From Jiangella gansuensis DSM 44835 (GTDB taxonomy: Bacteria; Actinomycetota; Actinomycetes; Jiangellales; Jiangellaceae): a stretch of DNA of 64,000 nucleotides. Made by a program: the position numbers and the translations under genes. Position 1 is the first letter of the stretch; each line of letters begins with the position of its first letter. This document shows positions 1-64,000 of this stretch, piece by piece. The DNA is taken from contig NZ_KI911782.1 of assembly GCF_000515395.1 (NCBI RefSeq), positions 4,090,606-4,154,605 on the forward strand, read 5' to 3'. The notes beneath the pieces are model-generated. The model was not told the origin of the DNA. It saw only the letters and a list, made by a program, of their open reading frames with translations, and made no database searches.

Positions 1-399
1 CAGCGCGCCCCAGACGACCCCCAGGCCTCCGACCGTCCAGATCACCGCCCACAGTGCGGACCCGACCAGCATGGCGACGAGATAGCGCCCGAACGGCATC
101 CGGGTGCCACCGGCCACGGCGTTGACGGCGGTCTGGACGCCGACGGTCAGGAACGACAACGTGACCGCCACCGGTCCGTACCGGCCTACGACGTTCTCGG
201 CCCGGGCCAGCCGGTCGTGGCCGATCCGCTCGCCCCAGCGCGAGCGGGCGATGCCGGTGCCGGCCGCGCGGCCTATCCAGTACGTGGCCTGGGCTCGCAC
301 GACGACGATGCCGAACATCACGGCGATGCCGATCCACAGCGGCAGACCGAACGGGCTCTGCGGGGCGGCAAGCGGCGTGACCCCGTCCATGGGCGGCAT
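1..399 (-). CDS. DedA/VTT-family membrane protein, partial
   Basis: The gene runs off the left edge, so only its N-terminal 133 codons are visible. The protein begins MPPMDGV and has a hydrophobic helix (PLWIGIAVMFGIVVV), then a region with YWIGRAAG and GRYGPVAVTLSFL, then GGTRMPFGRYLVAMLVG followed by another hydrophobic run. This layout, and the G-T-x-M-P-F-x-R-Y-L signature, fit the DedA/SNARE-associated (VTT) family of small multi-helix membrane proteins linked to lipid carrier recycling and membrane homeostasis. The start at 399 is preceded by a GAGGTGG ribosome site; a second in-frame ATG lies at 390. It is divergent from the pseudokinase gene, with about 60 bp between starts. The exact substrate is unknown. 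Confidence 0.75.
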   Translation of the reverse strand, partial: MPPMDGVTPLAAPQSPFGLPLWIGIAVMFGIVVVRAQATYWIGRAAGTGIARSRWGERIGHDRLARAENVVGRYGPVAVTLSFLTVGVQTAVNAVAGGTRMPFGRYLVAMLVGSALWAVIWTVGGLGVVWGAL

Positions 400-461
400 C
401 GTAGCCACCTCGTATGGCGGCCGATGAGGCATCCTGGCCCGAGGTTTGAAACGATGGCCCG

Positions 462-2417
462 ATGCAGGGTCACGAGGCTCCCGCGGGATTCACCGTCACC
501 CGCCGGCTGGGCTCCGACGCGTCGGACATGGTTCTCGCCCGCGAGGACGCGACGGGCCGGCAGGTGACCCTTCGCCTCATCGGTCAGATCGGCGCGCAGG
601 TGCGCGACCGGCTGCGGATGGCGGCTCACGCGCTGCGCTCCGTCGACCACCCGCACGTGATCCCGTTCCACGACGTCGTCGACGGCCCGGCCGGCGCGGT
701 GGTGGTGCTCGGCGCTGCCGAGGGCGGCAGCCTCGCCGGCATCATCGGCGCCCGCGGTGTGCTGCCGGCGGGCGAGGTCGTGACGGCGTGTGCGCCCGTG
801 GCCGACGGCCTCACCGAGCTGCACCGCCGCGGCCTGATCCACGGCGACCTCACGCTCGACGACATCGTCTTCAGCCTCGACGGACGGCCCATGGTCGCCG
901 GGGTGGGCCTGGTCCAGGCCGGCGTGCCGCTGCGCGGCGGTCAGTACGCCCGGCCGGTCCCGCCGGAGGTCCAGGCCGGCCAGCCGCCCGGCCCGCCCGC
1001 CGACGTCCACGGCCTGGTCACCGCGGCCGTCGTAGCCCTGACTGGCTATCTGCCGGCCGCCGGGCTGTCGCTGCCCGGTGTCGCGCCCGCCGCCCAGGCG
1101 CTGCTGGCCAGCGCGCTCGAGCCGCAGCCGCACCGGCGTCCCACGGCGTCGGCCGTCGGCAATGCGTTCTTCGCCATCTCCGACCCCGCGCCGGTCGAGC
1201 TGGTGCTCGAGGAGGGGCACGCCACGACGGGGTCGCTGCGGCCGGTCGTCGACGCCCCGGCCGAGGACGACGACATCGCGGCGTTCATGCGCCGTTCCAC
1301 CTCCACCGGCCGCCGGGCCCGCCGGCGCGCTGCCGAGCCAGAGGGCCCCGGCGCGGCCGGTGCCGGGGGAGCGGCGGGCGCGGCTGGTGCCGGGGGAGCG
1401 GCCGGCGCGGCTGGAGCCGCGGGGGCGGCCGGCGGGGGCGGTGCTTCGGACGAAGGCGTGAGTCCCACCGCGCCGACCCGCCCGATCCGTACCCCACGAC
1501 GGGGCCGCCGGGCCCGTCCCGACGACCAGACCCCGCCCGGCGTGGCCGCCGAGCCGACGTCGTCCGCCGAATCGACACCGCTTGCCGGGCCTGATCCGGC
1601 CGCGACGCCGGAGCCCGGCGCGGGCTCGCCGGCGGACCAACCGGCCGAGCGCCGTCGTGGCCGCCGCCAGGGCGGAGCAGGCGCGGCTGGTGCGGGTGCG
1701 GCTGCGGCGGGTGCGCCCGGACCGGGCGATGGCGGCGGCAGCGGTTCCGGTGCCCCCGCACCGTCCGCGCGCGAACCCCGTCGTGGCCGCCGCGACACCG
1801 CGGATGAGCCCGAACCTGCCGAGGGCGGCCGCAACCGGCGCGTCGACGGCATCTGGATCGCCAGCGCCCTGGTGGTGTTGTTGCTGGTCGCCGGGGCCGT
1901 GCTGGTGGGCATGCGCGTCTTCGGCGAGGACAGCCCGACCGAAGGCCCCGGCACCGGCTCGACCCCGACGGACACCGAAGCCTCGACGGACCTGTGCGGA
2001 GGCCCGCAGCCGGCGCCCACGGCGGCGCCGCCCGCGGTGACCGACTGGACCCAGGAAGTACAGCGGCTCTATTCGCTGCGTGCCCAGGCGTTCGAAGACG
2101 GCGAAGCCGAGCTGTTGTGCCAGGTGCATGCGCCCACCAATCCGGTCCTCGCCGAGGACGCCGAGCTGCTGCAGGAGTACGCCGACGCCGGCGTCCACAC
2201 CGAGGGCCTGGCGTTCGAGGTGGTCAACGCCGAGCTCGTGAGCCAGGACGGCGGCCGGGCGACCGTCCTCATCACCCAGCGCATCCCCGACTACCGGCTG
2301 GTCGACGACGACGGCGACGTGGAGCAGGAGATCGACGGCACCGGGGACGAGACGTGGGAGGCCGAGCTGGTCGCGGTGGCCAACGAGGACGGCACGGCAT
2401 CCTGGCGCTTCGGCTGA
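462..2417 (+). CDS. Membrane-anchored serine/threonine pseudokinase with extracytoplasmic domain
   Basis: A 651-residue protein whose first ~200 residues follow the protein kinase fold but lack key catalytic residues. The VAIK lysine position reads VTLRL (R38), the catalytic loop is HGDLTLDD (127-134), and the DFG motif is replaced by VAGVG (145-149). The glycine-rich loop is also degenerate. A long Ala/Gly/Pro-rich linker with repeated basic RRGRR patches follows (about 270-460). One transmembrane helix (about 463-488, WIASALVVLLLVAGAVLVGM) leads to a ~160-residue outer domain. This is the architecture of actinobacterial PknB-like receptors, but catalysis looks unlikely, so a scaffold or sensor role is inferred. 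The DNA of the linker is highly repetitive GGCGC/GCCGG sequence. The target is unknown. Confidence 0.75.
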   Translation: MQGHEAPAGFTVTRRLGSDASDMVLAREDATGRQVTLRLIGQIGAQVRDRLRMAAHALRSVDHPHVIPFHDVVDGPAGAVVVLGAAEGGSLAGIIGARGVLPAGEVVTACAPVADGLTELHRRGLIHGDLTLDDIVFSLDGRPMVAGVGLVQAGVPLRGGQYARPVPPEVQAGQPPGPPADVHGLVTAAVVALTGYLPAAGLSLPGVAPAAQALLASALEPQPHRRPTASAVGNAFFAISDPAPVELVLEEGHATTGSLRPVVDAPAEDDDIAAFMRRSTSTGRRARRRAAEPEGPGAAGAGGAAGAAGAGGAAGAAGAAGAAGGGGASDEGVSPTAPTRPIRTPRRGRRARPDDQTPPGVAAEPTSSAESTPLAGPDPAATPEPGAGSPADQPAERRRGRRQGGAGAAGAGAAAAGAPGPGDGGGSGSGAPAPSAREPRRGRRDTADEPEPAEGGRNRRVDGIWIASALVVLLLVAGAVLVGMRVFGEDSPTEGPGTGSTPTDTEASTDLCGGPQPAPTAAPPAVTDWTQEVQRLYSLRAQAFEDGEAELLCQVHAPTNPVLAEDAELLQEYADAGVHTEGLAFEVVNAELVSQDGGRATVLITQRIPDYRLVDDDGDVEQEIDGTGDETWEAELVAVANEDGTASWRFG

Positions 2418-2427
2418 CCGCCCCCAC

Positions 2428-2500
2428 AAATGATCACGTTCGGCATGGGTGCACCCGCTTCACCATGGATGCTTGCCTGGTGACGCGGTAGCACGCCTAG
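2428..2500 (+). repeat. Dispersed palindromic repeat, copy A
   Basis: This intergenic sequence between two convergent genes begins AAATGATCACGTTCGGCATG, passes through CACCATGGATGCTTGCCTGG and ends in a degenerate right arm. It shares the TGATCACGT end and the ATGCTTGCC core with the copies at 12982, 39775, 56626 and 61761. It may act as a bidirectional terminator for the flanking genes, but it lacks a perfect stem. Confidence 0.7.
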
Positions 2501-2520
2501 GGGGCGTAACCCGCAAACCG

Positions 2521-3417
2521 TCAGGCGCGGACCGCGGCGGCGATGATCGACCGGGCGTCCGGATGCTCGAACGTGAAGCCGGCTTCGGTGAGCCGGGTGG
2601 GCACGACGTGCAGGCTGCCCAACAGCTCGCCGGCGGACTCGCCGAGCGCGATGCGCAGCGCGAACCCCGGCACAGGAAGCAGCCGGGGCCGGTGGAGCTC
2701 AGCGGCCAGCAGCCGGCTGAACTCGCCGTTGGAAACCGGTTCGGGCGCGGTGACGTTGTAGGCGCCGACGCAGCCGTGCTCCTCGATCATGAATCGCAGT
2801 GCGCGGACGGTGTCGTGCAGCGAGACCGGGCTCCAGGACTGCTCGCCGTCGCCGAACGCGCCGCCCAGACCCAACCGGAACAGCGGCAGCATCGGACCCA
2901 GCGCGCCACCGCCCGGTCCGACGACGAGGCCGAAGCGCGGGTGGCACACGGCGATGTCGGCCGCACGGGCCGGTGACGCGGCCTGTTCCCAGTCCTGGCA
3001 GAGCCGGGCCAGGAACCCGTCGCCGGCCGCGTCGTCCTCGTTCAGGACGTCGTGGCCGCGGTCCGGGCCGTAGTAGCCCATGGCCGACGCGGACACGAAC
3101 ACCCGCGGGCGGGTGGCCAACGTCGTCAGGGCGGCGGCCAGCACCGCCGTGGAGCGCACCCTGCTGTGGTGGAGCTGCTGCTTGTAGCGGCGGGTCCAGC
3201 GGTGGCCGCCGACGTTGGCGCCGCCCAGGTGCACGACGGCCTCGACGTCGGCCAGCTGCGCCAGCGGCACCGCGCCCTGTTCCGGGTCCCAGTGGGCCTC
3301 GTCCGGCGCGCCGGCCGCGCGGCGCACCAGCCGGACGACGTCGTGCCCGTCGGCGGTCAGCGACGCGCACAGCGCGCTGCCGATGAATCCGCTGGAGCCG
3401 GCGACGGCGACCCGCAT
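2521..3417 (-). CDS. TIGR01777-family NAD-dependent epimerase/dehydratase
   Basis: A 298-residue short-chain dehydrogenase-like protein. The N-terminus MRVAVAGSSGFIGSAL is the dinucleotide-binding glycine motif (G-x-S-G-F-I-G). Further on come VHLGGANVGGHRW, SASAMGYYG with the catalytic-type tyrosine, and HPRFGLVVGPGGGAL, all typical of the YfcH/SDR39U1 (TIGR01777) group. The C-terminal ~45 residues (LLPVPGFALRIALGE...ARLTEAGF) match the DUF1731 extension. The substrate is not known for this family. It lies 41 bp downstream of sucB on the same strand and is probably cotranscribed with lpdA and sucB. The repeat at 2428 lies just past its stop. Confidence 0.88.
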   Translation of the reverse strand: MRVAVAGSSGFIGSALCASLTADGHDVVRLVRRAAGAPDEAHWDPEQGAVPLAQLADVEAVVHLGGANVGGHRWTRRYKQQLHHSRVRSTAVLAAALTTLATRPRVFVSASAMGYYGPDRGHDVLNEDDAAGDGFLARLCQDWEQAASPARAADIAVCHPRFGLVVGPGGGALGPMLPLFRLGLGGAFGDGEQSWSPVSLHDTVRALRFMIEEHGCVGAYNVTAPEPVSNGEFSRLLAAELHRPRLLPVPGFALRIALGESAGELLGSLHVVPTRLTEAGFTFEHPDARSIIAAAVRA

Positions 3418-3458
3418 GTCAGGCCGCCATCGCCGTGGTCGTCCCGACCGGCACGCCC

Positions 3459-5345
3459 TTACAGGCCGAGGTCGGCTTCGAACCGGCCGCCTTCGAGCCG
3501 CTTCTTGACCGTGGTCAGGAAGCGGGCGGCGTCGGCACCGTCGACGAGGCGGTGGTCGTAGCTGAGCGCGAAGTAGACCATGTGCCGCACCGCGATGGTC
3601 TCACCGAGGTTGGGGTCGTCGATGACCATCGGCCGCTTGACGACGGCCCCGGTGCCCAGGATGGCGACCTGCGGCTGGAAGAAGATCGGCGTGTCGAACA
3701 GGGCGCCCCGGCTGCCGGTGTTGGTCAGCGTGAACGTGCCGCCGGTGATCTCGTCGGGCGTCAGCTTGCCGGTGCGCGCCTTCTCGGCCACCTCGGCGAT
3801 CTTGCGGGCCAGCCCGGCGATGTTGAGGTCACCGGCGTCCTTGACCACCGGCACGAGCAGGCCCTGCTCGGTGTCGACGGCGATGACGAGGTTCTCGCGG
3901 TCGTGGTAAGTGACCTCGCCCTTCTCGACGTCGATGGACGCGTTGATCTTCGGGTGCTGCTTGAGGGCCTCGACGGCCGCCTTGGCGAAGAACGGCAGGA
4001 AGGACAGCTTGACGCCCTCACGCTGCGCGAAGTCGGCCTTCACCCGGTCGCGCAGCCGCGCCAGCGTGGTGATGTCGATCTCGACGACGGACGTCAGCTG
4101 CGCGGTCTCCTGCAGCGACTCGTGGACCCGCTTGGCGATGACCTTGCGCATTCGGCTGAGCTTCTCGGTGGTTCCGCGCAGCGGCGACGGCTCGACGGCC
4201 TCCGGTGCTGCCCCCGCGGTCGGCGCCGGAGCGGCCGGAGCAGCGGCGGGTGCCGGCTGAGCGGCTGCGGCCTTCGCCGCCTCGGCCGCGGCCAGCACGT
4301 CCTGCTTGCGGACTCGCCCGCCGATGCCGGTGCCGTTGACACTGGACAGGTCGACGCCGTGCTCGGCGGCGAGCTTACGGACCAGCGGGGTGACGTACGG
4401 GGCGCCGTTACCCGACGGCTCCCGGGCCGGCTGCACCGCCGGCGCGGGGGTGGCCGATGCCTGTGCCTGCTGTGCTTCTTCCGCCGGCGCGTCTGCCTGC
4501 GGACCGGGCGTCTGCGCCGCGGGGGCGACCGCCTCCGTGGTGGCCTGCTCCTGAGCCGGCGCGGCCTGCTCCTGCTCCTGCTCGGGCGCGGCCTGCTCCT
4601 GCTCAGGTGCGGCCTGCTCCTGAGCGGGCTCCTGCGACGGCGCGGCGGCCTGGGATCCGTCGCCCGCATCGGTGCCGATGAGCGCCAGTTCGGCGCCGAC
4701 CTCGACGGTCTCGTCCTCGGCGACCTTGATCTCGAGCAGGGTGCCGGCGATCGGCGAGGGGATCTCGGTGTCGACCTTGTCCGTGGAGATCTCCAGCAGT
4801 GGCTCGTCGACGGCCACCTGGTCGCCGGGCTGCTTGAGCCAGCGGGTGACCGTGCCCTCGGTGACGCTCTCGCCCAGGGCCGGCAGCGTCACCGGCGTGC
4901 TCTCGCCGCCGCCGTTGCCGCTGTCGGTGGATGCCGCCGGCGCCTCCTGCTGCTCCTGGGCGGGCTCCTCCTGCTGGGCGGGCTCCTGCTGGGCGGGCTC
5001 ATCCTGCGCCGGTTCCTGCTCGGCGGGCGCTGCCTCGGCCTCCGGCTGTGCCTCCTGCTGCTCCGCGGCCGCCTCGCTCTCGCCGGCGCCGTCACCGGCG
5101 GATTCGCCGGCCTCGCCGATGAGCGCCAGTTCGGCGCCGACCTCGACGGTCTCGTCCTCGGCGACCTTGATCTCGAGCAGGGTGCCGGCGATCGGCGAGG
5201 GGATCTCGGTGTCGACCTTGTCCGTGGAGATCTCCAGCAGTGGCTCGTCGACGGCCACCTGGTCGCCGGGCTGCTTGAGCCAGCGGGTCACTGTGCCCTC
5301 GGTGACGCTCTCGCCGAGTGCGGGCAAGGTGACGGAGGTTGCCAT
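3459..5345 (-). CDS. sucB: 2-oxoglutarate dehydrogenase E2 component (dihydrolipoamide succinyltransferase), two lipoyl domains
   Basis: A 628-residue E2 acyltransferase of the TCA cycle. Two lipoyl domains carry the lipoyl-lysine motif [14 protein letters not shown] (K43 and K190), separated by a Glu/Gln/Pro/Ala-rich hinge. The subunit-binding domain is near 318-354 ([20 protein letters not shown]). The catalytic domain ends in [16 protein letters not shown] (H598, D602), the acyltransferase active-site signature. In actinobacteria such two-lipoyl proteins are often named SucB, although the same E2 can also serve pyruvate dehydrogenase, so exclusive 2-oxoglutarate use is not proven. It follows lpdA (E3) after 69 bp. 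The two lipoyl domains are encoded by a perfect 174-bp direct repeat, a sign of recent gene conversion. Confidence 0.95.
4674..5288. repeat. 174-bp perfect direct repeat inside sucB (4674-4847 and 5115-5288)
   Basis: Positions 4674-4847 and 5115-5288 are identical base for base over 174 bp, offset by 441 bp (147 codons), and encode the cores of the two lipoyl domains. Identity includes all synonymous positions, while the sequence just outside diverges at once. Gene conversion or a recent internal duplication explains this better than protein-level selection. Confidence 0.92.
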
Positions 5346-5414
5346 CGTCAGTCCTCTCGATTTCTCACGGACATCAGCCTTGGGGAGCCGAACGCAAGCT
5401 TAAGCCTCGCGTGG

Positions 5415-6797
5415 TCAGCCGTGGACGTGCAACGGCTTCCCGGCCAATGCGAGGTGGGCTTCGCCCAGTGCCTCGCTCTGGGTGGGGTGCGGGTGGATCA
5501 GTTGGGCGACCTCGTGGGGGAGTGCCTCCCAGTTGTAGATGAGCTGCGCCTCGGCGATCAACTCGCCGACCCGGGCACCGACCATGTGGATGCCGATCAC
5601 CGGGCCGTCCTTCTCACGCACGAGCTTCGCGAAGCCCTGCGTCTTCAGGATCTGGCTCTTGCCGTTGCCGGCGAGGTTGTACTCGAGCGTCTCGACCTTG
5701 TCGTCGCCGAGGCGCTCCTTGGCCTGTGCCTCGGTGAGTCCGACGGAGGCGACCTCGGGGTCGCAGTACGTGACCTTGGGGATGCCGAGGTCGTCGACCG
5801 GGACGGGGTTGAGTCCGGCGATGTCCTCGGCCACGAAGATGCCGTGCGCGAAGCCGCGGTGGGCGAGCTGCAGGCCGGGCACGATGTCGCCGACGGCGTA
5901 GACGCCCGGCACGCCGGTGCGCAGCCGCTCGTCGGTGGTGACGAAGCCGCGGTCGAGGGTTATGCCGGCTTCCTCGTAGCCCAGCCCCTCGGTGACGGGG
6001 CCGCGTCCGACCGCGACCAGCAGGACTTCCGCGTCGATGGTCTCGCCGTTCTCCAGCGACACGGTGACGCCGCCGTCGCGCTGCTCGACGCCGGCGAACC
6101 GCACGCCGGTCTTGAAGCCGATGCCACGCTTGCGGAACGTCCGCTCGACGACCTTGGACGCGGCCTCGTCCTCGGCCGGGACCAACCGGGGAAGCGCCTC
6201 GACGATGGTGACCTCGGCGCCGAAGGAGCGCCACACGCTGGCGAACTCGACGCCGATGACGCCGCCGCCCAGCACCACCGCCGACGCCGGCACGCGGTCC
6301 AGCGTCAAGGCCTCGTAACTGCTGATGACGCGGGTGCCGTCGATGTCGAGACCGGGCAGCGAGCGCGAGCGGGACCCCGTCGCCAGGATGACGTTGCGGC
6401 CCTCGTAGCGGGTGCCGCCGACCTCGACGGCGTTGGGCGCGACGAGCCGGCCCTCGCCTTCGATGAAGGTGACCTTGTTGGCCTTGACCAGGCCCTGCAG
6501 CCCCTTGTAGAGGCGCGACACGATGCCGTCCTTGTACGCATTCACGCCGGCCATGTCGATGCTCTCGAAGGAGGTCTTGACGCCGAACTGCTCGCTCTCG
6601 CGGGAGTTGTCGGCCACCTCCGCGGCGTGCAGCAGGGCCTTGGTGGGGATGCAGCCGTAGTGCAGGCAGGTGCCGCCGACCTTGTCCTTCTCGATCAGCC
6701 CGACGGACAGTCCGAGCTCGCTGGCCCGGAACGCGGCAGCGTATCCACCGCTGCCGCCGCCGAGGATGAGGACGTCGAAACCGGCGTTGTCGGCCAC
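5415..6797 (-). CDS. lpdA: Dihydrolipoyl dehydrogenase (E3)
   Basis: A 460-residue FAD flavoprotein that reoxidises dihydrolipoyl groups on E2 with NAD+. The FAD-binding motif LILGGGSGGYAAAFRASELG is at 9-28. The redox disulfide motif is GGTCLHYGCIPTK (C44 and C49). An NAD-binding GGGVIGVEFA motif lies mid-protein, followed by YAVGDIVPGLQLAHRGFAHG. The C-terminal His-Glu dyad is in HPHPTQSE (H437, E442). The length is normal for the family. It precedes sucB on the minus strand and starts a divergent intergenic region of 220 bp shared with the small gene at 7018, where promoters for both should lie. Confidence 0.96.
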   Translation of the reverse strand: MADNAGFDVLILGGGSGGYAAAFRASELGLSVGLIEKDKVGGTCLHYGCIPTKALLHAAEVADNSRESEQFGVKTSFESIDMAGVNAYKDGIVSRLYKGLQGLVKANKVTFIEGEGRLVAPNAVEVGGTRYEGRNVILATGSRSRSLPGLDIDGTRVISSYEALTLDRVPASAVVLGGGVIGVEFASVWRSFGAEVTIVEALPRLVPAEDEAASKVVERTFRKRGIGFKTGVRFAGVEQRDGGVTVSLENGETIDAEVLLVAVGRGPVTEGLGYEEAGITLDRGFVTTDERLRTGVPGVYAVGDIVPGLQLAHRGFAHGIFVAEDIAGLNPVPVDDLGIPKVTYCDPEVASVGLTEAQAKERLGDDKVETLEYNLAGNGKSQILKTQGFAKLVREKDGPVIGIHMVGARVGELIAEAQLIYNWEALPHEVAQLIHPHPTQSEALGEAHLALAGKPLHVHG

Positions 6798-7017
6798 GGT
6801 GGTGCTCCTCGAGGTCGTCGTTGTCGTCGAGACTCGTCTCGGACGCTGGCGGCGCCCGGCCGGGATCGGTCCGGCGCGGGCCCCGTAGGCGTCAACCTCA
6901 TCCTTCCATCCGGTGTTCCGACACCTTCAACCGGATCGGCTCGTTGCACGTGACGAGATACTGTCGCGGTACCGTCTCGGTCCGATCGCGGCCGAGAAGA
7001 CACACGGAGGTAGTCGA

Positions 7018-7341
7018 ATGGCGTTGTTCCGGCGAAAGCGCAAGAGCGCCGAGGGCAGCCTGGATCGTGCCGCCGACAACGCCGACGTCAAGCACCTCGA
7101 GGAGTTCGCCCGGGCGCGCCGCGGCGTCGAGGCGTTCGTGGAGCCGCCCACCACCATGACGGCCACCACGGTGGTCTTCGTCGCTCACGACGGCGAGTGG
7201 ACCAGGCGCCGGGTCCAGGACGCAGCGGCCGCGCACGCGCTGGCCCGCAAACTGGCCATCCCGGCCTACGACGCTCAGGTTGTCGGCTATCCGCAGCGGA
7301 TGCGTGACTGGAACCGCAAGAACGGCGGCCGCGGCGTCTGA
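7018..7341 (+). CDS. Conserved small actinobacterial protein of unknown function
   Basis: A 107-residue basic protein beginning MALFRRKRKSAEGSLDRAAD. The start at 7018 is chosen because a strong GGAGG site precedes it by about eight bases; an upstream GTG at 6913 would add 35 residues without such a site. The central part TTVVFVAHDGEWTRRRV followed by AHALARKLAIPAYDAQVVGYPQRMRDW looks like one compact alpha/beta domain, with no recognised catalytic motif. Small genes of this type accompany lpdA in other actinobacteria as far as I recall, but no function is established. It has its own divergent promoter region with lpdA. Confidence 0.7.
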   Translation: MALFRRKRKSAEGSLDRAADNADVKHLEEFARARRGVEAFVEPPTTMTATTVVFVAHDGEWTRRRVQDAAAAHALARKLAIPAYDAQVVGYPQRMRDWNRKNGGRGV

Positions 7342-7367
7342 CGGTCTGACCGCTGGGGTCTCGGCCG

Positions 7368-7641
7368 CAGGTCAGGGTGACGTTCTCGGGCCTTTGCAAT
7401 GGGCACCAATACGCACCACGCAGGCCCGGAATCCTCGACGGCCCCTGCGACCTCGCTGCCACCGCGTTCCTGCAGCGGCCTCACACCGTTCTCCGGCGTC
7501 TGCCATTCCACCCGCCCCGGTGCCTGCCACACCCTGCGACGTCGCGCCACAGAGTGGGCAGCCGCGTCATCCGACATGGAGGCGCACAGGTGGTGCGTAT
7601 TGGTGCCCATTGCAAAGCGCCCGACGCAAGGCCCTGACCTG
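7368..7641. repeat. 274-bp MITE-like element with inverted ends
   Basis: This fills the gap between the small gene and pepA. The ends CAGGTCAGGG (7368-7377) and CCCTGACCTG (7632-7641) are perfect inverted repeats. Inside them lies a perfect 28-bp inverted pair, 7392-7419 and 7590-7617, containing TTGCAATGGGCACCAATACG. The 170-bp interior has no plausible gene. Short length, inverted ends and no coding capacity resemble a non-autonomous mobile element; no target-site duplication is obvious. Confidence 0.75.
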
Positions 7642-7681
7642 TGCCGTTGCTCGCAGCGCAGGGTTCGCCGGCTGAGCGAGC

Positions 7682-9178
7682 TCAGAGGTCTCCGTCGGCG
7701 ACGTCCTCGACCAGCCGCACCAGCGTGCGCACGGCCGCCCCGGTGCCGCCCTTGGGGGTGTAGCCGAAGGCGGAGTCGCTCAGGGCCGGGCCGGCGATGT
7801 CGAGGTGCGCCCAGCTGATGTCGTCGGCGACGAACTCCTTGAGGAACAGGCCCGCCTGCAGCGCGCCACCCCAGCGGTCGCCGATGTTCGCGAGGTCGGC
7901 GATCGGGGAGTCGAGCTTGTCGCGCAGGTCGGCGGGGAGCGGCAGCGGCCACATCTGCTCGCCGGCGCGCTCGGCGGCATCGTGGATGCGGTCGAGCAGC
8001 TCGTCGTCGTTGGCCATGATGCCGGAGACCCGCTTGCCCAGGGCGACGACCGCGGCGCCGGTCAGTGTGGCGACGTCGATGATGAGGTCGGGCTCGTCCT
8101 CGGCGGCGCGCACGAGGCCGTCGGCCAGCACGAGCCGGCCCTCGGCATCGGTGTTGAGCACCTCGACGGTCTTGCCGCCGTAGATGGTGATGACGTCGGA
8201 CGGCCGCTGCGCGCTGCCCGACGGCATGTTCTCGGCCATGGCCGCGTAGGCGGTGACGGCGACCTTGGTGCCGAGCGACGCGATGGCGTGGACCGCGGCG
8301 ATGACGGCGGCGGCGCCGCTCATGTCGCTCTTCATGTCCGCCATGCTGTCCGACGGCTTGAGCGACAGGCCGCCGGAGTCGAACGTGATGCCCTTGCCGA
8401 CGAACGCCACGTGCCGCTTCGCGCGGGACGGACGGTAGGCGACGCGCACCAGCCGCGGCGGGTTGGCTGAGCCCTGGCCGACCCCGATGAGCCCGCCGTA
8501 GCCGCGCCGGGCCAGGAGCTTCTCGTCCAGCACCTCGACGTCGAGCTTGGCGCTCTTGGCGAGCTTGCTGGCGGCGTCGGCGAACGCCTCCGGGGTGAGA
8601 TCGCGCGGCGGGACGTTGACCCAGTCGCGGGCGCGGTTGACGGCGGCGGCCAGGGTCTCGGCGCGGGCGACGGCGTCCTTGACGCCCTTGGCCTTCACCC
8701 CCGGTCCCACCAGCGTGACGGACGCCAGCGGCTCGGTGCCGCCATCGCTCTTGTAGCGGTCGAAGCTGTAGGCGCCCAGCAACAAGCCTTCGACGACGGC
8801 GGCGGCGTCGGCCTCGTCCTGGACCGGCAGCGCGATGGCGGCGGACTGCTTGCCGGCCAGCGCGCGGGCGGCCGCGCCGGCAGCCCGCCGCAGCGTCTCG
8901 AGGCGGGCCGGCCCGGACGCGTCCAGCGGGCCGGTGCCGACGGCCACCACGAGCGGGGCCTTCACCGAGCCCAGCGCGGGGAGCTTCGTGACCTCGTCGG
9001 CCCGGCCGGTGGCACCCAGCTGGCCGAGTACCTCCGGCAACGACCCCTTGAACGCCTTGCTGACCGATTCGCTGCCGGGCAGCGGGGTCACCGCGTCGTC
9101 GCCGGGGGCCACCCCGACGACGACCGCGTCGACCTTGAGCCCGGTTGCGGCGGCGGAGGACAGGGCAATGCTGGTCAC
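7682..9178 (-). CDS. pepA: Leucyl aminopeptidase (M17 family)
   Basis: A 498-residue cytosolic two-metal aminopeptidase that removes N-terminal residues in peptide turnover. The C-terminal catalytic domain carries all metal and catalytic residues: GKGITFDSGGLSLKP (K272, D277, K284), MKSDMSGAA (D295) and the family signature NTDAEGRL (D354, E356, R358). The N-terminal ~170 residues form the less conserved substrate-gating domain. The length is normal. It is a single-gene unit transcribed away from the phosphoesterase gene, with 63 bp between them. A bicarbonate-site arginine is present in the signature, so the enzyme should be active. Confidence 0.95.
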   Translation of the reverse strand: MTSIALSSAAATGLKVDAVVVGVAPGDDAVTPLPGSESVSKAFKGSLPEVLGQLGATGRADEVTKLPALGSVKAPLVVAVGTGPLDASGPARLETLRRAAGAAARALAGKQSAAIALPVQDEADAAAVVEGLLLGAYSFDRYKSDGGTEPLASVTLVGPGVKAKGVKDAVARAETLAAAVNRARDWVNVPPRDLTPEAFADAASKLAKSAKLDVEVLDEKLLARRGYGGLIGVGQGSANPPRLVRVAYRPSRAKRHVAFVGKGITFDSGGLSLKPSDSMADMKSDMSGAAAVIAAVHAIASLGTKVAVTAYAAMAENMPSGSAQRPSDVITIYGGKTVEVLNTDAEGRLVLADGLVRAAEDEPDLIIDVATLTGAAVVALGKRVSGIMANDDELLDRIHDAAERAGEQMWPLPLPADLRDKLDSPIADLANIGDRWGGALQAGLFLKEFVADDISWAHLDIAGPALSDSAFGYTPKGGTGAAVRTLVRLVEDVADGDL

Positions 9179-9241
9179 GGTTCTCCTGACGTCGTACCGT
9201 TCAGTCGATTCCGCCCGATGCTACCGCTGGGTCGGCCGTCG

Positions 9242-9997
9242 TCAGGTGCCCATCCGGCCGTCCCGCGGCGCGAACGTGGTCAGCGCGTCGGTGTCGGAGT
9301 AGGCGGAGCGGGCGTACATGTCGGCCCAGGCGGCCGCGCCCGGGAAGACGCTGGCGGCCACGACCGCGTCGGCCAGCGCATCCAGGTCCACCGTGGTCGA
9401 CCGCAGCGTGACCACGCCGTCGCGCAGCAACGCCCAGTGTGGCCCGGGCCGGCCGTACGGCATGCCGACGCTGCCCGGGTTGACCACGAGCCGCCGGTCG
9501 ACCAGCCGCTGGAACGGCATATGGGTGTGGCCGCAGACGATCGTCCGGACGTCGTCGGGCACGCCGGCCAGGACGTCGGCCCAGCGGGCCAGTGAGCTGT
9601 CGACGAGGACCACCTCGTCGTCGTCGCGGGGACTGCCGTGGCAGAACAGCACCGGCCCGAAGCCGTCGACGTCGAGGGTCACCGGATGCGGCAGGCCGTC
9701 GAGGAGCTCCACCTGGTCCGGGCGCAACTGCCGGCCGGCCCAGTCGGCCACGTCGATGCCGGACGTGCCGCCGCGGGCGACCGTCACCAGCTCGCGATCG
9801 GCGTTGCCGCGCACCCACACGACCCGTTCACCCAGGGACGTGAGCAGGTCCAGCGTCTCGACCGGCAGCGGCCCGGCGGCGATGTCGCCGGTGAGCACGA
9901 TGCGCTCGGCGGCGACGACGTCGGGCTCGGCGAGGACCGCCTCGAGCGCCGGCAGCGCGCCATGGACGTCGGACAGGACGGCGACGGACGCGACCAT
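9242..9997 (-). CDS. Metallophosphoesterase (YfcE/MJ0936-like)
   Basis: A 251-residue calcineurin-like phosphoesterase. Metal-binding motifs appear in the standard order: LSDVHGALPALEAVL (D-x-H), LTGDIAAGP (G-D), VRGNADREL (G-N-x-D/H), CHGSPRDDDE and GHTHMPF (G-H-x-H). NPGSVGMPYG follows, as in YfcE-type cyclic-nucleotide or general phosphodiesterases. The physiological substrate cannot be read from sequence. It is divergent from gcvT with only 46 bp between starts, so the two probably have overlapping promoters. The ATG at 9997 is the first in-frame start next to the metal motif. Confidence 0.88.
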   Translation of the reverse strand: MVASVAVLSDVHGALPALEAVLAEPDVVAAERIVLTGDIAAGPLPVETLDLLTSLGERVVWVRGNADRELVTVARGGTSGIDVADWAGRQLRPDQVELLDGLPHPVTLDVDGFGPVLFCHGSPRDDDEVVLVDSSLARWADVLAGVPDDVRTIVCGHTHMPFQRLVDRRLVVNPGSVGMPYGRPGPHWALLRDGVVTLRSTTVDLDALADAVVAASVFPGAAAWADMYARSAYSDTDALTTFAPRDGRMGT

Positions 9998-10043
9998 GCG
10001 GCCACTCTCCCATGATCACGAAGTGGGCCCGTAGGGTGAGGCC

Positions 10044-11144
10044 GTGACTGCCGAAGACCTCGCCAGAACGTCCCTGTACGAGCGCCACGTCGCGTTGGGC
10101 GCCAAGTTCGCCGGGTTCGGTGGCTGGTCGATGCCGCTGCAGTACTCCGGCGTCGTCGACGAGCACACAGCCGTGCGCGAGCGGGTTGGCCTGTTCGACG
10201 TCAGCCACCTCGGCAAGGCGTCGGTCACCGGGCCGGGGGCGCGGGCCTTTGTCGACGCGTGCCTCACCAACGCACTGGAGAAGATCGGCCCGGGCCAGGC
10301 GCAGTACACGCTGTGCTGCGACGAGTCCGGGGGAGTGGTCGACGACCTCATCGTCTACCTGAACGCCGACGACGACCTGCTCCTGGTGCCCAACGCCGCC
10401 AACAACGCCGAGGTGGTCCGGCTGCTGGCCGCGGCCGCACCAGGGGACGTCGAGGTCCGGGACCGGCACCGCGACTTCGCCGTGCTGGCGGTGCAGGGTC
10501 CGCGCAGCGACGAGGTGCTCACCGCGCTGGACCTCCCCGTCGGTCACCCGTACATGTCGTTCGTGGAGGCGGTGCATGACGCCGTCGCGCTGATCGTCTG
10601 TCGCACCGGCTACACCGGCGAGCGCGGCTACGAGCTGCTGGTGCCGTGGGACGAAGCCGGGTCGGTGTGGGACGCCCTGCTGGCCGGGGGTGCACAGCTC
10701 GGCATCGTGCCGTGCGGGCTGGGTGCGCGCGACACCTTGCGCACCGAGATGGGCTACCCGCTGCATGGTCAGGACCTGTCCATGGACATCTCGCCGGTGC
10801 AGGCGCGGGCCGGCTGGGCGGTCGGGTGGTCGAAGCCGGCGTTCTGGGGCCGCGACGCGCTGCTCGCCGAGAAGGAGGCCGGGCCGGCACGGCGGCTGCA
10901 GGGCATCAGATCACTCGGGCGGGGCATCCCGCGGCCCGGCATGATGGTGACGGTGGACGGCGAACCGGCCGGCCAGGTGACGTCGGGGACGTTCTCGCCG
11001 ACGTTGCGGCAGGGCATCGGGCTGGCGCTGCTGCCGCCGGACACCGCCGTGGGCAGCCAGGTCCAGGTGGACGTACGCGGCCGGGCCGAGACGTTCGAGG
11101 TGGTGCGTCCGCCGTTCGTGCAATCGAGCACGAAGGAGCGTTGA
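10044..11144 (+). CDS. gcvT: Aminomethyltransferase, glycine cleavage system T protein
   Basis: A 366-residue folate enzyme that releases ammonia from the aminomethyl group on lipoylated H protein and makes methylene-tetrahydrofolate. Signature regions are [16 protein letters not shown] near the start, [11 protein letters not shown], the [21 protein letters not shown] folate-site region, [15 protein letters not shown], and the GCV_T C-terminal barrel ending [17 protein letters not shown]. The start is GTG with GAGG upstream. No gcvP or gcvH lies in the window, so the system is split. It is convergent with the MFS gene, with a 16-bp gap. Confidence 0.95.
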
Positions 11145-11160
11145 CGCCGTCCGGCGGGCG

Positions 11161-12417
11161 TCAGTCGTCGGAGGCGACGTCGAGCACCCGGGGCGCGGAC
11201 CGCAGCGACGACAACCACGCCACCAGCGCCGCGACGACGAGCGAGAGCTGGCAGATCAGGATGGTGGTGTCGGTGTCGAACCGGCTGGCGAGCATGCCGG
11301 CCAGCACGGCGCCCAGGGGGTAGCCGACGCCGAACGTCGCCATGCGGCCGGCGGTCATGACGCGGCTCATCAGCGGTTCGGGAGTCACCTGCTGGCGCAG
11401 GGTCACCGAGATGGTCGCGATCAGGATGTACATCATCGACCAGGCCGCGAGCGCGAGGATGCCGGGCAGCCAGCTCTGCGCCAGGGAGATGGCCAGCCCG
11501 GCGCCGCCCGCCGCCGGCAGCACCAGCAGCGCGGCCCGGACCCCGCCGAAGCGCCGCACGAGGCGCGGCACGAGCACGCTGCCGGCGACCGCGCCGACGC
11601 CCCACGCGCCGTACAGCACGCCGAGCCGCCAGTCGCCCTCGCGCACACCGAGGGTGCGGTCGGCCCACACGACGAGCACCGCCATCAGGGACCCGGCGCT
11701 GAACGCGACCAGGGCGCCGATGACGATCATGACCCGGACGATGCGGTGCCGCAGGATGAAGCGGGTGCCCTGCGCCACCGCGGCCAGGCCGAGCGACGAC
11801 TCGCGGTCGCGCGCGCCGCTCAGCGGCCGGGTGATGCTGCGGATGAGCATCGCCGACGCTACGAACGTCAGCACGTCGATGGCGATGACGGACGCCGGCG
11901 AGATGACCACGATCAACGCGCCGACCAGCATGGGCACCACTGTCTCGGCCACCGTGCTGGCGCCGAAGACCAGCGCGTTCGCGGACGGCAGCCGGTCGCG
12001 GGAGACGAGGCTGGGCAGCGCGCCCTGGTTGGCCGCGTCGAAGAAGACGTAGATGATGCGTGCCGCGAACGCGGCGGCCAGCACGTGTCCGGCGGTCAAG
12101 GCGTCCAGCCAGGAGGCGACGGGGACGGTGGCGAGGGCGAGCGCCGCCAGCACGTCGGCCCCCACCATGACCCGGCGCCGGTCGACGTGGTCGGCCAGCG
12201 CACCGGCCCACAGGCCGAACAACAGGTAGGGGATCGCCTCAGCGACAATGACCAGCGACGTCCAGGTGGCCGAGCCGGTGATGCCGTAGATGAGGACCGG
12301 CATGGCGATGAACGTCACCGCCGAGCCGGTCAGTGAGACGATGCGCGCTGCCAGGTACCGGAAGATGTCCGGATCACTCAGCAGACGCTGGCGCCGTGCG
12401 GGCGCTGAACTACCCAC
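11161..12417 (-). CDS. MFS transporter (MFS_3/EntS-like)
   Basis: A 418-residue integral membrane protein with about twelve hydrophobic segments. The loop between helices 2 and 3 has the major facilitator signature GLWAGALADHVDRRRVMVGAD. Helices such as AARIVSLTGSAVTFIAMPVLIYGI and the mid-protein gap at about residue 200 (PLSGARDRESS) split it into two six-helix halves. The family includes proton-driven exporters of drugs and siderophores; the substrate here is unknown. The GTG start at 12417 has a GGGAG site upstream. A 333-bp gene-poor gap lies upstream. Confidence 0.87.
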   Translation of the reverse strand: MGSSAPARRQRLLSDPDIFRYLAARIVSLTGSAVTFIAMPVLIYGITGSATWTSLVIVAEAIPYLLFGLWAGALADHVDRRRVMVGADVLAALALATVPVASWLDALTAGHVLAAAFAARIIYVFFDAANQGALPSLVSRDRLPSANALVFGASTVAETVVPMLVGALIVVISPASVIAIDVLTFVASAMLIRSITRPLSGARDRESSLGLAAVAQGTRFILRHRIVRVMIVIGALVAFSAGSLMAVLVVWADRTLGVREGDWRLGVLYGAWGVGAVAGSVLVPRLVRRFGGVRAALLVLPAAGGAGLAISLAQSWLPGILALAAWSMMYILIATISVTLRQQVTPEPLMSRVMTAGRMATFGVGYPLGAVLAGMLASRFDTDTTILICQLSLVVAALVAWLSSLRSAPRVLDVASDD

Positions 12418-12558
12418 GTCGATGAACTCCCGCCCCCCGCGAACTGAACTTTACGCGGAAGGCAACAGCATGACGGGTGTCTTGTCAAGGAGCCGTGACC
12501 ATGATCAGAGCCGCCGGTCGCGCCGCCCGGAATGGCCCGAATGTGGCCGGATCATCGC

Positions 12559-12599
12559 GGGCGCGCCGTTGCCGTCCCCTGCGCGGCAACGACGCGCCC
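12559..12599. other. Strong stem-loop in the 12418-12750 gap
   Basis: GGGCGCGCCGTTGCCG (12559-12574) pairs with 12584-12599 with one mismatch across a 9-base loop. It lies between the divergent starts of the MFS gene and the small gene at 12751, so it is more likely a leader structure or attenuator-like element than a terminator of either. The rest of the gap holds no gene I can support; the open frame across it has poor codon character. Confidence 0.5.
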
Positions 12600-12750
12600 C
12601 GATACCTGTCAGGACACCGACGGGGCCGGCTCATGACGCGGGGAGACGAGAAATCTCGGTGTGACGTGGACAACACCGGGACCAGTGTCGGGCGGAGGCG
12701 GCGCGGACCGTACTGTCGTGGCGACTGCTCGGTGCGATCGGGAGGCGAAG

Positions 12751-12972
12751 ATGAGCTGGACATGGCGGTTCCTGGCGCCGGACGGTGCCCCGGCGGAGAA
12801 CGTGGACGACGGCGCCGGCAGGCCGGAGGCGGGGTTCCCGACGCAGTCCGACGCCGAGAGCTGGCTGGGGGAGCACTGGCGCGCCCTGGTCGAGGCGGGC
12901 GTCGACTCGGTGGTCCTGGTGGAGGACGGCCGCGAGGTCTACGGTCCGATGAGCCTGCGCCCGCCGGACTGA
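12751..12972 (+). CDS. Conserved small actinobacterial protein
   Basis: A 73-residue protein, MSWTWRFLAPDG..., rich in acidic residues. The ATG at 12751 is preceded by GGGAGG, which fixes the start inside a longer open frame. The pattern of a Trp-rich first strand, SDAESWLGEHWRALVEAGVDSVVLVEDG and YGPMSLRP suggests one small alpha/beta domain. Similar short proteins with this W-L-x-x-x-W pattern are common in actinobacteria, but I know of no assigned function. Repeat copy B follows immediately and may end its transcript. Confidence 0.65.
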   Translation: MSWTWRFLAPDGAPAENVDDGAGRPEAGFPTQSDAESWLGEHWRALVEAGVDSVVLVEDGREVYGPMSLRPPD

Positions 12973-12981
12973 TTCGCTGTT

Positions 12982-13060
12982 CCGGAAATGATCACGTTCA
13001 CCATGGGTGTTCCCGCTCCACCACGGATGTAGGCATGGCGAAGCGGGAACACGCCCGGTG
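12982..13060 (+). repeat. Dispersed palindromic repeat, copy B
   Basis: The element starts CGGAAATGATCACGTTCACC and runs through CATGGGTGTTCCCGC, a central ATGTAGGCATGG, and the complementary GCGGGAACACGCC. The inner GTGTTCCCGC...GCGGGAACAC arms form a stem. It sits between the convergent small gene and the aldo/keto reductase gene, as copy A does between its neighbours. Confidence 0.75.
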
Positions 13061-13070
13061 ACGCGTCCTG

Positions 13071-14075
13071 TCAGCGCGACGACGGCGACCGGGTTGCCGT
13101 CAGCTCCGGGTCACGCACGACTGCGTCGCCCAGCACCTCGTCGATGGCGGCCAGCAGGTCGGCGTCGAGACGGACACCGCCGGCCTTGACGTTCTCGGCC
13201 ACCTGCTCCGGCCGGGACGCGCCGATGATCGCCGTCGCGACGTTCCGGTTCTGCAGCACCCACGCGATGGCCAGCTGGGCCAGGGACAGTCCGGCCTGCT
13301 CGGCCAGCGGGACGAGCCGCTGCACCCGCGTGAGCACGTCGTCGGTGAGCCAGCGGCGCGCGATGTCGCTGCCGCCACTGGTGAGCGCGGCGCGCGAGCC
13401 TTCCGGGATGGGCTGCCCGGGCTGGTACTTGCCGGTGAGCACACCCTGGGCGATCGGGGAGAAGACCACCTGCGACACGCCCACGTCCTCCGAAGCCGGC
13501 ACCACCTCGGACTCGATGACCCGCCACAGCATGGAGTACTCGGGCTGGTTGGAGACGAACGGGATCTTCAGCTCGCGGGCCAGGGCGTGCCCGGCGCGGA
13601 TCTGGTCGGCCGTCCACTCCGAGACACCGATGTAGAGCACCTTGCCGGCGCGGACGAGGTCGGCGAAGGCCTCCATCGTCTCCTCCAGCGGCGTGCCGTG
13701 GTCGTACCGGTGCGCCTGGTAGAGGTCGACGTAGTCGGTGCCCAGCCGGCGTAGCGAGGCGTTGATGGCCTCGTGGACGTGCTTGCGCGACAGCCCGCGG
13801 TCGTTGGGGCCGTCGTGACCGGCCGGCCAGAAGAGCTTGGTGAAGATCTCCAGTGACTCACGGCGCTGCCCGGCCAGCGCCCTGCCCAGCACCTCCTCGG
13901 CCCGGCCGGCCGCGTACACGTCGGCGGTGTCGAAGGTGGTGATGCCGGCGTCCAGCGCGGCCCGCACGCAGGCGGTGGCTGCGTCGTCGGCGATCTGGGA
14001 GCCGTGGGTGATCCAGTTGCCGTAGGCGATCTCGCTGATCTTGAGGCCGGAGCGGCCCAGGTTGCGGAATTCCAT
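13071..14075 (-). CDS. Aldo/keto reductase (potassium-channel beta-subunit-like)
   Basis: A 334-residue NADPH-dependent reductase. The start MEFRNLGRSGLKISEIAYGN is typical and ATG 14075 is chosen over the longer open frame. The catalytic tetrad is visible: D49 and Y54 in TTFDTADVYAAG, K80 in IFTKLFW, and H122 in LYQAHRYD. The FSPIAQGVLTGKY segment and C-terminal AIIGASRPEQVAENV bind cofactor. This subgroup reduces various carbonyls and methylglyoxal-type aldehydes; the true substrate is unknown. It lies 38 bp downstream of the acetyltransferase gene on the same strand. Confidence 0.92.
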   Translation of the reverse strand: MEFRNLGRSGLKISEIAYGNWITHGSQIADDAATACVRAALDAGITTFDTADVYAAGRAEEVLGRALAGQRRESLEIFTKLFWPAGHDGPNDRGLSRKHVHEAINASLRRLGTDYVDLYQAHRYDHGTPLEETMEAFADLVRAGKVLYIGVSEWTADQIRAGHALARELKIPFVSNQPEYSMLWRVIESEVVPASEDVGVSQVVFSPIAQGVLTGKYQPGQPIPEGSRAALTSGGSDIARRWLTDDVLTRVQRLVPLAEQAGLSLAQLAIAWVLQNRNVATAIIGASRPEQVAENVKAGGVRLDADLLAAIDEVLGDAVVRDPELTATRSPSSR

Positions 14076-14113
14076 GCGCCCGAAACTACCGGGGCACCGT
14101 GGACGCCCGGCGC

Positions 14114-14623
14114 TCAGGCGTCGTCGAGCGGGACGACGAGATCCTTGGCGAAGAAGCGGCTCAGCTCGGCGTCGACGTAGTGCCCGAACGGGTCGGTGGC
14201 CACGTATCCGCTGGAGCTGTAGAGCGCGATGGCCTCCGGCTGGCGCAGCCCGGTCTCGAGCACCACCCGCCGGTAGCCGGCCTCGACCGCCTGCGCCTCC
14301 AGTTCGGCGAGCAGGCGGCGCGCGTGGCCGCCGCCGCGGTGCTCGTGCGCCACGTACATGCGCTTGATCTCGGCGACGCCGTCGCTGTGGCGGCGGAAAC
14401 CCCCGGTCGCCACCGGCTCGTTGCCGACGAAGCCGACCAGGAACCGGCCCAGCGGCGGCGTGAACTCGTCCGGGTTGACCGGAGTCTCGTCCGGGTCGCC
14501 GTACCGCTCGACGTACTCCTGCTGCAGCTCGGTCTCCAGCGCGCGCACGACGGGGTCGGAGTAGCGCAGCGCCCGGATGAACAGCCCGGTCTGGTCGCGG
14601 TCGGCGGTGGGCGCGGAACTCAC
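14114..14623 (-). CDS. GNAT-family N-acetyltransferase
   Basis: A 169-residue acetyltransferase. The acetyl-CoA loop is VAHEHRGGGHARRLLAELE (motif A, R/Q-x-x-G-x-A), preceded by the beta-4 strand EIKRMYV and followed by VVLETGLRQPEAIALYSSSGYV. The substrate is unknown. The GTG start at 14623 overlaps the stop of the DUF3043 gene by four bases (GTGA), which indicates translational coupling. It is the middle gene of a likely three-gene unit with the DUF3043 gene and the aldo/keto reductase. Confidence 0.85.
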   Translation of the reverse strand: MSSAPTADRDQTGLFIRALRYSDPVVRALETELQQEYVERYGDPDETPVNPDEFTPPLGRFLVGFVGNEPVATGGFRRHSDGVAEIKRMYVAHEHRGGGHARRLLAELEAQAVEAGYRRVVLETGLRQPEAIALYSSSGYVATDPFGHYVDAELSRFFAKDLVVPLDDA

Positions 14624-15207
14624 ACCAAGGTCCCGGGCTTGACCTGCGGCTTGGGCAGCCGCAGCCGGCGCAGCTGGGTGGCGCGGGTGACGGCGTACAA
14701 GACGTGACCCTTTCCGTCGTCGTCCGGGAACCGCTTGCGCACCTCACGCTTCACCCGGAAGCCGAGGATCGTCAAGTCCACGACGAGCAGGATCATGGCC
14801 GCCAGCCAGATGACGGTGGAGATCAGCTGGACCTGAGCGACGCCGATCAGGCTCGTCAGCAGGATGACGAGAATGATCGGCAGGAAGAACTCGGCCACGG
14901 TGCGGCGGGAGTCGACGTAGTCGCGCAGGAAACGGCGCACGTCGCCCTGGTCGCGCTTGAGGAAGTAGCGCTCGTCGCCGGTGTTCATGGCCGCCCTGGT
15001 CTTGGCACGCTCGGCCCGCATCCGCTCGCGGTCGCGGCGCATCGCCTCGCGGCGGTTCAGCGGGGGCCGGACGCGCTGCTTGCGCGCCTGCTCGGCCTCG
15101 CTGCGCTTCGGCGTGGGCCGGCCCTTGCCGACCGCGCGGGCAGGCTCGTCCGCGGCGTCGGCGGCGGGGACGTCGACTGTCTCAGGGGAAGTTCGGCGAC
15201 GGAACAC
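14620..15207 (-). CDS. DUF3043 membrane protein
   Basis: A 195-residue actinobacterial protein. It begins VFRRRTSPETV at a GTG (15207); the N-terminal half is strongly charged (KGRPTPKRSEAEQARKQR, RREAMRRDRERMRAERAK), followed by DERYFLKRDQGDVRRFLRDYVDSR, the conserved DUF3043 core. Two transmembrane helices (FFLPIILVILLTSLIGV and VIWLAAMILLVVDLTILG) precede a basic cytoplasmic tail. The function of the family is not known. It is divergent from pspA, with 118 bp between the starts that must hold both promoters. Confidence 0.85.
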   Translation of the reverse strand: MFRRRTSPETVDVPAADAADEPARAVGKGRPTPKRSEAEQARKQRVRPPLNRREAMRRDRERMRAERAKTRAAMNTGDERYFLKRDQGDVRRFLRDYVDSRRTVAEFFLPIILVILLTSLIGVAQVQLISTVIWLAAMILLVVDLTILGFRVKREVRKRFPDDDGKGHVLYAVTRATQLRRLRLPKPQVKPGTLV

Positions 15208-15325
15208 GCCTACCAGGGTAGGCCAGTATGCAACCGGCCCTGCCACCGTGCGGCCCTACACCGTAGTGTTGGTGGAAACAGTGTGCACGACACTGCACCA
15301 GCTCGAGAAAGGGATACCTGGCCAG

Positions 15326-16117
15326 ATGGGGATCCTCCAGCGAATGTCCATGATCTTCCGGGCCAAGGCCGACAAGGCGCTCGATCGCGCCGAGGACCCC
15401 CGGGAGACGCTCGACTACTCCTACAAGAAGCAGCTGGAGCTGCTTCAGAAGGTGCGCCGCGGTGTGGCCGACGTCGCCACCAGCCGCAAGCGCATCGAGG
15501 TCCAGATGACCCAGCTGCAGTCGCAGTCGGGCAAGCTGCAGGAGCAGGCGCAGAAGGCGCTGTCCCTCGGCCGGGAGGACCTGGCCCGCGAGGCGCTCAC
15601 CCGCCGCTCGGGGCTGCAGAACCAGATCACCGATCTGCAGACGCAGCACGCCTCGCTGCAGGGCGAGGAGGAGAAGCTCACGCTCGCCGCCCAGCGCCTG
15701 CAGGCCAAGGTCGAGTCCTTCCGCACCAAGAAGGAGACCATCAAGGCCAGCTACACCGCCGCCGAGGCGCAGACGCGCATCGGTGAGGCGTTCAGCGGCA
15801 TCTCCGAGGAGATGAGCGACGTCGGCCTGGCCGTCCAGCGCGCCGAGGACAAGACGGCCAACATGCAGGCCCGCGCGGGTGCCATCGACGAGCTGCTGGC
15901 GTCGGGCGCCCTCGAGGACCCCACCGGCACCTCGAAGGACGACATCAGCGTCGAGCTGGACCGGCTGGCTTCCACCAGCGACGTCGAGCTCGAGCTCTCC
16001 CGGATGAAGCAGGAGATCACCGGTGGCGCGGAGGCTCCGAGGCAGCTCGAGGGCCAAGGCACCGAGCCCGCCGCCGAGCCGCAGGCGCAGCGCCAGCGCG
16101 AGGAGGGTCAGCTGTGA
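15326..16117 (+). CDS. pspA: Phage-shock protein PspA/IM30 family
   Basis: A 263-residue, almost wholly helical ESCRT-III-like protein that coats the inner face of the membrane under envelope stress. It starts MGILQRMSMIFRAKADKALDRAEDPRETLDY, the conserved amphipathic helix 0/1 region, followed by long coiled-coil heptads (KQLELLQKVRRGVADVATSR, QLQSQSGKLQEQAQKAL). The C-terminal ~40 residues are Pro/Glu/Gln-rich. ATG 15326 is preferred over upstream starts because it begins exactly at the family N-terminus. The stop overlaps the pspAA start. It leads the four-gene operon pspA-pspAA-htpX-pspAB. Confidence 0.93.
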   Translation: MGILQRMSMIFRAKADKALDRAEDPRETLDYSYKKQLELLQKVRRGVADVATSRKRIEVQMTQLQSQSGKLQEQAQKALSLGREDLAREALTRRSGLQNQITDLQTQHASLQGEEEKLTLAAQRLQAKVESFRTKKETIKASYTAAEAQTRIGEAFSGISEEMSDVGLAVQRAEDKTANMQARAGAIDELLASGALEDPTGTSKDDISVELDRLASTSDVELELSRMKQEITGGAEAPRQLEGQGTEPAAEPQAQRQREEGQL

Positions 16118-16407
16118 TCATCCGGATCATGGGTGAGGGCCAGTTCGAGGTCGACGGGTCGCATCTCGACGAGCTCAACCGGCTCGACGACATCCTCGGC
16201 GACGCCATCGAGAGTGGCAACGACGAGACGTTCCGCGCGGCGCTGATGGCGCTGCTGAACGAGGTGCGGCGGGTCGGCACGCCGCTGGCCGACGACGTCC
16301 TCGTCGACAGCGACCTGGTGCTGCCGTACGACGAGGCCCACGTCGACGAGGTGCGCGAGCTGCTCACCGACGAGGGCCTCATCCCGGTCGAGCCGCCGAC
16401 CACCTGA
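16114..16407 (+). CDS. pspAA: PspA-associated protein PspAA
   Basis: A 97-residue acidic protein, MIIRIMGEGQFEVDGSHLDELNRLDD..., matching the PspAA family found with PspA in actinobacteria and some other phyla. A small N-terminal beta hairpin (IIRIMGEGQFEV) precedes two helical stretches; the C-terminal YDEAHVDEVRELLTDEGLIP is characteristic. The GTG start at 16114 overlaps the pspA stop (GTGA), so synthesis is probably coupled to PspA. It likely partners PspA at the membrane, by genomic association; a biochemical activity is not known. Confidence 0.85.
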   Translation: MIIRIMGEGQFEVDGSHLDELNRLDDILGDAIESGNDETFRAALMALLNEVRRVGTPLADDVLVDSDLVLPYDEAHVDEVRELLTDEGLIPVEPPTT

Positions 16408-16539
16408 TCGCCGGGCGGCGGCCACGGCGGCTGCCGGGTGAACGACCGAGCCCGGCCGCCCGGTGGGAACCGGCGTGCCAGCGCGGCCGTTCTCACAACG
16501 GGTGACGTATCGCCCACCGCAGGTAGGAAAGGAAGCACG

Positions 16540-17439
16540 TTGGCGAGTTCGAGGTTCGCCCCGGACCGAGGCCTCTCGTTCCGGATGGGCCTGACGATGG
16601 TCCTGCTGGCCCTGCTGTACGTCGTGCTGATCGGGGCCATCTCGCTCGGCACGAACAGCTGGATCCTCGGCCTGGTCATCGGCTTGGGTGTCTTGTGGGG
16701 GCAGTGGTACTTCTCCGACAAGCTGGCGCTGTCGGCCATGGGGGCTCGCGAGGTCTCGCCGGCCCAGGAGCCGGATCTGCACGCCATGATCGACCGGCTG
16801 TGTGCGCTGGCCGACATGCCCAAGCCGAAGGTGGCCGTCGCCGACACCGACCTGCCCAACGCGTTCGCCGCCGGCCGCAGCCCCAGCCGTGCCGTCGTCT
16901 GCGTCACGCGGGGCATCCAGCGCCGGCTCGACGAACGCGAGCTGGAGGCGGTGCTGTCGCACGAGCTGTCCCATGTCGCGCATCGTGACGTCCTGGTCAT
17001 GACGGTGGCGTCCGTCGTCGGCGTGCTGGCCGGGTTCATGACCCGGATGCTGCTGTGGTCGGGCATGGGCAACAACCGCAACAACAACAACGCCGCGGTG
17101 ATGGTCCTGGTGGTCATGGTGGTCGCGGCCGTCGTGTACGGGGTGAGCTTCCTGCTGACCCGGCTGCTGTCGCGATATCGGGAGCTGGCGGCCGACCGCG
17201 CCGGTGCCATCCTGACCGGCCAGCCGTCGGCGCTGGCCAGCGCGCTCACCAAGATCTCCGGCGAGATGGCGCGAATCCCGAGCAAGGACCTGCGGGCCGC
17301 GGAGCCGTACAACGCGTTCTTCTTCGTGCCGGCGTTGACCGGCAAGCTGGACATCGCCTCGCTCTTCGCCTCGCACCCGCCGCTGGAGAAGCGGCTGAAC
17401 CAGCTCAGCCGCATCTCCGTCGAGCTGGGCCGGGAGTGA
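16540..17439 (+). CDS. htpX: Membrane zinc metalloprotease HtpX
   Basis: A 299-residue M48 protease that degrades damaged membrane proteins. Two N-terminal hydrophobic helices (MVLLALLYVVLIGAISL, WILGLVIGLGVLWGQWYF) precede the zinc-binding motif LSHELSHVAHRD (HELSH 141-145). Two further helices (VLVMTVASVVGVLAGFM and AAVMVLVVMVVAAVVYGVSF) are followed by the third-ligand region RYRELAADRAGA. The start is TTG at 16540, preceded by AGGAAAGGA; an upstream GTG at 16438 has no comparable site and would add 34 non-conserved residues. It is 132 bp after pspAA and 2 bp before pspAB, tying proteolysis to the envelope-stress operon. Confidence 0.92.
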   Translation: MASSRFAPDRGLSFRMGLTMVLLALLYVVLIGAISLGTNSWILGLVIGLGVLWGQWYFSDKLALSAMGAREVSPAQEPDLHAMIDRLCALADMPKPKVAVADTDLPNAFAAGRSPSRAVVCVTRGIQRRLDERELEAVLSHELSHVAHRDVLVMTVASVVGVLAGFMTRMLLWSGMGNNRNNNNAAVMVLVVMVVAAVVYGVSFLLTRLLSRYRELAADRAGAILTGQPSALASALTKISGEMARIPSKDLRAAEPYNAFFFVPALTGKLDIASLFASHPPLEKRLNQLSRISVELGRE

Positions 17440-17441
17440 CG

Positions 17442-18008
17442 GTGGGCATCCTCGACGCCATCTTCGGCCGGTCCAAGCAGGTCCAGCCCAACCTCGACGC
17501 GCTGTTCGCACTGCCCACCGCCGCGCTGACGCTCGAGGCGTCCGCGCAGATGCACCCCACCGGCGTGGGTGCGGTGTGCTTCCGGCAGGTCGAGGGTGGC
17601 CCGTTCGCCCGGTTGAAGGCCGAGGTCACCACGCTGCTGGGCGGTTCGGAGCCGGAGGAGATCCACGACGACTACGGCTACACCTGGCTCGTGGTGCGGC
17701 GGGAGCCGGCGCAGATGTCGGAGCTGTGCACCGACCTGCATTCGGTGAACTCGACGCTCGAGGCGGCCGGTTTCGGACCGTCGCTGTTGTGCACCACCAT
17801 CGGGCTGCGGTCGGACTCCGGGCGCGGGCTGGCGCTGGTGTACCTCTACAAGCGCGGCACGTTCTACCCGTTCGCGCCGGTCGACCCCCGGTCGCAGCAG
17901 CGGGACAACGCCCTGGAGCTGCAGGTTCGCGCGCTCGTCGGCGGCGACCTGCCCATCGAGTCCGACGTCAGCCGCTGGTTCCCCGTCTGGGGCGCTCCCG
18001 GCGTCTGA
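17442..18008 (+). CDS. pspAB: PspA-associated protein PspAB
   Basis: A 188-residue protein of the PspAB family. It starts at GTG 17442 with MGILDAIFGRSKQVQPNLDALFALPTAALTLE and contains YGYTWLVVRREP, LHSVNSTLEAAGFGPSLLC and YLYKRGTFYPFAP, with C-terminal DVSRWFPVWGAPG. No enzymatic motif is visible. It begins 2 bp after the htpX stop and completes the pspA-pspAA-htpX-pspAB operon. A hairpin repeat at 18048 follows within 40 bp and may end the transcript. Confidence 0.85.
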   Translation: MGILDAIFGRSKQVQPNLDALFALPTAALTLEASAQMHPTGVGAVCFRQVEGGPFARLKAEVTTLLGGSEPEEIHDDYGYTWLVVRREPAQMSELCTDLHSVNSTLEAAGFGPSLLCTTIGLRSDSGRGLALVYLYKRGTFYPFAPVDPRSQQRDNALELQVRALVGGDLPIESDVSRWFPVWGAPGV

Positions 18009-18047
18009 CCCGTCCGATCCACCCCTCGGCCTGTACCCGCGGTCCCC

Positions 18048-18119
18048 GTTGATCTTGGAGTAATGGCGGTATCTCCGGGCGATTTGTCCGATTGATACCG
18101 CCAAAACTCCAAGATCAAC
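18048..18119. repeat. 72-bp hairpin repeat with 26-bp arms
   Basis: The arms 18048-18073 and 18094-18119 start GTTGATCTTGGAGT and end with GGCGGTATC; they are complementary except at two central positions, around a 20-base loop. The element lies between convergent pspAB and nadA. It resembles intergenic palindromes I associate with actinobacterial genomes and may terminate both genes. Confidence 0.75.
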
Positions 18120-18174
18120 TCGGTGGGCAGCTCCGAAGCGGCGGCCCAGGCGGCCCCGTCCGGGCGAGGCGGCG

Positions 18175-19371
18175 CTAGTTCTTGATCGCACCGCTGCCGG
18201 GCAGGGCGAGCATCCGGTCCAGCGCCACCCGGGCCCAGTGCGCGGTGTCGTCGTCGACGACGATGCGGTTGACCACCCGGCCGTCGACCAGGCTCTCCAG
18301 CGCCCACACCAGGTGCGGCAGGTCGATGCGGTTCATGGTGGCGCAGAAGCACACCGTCTTGTCCAGGAACACGACCGTCTTGTCGGGGTGCTCTGCGGCC
18401 AGCCGCTTCACCAGGTTGAGCTCGGTGCCGACCGCCCAGGCCGATCCGGCCGGCGCCGCGGAGATCATCTTGATGATGTACTCGGTGGAGCCCACGTAGT
18501 CGGCCGCGGTGACGACCTCGTGCTTGCACTCCGGGTGCACCAGCACGTTGACGCCGGGAATGCGCTCGCGGACGTCGGCCACGGAGTCGGCCGAGAAGCG
18601 GCCGTGCACCGAGCAGTGGCCCTTCCACAGCAGCATGGTGGCCGAGCGCAGCTCGTCGTCGGTGACGCCGAAGTCCGGCTTGTGCGGGTCGATGACCACG
18701 CAGTCGTCCAGCGACATGCCCAGCTGCAGGACCGCGGTGTTGCGGCCGAGGTGCTGGTCGGGCAGGAACAGCACCTTCTTGCCGCCGGCGCCCTCGGGCG
18801 AGAACGCCCAGTCCAGCGCCTGCCGGGCGTTGCTGGACGTGCAGACGGCGCCACCGTTGCGGCCGCAGAACGCCTTGATGTCGGCGGAGGAGTTCATGTA
18901 CGTGATGGGGACGGTGTCCTCGGCGACGCCCGCGGCGGCGAGCCTGGCCCAGGCGTCCTCGACCTGCAGCAACCGCGCCATGTCGGCCATGGAGCAGCCG
19001 GCGGCGAGGTCGGGGAGAACCACCTGCTGGTGGTCGCCGGTCAGGATGTCCGCGGACTCGGCCATGAAGTGCACGCCGCAGAAGACGATGAACTCGGCAT
19101 CCGGCCGGGCGGCGGCGTCGCGGGCGAGCTTGAAGGAGTCGCCGGTGACGTCCGCGAACTGGATGACCTCGTCACGCTGGTAGTGGTGGCCCAGGACGAA
19201 CACGCGCTCGCCGAGGGCGTCGCGCGCCGCCCGGGCACGCTCGACCAGGTCGGGGTCGCTGGCGGCCGGGAGGTCGCCCGGACACTCGACTCCGCGTTCG
19301 CTGGTGGGGTCGGCGCCGCGGCCCAGCAGGAGCAGCGGCACGGGCGTCGACGGATTGTCGGTCACGGTCAC
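18175..19371 (-). CDS. nadA: Quinolinate synthase A
   Basis: A 398-residue [4Fe-4S] enzyme that condenses iminoaspartate with dihydroxyacetone phosphate to quinolinate in NAD synthesis. Family features are FVLGHHYQRDEVIQFAD, FCGVHFMAESADIL (first cluster cysteine), NSSADIKAFCG, CTSSNA (second cysteine), FLPDQHLGRNT, HPECKHEVV (third cysteine) and GTELNLVKRL. The length is that of the longer actinobacterial type. nadB and nadC do not follow it here. A near-palindromic GTGTGCAACACAC lies 76 bp upstream in the probable promoter. Confidence 0.95.
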   Translation of the reverse strand: MTVTDNPSTPVPLLLLGRGADPTSERGVECPGDLPAASDPDLVERARAARDALGERVFVLGHHYQRDEVIQFADVTGDSFKLARDAAARPDAEFIVFCGVHFMAESADILTGDHQQVVLPDLAAGCSMADMARLLQVEDAWARLAAAGVAEDTVPITYMNSSADIKAFCGRNGGAVCTSSNARQALDWAFSPEGAGGKKVLFLPDQHLGRNTAVLQLGMSLDDCVVIDPHKPDFGVTDDELRSATMLLWKGHCSVHGRFSADSVADVRERIPGVNVLVHPECKHEVVTAADYVGSTEYIIKMISAAPAGSAWAVGTELNLVKRLAAEHPDKTVVFLDKTVCFCATMNRIDLPHLVWALESLVDGRVVNRIVVDDDTAHWARVALDRMLALPGSGAIKN

Positions 19372-19446
19372 GGCTGGTCAGCCCTTCCTCCGGCGCCCGG
19401 CGCACCCAACCCCGTCGTGGGCGTACGGTCGCGTCACCTCGGCGTA

Positions 19447-19459
19447 GTGTGCAACACAC
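19447..19459. promoter_or_regulatory. Candidate operator upstream of nadA
   Basis: GTGTGCAACACAC has perfect 5-bp arms around a CAA centre. It lies 76 bp upstream of the nadA start, between nadA and the stop of the acetyltransferase gene. A repressor of NAD synthesis could bind here, but no known consensus is matched with confidence. Confidence 0.3.
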
Positions 19460-19485
19460 GCCATACCCACAATCGTCCCACGCCG

Positions 19486-20325
19486 TTAACCGAACGAGAC
19501 GGACGGAATGTACGGTTCCGGCGGCCGCATGTGGCGCAGCGCCAGGTAGGCGTCCTGTCCGAGGCGGAGACCAGCGGCGAGACCGACGTCGATGGCCCAC
19601 TCCTGGCCCGATGTGAGATTGCGCACGTCGATCGGCCGGCCCGGCTCCACCCGGGCGAGCGCGGCCCACAGCAGCCGCTGCGCCACCGCGCGGTTGGTGG
19701 CCGCCAGCGGCGCGACGCCCCACGGCATCAGGTAGGCGTAGCCGCTGCCGGTCAGCACGTCGCACACCAGCAGTGTCCCGAACTCCATCTGCAGCGCGTT
19801 GTCGGGACGGTGGGTGGCGCCGCGGACCCGCCGGTCGACGGAGTCGACGAGGTCCAGATCGGCGGCGGTGCCCGCGCGGACACCGTCGACGACCGGCAGC
19901 GCGGACCGGTCGACGGTTCCGTGCAGGCACATGGTCGGGTGTAGTGAGAAGCCGGCCCGGCGGTAGCGGCGCAGCGCGCCGTAATGCGGCCGCGAGGTCA
20001 GCATGCCGCGCAGGCAGCCGGCCCCGTAGCCGATCGCGGCGTCCAGCAGTGCCTGACCGATGCCGCGGCCCTGCTGACCGGGGTGGACGGCGTACGTGCT
20101 GAGCAGCCAGAGCAGGTCGCGACGCATGGAGACGGCGACGCCGACGACATCCGTGCCGCCGTCGTCGTCGGCCACCCAGCATCCGCCCGGGTCGGTGTCG
20201 ATGACGTGCGCGATCTGCCGGCACCAGCGACGGCGGTGGTCCGCGGCCCGTTCGGTCTCGAAGGCGAGCGCGGTGAGCCGTTCGGCGGCCTCGACGTCGT
20301 CCGGTCGCATCGGGCGGATCCGCAT
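19486..20325 (-). CDS. GNAT-family N-acetyltransferase, two-domain
   Basis: A 279-residue protein starting MRIRPMRPDDVEAAERLTALAF, the usual GNAT N-terminus, so ATG 20325 is chosen. The acetyl-CoA loop is VHPGQQGRGIGQALLDAAI (Q-x-x-G-x-G). The second half, from about residue 140 (LPVVDGVRAGTAADLDLVDSVDR), resembles a degenerate second acetyltransferase-like domain with GSGYAYLMPWGVAPLAA and RHMRPPEPYIPS. The substrate is unknown. It is divergent from glycerate kinase with 76 bp between starts. Confidence 0.82.
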   Translation of the reverse strand: MRIRPMRPDDVEAAERLTALAFETERAADHRRRWCRQIAHVIDTDPGGCWVADDDGGTDVVGVAVSMRRDLLWLLSTYAVHPGQQGRGIGQALLDAAIGYGAGCLRGMLTSRPHYGALRRYRRAGFSLHPTMCLHGTVDRSALPVVDGVRAGTAADLDLVDSVDRRVRGATHRPDNALQMEFGTLLVCDVLTGSGYAYLMPWGVAPLAATNRAVAQRLLWAALARVEPGRPIDVRNLTSGQEWAIDVGLAAGLRLGQDAYLALRHMRPPEPYIPSVSFG

Positions 20326-20401
20326 GGGACTACTGCACCAGCATTCCGTGCACCACGCCAGGCCGGCGCCGGCCGGACCGGGATACGGCACACTCTGGGC
20401 C

Positions 20402-21523
20402 ATGCGGATTCTGGTTGCCCCCGACAAGTTCGCCGGAACTCTCACCGCGGTCGAGGCCGCCGACGCCATCGCCGAAGGGTGGCGACGCAGCGCCCCGGCC
20501 GACGACGTCGTCACGGTCCCGATGGCCGATGGCGGGCCCGGTTTCGTCGATGTCCTGCACTCGTGCCTGGGCGGTGAACTGCTGGCCGCGACCGTCCACG
20601 GGCCTCTCGATGAGCCGGCGCCGGCGACGTTCCTGCTGGTGAACGGCACCGCATACATCGAGTCGGCGCAGGCGTGCGGGCTGGCGCTGCTGCCGGTCGG
20701 GCCGGACGGCCGGCTGCCCGAGCCCGGCGCGGCCGAGCGTGCCAGCACCTACGGCGTCGGCGAGCTCGTCGGGCACGCCGTCGACGCCGGCGCCACGCGC
20801 GTCGTCGTCGGTCTCGGCGGCTCCGGCACCAACGACGGCGGCGCCGGCCTGCTTGCGGCGCTGGGTGCGGTCGCGTCGCCGGACGGCGCACTCACCGGCG
20901 GCCCGCGGGCGTTGGCGCAGCTGACCGAACTCGACCTCGAACCGGCACGGCAGCGCACCGCCGGCGTGGAACTGGTGGCCGCCACCGACGTGGACAACCC
21001 GCTGCTCGGGCTGCGCGGCGCCACCAACTTGTTCGGACCGCAGAAGGGCATCGTCGCCGATGACGACCGTCTCGCCGCCGACGCGGCCCTGACCCGCTAC
21101 GCCGAACTGGCCGACCGCCGCGTCGCCGACCACAAGGGCGCCGGGGCGGCCGGCGGGCTCGGCTACGCCCTGCTGTTGCTCGGCGGGCGGCGCGAGCTGG
21201 GATTCAGCACCGTCGCGGATGCCGTCGGACTGCCGCGCCTGGTCGCGGATGCCGACCTCGTCATCACGGGGGAGGGGAAGCTGGACTGGCAGTCCATGAG
21301 CGGCAAGGTCGTCTCCGGGCTGGCCGGGCTCGCCGGTCCCGCCCTGCGCCCGTGCATCGCCATGGCCGGCGCCGTGCAGGTGGGCAACCGCGAACTGCGC
21401 GCCAACGGTATCGAGGCCGCGTATGCGATGGTGGACATCGTGGGCACCGAGGAGTCCTTCGGCCGCCCGCGCGAGAGCCTCGCCGCCGTCGCCGAGCGGG
21501 TGGCCCGGACGTGGAGCCGCTGA
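20402..21523 (+). CDS. Glycerate kinase
   Basis: A 373-residue class II (GlxK/GarK-type) glycerate kinase. The N-terminus MRILVAPDKFAGTLTAVEAADAIAEGWR is diagnostic. Further motifs are VPMADGGPGFVD, STYGVGELVGHAVDAGA, VVGLGGSGTNDGGAGLLAALG, FGPQKG, GAAGGLGYALLLLG, and VITGEGKLDWQSMSGKV. It phosphorylates D-glycerate for entry into glycolysis. ATG 20402 matches the family start exactly. It stands alone, 98 bp upstream of erpA, without glyoxylate pathway genes nearby. Confidence 0.93.
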   Translation: MRILVAPDKFAGTLTAVEAADAIAEGWRRSAPADDVVTVPMADGGPGFVDVLHSCLGGELLAATVHGPLDEPAPATFLLVNGTAYIESAQACGLALLPVGPDGRLPEPGAAERASTYGVGELVGHAVDAGATRVVVGLGGSGTNDGGAGLLAALGAVASPDGALTGGPRALAQLTELDLEPARQRTAGVELVAATDVDNPLLGLRGATNLFGPQKGIVADDDRLAADAALTRYAELADRRVADHKGAGAAGGLGYALLLLGGRRELGFSTVADAVGLPRLVADADLVITGEGKLDWQSMSGKVVSGLAGLAGPALRPCIAMAGAVQVGNRELRANGIEAAYAMVDIVGTEESFGRPRESLAAVAERVARTWSR

Positions 21524-21621
21524 TGGGCGCGAGTGTGTCACCATGGGAGTGCGGGGAATGATGCTCGCAGGGTGCGTGTTGTAGGCACCGAGACGTAGTC
21601 GACCTGACGTGGGAGAACGAG

Positions 21622-21969
21622 ATGACGGTTCAGGACCAGGTCACCGACGGTGTCGTGCTGACGGAAGGCGCGGCCTCGAAGGTGAAGGCGCTGCTCGACC
21701 AGGAGGGCCGCGACGACCTGCAGCTGCGCATCGCCGTTCAGCCGGGTGGCTGTTCCGGCCTTCGCTACCAGCTCTTCTTCGACGAGCGGTCCCTCGACGG
21801 CGACGTCGTCAAGGGCTTCGGTGGCGTGAACGTCGTGGTCGACCGGATGAGCGCGCCTTACCTCGGCGGCGCCACCATCGACTTCGTCGACACCATCGAG
21901 AAGCAGGGCTTCACCATCGACAACCCGAACGCCGGCGGTTCGTGCGCCTGCGGCGATTCGTTCCACTGA
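21622..21969 (+). CDS. erpA: Iron-sulfur cluster insertion protein (ErpA/HesB family)
   Basis: A 115-residue A-type carrier that passes [2Fe-2S] or [4Fe-4S] clusters to apoproteins. The three conserved cysteines are C44 in QPGGCSGLRY and C108 and C110 in GGSCACGDSFH. The middle segment VDRMSAPYLGGATIDFVD is typical. A GGGAGAACGAG sequence precedes the ATG. It is a single-gene unit ended by the hairpin at 21982. Opposite it lies a coupled cysteine desulfurase-tusA pair, so sulfur mobilisation and cluster delivery genes are together, just before the heme/copper oxidase operon. Confidence 0.95.
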   Translation: MTVQDQVTDGVVLTEGAASKVKALLDQEGRDDLQLRIAVQPGGCSGLRYQLFFDERSLDGDVVKGFGGVNVVVDRMSAPYLGGATIDFVDTIEKQGFTIDNPNAGGSCACGDSFH

Positions 21970-21981
21970 TCTGACGCGTCC

Positions 21982-22018
21982 CGACGGGGTGCTGGCCAGC
22001 GCGGCCGGCACCCCGTCG
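21982..22018. terminator. Bidirectional terminator between erpA and tusA
   Basis: CGACGGGGTGC (21982-21992) pairs perfectly with GCACCCCGTCG (22008-22018), with extra GGCC pairing in the loop. It lies 12 bp past erpA and 25 bp past the convergent tusA stop. Confidence 0.75.
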
Positions 22019-22043
22019 TCGCGTTCACGGCCGGACTCGGTCG

Positions 22044-22280
22044 TCAGCGGCGGCGGCGTACCAGGTACGACGGTGCGCCCTCGACGTCGTCGCCGGGGCC
22101 GGCGTAATCGTGCCCGCGCATCCGGCACCACGCCGGGACGTCGGACGCGGCGGCGGGGTCGTCGGCCACCACCGCCACCAGCGCGCCCACCTCGACGTCT
22201 CCGATGCGGCGGGCCAGCTCGATGATGGGCAGCGGGCAGCGCATCCCGCGGCAGTCCAGCACCAGTGTGTTTCCGGTCAC
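22044..22280 (-). CDS. TusA-family sulfur carrier protein
   Basis: A 78-residue sulfurtransferase. The conserved motif DCRGMRCPLPIIELARRI carries the sulfur-accepting cysteine (C15) in R-C-P-x-P. The rest (VGALVAVVADDPAAASDVPAWCRMRGHDY) fits the small beta-alpha-beta fold. The GTG start at 22280 overlaps the desulfurase stop (GTGA). The pair very probably works as a relay: the desulfurase takes sulfur from cysteine and hands it to this carrier. The final acceptor, such as tRNA thiolation or cofactor synthesis, is unknown. Confidence 0.85.
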   Translation of the reverse strand: MTGNTLVLDCRGMRCPLPIIELARRIGDVEVGALVAVVADDPAAASDVPAWCRMRGHDYAGPGDDVEGAPSYLVRRRR

Positions 22281-23488
22281 AGGTCCGCCAGCTCCGCACG
22301 CAGGCGCGTCACGACGTCGGCCGCGGCCGTCAGGAACCGGTCCACGTCGTCGCGGGTGGCCCCTCGGGTCAGCGACACCCGTACGTTGCCGTGGGTGAGC
22401 GCGCCCATCGCGGCCAGCACATGGCTGGGCCGCAGCGTGCTGGCCGTGCACGACGACCCGCTGGAGATCGCGAACCCGGCCCGGTCCAGCTCGGTGACCA
22501 GCGCCTCGCCCTCCACGTACAGGCACGAGAACGTCAGCAGGTGCGGCAGCCGCAGGGTGGGGTGGCCGACCACGTCGACGTCGGGGATCAGCTGCGGCAC
22601 CCGGGCCCGGATGTGATCGACCAGCTCACCGTGGTGCGCCGCGAGCGTCGCGGACTCCTCCCAGCGCGCCCGCAGTGCGGCCGCGGCCGCCAGGATGCCC
22701 GGGACGTTCTCGAACCCCGGCGCCCTGCCACCCTCACGCTCGTCCTCCGGCAGCGGCGAGCGCCACCGCACACCCTTGCGCACGGCGAGCACGCCGACAC
22801 CGGCCGGGCCGCCCCACTTGTGCGCGCTGGCCGTCAGCAGCGACCACCGCCGCGGCAACCCGACCCGGCCGACCGCCTGAGCGGCGTCGACCAGCAGCGG
22901 TACGTCGCCGACGTCGACCTCGTCGACCGGCTGCAGCGTTCCCACCTCGTGGTTGGCGGCCTGCAGGCACGCCAGCACGGCGCCGTCGCGCGCGGCCCGG
23001 CCGAACTCGACCGGATCGACCCTCCCGTGGCGGTCGACGCCCACCTGGCGGGTGGGCGCCGATCCCTCGCGCTCGAGGTGCGCCGCGGAATGCAACACCG
23101 AGGAGTGCTCGACAGCGGAGACGACGACGCGCGCGGGCCGTCCCGTGGCGGCCCGGACGGCTCCGAGCACACCGAGCTGGACGGCCTGGGTGCCGCTGGC
23201 GGTGAACGACACCTCGTCCGGCCGGCAGCCGATCACCGCGGCCACGATCTCGCGGGCGTTGTCGAGCAGCATCCTGGCCCGGCGGGCCGAGCCGTACAAT
23301 CGCGCCGGGTCGGCCCAGCCTTCGTCCACCGCGGTGAGGAGCACCTCGCGTGCGGCGGGATGCAGCGGCTCGGTGGACGCGGCGTCGAAATAGCCGGTCG
23401 GCGGCGCACCCGGCGCCCCGTCCGGCGGGCCTTCCTCCAGGCCCTCTGGCAGGCCTCCAGGCTGCGGCGACACGCCGCGTGTGGTCAT
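22277..23488 (-). CDS. Cysteine desulfurase (NifS/IscS-like)
   Basis: A 403-residue class V PLP enzyme. The start at ATG 23488 has a near-perfect AGGAGGT site. Family motifs are YFDAASTEPLHPAAREVL, SFTASGTQAVQLGV, SAVEHSSVLHSA, DAAQAVGRV, the PLP lysine in SAHKWGGPAGVGVLAVRKG, and the sulfur-carrying cysteine in SSGSSCTASTLRPSHVL. The Gly/Pro-rich N-terminal ~30 residues (GGLPEGLEEGPPDGAPGAPP) are an unusual extension. It is translationally coupled to tusA and divergent from ctaC over 134 bp. Confidence 0.92.
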   Translation of the reverse strand: MTTRGVSPQPGGLPEGLEEGPPDGAPGAPPTGYFDAASTEPLHPAAREVLLTAVDEGWADPARLYGSARRARMLLDNAREIVAAVIGCRPDEVSFTASGTQAVQLGVLGAVRAATGRPARVVVSAVEHSSVLHSAAHLEREGSAPTRQVGVDRHGRVDPVEFGRAARDGAVLACLQAANHEVGTLQPVDEVDVGDVPLLVDAAQAVGRVGLPRRWSLLTASAHKWGGPAGVGVLAVRKGVRWRSPLPEDEREGGRAPGFENVPGILAAAAALRARWEESATLAAHHGELVDHIRARVPQLIPDVDVVGHPTLRLPHLLTFSCLYVEGEALVTELDRAGFAISSGSSCTASTLRPSHVLAAMGALTHGNVRVSLTRGATRDDVDRFLTAAADVVTRLRAELADL

Positions 23489-23622
23489 CGAGTACCTCCT
23501 GGAAGAACGGCGAAGGGCAACCGCTAGGGTTGTGCGCGACAGGAGAAGTTTGCTCTCGATGCCGCGCGGGTTGCCAATGGCCGGCCGCCCGGATGGGGAG
23601 CGGCCTAGGAGAAGGGCGCCTC

Positions 23623-24468
23623 GTGAGTCAGTCTGGCAGGGTCCGTCCGGCGCGTCGCCGGGCCAGGGCTGCCGCCGTTCTTCTCGGCGCGACGGTCGTG
23701 CTGAGTGGTTGCTCGGCCGAGCAGCGTGACGAGTGGTCGCGGCTGGCGCTACCGGAGCCGGCCGCCGCGGAGTCACCGCTGGTCGGCAACCTGTGGATCG
23801 GCGCGTGGATCGCGGCGTTCGCGGTCGGTGCGCTGGTCTGGGGGCTGATCCTGTGGGCGGTCATCGCCTACCGCAAGCGCAACGACGAACTGCCGAAACA
23901 GACCCGCTTCAACATCCCGATCGAGTTCCTCTACACGGTCGCGCCGCTGTTCGTCCTCGCCCCGCTCTTCTACTTCACCGCCGACCACCAGCAGCAGCTC
24001 ACCGACACCTCGTCGGAGCCCGACATCGTCGTCAACGTCATCGGCCAGCAGTGGTCCTGGACGTTCAACTACGTCGACGAGGACGTCCACGAGATCGGCA
24101 CCATCAACGAGCGCCCGACGCTGTACCTGCCGGTGGACCAGACGGTCCGGTTCGACCTGGAGTCGCCGGACGTCATCCACTCGTTCTGGATCCCGTCCTT
24201 CTACATGAAGCAGGACGTGATCCCGGGGCACCCGAACTCCTTCCAAGTGACACCCGACCGTGAGGGCACCTACGCCGGCCGATGTGCCGAGCTGTGCGGC
24301 GCGTACCACGCGTCGATGCTGTTCACCGTCGAGGTGGTGTCCGAAGAGGAATACCAGGACCAGATGGACCAACTGCGTGACGCGGGCCAGACCGGTCTCA
24401 TCGACGCGCCTCTCCGCGGTGCTTACAGCGATGCGCCGCTCAACCAGACCGAGGGAGGCGAGCAGTGA
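23623..24468 (+). CDS. ctaC: Cytochrome c oxidase subunit II
   Basis: A 281-residue lipoprotein of the aa3 oxidase. The lipobox is VVLSGC (C30). Two transmembrane helices (about 56-84 and 100-120) precede the periplasmic CuA domain, whose ligands are all present: H186 in [10 protein letters not shown], and C221, C225, H229 and M232 in [12 protein letters not shown]. The GTG start at 23623 has AGGAGAAGG upstream; it gives a proper signal peptide, unlike the much longer open frame. The stop overlaps the ctaD start. It leads the ctaC-ctaD-ctaF operon. Confidence 0.96.
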
Positions 24469-26192
24469 CCACGTATCTCGAGCGGACCACCGCCGCCACT
24501 CGCGTCGTCGCCCGGCCGAAGCGCAAGGGCAACGTTGTCGTCCGGTGGATGACTTCCACCGACCACAAGGTCATCGGGTACATGTATCTGATCGCCTCGT
24601 TCGGGTTCTTCCTGTTCGGCGGCGTGCTGGCACTGTTCATCCGGGCCGAGCTGTTCTCGCCGGGCCGGCAGGTCGTCAGCGACCAGATGTACAACCAGCT
24701 GTTCACCATGCACGGCACGATCATGCTGTTGCTGTTCGCAACGCCGTTGTTCATCGGCTTCGGCAACATCATCGTGCCGTTGCAGATCGGCGCGCCGGAC
24801 GTGGCGTTCCCGCGGCTGAACATGTTCAGCTTCTATCTGTTCCTGTTCGGTGGGCTGATCGTCTGTGCCGGGTTCATCACGCCGGGCGGTGCCGCCGACT
24901 TCGGCTGGTTCGCCTACGCGCCGTTGCACGACACCGTCTACAGTCCCAACGTGGGTGGCGACCTGTGGGTCGCCGGCCTGGCGATGAGCGGTTTCGGCAC
25001 CATCTTCGGCGCGGTCAACTTCATCACCACCATCGTGTGCATGCGCGCGCCGGGCATCACCATGTTCCGGATGCCGATCTTCACCTGGAACATCCTGGTC
25101 ACCAGCATCCTGGTGCTGATCGCGTTCCCGCTGCTGGCCGCTGCCCTGTTCGGCATGCTGGCCGACCGCACCCTCGGAGCGCACATCTACGACCCGAGCG
25201 CCGGTGGTGCGGTCCTCTGGCAACACCTCTTCTGGTTCTTCGGCCATCCAGAGGTGTACATCATCGCCTTGCCCTTCTTCGGCATCATCACCGAGGTCAT
25301 CCCGGTGTTCAGCCGCAAGCCGATCTTCGGCTACAAGGGCCTGGTGTTCGCGACGCTGGCCATCGCGGGCCTGTCGGTGGCGGTGTGGGCGCACCACATG
25401 TTCGTCACCGGAGCGGTGAACCTGCCGTTCTTCGCGGCCATGACCATGCTCATCGCCATTCCGACCGGGTTGAAGTTCTTCGCCTGGATCGGCACCATGT
25501 GGCGCGGCTCGCTGACGTTCGAGACCCCGATGCTGTTCGCCATCGGGTTCCTGGTGACCTTCCTGTTCGGTGGCCTGACCGGCATCATCCTGGCCTCGCC
25601 GCCGCTGGACTTCCACGTCTCGGACACGTACTTCGTGGTGGCGCACTTCCACTACGTCGTGTTCGGCACGGTCGTGTTCGCCATGTTCGCCGGCTTCTAT
25701 TTCTGGTGGCCGAAGTTCACCGGGCGGATGCTGAACGAACGCATGGGCAAGATCCACTTCTGGCTGCTGTTCCTCGGCTTCCACGGCACGTTCATGGTGC
25801 AGCACTGGCTGGGTGTCGAGGGCTTCCCGCGGCGCTACTCCGACTACTACCCGGAGGACGGGTTCACCACGCTGAACCAGTTCTCGTCGGTGTTCGCCTT
25901 CGTGCTGGCCGCGTCCACGCTGCCGTTCCTGTGGAACGTGTGGCAGACCCGGCTGGCTCCGAAGGTCGAGGTCGACGACCCCTGGGGCTTCGGCGCATCG
26001 CTGGAGTGGGCCACGTCCTGCCCGCCGCCGCGGCACAACTTCACCTCGCTGCCACGGGTGCGCAGTGAGCGCCCGGCGTTCGACCTCAAGTACCCGGAGA
26101 CAGCGGCCGTGGCCGAGGGCAAACCCGCGGACGCCGGTCCGCTCACCGAGACACTGGGTCCGCCGGACGTCCAGGAGGGCAAGCAGCAGTGA
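24465..26192 (+). CDS. ctaD: Cytochrome c oxidase subunit I
   Basis: A 575-residue heme a/a3-CuB catalytic subunit with twelve transmembrane helices. The low-spin heme ligand is in [15 protein letters not shown], the CuB His-Tyr motif in [16 protein letters not shown], the two further CuB histidines in WAHHMFV, and the heme a3/a ligands in [23 protein letters not shown] is the classic signature. The K-channel and D-channel regions appear normal. The GTG start overlaps the ctaC stop (GTGA), and its stop overlaps ctaF in the same way. Confidence 0.97.
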
Positions 26193-26584
26193 AGATCGAA
26201 GCCTTCATCTTCGCGATCGTCATGGTCTTCTGCGCGATCGTGACACCGATCTACTGGTTCATGTCCGAGGACCCGACCGGCACCACCGCGCTGGCGATGA
26301 CCTTCGGTCTCGCGGCCATGGTCGCTTTCTACTTCTACCTGGTCGCCAGGCGCACCGGCCCGCGTCCGGAAGACCGCGGCGACGGCGAGATCGAGGAGCT
26401 CGCCGGCGAGTACGGCTTCTACAGCCCGCACTCCTGGTGGCCGCTGGCCGCCGCCGGGGCCGCGTCGGTGGTCTTCCTCGGCCTGGTGTTCGCCTGGTTC
26501 ATCTTCATCATCGGTGTGGCCCTGGCCACGATCGCCGCTGTGGGCTGGGTCTTCGAGTACTACCGGGGCGAGTTCGCGCACTGA
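26189..26584 (+). CDS. ctaF: Cytochrome c oxidase subunit 4 (actinobacterial CtaF)
   Basis: A 131-residue membrane protein with four hydrophobic helices: [79 protein letters not shown] as two consecutive segments. [14 protein letters not shown] is the family signature. It is the small accessory subunit of actinobacterial aa3 oxidase within the bcc-aa3 supercomplex. The GTG start overlaps ctaD. A strong hairpin follows its stop by 17 bp. Confidence 0.92.
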
Positions 26585-26601
26585 CGCCGGGTTTCGCGTG
26601 A

Positions 26602-26641
26602 ACGCGGCGGGCGGTTCGCCTCGGGGAGCCGCCCGCCGCGT
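26602..26641 (+). terminator. Terminator of the ctaCDF operon
   Basis: ACGCGGCGGGCGG (26602-26614) pairs with CCGCCCGCCGCGT (26629-26641), a perfect 13-bp GC stem with a 14-base loop. There is no U-tract, as is usual in this kind of genome. Confidence 0.8.
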
Positions 26642-26748
26642 CGTATGTCGACGTGTCGCGGCGATCTCGGCCCGAACGGGTTTCGGCCGACCCGGAGCGG
26701 GAACCGTCATGATGTGAGCTGCTCCCGATCTCGGCAGGAGGTCGCACC

Positions 26749-26964
26749 ATGACTCAGCCGCCGAAAGGGCCGCTGAAGGCCAAGATCCGACGCGTCGACG
26801 ACACACTTCACCGACTCGTCGAACGCCGCGACGAATGCGAGGATCCGGTGGAGGTCCTGCGCACGTCGGAATCGATCGACCGCTGGCTGGATGAGCGGAT
26901 CGTCCTCATGAAGAACCGCGACGGCGACCTCGAGCTGGCCGGCAACGGCCCGAGCAACGGCTGA
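26749..26964 (+). CDS. Small helical protein of unknown function
   Basis: A 71-residue charged protein, MTQPPKGPLKAKIRRVDDTLHRLVERRDECEDPVEVLRTSESIDRW..., predicted mostly helical, with no membrane segment. The ATG at 26749 has an AGGAGGT site eight bases upstream, good evidence that it is expressed. It lies after the cta terminator and is convergent with the EamA gene (24-bp gap). I recognise no family. Confidence 0.62.
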   Translation: MTQPPKGPLKAKIRRVDDTLHRLVERRDECEDPVEVLRTSESIDRWLDERIVLMKNRDGDLELAGNGPSNG

Positions 26965-26988
26965 CGCTCGGTTCTCGGTGGGCGAGCG

Positions 26989-27933
26989 TCAGGGTTCGCC
27001 TACCGGCCGGGCGATGTCATCGCACGTGACGTCGAGCGGGTCGCGACGAGCCGCCGCCTGGCCGGGTTCCTCCGGCCCGCGGTCGCGGTCGCGTGAGGTG
27101 GCGAGCACCGAGCCGACCAGGATCAGCCCGAACCCGACCGCCGTGACGGCGGTGACCCGCTCGTCGAGCACCATGACACCGAGCAGCAGTGCGACAGCCG
27201 GGTTGATGTACGTGATGACGGTGGCGCGGCTCGGGCCGACCTCCGCGATCAGCGCGAAGAACACCACGAACGCCGCGGCCGTACAGACCACGCCGAGGCC
27301 GAGCAGGCTGAGCAGCGCTTCCTCCGACGGTGTCTCGTCCGGCCATTGGAGGGTGCCGATAGGTGCGTACAGGAGGGCGGCCATGGTGAGCGACGCCGCC
27401 ATGACCCCGAGCCCGGGCAGGTGGGAGAGCCAGCGGGACAGGATGATCGGCCCGACTGCGTAGCAGACGGCCACCCCCGCCACGGCCAGCACCGGTGCCG
27501 GGCTGCCGGCTTGCACGTCGAAGCCGACCAGCGCTGCCACCCCGGCGAAGCCGACCAGGAGGCCGGCGACTCGGCGCGGGCCGGGCCGCTCGGCACCGGT
27601 GCTCCACACCAGCACCGCGCCGACCAGCGGAACCGCCGCGATGAGCAGGCCGGTCAGAGAACTGGACAGATCCTGTTCGGCGTAGCCGAGGAGCAGCCAG
27701 GGAATGCACACCTCGATGAGCGTGAAGGCGAGCAGGGGCCGCCAGTGGGGGAGCAGCGGCCGCAGGTAGCCGCGCTTGGCGGCGAGGGGCAGGAGCAGCG
27801 CGGCGCCGACTGCGCATCGTGCCAGCACGATGGTCGAGGGCGACATCTCGTCGACCGCGACCTTGATCAGCATGTATGGGATGCCCCAGATGGCTCCCAT
27901 GGCCAGGAAGAGGGTCCACCCTCGACGCGACAA
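26989..27933 (-). CDS. EamA/DMT-superfamily transporter
   Basis: A 314-residue integral membrane protein with ten hydrophobic segments in two EamA repeats, for example MGAIWGIPYMLIKVAVDEM in the first and GVMAASLTMAALLYAPIG with AAFVVFFALIAEVGPSRATVITYINPAVALLLGVMVLDERV in the second. The last segment is the best-conserved EamA signature. Such proteins export amino acids or metabolites; the substrate is unknown. It is divergent from the DUF4192 gene, with 127 bp between starts and nothing else recognisable there. Confidence 0.9.
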   Translation of the reverse strand: MSRRGWTLFLAMGAIWGIPYMLIKVAVDEMSPSTIVLARCAVGAALLLPLAAKRGYLRPLLPHWRPLLAFTLIEVCIPWLLLGYAEQDLSSSLTGLLIAAVPLVGAVLVWSTGAERPGPRRVAGLLVGFAGVAALVGFDVQAGSPAPVLAVAGVAVCYAVGPIILSRWLSHLPGLGVMAASLTMAALLYAPIGTLQWPDETPSEEALLSLLGLGVVCTAAAFVVFFALIAEVGPSRATVITYINPAVALLLGVMVLDERVTAVTAVGFGLILVGSVLATSRDRDRGPEEPGQAAARRDPLDVTCDDIARPVGEP

Positions 27934-28060
27934 GGCGCCTCCTCGATGTCAGGGCGCCGTGGCCGGCGCGTTGTGCACAGCTCCCGTTGACCGCCGACAT
28001 TATCCACATTCGGGCGATCGGCGGTTGAGCCGGCACGTCGAGCGGGGGAGGGTCGCTTCC

Positions 28061-29116
28061 ATGAACCTTCGTGAATCCTTCGTCCCCGCTGTCACCGCCA
28101 CCAGCCCGGCTCAGGTGTTGTCCGCCGTGCCGTACCTGCTCGGGTTCCATCCGCGACAGAGCCTCGTCGTGCTCTGCCTGGACGCCGTGAACTCGTGGGT
28201 GCGCATGACGATGCGGATGGACCTACCCGACCCGTCATGGCATCGGAGGCTGGCCGACGAGGTCGCCATCCGTGTCGCCCGTGAGGGTCCGGGCTCCATC
28301 ATCCTGCTCTGCTATGACGACAGCGGGCCCCCTGACGGCCAGGACGTCCACGACTGCCCCCTGCCGAGGCAGGATCTCGTCGACGCCATCGCGGAGAGGC
28401 TGGCCGACGGCCCGGTCGGGGTGCTCGACGCGGTGCTCGTGCGCGCCGGGCGCTGGTGGTCGTATCTGTGTGCCGACCCTGTCTGCTGCCCGCCGGACGG
28501 CGCCGCGCTCCCGGGCCCGGAGGACGGGTTGGCCGGCTGGCTGGCGGCTGAGGCCGCCGTGGGCGGGCGCCGGACGCTCGCGGCCAGAGAGGAGCTCGTG
28601 GCAGGCGTCGCCGGCCCCGTGGGGCCGTCCCTCGCGTCCGCCCGGGCGGCCTTCGCTCGCGCGGCCGCGCAGCTGATGGCCGATGCCGGCGGTCCGGAGA
28701 CGACCCTTGCCGCAACCCTGGCCACGGTCGATTCGGTCGCCCAGCGGTATCTCGCCCAGGGCCACGAGATCGCGGACGACGAGGTGGCCCGCATCTGCCT
28801 CGGCCTGGCGGAGCCGCGCACCCGGGACGCCGTGATGAGTCTTCCTGTCGCCGAGCACCCCGGCTGGCCGGCGCTGCTGATCGACCTGGCCCGGCGCACC
28901 CCGGACGAGGACGCCGTCGCCATCTGCACGGTGTTGGCCTGGGCGGCGGCGGAGCGCGGCGACGGCGCTCTCGCGAATGTCGCGCTGGATCGCGCCCTCG
29001 CGGCCGATCCCGGCCATCTGCTGGCGCGGCTGCTGCGCTGCGGGCTGGACGCCCAACTGAGCCCCGAGGGCATCCGTTCGCTGTCGTCCCGCCGAGAGGG
29101 CTGGATGCCGCCCTGA
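28061..29116 (+). CDS. DUF4192 family protein
   Basis: A 351-residue protein of an actinobacterial family of unknown function. It starts MNLRESFVPAVTATSPAQVLSAVPYLLGFHPRQSLVVLCLD, the conserved N-terminus, and continues with ILLCYDDSGPPDG, RAGRWWSYLCADPVCCPPDG and a helical C-terminal half ending LARLLRCGLDAQLSPEGIRS. The WWSYLC-x-x-x-x-C-C-P segment with three cysteines could bind a metal, which is inference only. GGGGGAGGG precedes the ATG. The SRPBCC gene follows after 41 bp and may be cotranscribed. Confidence 0.85.
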   Translation: MNLRESFVPAVTATSPAQVLSAVPYLLGFHPRQSLVVLCLDAVNSWVRMTMRMDLPDPSWHRRLADEVAIRVAREGPGSIILLCYDDSGPPDGQDVHDCPLPRQDLVDAIAERLADGPVGVLDAVLVRAGRWWSYLCADPVCCPPDGAALPGPEDGLAGWLAAEAAVGGRRTLAAREELVAGVAGPVGPSLASARAAFARAAAQLMADAGGPETTLAATLATVDSVAQRYLAQGHEIADDEVARICLGLAEPRTRDAVMSLPVAEHPGWPALLIDLARRTPDEDAVAICTVLAWAAAERGDGALANVALDRALAADPGHLLARLLRCGLDAQLSPEGIRSLSSRREGWMPP

Positions 29117-29157
29117 GACCCTCCCAGGCGGCCGCTAGGGGCCGTAGAGTCGGAACG

Positions 29158-29652
29158 GTGAGGGAACGCCGCTACGCGCTCGGGTCCACATGGCGGGTAG
29201 CGGCACCGCTCGAGCGGACCTGGTCCTTCCTCACCGATCCTGGTCAGCGGTGGAGCGACTGGTGGCCCAGCCTCGAGTCCATCGAGGTGCGGCGAACACC
29301 GACACTGGCCGGAAGTACGGCCGCATGCCGGTGGCGCAGCCCCGTCGGTTACGCGCTGACCTTCAGCCTGACGCTCACCGGCGTCGATCCCAAGCGCCGG
29401 GTCGTTCTCGACATCGACGGCGACCTGTCCGGCCGGAGCGAGGTGCGCTTCGGGCCGGAGGGCACGGGGAGCCGTCTCGACATCGACCTACACGTCCGCA
29501 CCACCCGGCCGTGGATGAACGTCGCCGGGGTGATGCTGCATCCGGTGTTCCGCTTGGGCCACGGGGTGGTGATGCGCCGCGGGGAGCGTGGCCTGGGTCG
29601 CGTCCTCGGCGTGCTCGTCGGCGGCGCCGCCCCGGACGCCCGGTCAGCCTGA
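29158..29652 (+). CDS. SRPBCC-family (START-like) protein
   Basis: A 164-residue protein with the helix-grip pattern: YALGSTWRVAAPLERTWSFLTDPGQRWSDWWPSLESIEV at the N-terminus, VGYALTFSLTLTGVDPKRRVVLDIDGDLSGRSEVRF in the middle, and a long C-terminal helix (LGHGVVMRRGERGLGRVL). The fold binds hydrophobic ligands in a cavity, but members differ so widely that no ligand can be named. The start is GTG 29158. It is convergent with qcrB across a strong hairpin. Confidence 0.78.
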   Translation: MRERRYALGSTWRVAAPLERTWSFLTDPGQRWSDWWPSLESIEVRRTPTLAGSTAACRWRSPVGYALTFSLTLTGVDPKRRVVLDIDGDLSGRSEVRFGPEGTGSRLDIDLHVRTTRPWMNVAGVMLHPVFRLGHGVVMRRGERGLGRVLGVLVGGAAPDARSA

Positions 29653-29741
29653 GCCGCGTGCAGGGGGGCGGCTGGTCCGTGCCGGCCCGAGCGGGGTCCG
29701 CTCGCGCCCGTCGGAGCGAACGGGCAGGTGCACAGCGAAAA

Positions 29742-29781
29742 CGCCCGGCTCAGGCAGCTCTATCGCTGCCGGAGCCGGGCG
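29742..29781. terminator. Bidirectional terminator between the SRPBCC gene and qcrB
   Basis: CGCCCGGCTCAGGCAGC (29742-29758) pairs with GCTGCCGGAGCCGGGCG (29765-29781) with one mismatch and a 6-base loop. It is 90 bp past the SRPBCC stop and 25 bp past qcrB, flanked by an A-rich run on its left side. Confidence 0.82.
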
Positions 29782-29806
29782 CTCAAGCCGGGGCCGTGAG
29801 TCCGGG

Positions 29807-31459
29807 TCAGTGCTGGCCGCCGCTGGTGATCTCGTCGCGGTGTCCGGCCTCGACGGCCTCGTGGTGACCGTTGTGGTGCGCCGCCTCGAGCTCTTCGCGC
29901 GTCGGCTTCTGGACGACGTCACCGAAGTAGAAGCGAGAGAGCTTCGCCTGGACGCGCTTGCTCCGGTAGTTCGGGTTCGGGATGCCGTTGGCGTCCGTCG
30001 CCGGGCCGGGGTCGGACGGCAACTGCCGCTCGTGCCAGGTGAGCTGGTAGGCGTCCCCGGGCGACAGCGGCGCGTGCAGTTCCGAGAACTCGCCGTCCGG
30101 GCTGACCATGACGATGCCCGTCTCGCGGCCGTGCATGACCTTGTCGCGGTCGCGCCGCTGCAATCCCAGGCAGATCCGCTTGGTCAGGATGAAGGCCAAC
30201 GGTGGCAGCACGATGACGCCGACCTGGATGAACCGGGTGATCCAGTTGACCGGGATCTCCAGAACCGTGGCGAAGAAGTCGTTACCGCCGGCGATCCACA
30301 GCAGGATATAGAAGACGATGAACGCCACACCGATGCCGGTGCGCACCGGCACGTTGCGCGGCCGGTCCAGGACGTGGTGCTCCCGCCGGTCGCCGGTGGC
30401 CTTCTGCTCCAGCCACGGGTACAGCGCAAGCGGTGTCAGGATCAGGCCGGGCAGGATGATCGCTGGGATCAGCACGCTCATCGTGATCGGGTGACCGAAG
30501 ACGTAGAACTCCCACGGTGGCATCACGCGCAGCGCACCGTCGAGGAATCCGACGTACCAGTCCGGCTGGGTACCGGCGCTCACCACCGACGGGTCGTACG
30601 GCCCCCAGAACCAGACCGGGTTGATCTGGATGGTGGCGGCCAGCAGGACGATGACGCCCATGACGATGAACTGGAAGCCACCGGCCTTCGCCACGTAGAT
30701 CGGGAAGAACGGTGCGCCGGCGACGTTGGAGTTCGTCTTGCCCGGGCCGCCCCAGTGGGTGTGCTTCTGGTACCAGAGGATCATCAGGTGCGCGGTGACC
30801 AGCGCCAGGATGAGGCCCGGGATCAGCAGGATGTGCATCGGGTAGAGCCGCGCCACGATGTCGTCGCCGGGGTACTCGCCGCCGAACAGGAACGACGACA
30901 GGTACGTGCCGACGATCGGGATCGCCAGCATGCCGCCCTCGATGATGCGCAGCCCGGTACCGGACAGCAGGTCGTCGGGGAGCGAGTACCCGGTGAAGCC
31001 GGCGGCGACGCCGAGAAGCAGCAGAGTCACGCCGATCAGCCAGTTGATCTCACGCGGCTTGCGGAACGCGCCGGTGAAGAACACCCGCAGCATGTGCGCG
31101 GACATGGCGGCCAGGAAGACCAGTGCGCCCCAGTGGTGCACCTGACGCATCAACAGGCCGCCGCGAACCTCGAAGGAGATCTCGAGCGTGGATGCGTACG
31201 CCTCGGACATGCCGACACCCCGCAGCGGAATGTAGGCGCCCTCGTACGCGATGTGCGCCATCGATGGCTTGAACCACAGGGTCAGGAACACGCCGGACAG
31301 CAGGATGATGATGAAGCTGAACAGCGCGATCTCGCCGAGCAGGAACGACCAGTGGTCGGGGAAGACCTTGCGGATGTTCCGTTTCAGCCAGTTCGAGGCG
31401 GTGATCCGCTGGTCGACGAAGTCGACGACCTTGCCGGCACCGTTGACGATGGTGCTCAT
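29807..31459 (-). CDS. qcrB: Cytochrome bc complex cytochrome b subunit
   Basis: A 550-residue quinol-oxidising subunit of the bcc complex with eight or more transmembrane helices. Heme ligands are complete: H108 and H122 in RQVHHWGALVFLAAMSAH, and H209 and H224 in MHILLIPGLILALVTAH, with the 15-residue b6-type spacing in the second pair. The Qo-site PEWY equivalent is PDWY (299-302). The long C-terminal extension with KRICLGLQRRDRDKVMHGRETG is actinobacterial. The ATG overlaps the qcrA stop (ATGA). It is the last gene of ctaE-qcrC-qcrA-qcrB. A divergent paralogue lies at 49874. Confidence 0.96.
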   Translation of the reverse strand: MSTIVNGAGKVVDFVDQRITASNWLKRNIRKVFPDHWSFLLGEIALFSFIIILLSGVFLTLWFKPSMAHIAYEGAYIPLRGVGMSEAYASTLEISFEVRGGLLMRQVHHWGALVFLAAMSAHMLRVFFTGAFRKPREINWLIGVTLLLLGVAAGFTGYSLPDDLLSGTGLRIIEGGMLAIPIVGTYLSSFLFGGEYPGDDIVARLYPMHILLIPGLILALVTAHLMILWYQKHTHWGGPGKTNSNVAGAPFFPIYVAKAGGFQFIVMGVIVLLAATIQINPVWFWGPYDPSVVSAGTQPDWYVGFLDGALRVMPPWEFYVFGHPITMSVLIPAIILPGLILTPLALYPWLEQKATGDRREHHVLDRPRNVPVRTGIGVAFIVFYILLWIAGGNDFFATVLEIPVNWITRFIQVGVIVLPPLAFILTKRICLGLQRRDRDKVMHGRETGIVMVSPDGEFSELHAPLSPGDAYQLTWHERQLPSDPGPATDANGIPNPNYRSKRVQAKLSRFYFGDVVQKPTREELEAAHHNGHHEAVEAGHRDEITSGGQH

Positions 31460-32559
31460 CGCGTGCGCTCCCAGTAGCTCGGCCCCACGGGCTCGGTGAA
31501 GTCGCTCTGCGCGATCAGGTAGCCCTCGTCGTCGACCGCGATCGGCAGCTGCGGCAGGGCACGCGTGGCCGGGCCGAAGATGACCTTGCCGTTGTCGGCG
31601 AGGTCGAAGGTCGACTGGTGGCACGGGCAGAGCATGTGGTGCGTCGTCTGCTCGTACAGGCTGATCGGGCAACCGACGTGGGTGCAGATCTTCGAGTAGG
31701 CGAGGATGCCGTCGACATGCCAGTTCTCCCGGCCTTCATCGACGTGGATCTCGTCGGGCAGCATCCGGACCAGCATGACCGGCGACTTGGCGCGCTCGTT
31801 GATGCGCTCCGGCCCGTGGTCGGGCAGGTCCTCGAAGGTGGCCGGCATGGCGTTGACCAGCTGGCCGATCTCCAGGTCCGAGGCCCGGATGGGCTGGAAC
31901 GTCACGTCGGTGAGGATGCGCACCCCCTCGGCCCAAATGGTGTGCTCCTTGCGCTCGGCCGGGGTGCCTCCGGTGTTGGGGCCGAGGTCGCGCAGCAGGA
32001 TGACCGCCGGCAGCGGCAGCAGCGCCAGGGCACCGAGCATCGAGTTGCGGATCATCTTGCGGCGGCCGAAGCCGGTCTCCTCGACGCCGGTGTTCCAGTC
32101 GTTCAGCGCAGCTTCGCGGATGTCGTCGTCCGGGCGCATGACGTGGCGCTCGTGGACGACCTCCGGCGAGGTCATGAGCGACCGGGCCCACTGCACCGCG
32201 CCGGCGCCCACGAGGAACAACGCCAGGCCCAGCGTGAGGCCCAGCGTCAGGTTCGACAGCTGGAGGTCGCCGACGTCGATACCGGCGTGAGGGTCGTCCG
32301 GGTGAATGCCGACCGCCACGTACGCGACGATGAATCCGACCATCAGGAGCGACGCCAGCGTGAACATGCCCGCGACCTGCCGCTCGGCGCGTTTGGCGGC
32401 CTTCGGGTCGACGTCGGTGAACCGCTCCGGCTCATGGTGGAGCCCGGGGTCGGGGAGCGGGTCGCCCGCTCCGGTGACGTCGGCGACCTCGTCCGACGCG
32501 CGCGGTGCGATGGCCTCGGACTCGCTGGGACCGTTCGTGTGCTCGTAGTTCGCGCTCAT
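31456..32559 (-). CDS. qcrA: Rieske iron-sulfur subunit of the bcc complex
   Basis: A 367-residue membrane protein. It has three transmembrane helices in the N-terminal half (VAGMFTLASLLMVGFIVAYVAVG, LTLGLTLGLALFLVGAGAV, MLGALALLPLPAVILL), the long actinobacterial form. The [2Fe-2S] ligands are C292 and H294 in CTHVGCP and C311 and H314 in CPCHQS; C297 and C313 form the usual disulfide. It shuttles electrons from quinol to the diheme cytochrome c. ATG 32559 overlaps the qcrC stop, and the start inside the longer open frame matches the family. Confidence 0.95.
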   Translation of the reverse strand: MSANYEHTNGPSESEAIAPRASDEVADVTGAGDPLPDPGLHHEPERFTDVDPKAAKRAERQVAGMFTLASLLMVGFIVAYVAVGIHPDDPHAGIDVGDLQLSNLTLGLTLGLALFLVGAGAVQWARSLMTSPEVVHERHVMRPDDDIREAALNDWNTGVEETGFGRRKMIRNSMLGALALLPLPAVILLRDLGPNTGGTPAERKEHTIWAEGVRILTDVTFQPIRASDLEIGQLVNAMPATFEDLPDHGPERINERAKSPVMLVRMLPDEIHVDEGRENWHVDGILAYSKICTHVGCPISLYEQTTHHMLCPCHQSTFDLADNGKVIFGPATRALPQLPIAVDDEGYLIAQSDFTEPVGPSYWERTR

Positions 32560-33407
32560 GCCTTCGACGACCTCGTCACGATCCAGGTGGCCATGCCGAT
32601 CAGAAGCCCGATACCGACCAGCCAGGCCCACAAGCCCTCCGCGACCGGGCCGGCGCGGCCGATGCCGAGGCCGCCCGGGTCGGGCTCGTTCTCGATGGAG
32701 TCGAGGAAAGCGATGATGTCGCGCTTGTCCTCGGGCGTGACGGTCCGGTCGTTGAACACCGGCATGGCCTGCGGTCCGGTGAGCATGGCTTCGTAGATGT
32801 GCTTGGGCTCGACACCGGTCAGCGCCGGCGCGAACTGGCCCATCGTCAGCGCACCACCCTGCCCGGTGGTGTTGTGGCACTGTGCGCAGTTGGTGCGGAA
32901 CAGCTCCCCACCGCGGGCGACGTCACCGGCGGACGGGTCGAGGTACTCCTCGTCCGGGACGTCGGGCCCGGGCGCGAGCGACGCGACGTACTCGGCCATC
33001 GCGTCGATCTGCTCCTGGCTGTAGGAGACCGGCTTCCGCTCGGCCTGCGCGGCCGGCGCGGCGAGCGGCATGCGGCCGGTGCCCACCTGGAAGTCGACGG
33101 AGGCCGCCCCGACGCCGATCAGCGACGGGCCGAGCACGTCGCCGTCGTCGTTGATCTGGCCCTCACCGTTCAGGCCGTGGCACGAGGAGCAACCGACGGC
33201 GAACAGCTGCCGGCCCTCCTCGATCTGCGTGCTGGACGCGGCCTGCACGTTCTGCGACGTCGACGGTGCCAGCGCGGCGTAGGCGCCGCCCGTGGTGAAC
33301 AGGACGGCCACGAGCACGGCGATGGCGGCGAGCGGATGCCGTCGCCGGGTGGACAGCAGCCGCCCGATCCACGAGCCGCGGGACCGGCCGGGCAACGAAC
33401 TGGGCAC
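32556..33407 (-). CDS. qcrC: Diheme cytochrome c subunit of the bcc complex
   Basis: A 283-residue membrane-anchored cytochrome c with two heme-binding motifs, CSSCH (73-77) and CAQCH (174-178). An N-terminal signal anchor (AAIAVLVAVLFTTGGAYAA) and a C-terminal transmembrane helix (GLWAWLVGIGLLIGMATWIV) hold the heme domains outside, where they reduce the aa3 oxidase directly. The start is a choice between GTG 33407, which has AGGAGA just upstream, and GTG 33422, which overlaps the ctaE stop but has no ribosome site; the former is given. Confidence 0.94.
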   Translation of the reverse strand: MPSSLPGRSRGSWIGRLLSTRRRHPLAAIAVLVAVLFTTGGAYAALAPSTSQNVQAASSTQIEEGRQLFAVGCSSCHGLNGEGQINDDGDVLGPSLIGVGAASVDFQVGTGRMPLAAPAAQAERKPVSYSQEQIDAMAEYVASLAPGPDVPDEEYLDPSAGDVARGGELFRTNCAQCHNTTGQGGALTMGQFAPALTGVEPKHIYEAMLTGPQAMPVFNDRTVTPEDKRDIIAFLDSIENEPDPGGLGIGRAGPVAEGLWAWLVGIGLLIGMATWIVTRSSKA

Positions 33408-33418
33408 GTCTCTCCTCG

Positions 33419-34057
33419 TCACTTGACCACGTAGATGGTGAGGAACAGGGCGATCCAGACGACGTCGACGAAGTGCCAGTAGTAGGACACGACGATCGTG
33501 CTGGTGGCCTGCTCATGGGTGAACCGCCGCGTCATGAACGTCCGCCCGAGCAGGAACAGGAAGGCGATCAGGCCGAGCGTGACGTGCAGCCCGTGGAAGC
33601 CGGTGGCGAGGTAGAAGATGGAGCCGTACGGGTCACTGGACAGCGTCAGGCCCTCGTGCATCGCCAGCTCGGCGTACTCGAAGACCTGCCCGCCGATGAA
33701 GAACGCGCCCATCAGGAAGGTCAGCACGAACCACTCGCGCATGCCCCACTTGCCGACCTGGAAGATGTTGCCCAGGCGCCCGACCTGACCCCGCTCCGCG
33801 CGCAACACACCGAGCTGGCAGGTGACGGACGACAGCACCAGCACGCTCGTGTTGAACAACGCGAACGGCACGTTGAGCAGGGCTGATTGTTCGTCCCAGA
33901 GACCAGGGGCGTTGGAGCGGAGCGTGAAGTAGATCGCGAACAGGGCCGCGAAGAACATCAGCTCGCTGGACAGCCACACGATCACCCCGACGGCGACGAT
34001 GTTGGGTCGCTCGGGTTGCCGCGTGTGGGCAGCGTCGACGGCGGTTGCGGAAGCCAC
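33419..34057 (-). CDS. ctaE: Cytochrome c oxidase subunit III
   Basis: A 212-residue subunit with five transmembrane helices. The N-terminus [47 protein letters not shown] carries the conserved E-L-M-F-F segment; later come [19 protein letters not shown] and the terminal [23 protein letters not shown] 34057 is chosen as the family start. It begins the ctaE-qcrCAB operon and so separates from ctaCDF, as in other actinobacteria. The 282-bp upstream region holds its promoter and the divergent promoter for the receiver-like gene. Confidence 0.95.
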
Positions 34058-34150
34058 GTAGCCATTATGTCGGTCCGCTCCGACGAGCACGACAGGACCC
34101 CGGGGTTCCTGGGCTCGGGCGTGTCAACGATATGGTGATCCATGAGCGGC

Positions 34151-34171
34151 AGGTAAAGCAAGCCTAACCTT
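34151..34171. promoter_or_regulatory. Possible iron-box-like site upstream of ctaE
   Basis: Read on the minus strand, AAGGTTAGGCTTGCTTTACC contains a perfect half of the DtxR/IdeR consensus (AGGTTAGGCT) but a poor second half. It lies about 95 bp upstream of ctaE, the first gene of a heme-rich operon. The match is weak (about 13 of 19 positions by eye). Confidence 0.22.
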
Positions 34172-34206
34172 CGAGGGCCCTGCCCCTCCGATGTTGGCAA
34201 ATGCAA

Positions 34207-34240
34207 ATGAATGATCACGTCCCCCATGGGTGTTCCCGCC
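34207..34240 (+). repeat. Dispersed palindromic repeat, truncated copy C
   Basis: AATGATCACGTCCCCCATGG is followed by GTGTTCCCGCCCC, matching the left arm of the family; the right arm is missing. It lies in the ctaE/receiver divergent intergenic region. Confidence 0.6.
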
Positions 34241-34339
34241 CCGCCTTCCCGACGACGGGTCCGAGCCGCCGACGACTGGGCACCGGTACCATCGAGTCGA
34301 CCACCGACCAGCCGACCCATGCCAGCGAGGTCCGCAAGG

Positions 34340-34759
34340 ATGAGCAGCTCCGAGCAGACGATGACGATCCTCGTCTACAGCGACGACCGCACCACTCGTG
34401 AGAAGGTGCGCCTCGCGATCGGCCGCCGGCCCGCCGCCGACCTCCCGAAGGTCGAGTTCGTCGAGGTCGCGACGCACGCCGCCGTCATCAGGAGGCTGGA
34501 CGCCGGCGGCATCCACATCGCGATCCTGGACGGCGAGGCCGTGCCGTCCGGCGGCATGGGCATCGCGCGCACCATCAAGGAAGAGATCTACGAGGCTCCG
34601 CCGGTGCTGGTCCTGATCGGCCGCCCGCAGGACGCGTGGCTGGCCACCTGGTCGCGCGCCGAGGCCGTCGTCTCGCATCCGCTCGACCCCATCGCGGTGG
34701 CGTCCGCGGTGGCCGACCTGATGCGCCGGCGCGCGTCCGGCGTCCCCGCGGCCTCATGA
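34340..34759 (+). CDS. Receiver-like (pseudo-receiver) protein coupled to trpD
   Basis: A 139-residue protein with the fold pattern of a response-regulator receiver domain and no output domain. The acidic pair is in LVYSDDR (D15, D16) and the aspartate in AILDGEA is D64. The conserved switch Thr/Ser is replaced in VLIGRP, and the conserved Lys-Pro reads SHP (112-114), so phosphorylation signalling is doubtful. The ATG overlap (ATGA) with trpD indicates coupled translation. ATG 34340 follows GAGG; an internal ATG at 34361 is an alternative. The function is unknown. Confidence 0.72.
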
Positions 34760-35793
34760 GCGAGGTCCGGCTGACCTGGCCAGCGGTGCTGACCACCCTG
34801 GTCAGCGGCCAGGACCTGCCCGCCGAGTCCACCGCGTGGGCGATGGGCGAGATCATGAGCGGCGAGGCCACCTCGGTGCAGATCGCCGGTTTTGCGGTCG
34901 CACTGCGGGCCAAGGGCGAGACGGTCACCGAGCTCGAGGGCCTGGTCGCCGCGATGTACGAGCACGCCACACCGTTCCCCGACGACGGCCCGTCACTGGA
35001 CATCGTCGGCACCGGCGGTGACCGTGCGCACACCGTCAACATCTCCACCATGGCCGCCATCACCGCCGCGGGCGCCGGCGCCCGGGTCGTCAAGCACGGC
35101 AACCGGGCCGCGTCGTCGACGTGCGGCTCGGCCGATGTGCTGGAGGGGCTGGGTATCCGGCTCGACCTGCCGCCGCAGCGGGTGGTCGAGATCGTCGGCG
35201 AGGCGGGCATCACGTTCTGCTTCGCCCCGGCGTTCCACCCGTCGCTCCGCTTCGCGTCCACCGCGCGCAGCGAGCTGGGCATCCAGACCACGTTCAACAT
35301 GCTGGGCCCCATGGCCAACCCGGCGCGGCCCACGGCGCAGGCGGTCGGAGTGGCCGACCCCCGCATCGCCGGGCTCATCGCCGGTGTCCTGGCCGGCCGC
35401 GGCGTGTCCGCACTGGTGTTCCGTGGCGACGACGGCCTGGACGAGCTCACCACGACGACGACCTCCCGGGTCTGGGTGGTGCGCGCCGGCGAGGTCGCCG
35501 AGGAGCGGTTCGACCCGGCCGACCTCGGCATCGCACCGGTGCCGCCGGAGGCACTGCGCGGTGGTGACGTCGCCTACAACGCCGATGTCGTGCGCCGGTT
35601 CCTCGGCGGGGAGAAAGGGCCGGTCCGTGACGCCGTCCTGCTCAACGCCGCCGCCGGCCTGGCCGCCTACGAGGGGTCGGACGCCCCGTTGACGGACCGC
35701 CTGGCCGCCGGGCTGACGAAAGCCGCCGACGCGGTCGACTCCGGCGCGGCCGCGGACCTGCTGGCCCGCTGGGTCGCCGCCGCCTCCACCTGA
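34756..35793 (+). CDS. trpD: Anthranilate phosphoribosyltransferase
   Basis: A 345-residue enzyme that joins anthranilate to PRPP in tryptophan synthesis. Motifs are [26 protein letters not shown], the PRPP loop [39 protein letters not shown], the anthranilate site region FAPAFHPS with [12 protein letters not shown], and [18 protein letters not shown]. It starts by ATGA overlap with the receiver-like gene. No other trp gene is present nearby, so this copy is detached from the trp operon. It is convergent with the RAM-domain gene. Confidence 0.94.
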
Positions 35794-35832
35794 CGCACCG
35801 CCCGCGGGGGAGCGGCTACGGGACGGACGGCG

Positions 35833-36114
35833 TCAGTCCTCGGCGCCGAGGGCGAACGCGGCCTCCAGGTCATGCTTGGAGAACGTGCGGAACGCGATGT
35901 GCGTCTCGGTGTTGAGTACGCCGTCGACCTTGTTGAGGCGATCGGCGACGACCTCCGCGATCGCGTCGTGGGTGCGTACCCGCACCAGTGCGACGAGATC
36001 GATCTCACCGGTGACCGAGTAGACCTCGCTGACGCCGTCGAGGGCCGCGATCTCCTCCGCGACCTCCGGAATGCGCGCGACGTCGGCCTGAATGAACACG
36101 ATCGCAGTGATCAT
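35833..36114 (-). CDS. Stand-alone Lrp/AsnC ligand-binding (RAM) domain protein
   Basis: A 93-residue protein equivalent to only the effector-binding half of Lrp/AsnC regulators: MITAIVFIQADVARIPEVAEEIAALDGVSEVYSVTGEIDLVALVRVRTHDAIAEVVADRLNKVDGVLNTETHIAF, with the G-x-x-D-L/D motif (TGEIDLV). No DNA-binding helix-turn-helix is present. Such proteins assemble as octamers and bind amino acids or interact with other proteins. A GAGGAGA site supports ATG 36114. A 164-bp gap with nothing recognised separates it from the nuclease gene upstream. Confidence 0.85.
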   Translation of the reverse strand: MITAIVFIQADVARIPEVAEEIAALDGVSEVYSVTGEIDLVALVRVRTHDAIAEVVADRLNKVDGVLNTETHIAFRTFSKHDLEAAFALGAED

Positions 36115-36278
36115 GTGATGTCTCCTCGGGGTGGAACCGCTTCGGCGCCGAGACTACCGGGGCGGCCGCGGCCTCTTGGGTCTGGGTGACGTCGTGGGCG
36201 TGAGTTCCGCCAGGCGCAGGACAACCGGTTCCGAGCGCGACTCAGACCCAGCACGTGGCGCAGACCCACCGCCCGGGG

Positions 36279-38021
36279 TCAGCGGAGAGGGCGCAGCGGA
36301 CGGCGATCGGCGAACGGCCGCGCCGCCGTCTGGTCCTCGTCGCGGGCGTCGACGATGGCCGTGTACCGGGCGGCGGCCGGCCACGGTAGTGCCCACCGGC
36401 CGTCGACCCGCACCAGCCGCGTCCCCGAGGTCTCCAGCCACCGCAGCACGCACTCGGTCTCCTCGGCGGTGGCGGCCGGCAGCGGCACCGGAGCCGGCCG
36501 GACGGTCTCGGCGGTGGCCACCAGCGCGTCGACATAGGGACGGGGGTCGGCGCCTGGCGGCGACACCTCGGCCCCGGCGAGCCGGCCATGGCGCACCACG
36601 TGCAACTCCCAGCCGCCGGTCTCGCGCCGCCTCGCCGCGACCAGCTGAGGAACGGCGGCGAGCGCGGCCATCCGCTGGGAGCGGGCGGCCGAGCGGACCA
36701 GCGTGGAGAGGCGGTCGCGGCGGACGGCGGCCTCTTCGTACCGTTCCTGGCCGGCCAGGAGCGCGATGCGTTCCAGCAGTCGCGTCACGAGCGGGCCGGG
36801 GTCGCCGGTGAACGCGCGCCGGACCGCGTCGACGTGCACGGCGTACTGGTCGGCACTCTCCGCTCCGGTGCACGGCGCACCGCACCGGCCCATGTCGGCG
36901 AGGATGCACGCGGACGAGCGAGGCGTGGCCGACAGCCGCTGGGTGCACTGCCGGATCGGCACCGCCTCGTGCACGGCGGTCATGGCCGCCTCCGCCTGCC
37001 GGCGCGACCCGAACGGGCCCAGGTAGGTGGCGTCGTCGTCGCGGACCTGCCGCACCAGTGACAGTCGCGGAAACGCCTCGACGGTGATCTTGAGCCAGCT
37101 GCCCCGCTCGGGGAAGCGCGAGCGGCGGTTGTACCGGGGCTTGCGCTCGGCGATGAGCCGCAGCTCGCGAACCTCGGCCTCCAGCGGCGTCGCGCATTCG
37201 ATCCCGGTGACGCCGGTGGCGATGGAGACCATCTCGGTCATCCGCGGGCGCGTTTCCGACGCGGTGAAATAGGTGCGCACGCGGGTGCGCATGTCCTTGC
37301 TCTTGCCGACGTAGAGCACCTCGCCGTCGGGCGCGGTGAACATGTAGACGCCGGGCGCGTGCGGCAGCTGCTCGGACAGGTGGCGCTTCTGCCGCTGTGC
37401 CGGGGTGACCTTGCTCTGCCACAGGGACAGTTCCTCGACGGTGTGGACGCCGACGTTGCCCAGCCGCTCGAGCAGGCCGTGCAGGACGTCGACGGTGGCG
37501 CGCGCGTCGGCCAGCGCCCGGTGGTTGGGCGTGGTGGTGGCCCGGAACAGCCGGGCCAGCGTGGACAGCTTGCAGTCGCGGGCTTCGTCGCGTGACAGCA
37601 CCCGGCGGGCCAGCCGGGCGGTGTCGAGGACGTGGAACGACGGCCAACGCGCACCGGTGAGGTCGCACGCCGCCCGCAGGAAGCCGACGTCGAAGGGCGC
37701 GTTGTGCGCCACCAGGACGCTGCCGCGGGCGAACTCGAGGAACGACGGGAGGGCCGAGGTGATGCGCGGCGCACTGGCGACCATGAGGTCGGTGATGCCC
37801 GTGAGCACCGCGATGAACGGTGGGATCGAGGACCCGGGACGAACCAGAGTGGAGAACTCGCCCAGGACCTCGCCGCCGCGGACCTTCACCGCCCCGATCT
37901 CGGTGATCTCCGACCCGCTGGGCGCGCCGCCGGTGGTCTCGAGGTCGACGACGACGAACGTCGTGGACGCCAGGGGCATGCCGATCTCGTCGAGCGTGCC
38001 CTGGATCGCCACGGCCGTCAT
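36279..38021 (-). CDS. DEDD exonuclease fused to a GIY-YIG (Cho/UvrC-like) nuclease
   Basis: A 580-residue fusion. Residues about 20-185 form a DnaQ-type 3'-5' exonuclease: VVDLETTGGAPSGSEITEIGAV (ExoI, D-x-E), LVAHNAPFDVGFLRAA (ExoII) and NHRALADARATVDVL (ExoIII, H-x-A-x-x-D). Residues about 225-310 form a GIY-YIG domain: APGVYMFTAPDGEVLYVGKSKDMRTRVRTYF. The rest resembles the UvrC middle region, with ERYEEAAVRRDRLSTL like a UVR motif, but there is no UvrC C-terminal nuclease. Damage incision followed by trimming is a plausible role. The start has GGGAGGTGGGGC upstream. Confidence 0.88.
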   Translation of the reverse strand: MTAVAIQGTLDEIGMPLASTTFVVVDLETTGGAPSGSEITEIGAVKVRGGEVLGEFSTLVRPGSSIPPFIAVLTGITDLMVASAPRITSALPSFLEFARGSVLVAHNAPFDVGFLRAACDLTGARWPSFHVLDTARLARRVLSRDEARDCKLSTLARLFRATTTPNHRALADARATVDVLHGLLERLGNVGVHTVEELSLWQSKVTPAQRQKRHLSEQLPHAPGVYMFTAPDGEVLYVGKSKDMRTRVRTYFTASETRPRMTEMVSIATGVTGIECATPLEAEVRELRLIAERKPRYNRRSRFPERGSWLKITVEAFPRLSLVRQVRDDDATYLGPFGSRRQAEAAMTAVHEAVPIRQCTQRLSATPRSSACILADMGRCGAPCTGAESADQYAVHVDAVRRAFTGDPGPLVTRLLERIALLAGQERYEEAAVRRDRLSTLVRSAARSQRMAALAAVPQLVAARRRETGGWELHVVRHGRLAGAEVSPPGADPRPYVDALVATAETVRPAPVPLPAATAEETECVLRWLETSGTRLVRVDGRWALPWPAAARYTAIVDARDEDQTAARPFADRRPLRPLR

Positions 38022-38216
38022 GCCCCACCTCCCGCGCCTCGAGCCGAACCGAGCGGCTGTCCCTGCTCCGCACAGTAGGCACGGCCACCGACAACCTCGG
38101 GGAACGACCCGCAGGGCAAGGCCGTGAGCAGCGAGAACGCCAGCGATCGGGAGCGGTGGGCGGCTGAGCGCCTACGCTGGGCACGTCAACGATCCATGCG
38201 CGCAGAGGAGGAGCAC

Positions 38217-38453
38217 ATGCCCGTTCCCCAGCCGTCCGAGACCACTCGGTGGCGCTGCGCGCAGTGCGGCAACCTGACCCGGTTTGACGTGGTGCGCTCC
38301 AGCCGGGTGCGCGAGTTCGTCCATGTCAACCTCGCCGGCGCGGCGAAGATCGAGGAGACCGACGTGCTCGCGGAGTCGGTCGAGCGGGTGGTCTGCCGGT
38401 GGTGCGGCGGGGACGGCACCGTGGAGCTCGTCGCGCGGCCAGACTCGGCGTGA
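38217..38453 (+). CDS. Small zinc-ribbon protein
   Basis: A 78-residue protein with two CxxC pairs, RWRCAQCGNLTRF and VVCRWCGGDG, spaced about 45 residues apart, typical of a zinc ribbon. Between them VREFVHVNLAGAAKIEETDVLAESVERV forms beta strands. ATG 38217 has AGAGGAGGAG upstream and is preferred over GTG 38124. The stop overlaps the start of the NYN-domain gene (GTGA), so the two proteins are probably made together. A nucleic-acid-binding role alongside the NYN ribonuclease is inferred. Confidence 0.72.
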   Translation: MPVPQPSETTRWRCAQCGNLTRFDVVRSSRVREFVHVNLAGAAKIEETDVLAESVERVVCRWCGGDGTVELVARPDSA

Positions 38454-39745
38454 ACGTCCTGCCCGACGCCGCCCGGGCCCGTGTCGTGACCCTCGCTGCG
38501 GACGTGCTCGGCGGGCTACCCGCCGCCGACGTCCCCGGCGTGCTGAAGCGCATCGCGCGGTTCGCCGCCGCGAAGCGAGCCCGGCTCGGCGGCAACGCGA
38601 TCGCCAGCGCACTCGACACCGATGCCGTCTTCCGCCGGCGCGTGCTCGACGCGGCCACGGCCGCCGATCCCGCGCTGGCCAAAGCCCTGGACGAGGGCAC
38701 CCCACCGGCCGCCGCCGACCCCGTCGACATCGCCGTCATGGCCTACCTGCTCCGCCCGGAGGGCTGGGAAGGGCTGATCGAGGCCGCGGCCACGACGCTG
38801 CGCCGCGACGACGACGACGCCCGGCGGGCCCGTGAGGCCGCCGCGACCGAGCGCATCCGCGAGCAACTCGATGCCGCTCGAGCGTCGGCGCGGGAGATGC
38901 GCTCGTCGATGCGCGCCGAGATCGACCGGCTCAAAGCCGAGAACACCACGCTGCGCCGCCGGGTTCAGGAGACTCGCGAGAAGTTGAGCGACGCCCGGCG
39001 GCAGGACCGCGACGAGCACGAGACGGCCGTGCGGGAGCTTGCCGAGGCGCGCACGGCACTGCGCGCGGCCGAGGCGGAGACGCGGCGGCTGCGCGGCCGG
39101 CTGGCCGACGCGGAGGGCGCCCTCGAGGCGATGCGGCGCAGCGGGCGGGCCGAGCGCAGCCTCGAGACCGCGCGGCTGGCGCTGCTCCTGGACACCCTCG
39201 CCGAGGCTGCCGCCGGGTTGCGCCGCGAGCTGGCGCTGCCGGCCTCGACGCTGCAACCGGCCGACACCGTCGACGCCGTCGTGCCGGCCGACCCGGCCAC
39301 CGGGGGCGGCGCCGTCCGTGCCCGCGGCTCGGACGAGCCGGGATACCTCGACGAGCTGCTGGCGATGCCCCGCGTGCACATGATCGTCGACGGGTACAAC
39401 GTCACCAAGACCGCCTGGCCGACGATGCCGCTGGAAGCGCAGCGCTCCCGGCTGGTGCAGGGGCTAGCCGCGGTCGCCGCCCGCACCGGAACCGAGGTGA
39501 CCTGCGTGTTCGACGGCGCCGACGTGACGGTGCCGCCACCGGTGGCGTCCGCGCAAGGCGTCCGCGTCCGCTTCAGCGCCACCGGGCAGACCGCGGACGA
39601 GCTCATCCGGCGCATGGTGCGGGCCGAACCGGAAGGGCGGGCGGTGGTCGTGGTGTCGTCGGACCGCGAGGTGGCCGAGGGCGTGCGCCGGCCGGGGGTG
39701 CGCAGCGTGGAGGCGGTGGCCCTGGTCGGGTTGTTGTCCCGCTGA
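38450..39745 (+). CDS. NYN-domain (PIN-like) RNase with N-terminal coiled coil
   Basis: A 431-residue protein. The C-terminal ~170 residues are a YacP-type NYN domain: HMIVDGYNVTKTAWPTMPLEAQRSRLVQGLAAVA, VTCVFDGADVT, and VVVVSSDREVAEGVRRPGV, with the acidic metal-binding residues in place. Residues about 120-250 are a long Arg/Glu-rich coiled coil (RAEIDRLKAENTTLRRRVQETREKL). The N-terminal ~115 residues are helical and conserved in actinobacterial homologues as I recall. The start is GTG 38450, overlapping the zinc-ribbon gene. RNA processing or decay is the likely role; no target is known. Confidence 0.85.
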   Translation: MNVLPDAARARVVTLAADVLGGLPAADVPGVLKRIARFAAAKRARLGGNAIASALDTDAVFRRRVLDAATAADPALAKALDEGTPPAAADPVDIAVMAYLLRPEGWEGLIEAAATTLRRDDDDARRAREAAATERIREQLDAARASAREMRSSMRAEIDRLKAENTTLRRRVQETREKLSDARRQDRDEHETAVRELAEARTALRAAEAETRRLRGRLADAEGALEAMRRSGRAERSLETARLALLLDTLAEAAAGLRRELALPASTLQPADTVDAVVPADPATGGGAVRARGSDEPGYLDELLAMPRVHMIVDGYNVTKTAWPTMPLEAQRSRLVQGLAAVAARTGTEVTCVFDGADVTVPPPVASAQGVRVRFSATGQTADELIRRMVRAEPEGRAVVVVSSDREVAEGVRRPGVRSVEAVALVGLLSR

Positions 39746-39774
39746 CGACGATTCCCCTGAGATCCGCCGTCCGC

Positions 39775-39853
39775 CCCCAGGCGTCTTCCCGCGGCACTTG
39801 GCAAGCATGCCTGGTGCGGCGGGTACACCCATGCCGGACGTGATCATTTCCGG
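39775..39853 (-). repeat. Dispersed palindromic repeat, copy D
   Basis: On the minus strand it begins CCGGAAATGATCACGTCCGG and continues CATGGGTGTACCCGC...GGCATGCTTGCC. It lies 30 bp past the NYN gene and may end its transcript. Confidence 0.72.
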
Positions 39854-39943
39854 TTGGTGCGCGGGACCTTGTCGGACCCTGGCCCTAGCGTCGATGTCGG
39901 CGGGCAGGGGGCTCGCCATCGAAGCGTGAGGGGACGGTTGATC

Positions 39944-40195
39944 ATGCACATCGACTGCGACCGCTGTGAGATGCGAGGTCTGGCGTGCACCGACTGCGTC
40001 GTGTCCGTGCTGCTCGGGCCGCTCGACACGGAGCTCGGTGGCGAGGAACGCGACGCCATCGGGGTACTCGCCGACGCTGGGCTGGTGCCACCGCTGCGTT
40101 TGCTGGTGACCGACGGTGACACCGAGCATGCCGAACGGAAAAACCCGCGAGAAACACCGCCGGGGGATTTGCGGCAGGCACGCTCGGCTGGCTAG
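39944..40195 (+). CDS. Small cysteine-rich (putative metal-binding) protein
   Basis: An 83-residue protein starting MHIDCDRCEMRGLACTDCVVSVLLG, with C5-x2-C8 and C15-x2-C18, suggesting a zinc knuckle at the N-terminus; the rest is a short helical tail ending in charged residues. ATG 39944 is preceded by GAGGGGA; a TTG two codons upstream is an alternative. It lies 45 bp upstream of the NlpC/P60 hydrolase gene and may be cotranscribed with it. I know of similar actinobacterial proteins but no function. Confidence 0.65.
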   Translation: MHIDCDRCEMRGLACTDCVVSVLLGPLDTELGGEERDAIGVLADAGLVPPLRLLVTDGDTEHAERKNPRETPPGDLRQARSAG

Positions 40196-40240
40196 GCTCC
40201 CGGCCCAGGTGCCTGATTTCCGCCCGAAGGAAGGACCAGA

Positions 40241-41299
40241 GTGCCTGAGCAAGGTGGTCAGTCGCGTCGCTCTCGTCGTGTGCTCATTGCGCTGTGCACG
40301 GCAGCGGTCAGTGTCACCGGAGGTTTGACGCTGACGACGTCGGGGCACGCAGATCCGGAGCCCACCATCGCCGAGGTCCGCGAACAGGTGGACGCGCTCT
40401 ACCACCAGGCCGAACAGGCCACCGAGCGGTACAACGCCGCCACCGACGAACTCGCCGAGGTGCAGCGGCGCATCGAGCGCGCGGAGGCGTCGCTGGCGCG
40501 TCAGGAAGAGGCGGTCGAGGCGGTCCGCTCGCAGGTCGCCGGGTTCGCCGCGGCCAGCTATCGCTCCGGCGGCGGCTTCGACCCGACGCTGCGGGCGCTG
40601 CTCGCCGACAGCCCGGAGGACTTCCTCGCCCAGGCTTCCGTCGTCAACGCCTACGCCGGCCAGCAGGCCGACAGCCTCGCCGTCGCGGCCGAGGTGAGCC
40701 GCGCCTTCGAGCAGGCGCGGATGCTCGCCGACGAGGAACTGCTCCGCCAGCAGGCCATCGAGGCCACGCTGGACACCGAGCGTGAGACGGTCGAGACCCT
40801 CCTGGACGACGCCCAGGCCATCCTCGATCAGCTGGAGGCCGAGGAACTGGCCCGGCTGGAGCAGGAGCGCGAGGAGAACGCCGAGGAGCCGAGCCGCGGC
40901 GAGGACGAGGAAGAGGACGAGGACGAGGCGCGCCCCGAGGTCCCCGTGTCCGGTCGCGCCGGTGCCGTGGTCGACTTCGCGATGTCACAGCTGGGCGACC
41001 CGTACTGCTGGGGCGGCAACGGTCCGGACTGCTGGGACTGTTCCGGCCTGACCGCCGCGGCATGGGCCGAGGCCGGCGTGAGCCTGCCGCGCTCGTCCGG
41101 TTCGCAGATCAACTCCGGCACCAGGGTGTCCAAGAGCCAGCTGCAGCCAGGTGACCTGGTGTTCTACTACAGCCCGATCAGCCACGTCGGTATCTACATC
41201 GGTGGCGGGAAGATCGTGCACGCCACGCACCCGGGCGATGTGGTCAGCGTCGACGACGTCGACCTGATGCCGTTCTCCGGCGCCACCCGGCCGGGCTGA
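40241..41299 (+). CDS. Secreted NlpC/P60 peptidoglycan hydrolase (RipA-like)
   Basis: A 352-residue exported endopeptidase that cuts cell-wall peptide stems. A signal peptide (RRVLIALCTAAVSVTGGLTLTTSGHA) is followed by a long coiled coil (about 40-220; YHQAEQATERYNAATDELAEVQRRIERAE), an acidic EDEEEDEDEA linker, and the NlpC/P60 domain from about 240. The catalytic residues are C267 in DCWDCSGLTAAAW, H315 in SHVGIYIGGG and H327 in HATHPGD. The GTG start at 40241 has AAGGAAGGA upstream. The coiled coil may regulate or localise the enzyme, as in RipA-type proteins. Confidence 0.92.
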   Translation: MPEQGGQSRRSRRVLIALCTAAVSVTGGLTLTTSGHADPEPTIAEVREQVDALYHQAEQATERYNAATDELAEVQRRIERAEASLARQEEAVEAVRSQVAGFAAASYRSGGGFDPTLRALLADSPEDFLAQASVVNAYAGQQADSLAVAAEVSRAFEQARMLADEELLRQQAIEATLDTERETVETLLDDAQAILDQLEAEELARLEQEREENAEEPSRGEDEEEDEDEARPEVPVSGRAGAVVDFAMSQLGDPYCWGGNGPDCWDCSGLTAAAWAEAGVSLPRSSGSQINSGTRVSKSQLQPGDLVFYYSPISHVGIYIGGGKIVHATHPGDVVSVDDVDLMPFSGATRPG

Positions 41300-41344
41300 C
41301 CGGCCGCGGGTCCGGCGCATCGAATAGAACGCCCAGGCCCAGCT

Positions 41345-41375
41345 CACACCGACCGCCCCCCGGGCGGACGGTGTG
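41345..41375 (+). terminator. Terminator after the NlpC/P60 gene
   Basis: CACACCGACCGCCC (41345-41358) pairs with GGGCGGACGGTGTG (41362-41375) with one mismatch, 46 bp past the stop. The rest of the 41300-41466 interval shows nothing else. Confidence 0.75.
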
Positions 41376-41466
41376 CGTGACGGTTCTCGGCGGTCGGCAC
41401 TCGCGGGGCCGGCCGTACGACTGCATCCGTCACGCCAACCGCCCCATGGCCGTCGGCCGAGCTGAC

Positions 41467-41601
41467 TCAGCCGACGCTGATGGCGTTGCTGAGCTGCCAG
41501 CTGATGAACCACGTTCCGGCCAGGATGACCGCAACGATGGCCAAGCGCATGAGCGCGCTCTCGACGCGCACGGTATTCCGCTGTCGCAGAACCTCACGCA
41601 T
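41467..41601 (-). CDS. Putative 44-residue single-pass membrane protein
   Basis: A short open frame reading MREVLRQRNTVRVESALMRL, then AIVAVILAGTWFISWQLSNA, then ISVG and a stop. One clear transmembrane helix follows a basic N-terminus, giving an N-in orientation. A GGGGGTG sequence lies about eight bases upstream of the ATG. It is downstream of the response-regulator gene on the same strand, with the GTCAC array at 41731-41806 between them. No family is recognised and expression is unproven; the hydrophobic helix and ribosome site are the evidence. Confidence 0.45.
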   Translation of the reverse strand: MREVLRQRNTVRVESALMRLAIVAVILAGTWFISWQLSNAISVG

Positions 41602-41730
41602 GGTCGATCACCCCCGGACCCTTCGGATCTGCTGGCAGGTCAGTACCAGCTACCTCAAGCATGAGGTCAGATCACTTCGGGGTCGATGGAGCGAGCGGTT
41701 ACTTACGTATCATCTGAACGGGGGAGCTCT

Positions 41731-41806
41731 GTCACACTAGGTGATCGAGCGTCACCCAGTGTCACAGCTGGATACTGCGTGTCACCAGAATCGTCACCGG
41801 TGTCAC
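41731..41806. promoter_or_regulatory. Array of six phased GTCAC motifs
   Basis: GTCAC occurs at 41731, 41751, 41761, 41781, 41793 and 41802, at spacings of 20, 10, 20, 12 and 9 bp, so all lie on roughly one face of the helix. The last is just past the response-regulator stop. The array is 130 bp upstream of the small membrane-protein gene on the minus strand. Clustered regulator binding is likely; direct GTCACA-type repeats are, from memory, recognised by the response regulator MtrA in mycobacteria. Confidence 0.5.
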
Positions 41807-41807
41807 A

Positions 41808-42455
41808 CTACCCCGGTTGGGCGTCCTCACCGCGGCTCAACAGACCAGCTCGTACCGCCGCCATGATGGCCTGGGCGCGGTTGGAGGCGTTGAGCTTGTC
41901 GTAGAGCTTCGATACGTGCGTTTTCGTGGTGGATTCGCTGATGTAGAGCTTGCGGGCGATGCTCGAGACGCCGAGGCCGTCGGCCAGCAGGTCCAGCACT
42001 TCGCGCTCACGACGGGTGAGCTGCGGCCCGGTCGGGTGTAACCGGCGCTGCATGGCCTCGGCCAGGCCGTCGGCGATGAACGCGGACGGGGTGGCGGCGG
42101 CGTGCCGGGCGGCGGCGACGACCTCGTCGCTGGGCGAGCTCTTGGGCACGAACGCCGAGGCGCCGGCATCGAGGGCGCCGAACAGGTGGTCGTCGCCGGC
42201 GTACATGGTGAGGATGACCAGGCCGATGTCGGCACGGGCCTGACGCAACTTCTGCGCCAGCTCCAGGCCGCTGCCGTCGGGCAGCCGGACGTCGATGACC
42301 GCCACCGCGGGCTGCGTGGTCTCGGCGACCTTGTTCGCCTCGGCGACGGTTGCCGCCTCGCCGACCACGGTGAAGTCCACGTCGCGCTCGAATGCTCGGC
42401 GCAGGCCTTGGCGGATGAGCTCGTGGTCGTCCACGAGCATGACCGACATGGGCAC
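41808..42455 (-). CDS. NarL/LuxR-family response regulator
   Basis: A 215-residue regulator. The receiver domain has acidic residues D9 and D10 (LVDDHE), phosphoacceptor D55 (AVIDVRLPDGSG), T83 and K105 (FVPKSSPS). The C-terminal LuxR helix-turn-helix is LTRREREVLDLLADGLGVSSIARKLYISESTTKTHVSKLYDKLNASNRAQA. The start is GTG 42455 with GGAGAGGGG upstream; ATG 42449 is an alternative. It begins 5 bp after the histidine kinase stop, forming a kinase-regulator operon. The stimulus is unknown. Confidence 0.93.
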   Translation of the reverse strand: MPMSVMLVDDHELIRQGLRRAFERDVDFTVVGEAATVAEANKVAETTQPAVAVIDVRLPDGSGLELAQKLRQARADIGLVILTMYAGDDHLFGALDAGASAFVPKSSPSDEVVAAARHAAATPSAFIADGLAEAMQRRLHPTGPQLTRREREVLDLLADGLGVSSIARKLYISESTTKTHVSKLYDKLNASNRAQAIMAAVRAGLLSRGEDAQPG

Positions 42456-42460
42456 GGTTG

Positions 42461-44029
42461 TTACCCCTCTCCATCGATGGTGCCGAGGGATACGTCGACG
42501 ACCGTACCGCTCTCGGGTCTGTCTTCGATGACGAGTGTCGCCCCCACCCGTCGGGCCCGCTCGGCCATGATCTCCAGACCGTACCGTCCGCGCGGCTGGT
42601 CCCGCATGCCCGTTCCGTCATCGACCACCCGAATCTGGGCGTTGGGCGGACTGACGGACACCGTGACCCAGAGGTTCTTGGCCTTGGCGTGTTTGCGGAC
42701 GTTGGTGATGGCCTCCTGGCCGATGCGCAGCAACTCGGCTTCGATCTCCGGCCGCAGCCGGTCGTGCTCCTCCTGGTGCACCAGGTGGACCTTGAGGCCG
42801 GCCTGAGCGCCGACCTGGCGGGCGTAGGCCGACAGTGACGAGCCGAGCCCGCCGTCGTGGTCGAGATCGCTGCGCAGGTCGAAGATCGAGTGCCGCAGGT
42901 TCGACAGGATGCGGGTCAGCTCCTGGCGCAACGTCGTGGACAACGACTTGGCGTCGGCGTCGGTGGTGCGGGCGATGAGGTCGTCGACGAGATACCCCAG
43001 CGACGTCAGCTCCTGGGCGATGCCGTCGTGGATCTCGCGGGCCAGCCGCCGGCGCTCCTCGCGGGTGGCCAGTTCGCGTACCTCGTCGAAGAGCAGTGCC
43101 GTCTCCAGCCGCAGAGCCCCTTCGTCGGTGGAGCTCACCAGGGTCTGGAGTTCGTCGGAGGACACCTGGTCGGGCACGTCGGCGACGATGACGCCCATGG
43201 TGCGCGACCCGACCCGCAGCGGCAGCACCACGCGGTAGCCGCGCCGCCCCAGCGGGGTCCAGGCCGGTGTCTCGCTGCTCCACGCCTCCAGGACGACGGG
43301 GTCGCGCTCGGCTCCGAGCAGCCATCCGTCGTCCTCACCGCGATGGGCGAGCGGGAACAGGTTGCCGCCCTCGCGCCGCACCAGCAGCGCCGCCCGGCGC
43401 ACTGCCAGCGGGCGGGCGATCTGGTCGAGCAGGCCCTCGGCGAGGGTGCCGGGGTCGAGCCCGACCGACAGTCGCCGCGACACCACCCGCAGCTCCGACA
43501 GCAGCCGGTACGCGGCGGCGTAGCGGCCGCCGTCGGCGATCTGGATGCTGTCCAGGCGCAGCACCCAGGCACCGATGGCGCCGGTGGCGAAGATGATGAC
43601 CACCCAGACCGAGACGCTGCCGAAGGTGGGCAGCGCGATGAGGTTGCCGCCGGCGAGGATGTTGCCGATGGCCAGACCGATGGCGCCGGTCAGGGTGGTG
43701 ATGGCGGTGCCCATGATGCTGCCGGCCAGGCCCGCGGCGAACGCCGGCACCAGCAGGTAGGGGAGCGCGAGGTAGGCCTCGGGCAGGCCGAGTCCGACGA
43801 TGATGGACGCCAGCGCCATCTCCGCGGCCACCCGCACGCGGGTGCGCGGCAGGATGCGTTCGGAGATGGCCGCGGCCAGGGCCACCAGCGCCAGCGCGCC
43901 CAGCCACCACCAGTCGGTGACGACGCTACGGGCAGAGCCGGTCAGGGCGATGACGAGCGCGAGCATGCCGGGCCTGGCGACGGCCACTCCATGCCAATGA
44001 CGCTGGACGGAATCGGGAGCCCACACACT
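42461..44029 (-). CDS. Membrane sensor histidine kinase (NarX/DesK-type)
   Basis: A protein of about 522 residues. The N-terminus holds five to six transmembrane helices (for example WWWLGALALVALAAAI, LALPYLLVPAFAAGLAGSIMGTAITTL), then a GAF-like domain (about 180-310; DPGTLAEGLLDQIARPLAVRRAALLVRR ... MGVIVADVPDQ). The HisKA_3 motif is RRRLAREIHDGIAQELTSLGYLVDDL, and the ATPase domain has EAITNVRKHAKAKNLWVTV, VVDDGTGM and GRYGLEIMAERA. The start is uncertain: GTG 44029 is given, GTG 44092 would add 21 residues, and neither has a clear ribosome site. It pairs with the downstream NarL-type regulator. Confidence 0.9.
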   Translation of the reverse strand, partial: SVWAPDSVQRHWHGVAVARPGMLALVIALTGSARSVVTDWWWLGALALVALAAAISERILPRTRVRVAAEMALASIIVGLGLPEAYLALPYLLVPAFAAGLAGSIMGTAITTLTGAIGLAIGNILAGGNLIALPTFGSVSVWVVIIFATGAIGAWVLRLDSIQIADGGRYAAAYRLLSELRVVSRRLSVGLDPGTLAEGLLDQIARPLAVRRAALLVRREGGNLFPLAHRGEDDGWLLGAERDPVVLEAWSSETPAWTPLGRRGYRVVLPLRVGSRTMGVIVADVPDQVSSDELQTLVSSTDEGALRLETALLFDEVRELATREERRRLAREIHDGIAQELTSLGYLVDDLIARTTDADAKSLSTTLRQELTRILSNLRHSIFDLRSDLDHDGGLGSSLSAYARQVGAQAGLKVHLVHQEEHDRLRPEIEAELLRIGQEAITNVRKHAKAKNLWVTVSVSPPNAQIRVVDDGTGMRDQPRGRYGLEIMAERARRVGATLVIEDRPESGTVVDVSLGTIDGEG

Positions 44030-44142
44030 CACAGGGGGCAGTTTGCCGTAAAAAGTCTTCTGGCGAGTTCTGAAAACGGCCCGTGCCCGCACTTCGAGAC
44101 GCGGGGTTGATCAACGCCCTGGCCTGGAACCGATTACGGGCA

Positions 44143-44177
44143 GTGACGGTGGCCGGAACTCACTGTGACGCTGTGAC
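44143..44177. promoter_or_regulatory. GTGAC boxes upstream of the sensor kinase gene
   Basis: GTGAC occurs at 44143, 44165 and 44173, the last two as TGTGACG-C-TGTGACAC. They lie 50-150 bp upstream of the kinase gene, in the 231-bp gap before the SARP stop. The same five bases form the array at 41731, suggesting shared or auto-regulation. Confidence 0.4.
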
Positions 44178-44260
44178 ACGGGTCTGGCTTCGGGTCGCGC
44201 GCCCGCCCGAAATGCGTTATGAGCGCGGGTCGGTGGCAGTCCGGCAGACCGCCCGGCGGC

Positions 44261-46216
44261 TCACGGCACGCCACCGTGCGAGGCGCGGCGGAACTGTTCG
44301 AGGTACCGGGCGACGGGCCCGGCGGTGAGCACGCCGCTGCCGGCCCCGGCCAGCTCGCGCGCCGCCGGCGCCAGCACCGTGCCGGCGCGCCGGATCAGCG
44401 CGGTGTCGCCCACGGCCACCGCGGCGCGGCCCGTGAGGCACCACTTCGCCTCGAAGAGCAGGTCGCGCGGTGGTTCCGGAATCCGGTGCAGCGCGGCCGC
44501 GGCGTCGCCGGGCCGGTCGCGTGCCAGCAGGACCAGCGGCCGGGCCCACGGCGCGTACGGACCCCAGTCGGTGTCGTCGTCGACGTCGGCGGGCACGTCG
44601 CGCCAGACCCGCAGGCACAACAGGGCGAGCGGCAGGAGACCACGCTCGAGGCCCGGCATCCCGGCTCCCTCGAGTCGCGCCGCCGCGTCGCGATAGGCCG
44701 CCTCGGCGTCGTCCAGGGGTGCCCCCGTCGCCACGTGCCGCAGTGCGCGGTACCAGCGCGTGATGACGTCGACGAGCGGGCGCTCCTGCTGCGCGGCGAG
44801 CCGGTCGGCCGCCGCCGCGTGCTCGTCGGCCGCGGCGAAGTCGGCGAGCGCGCCGCGGGCCTGCATGCGGATCAGGTGGCCGAGGATCTCGAACGTGGCC
44901 AGACCGTGCCGCGCGGCCAGGCCGACCAGTTCGGCGCCGATCCGGTCGCGCTCCGGTGCCAGGCCGGCGCGTTGGAAGGTCTGCATGAACACGCCGTTCA
45001 GGGCGAACGCCAGCAGCGCGGGATCGCCCAGGCGGCGGGCGATGCGCTCGGCCTCGGCGGCGGCCCGCGGACCGCGGTCGCCCCGCGTCCCGCGCGACTC
45101 CATCGCGATGGTGGCCAGCAACCGGGCACGGGCCGCGTCGTCGGGCCCCGGCGCCAGCGCGGTCAGCGTGCGCTCCGCCGCCGCGACCACGCGCGCCGCC
45201 CGCTCCGGGTGGTCCGAGCGGGTCCAGCTGCCCGGTACGTCGTACATCCCGATCACCCGGGCGGTGAGCTCGGGGTCGCCGAGCTGCTCGGCCGCGGCGA
45301 CGGCGGCCACCCGCTGCTGCTGGGCAGCCGCGAGCCCCTGGCCTCCGGTCAGGGCGAGTATGCGCAACAGGCCCACTGTCGATTCCAGACGGCCGCGTGC
45401 GTTCTCCGCCACCGTCTGGTCGTAGGCCGCGGTGGCGTCGGCCCAGACGCGCCCGACGGCGTCGGCCGGCAGGTCGCCGGACTGTCGGAGGATGTCGGTC
45501 TCCAGCCGGCGCAGGCGCGGCCCGGGTTCCACTCCGAGCCGTTCGACCAGCAGTCCGCGGGCGCGGCGCAGCACCGCGAGAGCGTCACCCTGGCGCCCGT
45601 CGCGGTACAGCGCGAGCGCCAGCAGCCGCCAGGCCTCCTCCCGCCACGGGTGCTCGGCGACGTGGGCGTCCAGGTCCGGAACGGCATCGGCGGCGTGGCC
45701 GAGCTCGAGGCGTGCCTCGGCCCGGCGCTCGACGGCGCTCAGCCGCAGCTCTTCCAGCCGCGACCGCTCGGCACGCGCCCACGACGCGTCCTCGAAGTCC
45801 GCGTAGGCGGGGCCCCGCCAGCCGGCCAGCGCCTCGTCCAGCCGGTTCAGGGCCCGGGCCGGGGGTTCGGCCGACGCGGCGGCCACCGCGTCTTCGAACC
45901 GCCAGGCGTCCACGGAATCCCGCGGCACCCGCAGCGCGTAGCCCGGCCCTTCGGTGACCAGCAGCCTGGCCGGCTGACGCGGCGCGCGGTCCGGCTCCAC
46001 CGCCCGGCGCAGTGCGGCGACGAAGGTGCGGACGGCGACGACCGCGCCGTCCGGCGGGTCGTCCCAGAGATCGTAGACGAGCCGGCTCACGGGAACGACC
46101 CGGCCGCGCGCCACGATCAGCCGGGCCAGCACCTCCCGGTGCCGCGGTCCCTTGAGGTCGACGGCCTGGCCGGCGCCGTTCCAGGCCCGCACCGGCCCGA
46201 GTACTCCGAACCGCAT
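44261..46216 (-). CDS. SARP-type transcriptional regulator (BTAD domain)
   Basis: A 651-residue regulator. The N-terminal ~95 residues are an OmpR-like winged helix (MRFGVLGPVRAWNGAGQAVDLKGPRHREVLARLIVARGRVV, VRTFVAALRRAVEP). The bacterial transcriptional activation domain follows (about 100-245; WRFEDAVAAASAEPPARALNRLDEAL, ERRAEARLELGHAADAV, RGLLVERLGVEPGPRLRRLE). The rest (about 260-651) is a TPR-like helical region, with no NB-ARC domain. It is divergent from an alpha/beta hydrolase gene; the intergenic region carries an 11-bp-spaced direct repeat typical of SARP sites. The hydrolase is the likely target; the ligand is unknown. Confidence 0.9.
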   Translation of the reverse strand: MRFGVLGPVRAWNGAGQAVDLKGPRHREVLARLIVARGRVVPVSRLVYDLWDDPPDGAVVAVRTFVAALRRAVEPDRAPRQPARLLVTEGPGYALRVPRDSVDAWRFEDAVAAASAEPPARALNRLDEALAGWRGPAYADFEDASWARAERSRLEELRLSAVERRAEARLELGHAADAVPDLDAHVAEHPWREEAWRLLALALYRDGRQGDALAVLRRARGLLVERLGVEPGPRLRRLETDILRQSGDLPADAVGRVWADATAAYDQTVAENARGRLESTVGLLRILALTGGQGLAAAQQQRVAAVAAAEQLGDPELTARVIGMYDVPGSWTRSDHPERAARVVAAAERTLTALAPGPDDAARARLLATIAMESRGTRGDRGPRAAAEAERIARRLGDPALLAFALNGVFMQTFQRAGLAPERDRIGAELVGLAARHGLATFEILGHLIRMQARGALADFAAADEHAAAADRLAAQQERPLVDVITRWYRALRHVATGAPLDDAEAAYRDAAARLEGAGMPGLERGLLPLALLCLRVWRDVPADVDDDTDWGPYAPWARPLVLLARDRPGDAAAALHRIPEPPRDLLFEAKWCLTGRAAVAVGDTALIRRAGTVLAPAARELAGAGSGVLTAGPVARYLEQFRRASHGGVP

Positions 46217-46251
46217 CCACCGATCACCCCCGTCCTCAGCACACGGTACGG

Positions 46252-46270
46252 CGCTCATCGAACGCTCATC
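46252..46270 (+). promoter_or_regulatory. Candidate SARP-binding direct repeat
   Basis: CGCTCATC occurs at 46252-46259 and again at 46263-46270, an exact 11-bp period. SARP regulators bind heptameric direct repeats spaced by 11 bp just upstream of the -10 region. The site lies between the divergent SARP and hydrolase genes, 51 bp upstream of the hydrolase ATG. Confidence 0.6.
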
Positions 46271-46320
46271 CGGTGGTCCCAGGCTGGAACAGAAACAGGC
46301 ACCTCGAAACAGGAGCATCC

Positions 46321-47199
46321 ATGACACTGTCCATCGACGGCTTCGACCAGCGGCGCATCCCGGTGAACGGCGGTGTCGGGCTCAACGCCGCTGTCGGCGG
46401 CGCCGGTCCCGCCGTGGTGCTGCTGCACGGGTTCCCGCAGACCCATCTCATGTGGCGACACGTCGCGGTGGAGCTGGCCGCCGACTTCACCGTGATCTGC
46501 CCGGATCTGCGCGGTTACGGCGCGAGTGACAAGCCACCGGAGCGTGACGCCGGCACGTACTCGAAGCGGACCATGGCCTCGGACGTGCTCACGCTCGCCG
46601 AGCGGCTCGGTCACGAGCGGGTCGCGGTGGCCGGCCACGACCGCGGCGCGCTGGTGGCGTTCCGCGCCGGCCTGGACTACCCGGACCGCGTCAGCCACCT
46701 GGCGGTACTGGACGTCCTGCCTACGGTGGACATGTGGGACGTCCTGCACGGCGCCGACGCGGCCGTCGCCTTTCACCTCTATCTCATGGCGCAGCCACCC
46801 GGCCTGCCGGAACGGATGATCGCGGCCAGCGCCGACGCCTTCCACGGCCACTTCCTCGACCTGTGGGCGCGGCGCCCGGACGCCATCCCGGCGGACGTGC
46901 GCGCCGAGTACCTGCGGGCCTGCGCGGCGGCCGTCCCGTCGATCGTCGCCGACTACCGGGCCTCCGCGGGCATCGACGTCGAGCACGACCGGGCCGACCG
47001 GGCCGCGGGTCGCCGGCTGACCATGCCGGTGGCCGTCGTCCAGCAGGACTGGGGCGCCGCGCTCGGGTACGACGCCGCCGCGTTGTGGCGGCACTGGGCG
47101 CCGGACCTGCGGCACACCACGACGTCGGCGGGCCATTTCATGGCCGAGGAGGCGCCGGACGAGGTCGTCACGGAACTGCGCGCCCTGCTGGCCCGCTAG
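46321..47199 (+). CDS. Alpha/beta hydrolase (haloacetate dehalogenase/epoxide hydrolase-like)
   Basis: A 292-residue enzyme. The oxyanion-hole motif is VVLLHGFPQTHLMWRHVA; the nucleophile elbow is AGHDRGALVAFRAG with aspartate D107, and the general base is H272 in TSAGHFMAEEAP. PDLRGYGASDKP is typical of the dehalogenase/epoxide hydrolase branch. R108 next to the nucleophile matches haloacetate dehalogenases, but the second carboxylate-binding arginine, three residues later, is leucine (L111), so a different substrate is likely. An AGGAGC site precedes the ATG. It is probably controlled by the divergent SARP regulator. Confidence 0.87.
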   Translation: MTLSIDGFDQRRIPVNGGVGLNAAVGGAGPAVVLLHGFPQTHLMWRHVAVELAADFTVICPDLRGYGASDKPPERDAGTYSKRTMASDVLTLAERLGHERVAVAGHDRGALVAFRAGLDYPDRVSHLAVLDVLPTVDMWDVLHGADAAVAFHLYLMAQPPGLPERMIAASADAFHGHFLDLWARRPDAIPADVRAEYLRACAAAVPSIVADYRASAGIDVEHDRADRAAGRRLTMPVAVVQQDWGAALGYDAAALWRHWAPDLRHTTTSAGHFMAEEAPDEVVTELRALLAR

Positions 47200-47218
47200 G
47201 GGGTCTCGTGGACAGCGG

Positions 47219-48466
47219 TCAGCCGCGCGGGTCGGTGACCGAGCCGAGGAAGAGGATGGTGCCGGTCTCACGGTCGGAGATGGTGAAGGCGAACGGCCGG
47301 TCCACCCGGAACTCCATTCCCGCCGACTGTGCCATCACCCCGCCGGTGACGGCCGCCGCCTCGGTGCCTTTCTCGTCGACCCGCAGATAGGTCTTGTGCG
47401 CCACAACGTCCAGCCACGGATTGGACGGTGACATCGGGCGGAAGTCGCCGCCCCCGAACGCCAGGCCCATGCCGAGCGCGGTCAGCGCGTCGTCGAGCGT
47501 CGCCTCCCACTCCAGTTCGAAGCGGGGGAGCGCGAGGGTCGAGATCTTCTGCTCGCCGAGGCCGGCGACGGCGTCGGCCCACTCGGCGGCGTCGAGCCGG
47601 CTGAGCAGGTCCGGCAGCCCGGCGGGATCGTCAGGCACCAGGATCTCCATGCCGTAGCGCTCGTCCTCGCCGTAGGGCAGCCGCAGCATGCGATACCCGT
47701 CGCGGGTGCTCAGCTCCAGGTACGTATCGCTCTGGTGCATGAGCGGAACCGTGACGACCTCGCCGTCGGGCAGGGTGAAGTCGGCGTCGCGGGTCTCGGC
47801 CGCATCGAACGGGGTGGTCCAGCCGCCGAGGAAGTAGACGGCGTTCAGCAGCACCAGGACGGCGTTCGCGTTGGGCAACTCGAGCTCCTCGGCGATGCCG
47901 TCGATGCGGTCCTCGGTGTGCTCGCGGACCCAGGCGTCGATCTCGTCCGCGGTGTCCTGCGAACCGAGCTCGGCCTCCTCGGCGGTGGCGCCGAACACGT
48001 CGCGGACGAACGTCAGGTAGTCCTCCTCGAACGGGTGGTCCTCCTGCGCCCACAGCGCGTTGGCGACCGAGAGCGTGACGTCGTCGGTGTCGGCCAACTG
48101 GTCCAGCAGGGCGCCGACCCGCACGTCACGGGCGTCGTCGAGGTGCAGGACGTCGGCCATGGCGGTCGCGGTGTCGCCACCGGCCCCGGCCAACACCATG
48201 GCCAGCAGTGCGGCGACGGACACAGGGGAGGTGACGGTGTTCTCGTCGCCGGCGGTGAGCTGGCCGAGCAGGTCGAATCCGAACGCGTTCACGGCGGAGC
48301 CGACGGCGCCGGCGTCGGCCGGCGCGAGATCCGAGACGACCTGCACCCGGGCGGTGTCCGGCGATGCGGGGGCGGACGGCGAGCCCTCGCCGTCGACGGC
48401 GGCGGTTCCGCAGGCCGCGACCAGCAGGCTGCCGGCGACGGCGGCGGTCCAGCGTGTGAGCGACAT
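47219..48466 (-). CDS. Serpin-family protease inhibitor, lipoprotein (first of tandem pair)
   Basis: A 415-residue serpin anchored by a lipobox (SLLVAACG). The fold signatures are present: VTSPVSVAALLAMVLAGAGGDTATAM, NAVYFLGGWTTPFD (breach/shutter strand), YGMEILVPDD, HKTYLRVDEKGTEAAAVTGG (inhibitory hinge) and DRPFAFTISDRETGTILFLGSV. The small residues after G-T-E in the hinge suggest a working suicide inhibitor. By count the scissile bond is near Q-S-A-G, implying an elastase- or subtilisin-like rather than trypsin-like target. A GGGGGT site precedes the ATG. It follows the second serpin after 23 bp. Confidence 0.92.
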   Translation of the reverse strand: MSLTRWTAAVAGSLLVAACGTAAVDGEGSPSAPASPDTARVQVVSDLAPADAGAVGSAVNAFGFDLLGQLTAGDENTVTSPVSVAALLAMVLAGAGGDTATAMADVLHLDDARDVRVGALLDQLADTDDVTLSVANALWAQEDHPFEEDYLTFVRDVFGATAEEAELGSQDTADEIDAWVREHTEDRIDGIAEELELPNANAVLVLLNAVYFLGGWTTPFDAAETRDADFTLPDGEVVTVPLMHQSDTYLELSTRDGYRMLRLPYGEDERYGMEILVPDDPAGLPDLLSRLDAAEWADAVAGLGEQKISTLALPRFELEWEATLDDALTALGMGLAFGGGDFRPMSPSNPWLDVVAHKTYLRVDEKGTEAAAVTGGVMAQSAGMEFRVDRPFAFTISDRETGTILFLGSVTDPRG

Positions 48467-48489
48467 GCGTACCCCCAGGTTGGTCGGGC

Positions 48490-49770
48490 TCAGCCGCGCG
48501 GGTCGGTCACCGTCCCGAGGAAGACGACGGTGCCGGTCTCGCGGTCGGAGATGGTGAAGGCGAACGGCCGGTCTGCGCGGAAGCTCTCACCGGCCGACGT
48601 ACGCGTCATGCCGCCGGTGACGGCGGCGGCCTCGGTGCCGGCCTCGTCGACCCGGATGTAGGTCTTGTGCACGACGGTGTCCAGCGTCTGGCCGTGCGGC
48701 GACATGGGCCGGAAGTCGCCGCCCTGGAACGCCGGTCCCATGCCCAGCGCCGTCAGGGCGGCGGTCAGCTCGGCGTCCCACGCCAGTTCGAACCGGGGCA
48801 GCACGACGGTGCCGAGCTCCTGCGGCGCCAGGCCGGCGACGGCGTCGGCCCACTCGGCGGCGTCGAGCGTGGCCAGCAGCTGCGGCAGGGTGGAGTCGGC
48901 GTCGGGCAGCAGGATCTCCATGCCGTAGCGGCCGTCCTGGCCGTAGGGGAGGCGCAGCATGCGGTACCCGTCGCGCTGGACGAGTTCGAGTTCCTGGTCG
49001 CGCAGGTACATGAGCGGGACGTCGGCGGTGCTGTCGTCGGCCAGGGTGAACGCTTCGTCCTGGGTGGCGGCGGGGTCGAACTCGGTGGTCCAGGTGCCGA
49101 GGAAATAGACCGCGTTGAGCAGGACGACCGCGGCCTGCGGATCCGGAAGGCCGAGGTCGGCCGCGATGCCGTCGATGCGCTCCTCGGTGTGCTCGCGGAC
49201 CCAGGCGTCGATGTCGTCCGCGGTGTCCTGCGCGCCGAGGTCCGCCTCCTCGGCCGTCGCCCCGAACGAGTCGCGGACGAACGAGAGGTAGCCGTCCTCG
49301 AGCTGGAAGCCCTCACGAGCCCAGATGGCGTTGGCGGTGGAGAGGGTGACGTCGTCGGTGTCGGCCAGCCGGTCGAGCAGCGCGCCGACACGAACGTCGC
49401 GGGCGTCGTCGAGGTGCAGGACGCCGGCCATGGCGGCGGCGGTGTCGCCACCGGCGCCCGCGAGCACCATGGCCAGCAGCGACGCCACCGAGACCGGCGA
49501 CGTGACGGTGTTCTGCGAGCCGTCGGCGAGCTGGCCGAGCAGGTCGAAGCCGAACGCGTTGACCGCGGCGCCGACGCTGCCGGCGTCGGCCGGCGCGAGG
49601 TCGGCGACGACGTCGATGCGCGGCGCCGGACCGGCGTCGGCCGGCGGCGTCGTGGTCTCGGGGCCTGCCGTGGCGGTGGAGCCCGCGCCGGGACCGTCGG
49701 TGTCGCTGCCGCAGCCGGCCAGCAGCAGACAGCCCGCGAGCAGGGCAGCGGCCAGGCGAGGCAGGGACAT
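48490..49770 (-). CDS. Serpin-family protease inhibitor, lipoprotein (second of tandem pair)
   Basis: A 426-residue paralogue of the neighbouring serpin, with the same motifs: VTSPVSVASLLAMVLAGAG, NAVYFLGTWTTEFD, HKTYIRVDEAGTEAAAVTGG and DRPFAFTISDRETGTVVFLGTV. The lipobox is LLLAGC, followed by a Thr/Pro/Gly-rich linker. The reactive loop differs (MTRTSAGES versus VMAQSAGME), while the body is very similar, which suggests duplication followed by change of target protease. ATG 49770 has GAAGGTG upstream, better than the longer frame. It lies 103 bp after qcrB2. Confidence 0.92.
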   Translation of the reverse strand: MSLPRLAAALLAGCLLLAGCGSDTDGPGAGSTATAGPETTTPPADAGPAPRIDVVADLAPADAGSVGAAVNAFGFDLLGQLADGSQNTVTSPVSVASLLAMVLAGAGGDTAAAMAGVLHLDDARDVRVGALLDRLADTDDVTLSTANAIWAREGFQLEDGYLSFVRDSFGATAEEADLGAQDTADDIDAWVREHTEERIDGIAADLGLPDPQAAVVLLNAVYFLGTWTTEFDPAATQDEAFTLADDSTADVPLMYLRDQELELVQRDGYRMLRLPYGQDGRYGMEILLPDADSTLPQLLATLDAAEWADAVAGLAPQELGTVVLPRFELAWDAELTAALTALGMGPAFQGGDFRPMSPHGQTLDTVVHKTYIRVDEAGTEAAAVTGGMTRTSAGESFRADRPFAFTISDRETGTVVFLGTVTDPRG

Positions 49771-49873
49771 GAGCACACCTTCCATCGGCTCCGGCGGTTC
49801 CGGCGACGAGTCAACCACGCTCCTACTCCCTTGGACGGGACCGGCGCCCGTTCGGTTGCGCGGATCCGGCGCC

Positions 49874-51496
49874 CTACGCCACCGGGGCGCGCTCGTCGGA
49901 CTCCGTCGGCCTGTGGTCGTCGGGCGCCGCCGGGACCCGGACGACGTCGCCGAAGAAGAAGCGGGAGAACCGGGCGCGGCGCCGATCCGCCCGGTACCGC
50001 GGGTTCAGCACACCGTTCGCGTCGGCCTCGGCGCCCGGGTCGGTCGGCGCCCACTCCAGGTGCGGCGTCCGCAGCGCCGCCTCCGGCGCGGTGAGCGGCC
50101 GGTGCAGTTCGCTGAACCCGCCCTCGGGGCTGACCATGACGACACCGGTCGCGTGCCCGTGCTCCAGCTCGTCGCGGTCGCGGAGCTGCAGGCCCAGGCA
50201 GATCCGCTTCGCCGCCCAGAACGCCAGCGGCGGCATGACGACGACAGCCACCTGCAGCGCCCGGGTGAGTCCGTTCAGCGGAACGTGCAGCAGGGTGGCG
50301 ACGACGTCGTTCCCACCGGCGATCCACAGGATCAGGTAGAAGGCGACGAACGCGGCGACCAGACCGGTGCGCACCGGCAGGTCGCGCGGCCGGTCCAGCA
50401 CCGCGGGGTCGCGCCGGTCGCCCGTCGCCCACTGCTCGAACCACGGGTAGAGCGCCAGCGTCGCCAGCATCACTCCGGGCAGCACCATGACCGGGATCAC
50501 CACGCTGAGCGTGAGCTCGTGCCCGAAGACGCCGATCTCCCACGGCGGCATGAGCCGCACGGCACCGTCGAGGAACCCCAGGTACCACGGCGGCCGGCTG
50601 CCGGCGGGCGCCTGGGCCGGGTCGAACGGACCCCAGAGCCAGACCGGGTTGACCTGGATCGTGGCGGCCATGAGAACGATGACACCGCTGACCGTCAGCA
50701 GCAGGCCGGCCATCCGCGCCGCGTAGGCGGAGACCGGCGGCGCGCCCGCCGTCGTCGCCGGCGCCCTCCCGCGCGGACGCTGCCGGTACATCAGCAGCAG
50801 GTACAGGGCGAACAACGCGACGGTGACCGCCGGCAGCAGGTACACGTGCGCGGTGTTCAGCCGCCCGATGATGTCCTCGCCGGGGAAGTCGCCGCCGAAC
50901 ACCACCCACGCCATCCACGTGCCGATCACCGGGGTGGCCAGCAGGTAGCCCTCGGTGACCCGCAACCCGGTTCCCGACTGCAGGTCGTCGGGCAGGGAGT
51001 GCCCGAGGTACGCCTCCGCGATGCTCACCACGAGCAGGGCGAGCAGGATCAGCCAGCCGTACCGCCGCGGCCCCCGGAACGCGCCGGCGAGGAAGACCCG
51101 GAGCAAATGCGCCGACAACGCGGCGATGAACACCAGCGACGCCCAGTGGTGAATCTGCCGGACCAGCAGACCGCCCTTGACCTCCATCGAGATGTCCAGC
51201 GTTGACGCGTACGCCTCGGACATCCGCACGCCTCGCAACGGCGCGTAGTCGCCGTCGTAGACGATCTGCGTCATCGACGGCTGGAACCAGAACGTGAGCA
51301 CGACGCCGGTCACCAGCACGAGGACGAAACTGCAGACCGCCATGGGGCCGAGCAGGTCCGGCCACCGCGCCGGGGCGGCGACCCCGCGCCGGTCCGGCCG
51401 GCGGACTCCGCCACCGCGCCGGTCGGCCAGGTCCGTCAGCCGCGTGGCCAGGCTCGCGACGCGGGCGATCGGTCCGTGGTTCGTCAGGTCAGGCAT
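49874..51496 (-). CDS. Orphan cytochrome b (QcrB paralogue) with altered heme and quinol sites
   Basis: A 540-residue paralogue of QcrB with similar topology and the same C-terminal extension (KRICLGLQLRDRDELEHGHATG). The helix-B histidines remain (H116 and H130 in RQIHHWASLVFIAALSAH). In helix D, H217 remains, but the partner 15 residues later is Y232 (HVYLLPAVTVALFALY), so by cytochrome b6/b numbering the heme bH site has lost a ligand. The Qo motif PDWY is PPWY (302-305). No Rieske or cytochrome c gene is adjacent. It lies upstream of the two serpins and has an unusual divergent promoter region. A changed role is inferred. Confidence 0.88.
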   Translation of the reverse strand: MPDLTNHGPIARVASLATRLTDLADRRGGGVRRPDRRGVAAPARWPDLLGPMAVCSFVLVLVTGVVLTFWFQPSMTQIVYDGDYAPLRGVRMSEAYASTLDISMEVKGGLLVRQIHHWASLVFIAALSAHLLRVFLAGAFRGPRRYGWLILLALLVVSIAEAYLGHSLPDDLQSGTGLRVTEGYLLATPVIGTWMAWVVFGGDFPGEDIIGRLNTAHVYLLPAVTVALFALYLLLMYRQRPRGRAPATTAGAPPVSAYAARMAGLLLTVSGVIVLMAATIQVNPVWLWGPFDPAQAPAGSRPPWYLGFLDGAVRLMPPWEIGVFGHELTLSVVIPVMVLPGVMLATLALYPWFEQWATGDRRDPAVLDRPRDLPVRTGLVAAFVAFYLILWIAGGNDVVATLLHVPLNGLTRALQVAVVVMPPLAFWAAKRICLGLQLRDRDELEHGHATGVVMVSPEGGFSELHRPLTAPEAALRTPHLEWAPTDPGAEADANGVLNPRYRADRRRARFSRFFFGDVVRVPAAPDDHRPTESDERAPVA

Positions 51497-51620
51497 GTCG
51501 CACTCCCGGAATTCGCTCCTGTACTCAAGACCCCGTCCGGGTGGGTGGTTGTGACATGAGATGGGTCACGCTCGCGACCCGGGATGCGGGACTGTCAGCC
51601 GTCACCGCGCTCGGAAGAAG

Positions 51621-51782
51621 GATCAGGTGGACGATCGCGCCGGAGTGCCGCGCCGAGGTCACCTGATCGTTTCGTGTCCACATGCTGGAGACGAGCAGGT
51701 GCACAAACCTCGCGTCCCGGGACGCCGTCGTCACCTGATCATCGCCACCCGACCGATCAGGTGGCACATCGACGATCAGGTG
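51621..51782. promoter_or_regulatory. Five copies of GATCAGGTG between qcrB2 and 51849
   Basis: GATCAGGTG occurs at 51621, 51755 and 51774 on the plus strand and inverted (CACCTGATC) at 51660 and 51732. A palindrome CGTCCCGGGACG lies near the middle. They occupy the 352-bp gap between two divergent genes, suggesting an operator cluster or remnants of short inverted-repeat elements. No protein-coding frame is convincing there. Confidence 0.55.
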
Positions 51783-51848
51783 ACGTCCCGCGAGCACGCG
51801 ACGCCCGCGGCGGCGGCCAGCATCGGTACCGGCCCCTAGGCTGACCGG

Positions 51849-52232
51849 GTGACGCCGTCGATCGACCTCATGGACGACACGTTCGTCGTCGCCGACCGCG
51901 CCGAGCTGGCCGCGTACTTCCGGGACCCGGACACCTGCCGGGCGTGGTGGCCGCGGCTGCGGCTCACCGTCGACGAGGATCGCGGACTGAAGGGCGTGCG
52001 GTGGGTCGTGGCCGGCGAGCTGGCCGGGACCGCGGAGATCTGGCTGGAACGGTGGCGCGACGGCGCCGTCGTGCACTGGTTCCTGCGCGCGGACCCGTCC
52101 GGGGCCGCCCGCTCTCCCGGCCGGCTGCGGCTGCGCTACACCCGCGAGTACAAGGCCCGGGTGCACGAGTTGAAGGACCGCCTGGAGCACGGCCGGGCAG
52201 CCGGCGTGCCGCGGCTGCCGCCGGCTCGATAG
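51849..52232 (+). CDS. Small SRPBCC-like protein
   Basis: A 127-residue protein: SIDLMDDTFVVADRAELAAYFRDPDTCRAWWPRLRLTVDEDRGLKGVRWVV, then AEIWLERWRDGAVVHWFLRAD and a C-terminal helix YTREYKARVHELKDRLEHGR. The order of a short strand, W-W-P helix, strands and long helix matches a reduced polyketide-cyclase/START fold, so ligand binding is possible but no ligand is known. The GTG start is at 51849. It lies 88 bp upstream of another SRPBCC gene and may share its transcript. Confidence 0.65.
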   Translation: MTPSIDLMDDTFVVADRAELAAYFRDPDTCRAWWPRLRLTVDEDRGLKGVRWVVAGELAGTAEIWLERWRDGAVVHWFLRADPSGAARSPGRLRLRYTREYKARVHELKDRLEHGRAAGVPRLPPAR

Positions 52233-52320
52233 TCTCCGCCCCAGCCGGTGTCTCCGCGCCTGCCGGCGTCACCGCAGCAGCCGGCGCGGAGCCGGCCGCG
52301 GGAGATGGCACACTTCAGTC

Positions 52321-52770
52321 ATGGCAGCGCAGACCACGTCGAGCATCGTCGTCGCGGCGAACCCGGCCGACATCATGGCCGTCATCGCCGACCTCGAGTT
52401 CTACCCCGAGTGGACCGCGTCGGTACGCGAGGTCGAGGTACTGACGACCGAGCCGGCCAGCGGGCGGCCGGCCACGGCGAAGTTCGTCCTCGACGCCGGC
52501 CCGATCAAGGACCGCTACACGCTCTCCTACGAGTGGGACGGCGACGACGAGGTGCGCTGGAACCTGGTCGAGGGCGGCCTGATCAAGCAGCTCGAGGGGT
52601 CCTACGCACTGCGCGCCGGTGCCGGCGGCGGCACCGAGGTGACCTACCAACTGACGGTCGACGTGGCCATCCCGATGCTCGGGCTGATGAAACGCAAGGC
52701 CGAGAAGGTCATCATCGACACGGCGCTGAAAGAACTGAAGAAGCGGGTCGAGGACGGAGTGGACGAGTGA
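52321..52770 (+). CDS. SRPBCC-family cyclase/dehydrase-like protein
   Basis: A 149-residue protein, MAAQTTSSIVVAANPADIMAVIADLEFYPEWTASVREVEVL..., with the helix-grip pattern and a long C-terminal helix (LMKRKAEKVIIDTALKELKKRVEDG). It belongs to the polyketide cyclase/dehydrase and lipid-transport group. Its stop overlaps the glucokinase start (GTGA). In Streptomyces, as I recall, a similar gene also sits directly before glkA, suggesting a conserved but unexplained link. Confidence 0.82.
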   Translation: MAAQTTSSIVVAANPADIMAVIADLEFYPEWTASVREVEVLTTEPASGRPATAKFVLDAGPIKDRYTLSYEWDGDDEVRWNLVEGGLIKQLEGSYALRAGAGGGTEVTYQLTVDVAIPMLGLMKRKAEKVIIDTALKELKKRVEDGVDE

Positions 52771-53702
52771 GCCTGACCATCGGGGTGGACGTCGGCGGCA
52801 CCAAGATCGCGGCTGGGATCGTCGACGAGAAGGGCGTCATCGGGGCGCGGGCCCGGCGGGAGACGCCGTCGCAGGACCCTGCGGCTATCGTCGAGACGAT
52901 CATCGAGGTCTCCCGGGAACTGGCCGCCCAGCAGGAGGTCGAGGCCGTGGGCGTCGGCTCGGCCGGCTTCGTCGACTCCGCCCGCTCGCGCGTGTTGTTC
53001 GCCCCCAATCTGGCGTGGCGAGACGTCGCGGTCCGCGACCAGGTGGCCGAGGCCACCGGCCTGCCCACGGTCGTCGAGAACGACGCCAATGCGGCGGCCT
53101 GGGGCGAGTTCCGCTTCGGCGCGGCCGAGGACGTCGACGACATGATCCTGCTCACCATCGGCACCGGTGTCGGCGGCGGGTTGGTCCTTGACGGGCAGAT
53201 CTACCGGGGCGCCCACGGTGTGGCCGCCGAGGTGGGCCACATGCGGGTGGTGCCGGACGGCCAGCTGTGCGGGTGCGGCCTGCGCGGCTGCCTGGAGGCC
53301 TACGCCAGTGGCACCGCCCTGGTGCGGGAGGCACGGGCCGCGGCCACCCTGCCGTCCGCGGAGCGGCTGCTCGAGATGGCAGCCGGTGACCCGCAGCGCA
53401 TCACCGGGCCGATGGTCACCGCGGCGGCAGCCGAGGGCGACGAGCTGGCCATCGTGCTGATCGCTCAGCTCGGCCGATGGCTCGGTGAGGCGATGGGCTC
53501 CTTCGTCGCGCTCTTCGACCCGGCCGTGTTCGTCATCGGCGGTGGCGTTTCCGAGGCCGGCGACCTGCTGTTGCGCCCGGCCGACGAGGCACTGCGCAAG
53601 CAGATCACCGGTGGCGGGCACCGTCCGGAGCCGGAGGTCCGGCTCGCCACGCTCGGCAACGACGCCGGCGTCATCGGCGCGGCCGACCTCGCCCGGGTGT
53701 GA
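52767..53702 (+). CDS. glkA: ROK-family glucokinase
   Basis: A 311-residue ATP-dependent sugar kinase. The phosphate loop is IGVDVGGTKIAAGIVD, the catalytic aspartate is in ENDANAAAWGEFRFG, and the ROK signature HMRVVPDGQLCGCGLRGCLEAYAS carries the zinc-binding C-x-C-G-x-x-G-C-x-E motif. IGTGVGGGLVLDG and VIGGGVSEAGD bind ATP. It makes glucose 6-phosphate and in streptomycetes also mediates carbon catabolite repression. No N-terminal helix-turn-helix is present, so it is a kinase rather than a ROK repressor. GTGA overlaps join it to genes on both sides. Confidence 0.94.
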   Translation: MSLTIGVDVGGTKIAAGIVDEKGVIGARARRETPSQDPAAIVETIIEVSRELAAQQEVEAVGVGSAGFVDSARSRVLFAPNLAWRDVAVRDQVAEATGLPTVVENDANAAAWGEFRFGAAEDVDDMILLTIGTGVGGGLVLDGQIYRGAHGVAAEVGHMRVVPDGQLCGCGLRGCLEAYASGTALVREARAAATLPSAERLLEMAAGDPQRITGPMVTAAAAEGDELAIVLIAQLGRWLGEAMGSFVALFDPAVFVIGGGVSEAGDLLLRPADEALRKQITGGGHRPEPEVRLATLGNDAGVIGAADLARV

Positions 53703-54394
53703 GCGGCGCCAGCCCGGCGGTCCCGTTGCGGGTCGTCTCGTACAACGTGCGCGGGTTGCGTGCCGGGGCGCCGGCCGTGGCGCGGGTGCTGCGCGACCTG
53801 GACGCCGACGTCGTCCTGCTGCAGGAGATCCCGCGGGTGCTGAACTGGCGCGGCCGGTGCGCCGCGCTGGCGCGCCGGGCGGACCTGCTCTACGCCGCCG
53901 GCGGCGGCACCACCGGCGGGACCGCGCTGTTCACGTCGATCCGGGTGGACGTCCGTGACGTCGAGGAACACCGGTTGCGGCCGACGCCGGGGTTGCGCCG
54001 CCGTGGCCTGGTGCTGGCCCGGCTGGCCAAGGACGGCGTGGCGTTCGGGGCGGCGTCGATCCACCTGGGCGACGACGCGGGGGAGCGGGCCCGGCACCTG
54101 ACCGACATCACCGCGCTGGTCAACCGGTTCGGGCTCGCCAGCATGGTGGTCGGCGGCGACGTCAACGAGGAACCCGGCGCGCCGACCTGGACCCGTCTGG
54201 CCTCGCACTACGCCGACGCCGGCGCGGCCGTCAGCGCCCCGACGTTCCCGGTGACGGACCCGCGGCGACGCGTCGACGGCGTCTTCGTCCGCGGGCCCGT
54301 GGCCGTGGAGTCCTACGGGGTCGCGGACACCGCGCAGGTACAAAAGGCCAGTGACCACCGCCCGGTCGTGGCGGACCTGACGCTCACCCCCTAG
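53699..54394 (+). CDS. Endonuclease/exonuclease/phosphatase (EEP) family protein
   Basis: A 231-residue EEP-fold hydrolase. The motifs are LRVVSYNVRGLRAGAPAVARVL (N), DVVLLQEIPRV (Q-E metal ligand), FGAASIHLGDDAGERARHL (H), MVVGGDVNEEPGAPTWTRL (G-D-x-N) and ASDHRPVVADL (S-D-H-x-P). Substrate may be DNA, a nucleotide or a phospholipid. The GTG start overlaps the glkA stop. Its TAG stop overlaps the convergent TAG stop of the next gene in a CTAG palindrome. Confidence 0.88.
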   Translation: MSGASPAVPLRVVSYNVRGLRAGAPAVARVLRDLDADVVLLQEIPRVLNWRGRCAALARRADLLYAAGGGTTGGTALFTSIRVDVRDVEEHRLRPTPGLRRRGLVLARLAKDGVAFGAASIHLGDDAGERARHLTDITALVNRFGLASMVVGGDVNEEPGAPTWTRLASHYADAGAAVSAPTFPVTDPRRRVDGVFVRGPVAVESYGVADTAQVQKASDHRPVVADLTLTP

Positions 54395-54999
54395 AGCACG
54401 GCGCCGTCGTCGGGGTCGCCCGGGTGGTGCCCGCGCATCCGGGCGATCAGCGTGACGAAGCCGGTGACGAACGCCGCCACCGCGAACAGCACCATCTCGT
54501 CCGGTGGCCGCCACGACATCACGGCAACGATGATCAGCGCGATGGGCGGCGCGATGACGCCGGCCCAGGCCAGCCGGGTGACACGGTCGCCACGCGGGAT
54601 GGGCGCCGGCGGCGGCGGGACGAAGTGGTCGCTCACCTCGGAGCCGTCGACGGCGACGTCCTCGTTGGGGATCTCGTCATGCCCGGGGCGTCCGCCGGGA
54701 CCGACGGCGGCCAGCGGCCCGAGCGTCAACGAGGCGTCCCGGTAGTCGCCGGCCGGCGGGCCGTCCGGCTGCTCACCGTCGCCGGGCTGGGCGCTCTCGC
54801 CGCCGTCCGGCCCGCCAGCGTCCGGACGGGCGGTCCCGTCGGCTCGCAGCCGCTCCACGAGGTCGTCGGGGAGGTCGTCGAGCTGGTCGTCGGGCCCGAG
54901 CTGCTCGGCCGCCGGCCACGGCTGGTCGCCACCGGAGGACGGCGAAGCGTGAAACGTGTCGACCAGGTCGGCCCAGGTCTTGTCGTCGTCGCGGCTCAT
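54391..54999 (-). CDS. Acidic, proline-rich membrane protein of unknown function
   Basis: A 202-residue protein: a charged N-terminus MSRDDDKTWADLVDTFHASP, a low-complexity Gly/Pro/Asp-rich stretch (about 55-125), then two transmembrane helices (VTRLAWAGVIAPPIALIIVAVMSW and MVLFAVAAFVTGFVTLIARM) and a short tail. No family is recognised with certainty. Similar Asp-rich two-helix proteins occur next to the esterase/plsC genes in actinobacteria as far as I recall. Its ATG overlaps the esterase stop (ATGA), which supports this start. Confidence 0.7.
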   Translation of the reverse strand: MSRDDDKTWADLVDTFHASPSSGGDQPWPAAEQLGPDDQLDDLPDDLVERLRADGTARPDAGGPDGGESAQPGDGEQPDGPPAGDYRDASLTLGPLAAVGPGGRPGHDEIPNEDVAVDGSEVSDHFVPPPPAPIPRGDRVTRLAWAGVIAPPIALIIVAVMSWRPPDEMVLFAVAAFVTGFVTLIARMRGHHPGDPDDGAVL

Positions 55000-55775
55000 G
55001 GCGTCAGGCCCCGGTTCTTCTTGGCGACTCGTTCGGCGAACGCCGCCGACCCCTCGAGGATGGTCGGTGCGTCGTAGTCGAGGGTGGCGACGTGGTAGCT
55101 GCGCTGCAGCAGGACCTCGGTGACGTCGGTGGACGAGACGCCGGAGAGGATGACCGGGGCGCTGGTGGCGTCCACGACGTGATCGTTGACGCTGCGGTAC
55201 AGCAGCACCGGCTGGGTGATCATGGCGAGGTCGCGGCGCACCAGTTCCCACAGTTTCGTCTGCGAGTACAGGGCCTGCAGCGGCGTGCGGTCGTAGGCCC
55301 GCTCGTCCTGCCCGGGCATGGCGATGTCGCCGGACAGCCCGGCCGCCGACGGACGCAGCAGCCGCAGCAACGGCAGCGCCTTCAGCCGTCGGTCCGCGCT
55401 CGTCACCACCGGATTGACCAGCACCAAACCCTGTACCAGCGGGCCGTGCTCCTGGGCGAGCCGCAGTGCCAGGCAACCACCCATGGACAGCCCGGCGACG
55501 ATGACCTGCGGACACCGCTCAGCCAGGTCGAGCAGCGAGCGCTCGACCCGCCGGTACCAGTCGGGCCAGCCGGTGAGGTTGAGGTCCTGCCAGCTGGTGG
55601 CGTGGCCGGGCAGCCGGGGGAGTTCGACGCTGTAGTCCAGAGCCGCCAGGTGTTCGGCCCAGGGGCGAAGCGCGGCCGGCGAGCCGGTGAACCCGTGGCA
55701 CAGCAGAACGCCGACAGGGCCGCCGTCGTGGCGGAACGGTTCCGTCGACCGGATCGTCTCGCCCTCAGAGAGCAT
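54996..55775 (-). CDS. Alpha/beta hydrolase (Est30-like carboxylesterase/monoacylglycerol lipase)
   Basis: A 259-residue esterase. Oxyanion hole LLCHGFTGSPAALRPWAEHL; nucleophile serine in VAGLSMGGCLALRLAQE; acid in LYRSVNDHVVD; histidine in LQRSYHVATLDYD. RLPGHATSWQDLNLTGWPDWYRRV matches the Est30/monoglyceride-lipase group. ATG 55775 has GGGAGGGGA upstream. It is divergent from plsC over 134 bp; with plsC it points to acyl-lipid turnover, although that is contextual. Confidence 0.88.
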   Translation of the reverse strand: MLSEGETIRSTEPFRHDGGPVGVLLCHGFTGSPAALRPWAEHLAALDYSVELPRLPGHATSWQDLNLTGWPDWYRRVERSLLDLAERCPQVIVAGLSMGGCLALRLAQEHGPLVQGLVLVNPVVTSADRRLKALPLLRLLRPSAAGLSGDIAMPGQDERAYDRTPLQALYSQTKLWELVRRDLAMITQPVLLYRSVNDHVVDATSAPVILSGVSSTDVTEVLLQRSYHVATLDYDAPTILEGSAAFAERVAKKNRGLTP

Positions 55776-55909
55776 CGCGTCCCCTCCCGTCCTCGCCTCG
55801 GCCGTCGTGGTCGGCTCGAAGAAGCATCGTCGCATGCGTCCGATCCGTCCGAGTGAGCGAGGGCATCGGGTTCGCAGCCGGCGACCGACTGAGGCGGTAG
55901 TGTTCCGAC

Positions 55910-56605
55910 GTGTTCTACTGGCTGATGAAGAGCGTCTTCCTCGGGCCGATCCTGCGGCTGATCTATCGGCCGTGGGCCGAAGGGGTGGAGAACGTTCCAG
56001 AGCGCGGCGGCGCCATTCTCGCAGGTAACCACCTCACCGTGGTCGACTCCTTCTTCATGCCGCTGGTGCTCGACCGGAAAGTGAGCTTCCTGGCCAAGAG
56101 CGACTATTTCACCGAACGGGGCATCAAGGGGTGGTTCAAGCGCCTCTTCTTCGGCGGCACTGGGCAGGTGCCCATCGACCGCACCGGCGGGCGCGCCAGC
56201 GAGCAGGCACTACGCACCGCCACCCGAATCCTGCGGCAGGGTGACCTGCTGGGCATCTACCCCGAGGGCACCCGCTCGCCCGACGGGCGGCTCTACCGCG
56301 GCAAGACCGGCGTGGCCCGGATGGCGCTGGAGGCCGGCGTCCCGGTCGTCCCGGTGGCGATGATCGGCACCGCCGAGATGCAGCCGGCCGGGCGCGTCAT
56401 CCCCAAGGTCATGCGGCCGGGCATCCGGTTCGGCAAACCCCTGGACTTCAGCCGCTACGAGGGCATGGAGAACGACCGGCACGTGCTGCGGTCGGTCACC
56501 GACGAGATCATGTACGCGCTGATGGAGCTGTCCGGCCAGGAGTACGTCGACGTGTACGCCGCCAGCGTCAAGGCCGCCAAGCCCGCCGAGCCGCCGTCGG
56601 CGTGA
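55910..56605 (+). CDS. plsC: 1-acyl-sn-glycerol-3-phosphate acyltransferase
   Basis: A 231-residue PlsC-domain acyltransferase that makes phosphatidate. The acceptor motif NHLTVVDSFF (N-H-x4-D), FFGGTGQVPIDRTGG (block II), IYPEGTRSPDGRLYRGKTGVARMALEAGVPVVPVAMIG (blocks III and IV) are all present. One hydrophobic N-terminal segment anchors it to the membrane. The start is GTG 55910. The large palindrome at 56626 lies 20 bp after the stop. Confidence 0.92.
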   Translation: MFYWLMKSVFLGPILRLIYRPWAEGVENVPERGGAILAGNHLTVVDSFFMPLVLDRKVSFLAKSDYFTERGIKGWFKRLFFGGTGQVPIDRTGGRASEQALRTATRILRQGDLLGIYPEGTRSPDGRLYRGKTGVARMALEAGVPVVPVAMIGTAEMQPAGRVIPKVMRPGIRFGKPLDFSRYEGMENDRHVLRSVTDEIMYALMELSGQEYVDVYAASVKAAKPAEPPSA

Positions 56606-56625
56606 CGGCACCCGCCCCCGCCCCC

Positions 56626-56719
56626 CCGGAATGATCACGTCCACCATGGTTCCTCCCGCGTCACCATGCATGCGTGCCTGGTGATGCGGGCGCACCCATG
56701 GTGGACGTGATCATTCCGG
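56626..56719. repeat. Dispersed palindromic repeat, copy E (near-perfect 94-bp palindrome)
   Basis: The arms 56626-56649 and 56696-56719 are perfect 24-bp inverted repeats beginning CCGGAATGATCACGTCCACC. Inside, CCCGCGTCACCA pairs with TGGTGATGCGGG with one mismatch around ATGCATGCG. It lies between convergent plsC and the M42 peptidase gene and should fold as one long hairpin. It is the best-preserved member of the family. Confidence 0.9.
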
Positions 56720-56732
56720 GGCGGGTCAGCGG

Positions 56733-57893
56733 TCAGTGGCGGCCGGGGTAGCGCTCCGGCTCCGGCTCGGCCGGCTGGACGCTGTGGCTCGGGAAGTCCT
56801 CCAGCGCGCCGGTGGGCTGGTCGTCCCACTCGCTGAACGTCAGCGGGCTGGACAGGTACGCCGTCAGCAACTGTGCGGTGTACCGGATACTGTCCAGGTG
56901 GGTGCGCTCGTGGCCGTGGCTGGAATCCACGCCGAACCCGATCAGCGCGGTGCGGCACTCCAGCCCGGACTCCACCGCCGGGGCGGCGTCGGATCGGTAG
57001 AAGCGGTAGACGTCGCGGCGGAACGGCAGGTCGTTCTTCTCGCACAGGGCGATGAGCCTGCGGGTCAGGTGGTAGTCGAACGGGCCGGTGGAGTCGAGCA
57101 TGCCGATGTTGACGGTGTCCTCGCGGGACGCCTGGCCCTCGCTGACCACGCCGTTGTCGACGGCGACCAGTTCCGCGACGTCGTCGTCGAGACCGTGCGT
57201 GGCGCCGATGCCGACCTCCTCGCCGATGGTCACCAGCAGGTGGGCGGTCACCGGAAGGCTGCCGCCGTCGTCGATGATCGCCTTGACCGCGGCCAGGCAG
57301 GCGGCGAGGCCGGCCTTGTCGTCGAGGTGACGCGCTTTCACGTAGCCGTTCGGGGTGATCTGCGGCGCGGCGTCGAGCGCCACGAAGTCGCCGATGGACA
57401 CGCCGAGGTCGATGAGGTCCTGTCGGGTCTCGACCGGCTCGTCGAGGCGGACCTCGACCTGGTGCCAGCCGACACCCTGGGTGTCGACGGCGTCGCCGAA
57501 GTTGTGGCCGCTGGACATCAGCGGCAGCACGGTGCCGGTGTGGATGCGGGTGAGGTCGTCGGTGAACAACGTCACGTGGGCGCCCTCGGCGAACCGGGCG
57601 CTGTGGGTGCCGATCGGGACGACCTCGACGCGGCCGTTGTCCTTCAGCCGCTTCACCATGCAGCCGATGGTGTCGGCGTGGACGACGACGGCGCGGCTGC
57701 TGTCCGAGGTGACACCGGCCAGGGTGGCGCGCAGCACACCGCGCCGGGTCAGTCGGATCGGGACCCCGAGTTCTTGCAGGTGATCGCCGATGATCTGCAT
57801 GACAGCGTCGGTCCGTCCGGACGGGCTCGGCGTACGGAGCAACTCGAGCAGGACGTCACGCAGGTATTCGTCGTCGATGGGCAGGCACGTCAT
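56733..57893 (-). CDS. M42-family peptidase of the NAGGN osmoprotectant system
   Basis: A 386-residue co-catalytic metallopeptidase. Metal ligands appear as H72 and D74 in VVVHADTIG, D191/D192 in ARHLDDKAG, E225 and E226 in TIGEEVG, and D246 in AVDNG; SSHGHERTH supplies the last histidine. TIGR03106-type M42 peptidases accompany NAGGN synthesis genes, and recycling of the dipeptide is a reasonable but unproven role. ATG 57893 has GAGG upstream. It follows ngg after 70 bp as the last gene of the operon. Confidence 0.9.
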   Translation of the reverse strand: MTCLPIDDEYLRDVLLELLRTPSPSGRTDAVMQIIGDHLQELGVPIRLTRRGVLRATLAGVTSDSSRAVVVHADTIGCMVKRLKDNGRVEVVPIGTHSARFAEGAHVTLFTDDLTRIHTGTVLPLMSSGHNFGDAVDTQGVGWHQVEVRLDEPVETRQDLIDLGVSIGDFVALDAAPQITPNGYVKARHLDDKAGLAACLAAVKAIIDDGGSLPVTAHLLVTIGEEVGIGATHGLDDDVAELVAVDNGVVSEGQASREDTVNIGMLDSTGPFDYHLTRRLIALCEKNDLPFRRDVYRFYRSDAAPAVESGLECRTALIGFGVDSSHGHERTHLDSIRYTAQLLTAYLSSPLTFSEWDDQPTGALEDFPSHSVQPAEPEPERYPGRH

Positions 57894-57963
57894 GACCACA
57901 GCCTCGCATGGCCACACCCCCGCAGCCGGACCAGGGCACGGTGTCCAAGGTCACCTGTGCCGT

Positions 57964-59838
57964 TCACCCTGTCTCGGCGCCGGACACCTCCTCCGAGGAA
58001 CTGGGCGGCGCGGGATTCCAGGCCCGCGGCGGTGTCTTCGTCGCCGGGAAGAGCAGGTCGATGAAGCGCGCGGCGGTGGGCTGCGGCTCGTGGTTGGCCA
58101 GGCCCGGCCGCTCGTTCGCCTCGATCAGGACGTACTCGCTCTCCGATGGGCTGGTGACGATCATGTCCAGGCCGGTCACCGGGATGTCGATGGCCTTGCT
58201 CGCGGCCACCGCCGCCCGCGCCAGCGCCGGATGCAGCTCGGCCGTGACATCGTGGATGGTGCCGCCCGTGTGCAGGTTGGCGGTCCGGCGAACCCGTAGC
58301 GCCACGCCCTCCGGCAGCACGTCGTCCAGTTCGTAGCCCGCCGCCCGGACGGTGTCGATGGTGGTGTCGTCCAGCGGCACCCGCGACTCGCCGCCGGTCG
58401 CCGCCGCCCGGCGCCGGCTGTGCGCCTCGATCAGCTGGGCGACGCTGTGCTGTCCGGTGCCGTACACCGTCGCCGGACGACGGACGGCGGCGGCCACCAC
58501 CTCGTGGCCGATGACGACGATGCGCAGGTCCTCGCCGGTCACGCACTCCTCGATGAGCACCTCGGGGCAGAAGGTCGTGGCGTGCTCGACGGCCCGGGCC
58601 AGCGCATCCGGGTCCGTGACCCCGACGGTGATACCGCGGCCCTGCTCGCCCCGGGTGGGCTTGACCACGACCTCGCCGACCTCGGCCAGGAAGGCGTCGT
58701 CGCCGGACCTGTCACCGGCCAGCCGGCCGCGGGCGACGGCGAGCCCGGCCCGCTGGAAGATGCGCCGGGTGGCGAGCTTGTCGTCACAGCGGCTCATCGC
58801 GACCGCGGTGGTGAGCTCGGACAACGACTCGCGGGTCACGACCCGCCGAGCGCCGTGGGTGAGCCGCAGCTCGCCGCTCTCCACGTCGGTGGTCTCGACC
58901 TTGATGCCGCGCCGCCGGGCCTCGTCGGCGATGATGCGCGCGTACGGGTTCAGCTCGGCGAACTCTTGCGGACCCGCCACGTAGAGCGGCTCATTGATGG
59001 GGTTCTTGCGCTTGACCGCGAAGACCGGAACGCGGCGGAAGCCCAGCTTCGTGTACAGCCTGATGGCCGGGTCGTTGTCGTGCAGGACCGACAGGTCGAG
59101 GTGGTCACGGCCGCGGCCGATGTACCGCTCGACCAGGACCCGCACCAGCGCCTCACCGACACCCGGGATGGTCGACTGCGGGTCCACCGCCAGGCTCCAC
59201 AGGCTGCAGCCGCTGTCCGGATCGTCGAACGCCACCGCGTGGTCGATGCCGGTGACCGTGCCGACGATCTGCCCGGTGCGCTCGTCCTGCGCCACCAGGT
59301 ACGTGAACGTCGGCGTGCGCTGATTGGCCCACATCAGCTCGGTGTCTCCGGTGACCATGCCGTGCGCCGCGTAGATGCGGTTGATCTCGTCGGCGTCGGC
59401 CAGCTCGCTCATCTTCCGGACGAAGACGCCCGGCACGACGTTGCGTCGCGGCCGGTAGCGGTGCAGCTCGAGCCGGTACGTCAGGGACGGGTCGATGAAC
59501 AGCTCGTCCGGGGCATGCGACACCAGGACGTGCGGGTCGGCGACGTACATGGCGATGTCGCGTCGGCCGGCTTCCTCCGTCCCCAGCAGGTCGATGATCT
59601 CCTGTGGGTCGTCGAAGGTCTGCGCGAACACCAGCCGGCCCCAGCCGCAGTTGAGCGCGACGTTGCGCTTCATGCCGCGGACGAAGTGCTCCGGCGCCTC
59701 CTTCCACGGGCGGCTCCACAGCGACTGACCCTGCGCCGGCTGACCGCGGCGGCGCGACTCCGCCCGGGGCGGGACCCGCGGGCCGTCCTCTGCGTGTTCC
59801 TCGACCTGATCGGCGTGCTTGCGGTCGCCTTCGGTCAC
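57964..59838 (-). CDS. ngg: N-acetylglutaminylglutamine synthetase
   Basis: A 624-residue fusion enzyme. After a charged N-terminus and GMKRNVALNCGWGRLVFAQTF, a GNAT acetyltransferase domain covers about 135-270 (IVGTVTGIDHAV, SLAVDPQSTIPGVGEALVRVL). An ATP-grasp domain covers about 345-615 (VVVKPTRGEQGRGITVGV, EVLIEECVTGEDLRIVVIG, GLDMIVTSPSESEYVLIEANERPGL). It acetylates and ligates two glutamines to form the precursor of the osmolyte NAGGN. GTG 59838 starts 5 bp after the asnO stop. The family (TIGR03103) is known from rhizobia and pseudomonads. Confidence 0.93.
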   Translation of the reverse strand: MTEGDRKHADQVEEHAEDGPRVPPRAESRRRGQPAQGQSLWSRPWKEAPEHFVRGMKRNVALNCGWGRLVFAQTFDDPQEIIDLLGTEEAGRRDIAMYVADPHVLVSHAPDELFIDPSLTYRLELHRYRPRRNVVPGVFVRKMSELADADEINRIYAAHGMVTGDTELMWANQRTPTFTYLVAQDERTGQIVGTVTGIDHAVAFDDPDSGCSLWSLAVDPQSTIPGVGEALVRVLVERYIGRGRDHLDLSVLHDNDPAIRLYTKLGFRRVPVFAVKRKNPINEPLYVAGPQEFAELNPYARIIADEARRRGIKVETTDVESGELRLTHGARRVVTRESLSELTTAVAMSRCDDKLATRRIFQRAGLAVARGRLAGDRSGDDAFLAEVGEVVVKPTRGEQGRGITVGVTDPDALARAVEHATTFCPEVLIEECVTGEDLRIVVIGHEVVAAAVRRPATVYGTGQHSVAQLIEAHSRRRAAATGGESRVPLDDTTIDTVRAAGYELDDVLPEGVALRVRRTANLHTGGTIHDVTAELHPALARAAVAASKAIDIPVTGLDMIVTSPSESEYVLIEANERPGLANHEPQPTAARFIDLLFPATKTPPRAWNPAPPSSSEEVSGAETG

Positions 59839-59843
59839 CGGGG

Positions 59844-61634
59844 TCAGGCCTCCCTGGGCAGGTGAGTCTGCAGCCACAGTTCGAGCAGGCCGAGCTGCCA
59901 CAGCCGGTTGCCGCGCAGCGGCGTCAGCTCGGCGTTGGGGTCGGCGAGCAGCCGGTCGACGTACTCGGGACGGAACAGCCCGCGGTCGCGAGCGGCGGCC
60001 GAGTGCAGGGCGTCGTCGACGAGCTCCAGGTACCGTCCCTGCAGGTACTTCAGCGCCGGCACCGGGAAGTAGCCCTTCGGCCGGTCGATGACGCCGTGCG
60101 GGATGACCCGGCGGCCGGCCTCCTTGAGCACGCCCTTGCCCTCCTGGGCGAGCTTCAGCTCCGGCGGGCACTGCGCCGCCAACTCCACCAGCTCGTGGTC
60201 GAGGAACGGCACCCGCGCCTCGAGGCCCCACGCCATGGTCATGTTGTCCACCCGCTTGACCGGGTCGTCGGTCAGCATGATCTGGGTGTCCAGCCGCAAC
60301 GCCGCGTCCACGGCCGTCTCGGCGCCCGGCCGTGTCATGTGTGCCCGGACGAAGTCGAGGCTGGCCGGGTGGCCGGGCAGGTACTCCGGCGAGACCACCT
60401 CGGCCATGCCTGCGTGGTCACGGTCGAAGAACGCCTTCGCGTAGGTGTCGACGGCGTCGGCGCGGCCGGCCCCGGCCAGCGGCGGGTACCAGTGGTAGCC
60501 GGCGAACACCTCGTCGGCGCCCTGGCCGGACTGCACCACCTTGACGTGCCGGCTGACCTCCTTGCTCAGCAGGAAGAAGCCGACCGCGTCGTGGCTCACC
60601 ATCGGCTCGCTCATCGCGGCGACGGCGTCCTGCAGCGCCGGGAGCATGAGATCGGCGCCGATCCGGATCTGGTGGTGCTCGGTGGCGAACTCGCGGGCGA
60701 TGATGTCGGAGTACTTGAACTCGTCGCCCTCCTCGCCGCCGACGGCCTCGAAGCCGATGCTGAACGTGTTGAGGCCGTGCTGGCCCTCCTCGGCGAGCAG
60801 ACCGACCACCAGGCTCGAGTCCAGGCCGCCGGAGAGCAGGACGCCCACCGGCACGTCGGCCACCAGGCGACGACGGACAGCGACACGGAGGGCTTCCAAG
60901 ACCGCGTCCTCCCAGTCGGTGGCCGACCAGTCGGCCTTCGCGGGGTCGCGGACGAACGGCGGGTCCCAGAAGACCCGCTCGCGGGTGGCGCCGTCGGGCT
61001 CGATGACCCGGATGGTGGCCGGCGGCAGCTTGCGGACGCCGTTGAGGATCGTGTGCGGCGCCGGTACGACGGCGTGCCAGGACAGGTAGTGATGCAGCGC
61101 CACCGGGTCGATGCTGGTGTCGACGTCGCCGGAACGCAGCAGCGCCGGCAGCGAGCTGGCGAACCGCAGCCTGCCGGACGTCTCGGCGAGGTAGAGCGGC
61201 TTGATGCCGAGGCGGTCGCGGGCCAGGACGAGCCGGCCGGAGTCACGTTCGTGGACGGCGACGGCGAACATGCCGATCAGGTGGTCCACGAAGTCCTCGC
61301 CCCAGTGGTGGTACGCCTTGGCGATGACCTCGGTGTCGGAGGTGGAGAAGAACCGGTACCCGTGCCCGGCCAGCTGTTCGCGCAGCTCGCGGTAGTTGTA
61401 GATGCAGCCGTTGAAGACGACGGCCAGGCCCAGCTCGGCGTCGATCATGGGCTGGTGGCCGTGCGGGGAGAGGTCGATGATGGACAGGCGCCGGTGACCG
61501 AGCGCGAGCGAACCATGGGCGTAGGCGCCGGAGTCATCCGGCCCCCGCGCCACCATGGCGTCGCACATACGACCCACCGCTGCGATGTCGGCGGGCCGAT
61601 TGTCGAACCTGTATTCGCCGGAGAGACCGCACAT
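59844..61634 (-). CDS. asnO: N-acetylglutaminylglutamine amidotransferase
   Basis: A 596-residue asparagine-synthetase-like enzyme. The N-terminal class II glutaminase begins MCGLSGEYRF with catalytic C2 and continues ARGPDDSGAYAHG, LGHRRLSIIDLSPHGHQPM and VFNGCIYNYRELR. The synthetase domain has the PP-loop VGVLLSGGLDSSLVVGLL and QSGQGADEVFAGYHWYPP. It amidates the C-terminus of N-acetylglutaminylglutamine, yielding the osmoprotectant NAGGN (TIGR03104). It is the first gene of asnO-ngg-M42 peptidase. Its 297-bp upstream region is crowded with hairpins. Confidence 0.94.
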   Translation of the reverse strand: MCGLSGEYRFDNRPADIAAVGRMCDAMVARGPDDSGAYAHGSLALGHRRLSIIDLSPHGHQPMIDAELGLAVVFNGCIYNYRELREQLAGHGYRFFSTSDTEVIAKAYHHWGEDFVDHLIGMFAVAVHERDSGRLVLARDRLGIKPLYLAETSGRLRFASSLPALLRSGDVDTSIDPVALHHYLSWHAVVPAPHTILNGVRKLPPATIRVIEPDGATRERVFWDPPFVRDPAKADWSATDWEDAVLEALRVAVRRRLVADVPVGVLLSGGLDSSLVVGLLAEEGQHGLNTFSIGFEAVGGEEGDEFKYSDIIAREFATEHHQIRIGADLMLPALQDAVAAMSEPMVSHDAVGFFLLSKEVSRHVKVVQSGQGADEVFAGYHWYPPLAGAGRADAVDTYAKAFFDRDHAGMAEVVSPEYLPGHPASLDFVRAHMTRPGAETAVDAALRLDTQIMLTDDPVKRVDNMTMAWGLEARVPFLDHELVELAAQCPPELKLAQEGKGVLKEAGRRVIPHGVIDRPKGYFPVPALKYLQGRYLELVDDALHSAAARDRGLFRPEYVDRLLADPNAELTPLRGNRLWQLGLLELWLQTHLPREA

Positions 61635-61681
61635 ACGTTTCGACCCTACACGGGCTGACGCGCTGCTCGGGGATGGTCCGT

Positions 61682-61765
61682 ATCACCTGGTGGACGAGCG
61701 CGGTGGTGCAGGCGGGCCTGGCCGCGGCGCGCGCTGCGCCGCGATCGGGTGCTCCACCAGGTGAT
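61682..61765. repeat. 84-bp inverted-repeat element
   Basis: ATCACCTGGTGGA (61682-61694) and TCCACCAGGTGAT (61753-61765) are perfect 13-bp inverted ends around a GC-rich interior (GGCCGCGGCGCGCGCTGCGCC). It abuts repeat copy F. The ends resemble, but do not match, the GATCAGGTG motif at 51621. Confidence 0.7.
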
Positions 61766-61834
61766 CTCCCGCCTCAGCAGGCAAGCATTCCCGGTGAAGC
61801 GGGTGTAGCCATGCCGAACGTGATCATTTGGGAC
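61761..61834 (-). repeat. Dispersed palindromic repeat, copy F
   Basis: On the minus strand it begins TCCCAAATGATCACGTTCGG and continues CATGGCTACACCCGC...GGGAATGCTTGCC. It lies between the asnO start and the protease stop. Confidence 0.72.
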
Positions 61835-61846
61835 GGGCGGAACGTG

Positions 61847-61888
61847 CTTCGGCGGTGGCGCACGTCACGTCGTGCGCCACCGCCGAAG
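61847..61888 (-). terminator. Terminator of the trypsin-like protease gene
   Basis: CTTCGGCGGTGGCGCACG (61847-61864) pairs perfectly with 61871-61888, an 18-bp stem with a 6-base loop, 43 bp past the protease stop on the minus strand. Confidence 0.85.
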
Positions 61889-61931
61889 GGTGGATCTATG
61901 GTGCTGCGGCCGTCAGCCGCGGGTGCTCACC

Positions 61932-63320
61932 TCAGACGGCGGAACCCGCGCTGCGCCGGCGAGCGGCGAAGGCCAGACCGGCACCGCCGGCCACGAGCAG
62001 CAGGGCCAGCGCGGCGCCGGTCGTGGTGCTCGAGCCGGTGTCGGGCAGCTCCTCGTCACCGTTCTCGTCGCCCGGGTCCTCGGTGGGCTCCTCCGACGGC
62101 GTCTCCGTCGGAGTCGGCTCCTCGGTCGGCTCGTCCGTCGGCTCGTCCGTCGGCGTCGGCGTCGGGGTCGGCTCCTCGGTCGGCTCCGCCTCGCCGGCGA
62201 CCGTGATGGTCACGACGCCGATCTCGGAGTCCGTGTGACCGTCGTTGGCCAGGAACTGGAAGGTGTCCTCGCCCTCGAAGCCCTCGGCCGGCGTGTAGAT
62301 GACCGTGGCCAGCGTCTCCGGGTCCTCGGTCGTCAGGGTGCCGGTCTCGGCGTCGCTCACCTTGAAGCTCAGCTCGTCGCCCTCGGCGTCGTCCGCGACC
62401 AGCGCGATCTCGACCGGGGTGTCGATGGTGGTCTCGACCTCGATGGCCTGCGGGACAGCCGGGGTGTTCTCACCGGTGGCCACGGCCGCGATGCTGTCGG
62501 TGAAGGTGCTCAGCTGGGTGTAGATGCCCGGGTAACCGGCCTGGGCGCAGCCCTCGCCCCAGCTGACGATGCCGACCTGGACCAGCTCGCCACCGTCGTC
62601 CTCGCGGAAGATCGGGCCACCGGAGTCGCCCTGGCAGGCGTCGATGCCGCCGTCCTCCAGGTCACCGGCGCACAGCTCGGCGTCCGGGGTGAACGAGTCG
62701 CCGTAGGCCGCCGCGCAGTCCTCGTCGCTGACGAACGGAACGGTGACCTCGAGCATCACGTCACTGGCCGAGCCGCCCTCGGAGGTGGCGCCCCAGCCGG
62801 CGACGGTGAGGTCGCCGTTGTCGTAGGCGTCGTCGGTGACGACCGGCAGCGGGTCGATGCCCTCGACCGGCTCGGTCAGCTTGACCAGCGCCCAGTCGTT
62901 CGGGATGCCGCTGATGTTGGCCGAGTACACGTACTCGGACTGGTAGCCGGTCATGTCCGGGCTGTTGATGTCGTTCGACCCGAAGTAGACCGTGATGTTG
63001 GTGTCGGGGCCGGTGCCGTTGACGCAGTGCGCCGCGGTCAGCACGAGGTCCTCGGCGTAGAGCGAGCCGCCACAGGCGAAGGTGCCCTCGGGGGTCGCGA
63101 TCTCGACGAAGCCGATGAACGGGTACTCGCCCTCGGGGACCTCGGTCCCGCCGACGATGCGGGTCTGGTAGTCGCTGGGGGAGTCCTGCGTGATGAGGGC
63201 CTGCTGGGGCACCTCTTCGGCGGCGGCGGTGCCAGCGGTGCTGATCACCGTGGCACTGGTCACCATGGCCGCGAGCAGCGCGCCCGCGACGCGGGCCCGC
63301 CTGCGGAGGAAGGTGGTCAC
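61932..63320 (-). CDS. Sortase-anchored trypsin-like serine protease (S1) with Ig-like domain
   Basis: A 462-residue exported protease. A signal peptide (VAGALLAAMVTSATVISTAGTAAA) is followed by a short propeptide and mature N-terminus RIVGG (I55). The triad is H98 in LTAAHC, D142 in NDWALVKL and S233 in GDSGGP; D227 lies six residues before the serine, giving Arg/Lys specificity. A beta-sandwich Ig/cadherin-like domain (about 290-375) and a Thr/Pro/Glu-repeat spacer lead to LPDTG (425-429), a membrane helix and RRR, the sortase signal. It should sit on the cell wall. A perfect hairpin ends the gene. Confidence 0.93.
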   Translation of the reverse strand: MTTFLRRRARVAGALLAAMVTSATVISTAGTAAAEEVPQQALITQDSPSDYQTRIVGGTEVPEGEYPFIGFVEIATPEGTFACGGSLYAEDLVLTAAHCVNGTGPDTNITVYFGSNDINSPDMTGYQSEYVYSANISGIPNDWALVKLTEPVEGIDPLPVVTDDAYDNGDLTVAGWGATSEGGSASDVMLEVTVPFVSDEDCAAAYGDSFTPDAELCAGDLEDGGIDACQGDSGGPIFREDDGGELVQVGIVSWGEGCAQAGYPGIYTQLSTFTDSIAAVATGENTPAVPQAIEVETTIDTPVEIALVADDAEGDELSFKVSDAETGTLTTEDPETLATVIYTPAEGFEGEDTFQFLANDGHTDSEIGVVTITVAGEAEPTEEPTPTPTPTDEPTDEPTEEPTPTETPSEEPTEDPGDENGDEELPDTGSSTTTGAALALLLVAGGAGLAFAARRRSAGSAV

Positions 63321-63709
63321 ACTGTCTCCAATTCACATTACGTATGCATCATGAATCCGGACCCCTCGTCCGCCACGGGACCGTGACTTAGAGAGAGGCC
63401 CGAAATGCTGAGGATCGTACACGAGGCGGCAATCGACGGGAACCAACAGGAAGCGAACGGCGTCTAAAGCCGCCGGACACCCCGCTGGATCGGCGCTACT
63501 CGCTGCTCCGCGGTGCCGGTGCACCCTCCTGCGGGCGTGCATACCCGCAGGTCAGCATGGGTGAGCCGGGCAGGGTGAGCCACCGGGATGATCAGCCCTG
63601 CAGGAAGCAGGATGTCATGGATCGTGCCGGTGCCGGGCGTATCGCCGCGACGTGTCCGGGGCGAAAATCGGCGCGAGCCGGCCGGGGGCGCGCCGCTAGG
63701 CTCGACCGG
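63321..63709. other. Divergent intergenic region, no gene seen
   Basis: This 389-bp gap separates the protease and valS starts. CCTGCGGG/CCCGCAGG near 63525-63555 forms a short hairpin. The AT-richer stretch next to the protease start (about 63325-63360) is its probable promoter. I see no convincing small gene, and no T-box leader for valS on the plus strand. Confidence 0.5.
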
Positions 63710-64000
63710 GTGACCGACACCATCCGATCAGGGCCTGCCATCCCCGCCAAACCGACCGTCGACGGCCTGGCGGAGGTATGGGCGGCGCGCTGGGAGCGCG
63801 ACGGTGTCTACCGCTTCGACCGGACCCGGCCGCGCGCCGAGGTCTTCTCCATCGACACCCCGCCGCCGACGGTGAGCGGCTCGCTGCACGTCGGGCACGT
63901 CTTCTCCTACACCCACACCGACGTCATCGCCCGGTACCAGCGGATGCGGGGCAAGGCGGTGTTCTACCCGATGGGGTGGGACGACAACGGCCTGCCCACC
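63710..64000 (+). CDS. valS: Valine-tRNA ligase, partial (N-terminal 97 codons)
   Basis: The gene begins at GTG 63710 and runs off the right edge. The visible protein includes [78 protein letters not shown] is the class I HIGH motif, with P-P-P-T-V-S-G before it, and the [10 protein letters not shown] segment is typical of ValRS. It charges tRNA-Val. No ribosome site is strong, but the reading frame start fits the family. Confidence 0.92.

Follow-up and report, generated by a model that had tools for sequence, protein, structure and literature searches.

We analysed a 64,000-nucleotide stretch of the Jiangella gansuensis DSM 44835 genome (the window, to which the coordinates below refer). The window carries two genes for the cytochrome b subunit of the bcc complex, namely the canonical qcrB within the qcr operon and a paralogue, qcrB2, that lies as an orphan outside the operon and ~18 kb from it. 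A preliminary description of the locus had noted no Rieske or cytochrome c gene near qcrB2, which is correct for the immediate neighbours but not for the window, where the canonical operon is present. The genes considered are listed here.

49874..51496, minus strand: qcrB2, cytochrome b paralogue of 540 aa, putatively with heme bL only (NF050120, 553.8 bits)
29807..31459, minus strand: canonical qcrB of the qcr operon, 550 aa, used as the reference paralogue
31456..32880, minus strand: ORF that we take to be qcrA (Rieske), with the true start probably inside; sole full-length match in the genome
32556..33422, minus strand: ORF that we take to be qcrC (di-heme cytochrome c); sole match in the genome
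48490..49818, minus strand: serpin with a lipoprotein-like leader (leader by manual reading), 55 nt downstream of qcrB2
47219..48466, minus strand: second serpin of the same cluster, on the same strand as qcrB2

Lipoprotein-like leaders were read on both serpins that follow qcrB2 (window 47219-49818), and one to three genes of the serpin cluster follow qcrB2 in each of the 10 Jiangella genomes (of 12) for which the flank was fetched, with some clusters cut by the end of the stretch. On the other side of the gene, at window positions 51618-51790, several copies of about GATCAGGTGACG are found in both orientations between the qcrB2 promoter and a divergent 127-aa gene at 51849. Genome-wide, GTCACCTGATCNTCG was matched 27 times and the reversed control 0 times, with inverted pairs in several places, and we regard the two as a dispersed REP-like repeat.

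The qcrB2 frame is intact, with a GC content of 0.95 at the third codon position. Its product shares 55% identity with the operon QcrB, and these two proteins are the only QcrB matches in the 5.59-Mb single-contig genome. For QcrA there is one full-length match in the genome and for QcrC one match; a second QcrA row was a weak 80-residue match with a stop. QcrB2 scored 553.8 bits against the NCBIfam model of actinobacterial QcrB (NF050120, cut-off 500), so that automatic annotation would label it an ordinary cytochrome b. In the AlphaFold2 model (mean pLDDT 73.4, pTM 0.75, residues 284-302 of the ef-loop region <50), which served for fold and helix boundaries alone, the long cytochrome b helices are present and helix D spans residues 209-238. 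Actinobacterial QcrB chains took the first nine places in a Foldseek search with this model.

By spacing and alignment, QcrB2 has both His ligands of heme bL, namely H116 and H217. The would-be bH pair consists of H130 and position 232, and bis-His ligation of heme bH is absent. Alignment placed Y232 opposite H224 of QcrB, which confirmed the initial reading that three of the four heme histidines remain, and residues 302-305 read PPWY in place of PDWY, as had also been reported. A different histidine acting as the bH ligand was looked for, and none other is found in the helix-D stretch of QcrB2. The sites are as follows.

50801..50803, minus strand: Tyr232 codon, aligned with His224 of QcrB, the helix-D ligand of heme bH
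51107..51109, minus strand: His130 codon, by alignment the helix-B ligand of heme bH, still present here and gone in 5/16 orthologues
50582..50593, minus strand: Qo motif PPWY, residues 302-305 (QcrB: PDWY), by motif search and alignment; the motif match in the DNA spans 50565-50593
50999..51001, minus strand: His166 codon, aligned with Tyr153 of C. glutamicum, which forms the hydrogen bond at Qo
51344..51346, minus strand: Pro51 codon, aligned with Glu38 of C. glutamicum, which binds the quinone at Qi

Functional residues described for the C. glutamicum supercomplex (PMC8795186) were transferred to QcrB2 via the alignment. In that description, Tyr153 hydrogen-bonds a transition-state analogue at Qo, Glu38 is a menaquinone ligand at Qi, Lys253 belongs to the Qi path, and the Qi cavity is lined by helices A, D and E (PMC8795186). 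Asp302, Arg306 and Asp387 form the Rieske-side proton path, and Glu453 touches the oxidase subunit CtaD (PMC8795186). QcrB2 differs from the C. glutamicum protein by Asp295 to Pro, Tyr153 to His, Glu38 to Pro and Lys253 to Arg, and it retains Asp302, Arg306, Asp387 and Glu453, the last within a C-terminal extension that is present and carries this Glu in 16/16 orthologues. The changes of Tyr153 (His166) and Glu38 (Pro51) had been overlooked in the preliminary description.

Orthologues were surveyed in 20 near-complete genomes of the order, 16 of which have QcrB2: 12/12 Jiangella, 2/2 of a second genus, 2/5 of a third and 0/1 of a fourth. The 16 proteins form one clade (support 100/100), and the frame is open in each. 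The heme bL ligands are invariant (16/16), whereas the bH side is not: position 232 is W in six, Q in two, R in two, and Y, V, A, G, L or H in one each, and the helix-B ligand is His in 11, Gln in four and Tyr in one. The Asp295 position is Pro, within PPWY, in all 16 proteins. Tyr153 is replaced throughout (His 14, Asn 2), as is Glu38 (Pro 10, His 5, Gln 1), and the Lys253 position holds Arg in 13 and Lys in three. Asp302, Arg306, Asp387 and Glu453 are retained in 16/16. The orthologue of P. alkaliphila has all four heme His, yet it carries PPWY, His153 and Gln38. Homologues that keep both the helix-D His and the Qo Asp were looked for, and none occurs among the 16 orthologues.

The possibility that PPWY is a widespread motif of this type of protein was discarded. 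An exact PPWYxGFLDG pattern, which forms with other flanking residues would escape, matched 11 stretches of DNA in a collection of 84,980 species; ten belong to named Jiangellaceae and one to a MAG matching the family member G013.

Within Jiangella (12 vs. 12 genes), the median dN/dS was 0.43 for QcrB2 and 0.13 for QcrB, and QcrB2 branches were longer than QcrB branches in the tree. By simple Nei-Gojobori counting on very GC-rich codons, which allows comparison between segments only, pN/pS in the ef loop with PPWY was 0.12 for QcrB2 and 0.07 for QcrB, vs. 0.85 and 0.20 in the inner half of helix D plus the DE loop, 0.63 and 0.00 at the start of helix A (Qi ligand), and 0.70 and 0.02 in helix E. 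Counter to a clean two-way split, QcrB2 values were raised in helix C (0.58) and in the ten columns round the helix-D bL ligand (0.77). The excess relaxation of the inner over the outer side was reached in 0/20,000 permutations, with segment borders picked after the pN/pS values had been seen and the side of each segment assigned from family knowledge. Constraint on QcrB2 has collapsed on the inner (bH/Qi) side and not on the outer (bL/Qo/ef-loop) side.

The raised dN/dS and the longer branches would also be expected of a duplicated qcrB drifting toward loss. We give almost no credence to such drift, because the frame is open in 16/16 orthologues, the bL ligands and PPWY are invariant, the ef loop is as conserved as in QcrB, the promoter sequence is conserved in Jiangella and the form recurs in a second clade (see below). 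The early judgement that the paralogue is not decaying is therefore upheld.

Outside the Jiangellaceae, 51 of 276 sampled genomes of the class had at least two QcrB matches, some of them fragments. Among 102 copies read from these multi-copy genomes, short and weak matches being left out, both bH His were kept in 97 and both were absent in five. Among the matches listed, at least 17 genes that lack both bH ligands were found in two other families (f29 and f35, with 30 loci read per family, so that counts are lower bounds); they are referred to as clade II. In the 17 genes read, the helix-B ligand is Gln in each, the helix-D ligand is Arg in 14, Trp in two and Leu in one, Glu38 is gone in 17/17, and PDWY and Tyr153 are present in 17/17, as are Asp302, Arg306, Asp387 and Glu453. 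Clade-II genomes have at least one further QcrB match each, and the second copy kept its bH ligands in the four genomes in which it was read (G088, G181, G183 and G252). One further gene (L166) has neither bH ligand and is separate in the tree, on a long branch.

The AU test rejected a grouping of clade II with the Jiangellaceae clade, and with it a common origin (lnL 199.6 worse, p-AU 4.2e-6, a value not to be read too finely, since the clades were already apart in an earlier tree and both are long-branched). As judged from these phylogenies, the loss of the bH/Qi half in clade II is an independent event. Mean pairwise identity of the ef loop was 0.85 (canonical 0.83) and 0.83 (canonical 0.71) in the two clades, vs. 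0.43 (canonical 0.82) and 0.45 (canonical 0.64) for inner helix D plus the DE loop. Of 161 near-invariant positions of the canonical proteins, 24 are lost in both clades, mostly on the inner side by manual assignment.

These comparisons bear on two points raised earlier. Loss of the His and the change of Asp to Pro, whose joint recurrence had been put forward as a check, do not behave as one linked event: Asp to Pro is found in 16/16 orthologues and loss of the His in 15/16, and clade II lacks the bH ligands with PDWY in 17/17. A single coupled change is contradicted by clade II and by the P. alkaliphila protein. A Tyr-ligated heme had also been suggested. This is not supported, because the 16 orthologues vary freely at position 232, as listed above, and on this ground a conserved Tyr ligand was rejected.

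More generally, heme bH might still be bound, with Tyr232, another side chain or water as the sixth ligand, and QcrB2 would then be a re-tuned two-heme cytochrome b. His130 is present in J. gansuensis, the helix-B His is kept in 11/16 orthologues, and a membrane cytochrome b engineered to His-Lys ligation is described as working (PMC4807273). We consider a second heme very unlikely, since relatives have W, V, A, G, L, Q or R at position 232, the partner His is lost in 5/16 orthologues and in 17/17 clade-II proteins, and both the Qi ligand and the inner half are relaxed. The one-heme alternative of the preliminary description fared better: given the losses of bH ligands and Qi residues among orthologues, QcrB2 most probably binds heme bL only.

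Other extra QcrB copies were observed in the course of this survey. An apparently intermediate form (L183 / L241, G331) has the helix-D ligand changed from His to Tyr and keeps Glu38, Lys253, Tyr153 and PDWY; it has NDH-2 and SigJ neighbours and possibly shows how the path to a bL-only protein begins. Yet another type of additional QcrB, found in the Phytoactinopolyspora group (L032/L062/L174, L058 and L065), has four heme His and PDWY, lies outside the qcr operon and is preceded by an exact ECF41-type promoter sequence; by manual sequence reading, the neighbours of L058 and L065 resemble cobalamin/precorrin genes. Very divergent QcrB proteins (42% identity) are encoded at L059 (G018:C4:165835-167061) and L167 (G282). 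The first of these adjoins a QcrC-like cytochrome c and a CtaD-cluster gene, possibly forming a separate bcc-oxidase cluster. At G275:C83:208288-209625, QcrB was matched in two pieces beside a copy of full length; six QcrB matches were found in that genome.

The neighbourhood of clade-II genes was read at 18 loci, the intermediate L183 included, with gene calls from an ORF and GC3 caller whose starts are rough and which left the qcrB of L239 itself uncalled. At 10/18 loci the gene immediately upstream, in the same orientation, encodes NDH-2, and a gene for an ECF41/SigJ sigma factor is present in the fetched stretch at 10/18, adjacent at some and a few kb off at others; 13 loci have NDH-2 or the sigma gene and five have neither. 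A flavoprotein resembling SdhA/FrdA is encoded at 4/18 clade-II loci and at one Jiangellaceae locus (non-Jiangella). The NDH-2 assignment was made on one protein by PDB sequence match (best 5.7e-37, a non-electrogenic NADH:ubiquinone reductase), and that of the sigma factor on two proteins, which scored above the cut-offs of TIGR02957 and PRK09636.

Such neighbours raise the possibility that QcrB2 works outside the bcc complex, as a free-standing one-heme quinone protein with NDH-2 (at some loci the SdhA/FrdA-like protein) as partner, passing electrons between menaquinone and an outer-side acceptor or sensing the quinone pool. None of the loci examined lies inside a qcr operon, and the canonical qcrB is ~15 kb away in the clade-II genome G565, much as in J. 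gansuensis. A free-standing role is nevertheless rather doubtful in our judgement: 33/33 proteins retain the residues described for the supercomplex, both Glu453 at CtaD and those of the proton path beneath the Rieske head, and two Jiangella loci have no NDH-2.

In the Jiangellaceae, the sigma gene is divergently adjacent to the orthologue at 4/4 non-Jiangella loci, and no sigma gene lies beside qcrB2 at the J. gansuensis locus. One ECF41 gene elsewhere in this genome (G000:C1:1957282-1958160) encodes a protein 72% identical to the qcrB2-linked sigma factor of Haloactinopolyspora and is far from qcrB2. With the qcrB2-linked sigma factor as query, each Jiangella genome gives 20 to 41 matches; the best reaches at least 66% identity in 8/12 and 53-58% in the other four. 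Upstream of qcrB2 itself, one sequence resembles the published ECF41 promoter, TGTCACA-n16-CGTC (PMC3426412).

51529..51556, minus strand: ECF41-type promoter sequence TGTCACA-N17-GGTC, which starts 60 nt upstream of the qcrB2 ATG

An exact TGTCACA with one mismatch in CGTC is found upstream of qcrB2 in 12/12 Jiangella, with N16 in 11 and N17 in the gene of the window. Among the four non-Jiangella orthologues, one has the same form, one (L025) has it farther upstream with a mismatched TGTCACA, and two have none. The background was three matches in 352,010 strand-bases, the site of the window included, and ECF41-type sequences stood before the canonical qcrB in 0/20 Jiangellaceae and 0/37 genes of the clade-II families (0/57 together; 39 genes of the latter were given and two could not be anchored). 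In clade II, the sequence lies right before qcrB in 6/16 anchored genes (19 given) and, by manual count, at the heads of transcription units in 13/18 loci, 59-61 nt before NDH-2 in four of them. Exact matches also precede 3/4 other extra Jiangellaceae qcrB genes with all heme ligands, so that genes for QcrB forms with a full bH pair can have this promoter sequence too. At 20 further extra-copy qcrB starts it is close in one, further upstream in two and missing in 17, and such regulation is therefore not a general trait of extra QcrB genes.

From the promoter sequence and the gene linkage, qcrB2 is probably under the control of an ECF41 (SigJ-type) sigma factor. Counted against the reading favoured below are the fraction of clade-II genes with the promoter right before qcrB (6/16), the 5/18 loci without NDH-2 or a sigma gene in the fetched stretch, and the 4/12 Jiangella in which no ECF41 gene closer than 53-58% to the qcrB2-linked one was found.

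A promoter of this type would also suit a non-catalytic decoy that ties up QcrA/QcrC, or one side of the dimer, and so reduces bcc activity during stress. The Jiangellaceae proteins have lost the Qo residues (Asp to Pro, Tyr to His or Asn) and the Qi ligand while keeping the docking residues, as a decoy might. It is unlikely that this is their function, because the invariant heme bL ligands would be needless in a decoy and clade II retains PDWY and Tyr153 in 17/17.

We tentatively favour the reading that QcrB2 is an ECF41-induced, bL-only, menaquinol-oxidising cytochrome b that would replace QcrB in the bcc dimer without a Q cycle; an alternative subunit of the bcc complex, one of the options first listed, so remains the leading idea. 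The protein would have shed its inner half, that is heme bH and the Qi quinone-reduction site, and kept its outer half with heme bL, the shell of the Qo pocket, the ef loop, the Rieske-side proton path and the oxidase-contacting Glu. It would be made when the ECF41 (SigJ-type) sigma factor is active and would take the place of QcrB in one half of the bcc dimer or in both. Since the genome has a single QcrA and a single QcrC, QcrB2 must share both if it serves a Rieske protein, and retention of the ef loop, the proton path and the oxidase-contacting Glu favours such sharing. The kept outer surfaces could, however, serve another partner. With heme bH and the Qi site absent, as predicted, the Q cycle could not run in a QcrB2 chain.

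A precedent for assembly comes from Rhodobacter capsulatus cytochrome b H212N, a heme bH knock-out impaired at the heme bH/Qi site according to PMC4330944 and PMC4807273. When one half carries H212N and the other a Qo block, the dimer is described as assembling and is used to show bL-to-bL electron transfer, whereas a fusion with H212N in both halves did not assemble (PMC4330944). By analogy, a mixed QcrB:QcrB2 dimer would be a reasonable working model, and the failure of the double mutant would speak against a QcrB2 homodimer. Replacement of both Qo residues argues against quinol oxidation by QcrB2 in the Jiangellaceae, where a mixed complex might be partly silenced, with a slower or silent half. 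In clade II, with Qo intact and NDH-2 often in the operon, the outcome may be a poorly coupled route from NADH through menaquinone to the oxidase. We count against the bL-only bcc-subunit reading the P. alkaliphila protein with all four heme His and a dN/dS above that of QcrB.

In a broader form, the hypothesis would make a repeatedly evolved 'half cytochrome b', bL-only QcrB with NDH-2, an ECF41-switched branch of menaquinol oxidation without a Q cycle, and thereby a natural uncoupled or redox-relief mode of bcc-aa3 that arises from mixed or exchanged b subunits. We regard this generalisation as doubtful.

The two-heme chain across the membrane is usually treated as indispensable to cytochrome b. 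The inner heme site and the Qi site have been removed more than once from a full-length and otherwise well-kept cytochrome b, and the result is perhaps a form that is induced by stress and has given up the usual means of conserving energy. QcrB2 would offer a natural counterpart of the engineered bH knock-outs for studies of inter-monomer electron transfer. It would also tie ECF41/SigJ sigma factors to respiration in a specific way that can be tested. Because compounds that inhibit actinobacterial QcrB are of medical interest, a paralogue whose outer pocket shell is retained may matter in practice. The open-licence literature was searched on Qo motifs, on QcrB that is an orphan or lacks bH, on ECF41 together with either cytochrome b or NADH dehydrogenase, and on cytochrome b in Jiangella; no such protein was found described. 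QcrB2 belongs to a known family, the actinobacterial QcrB; within the scope of that search, its recurrent and putatively bL-only form is new.

qcrB2 resembles known ECF41 targets in its promoter sequence (one mismatch), in the adjacency of SigJ/ECF41 genes in relatives and in its redox-type neighbours. The targets described in PMC3426412 are summarised as COE (carboxymuconolactone decarboxylase, oxidoreductase, epimerase), and the signal of ECF41/SigJ is called unknown there. Pyr_redox_2 proteins are among the oxidoreductases of that study, and an NDH-2 neighbour therefore fits the known ECF41 context. Neither 'cytochrome' nor 'NADH' occurs in the main text of PMC3426412, and a respiratory cytochrome b therefore looks new as a target of this group.

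In comparison with actinobacterial QcrB (NF050120; C. glutamicum 7Q21, M. smegmatis 6ADQ), QcrB2 has the same fold, C-terminal extension, bL ligands, ef loop and oxidase-contacting Glu. It differs in having no bH pair and no Qi Glu, in PPWY, in a His for the Qo Tyr, in its place outside any qcr operon and in its ECF41-type promoter. To R. capsulatus H212N it is alike in the loss of a heme bH ligand, H212 being presumably the helix-D ligand. H212N, however, is a laboratory point mutant of bc1, whereas QcrB2 is a natural, long-lived paralogue with further changes at both Qi and Qo.
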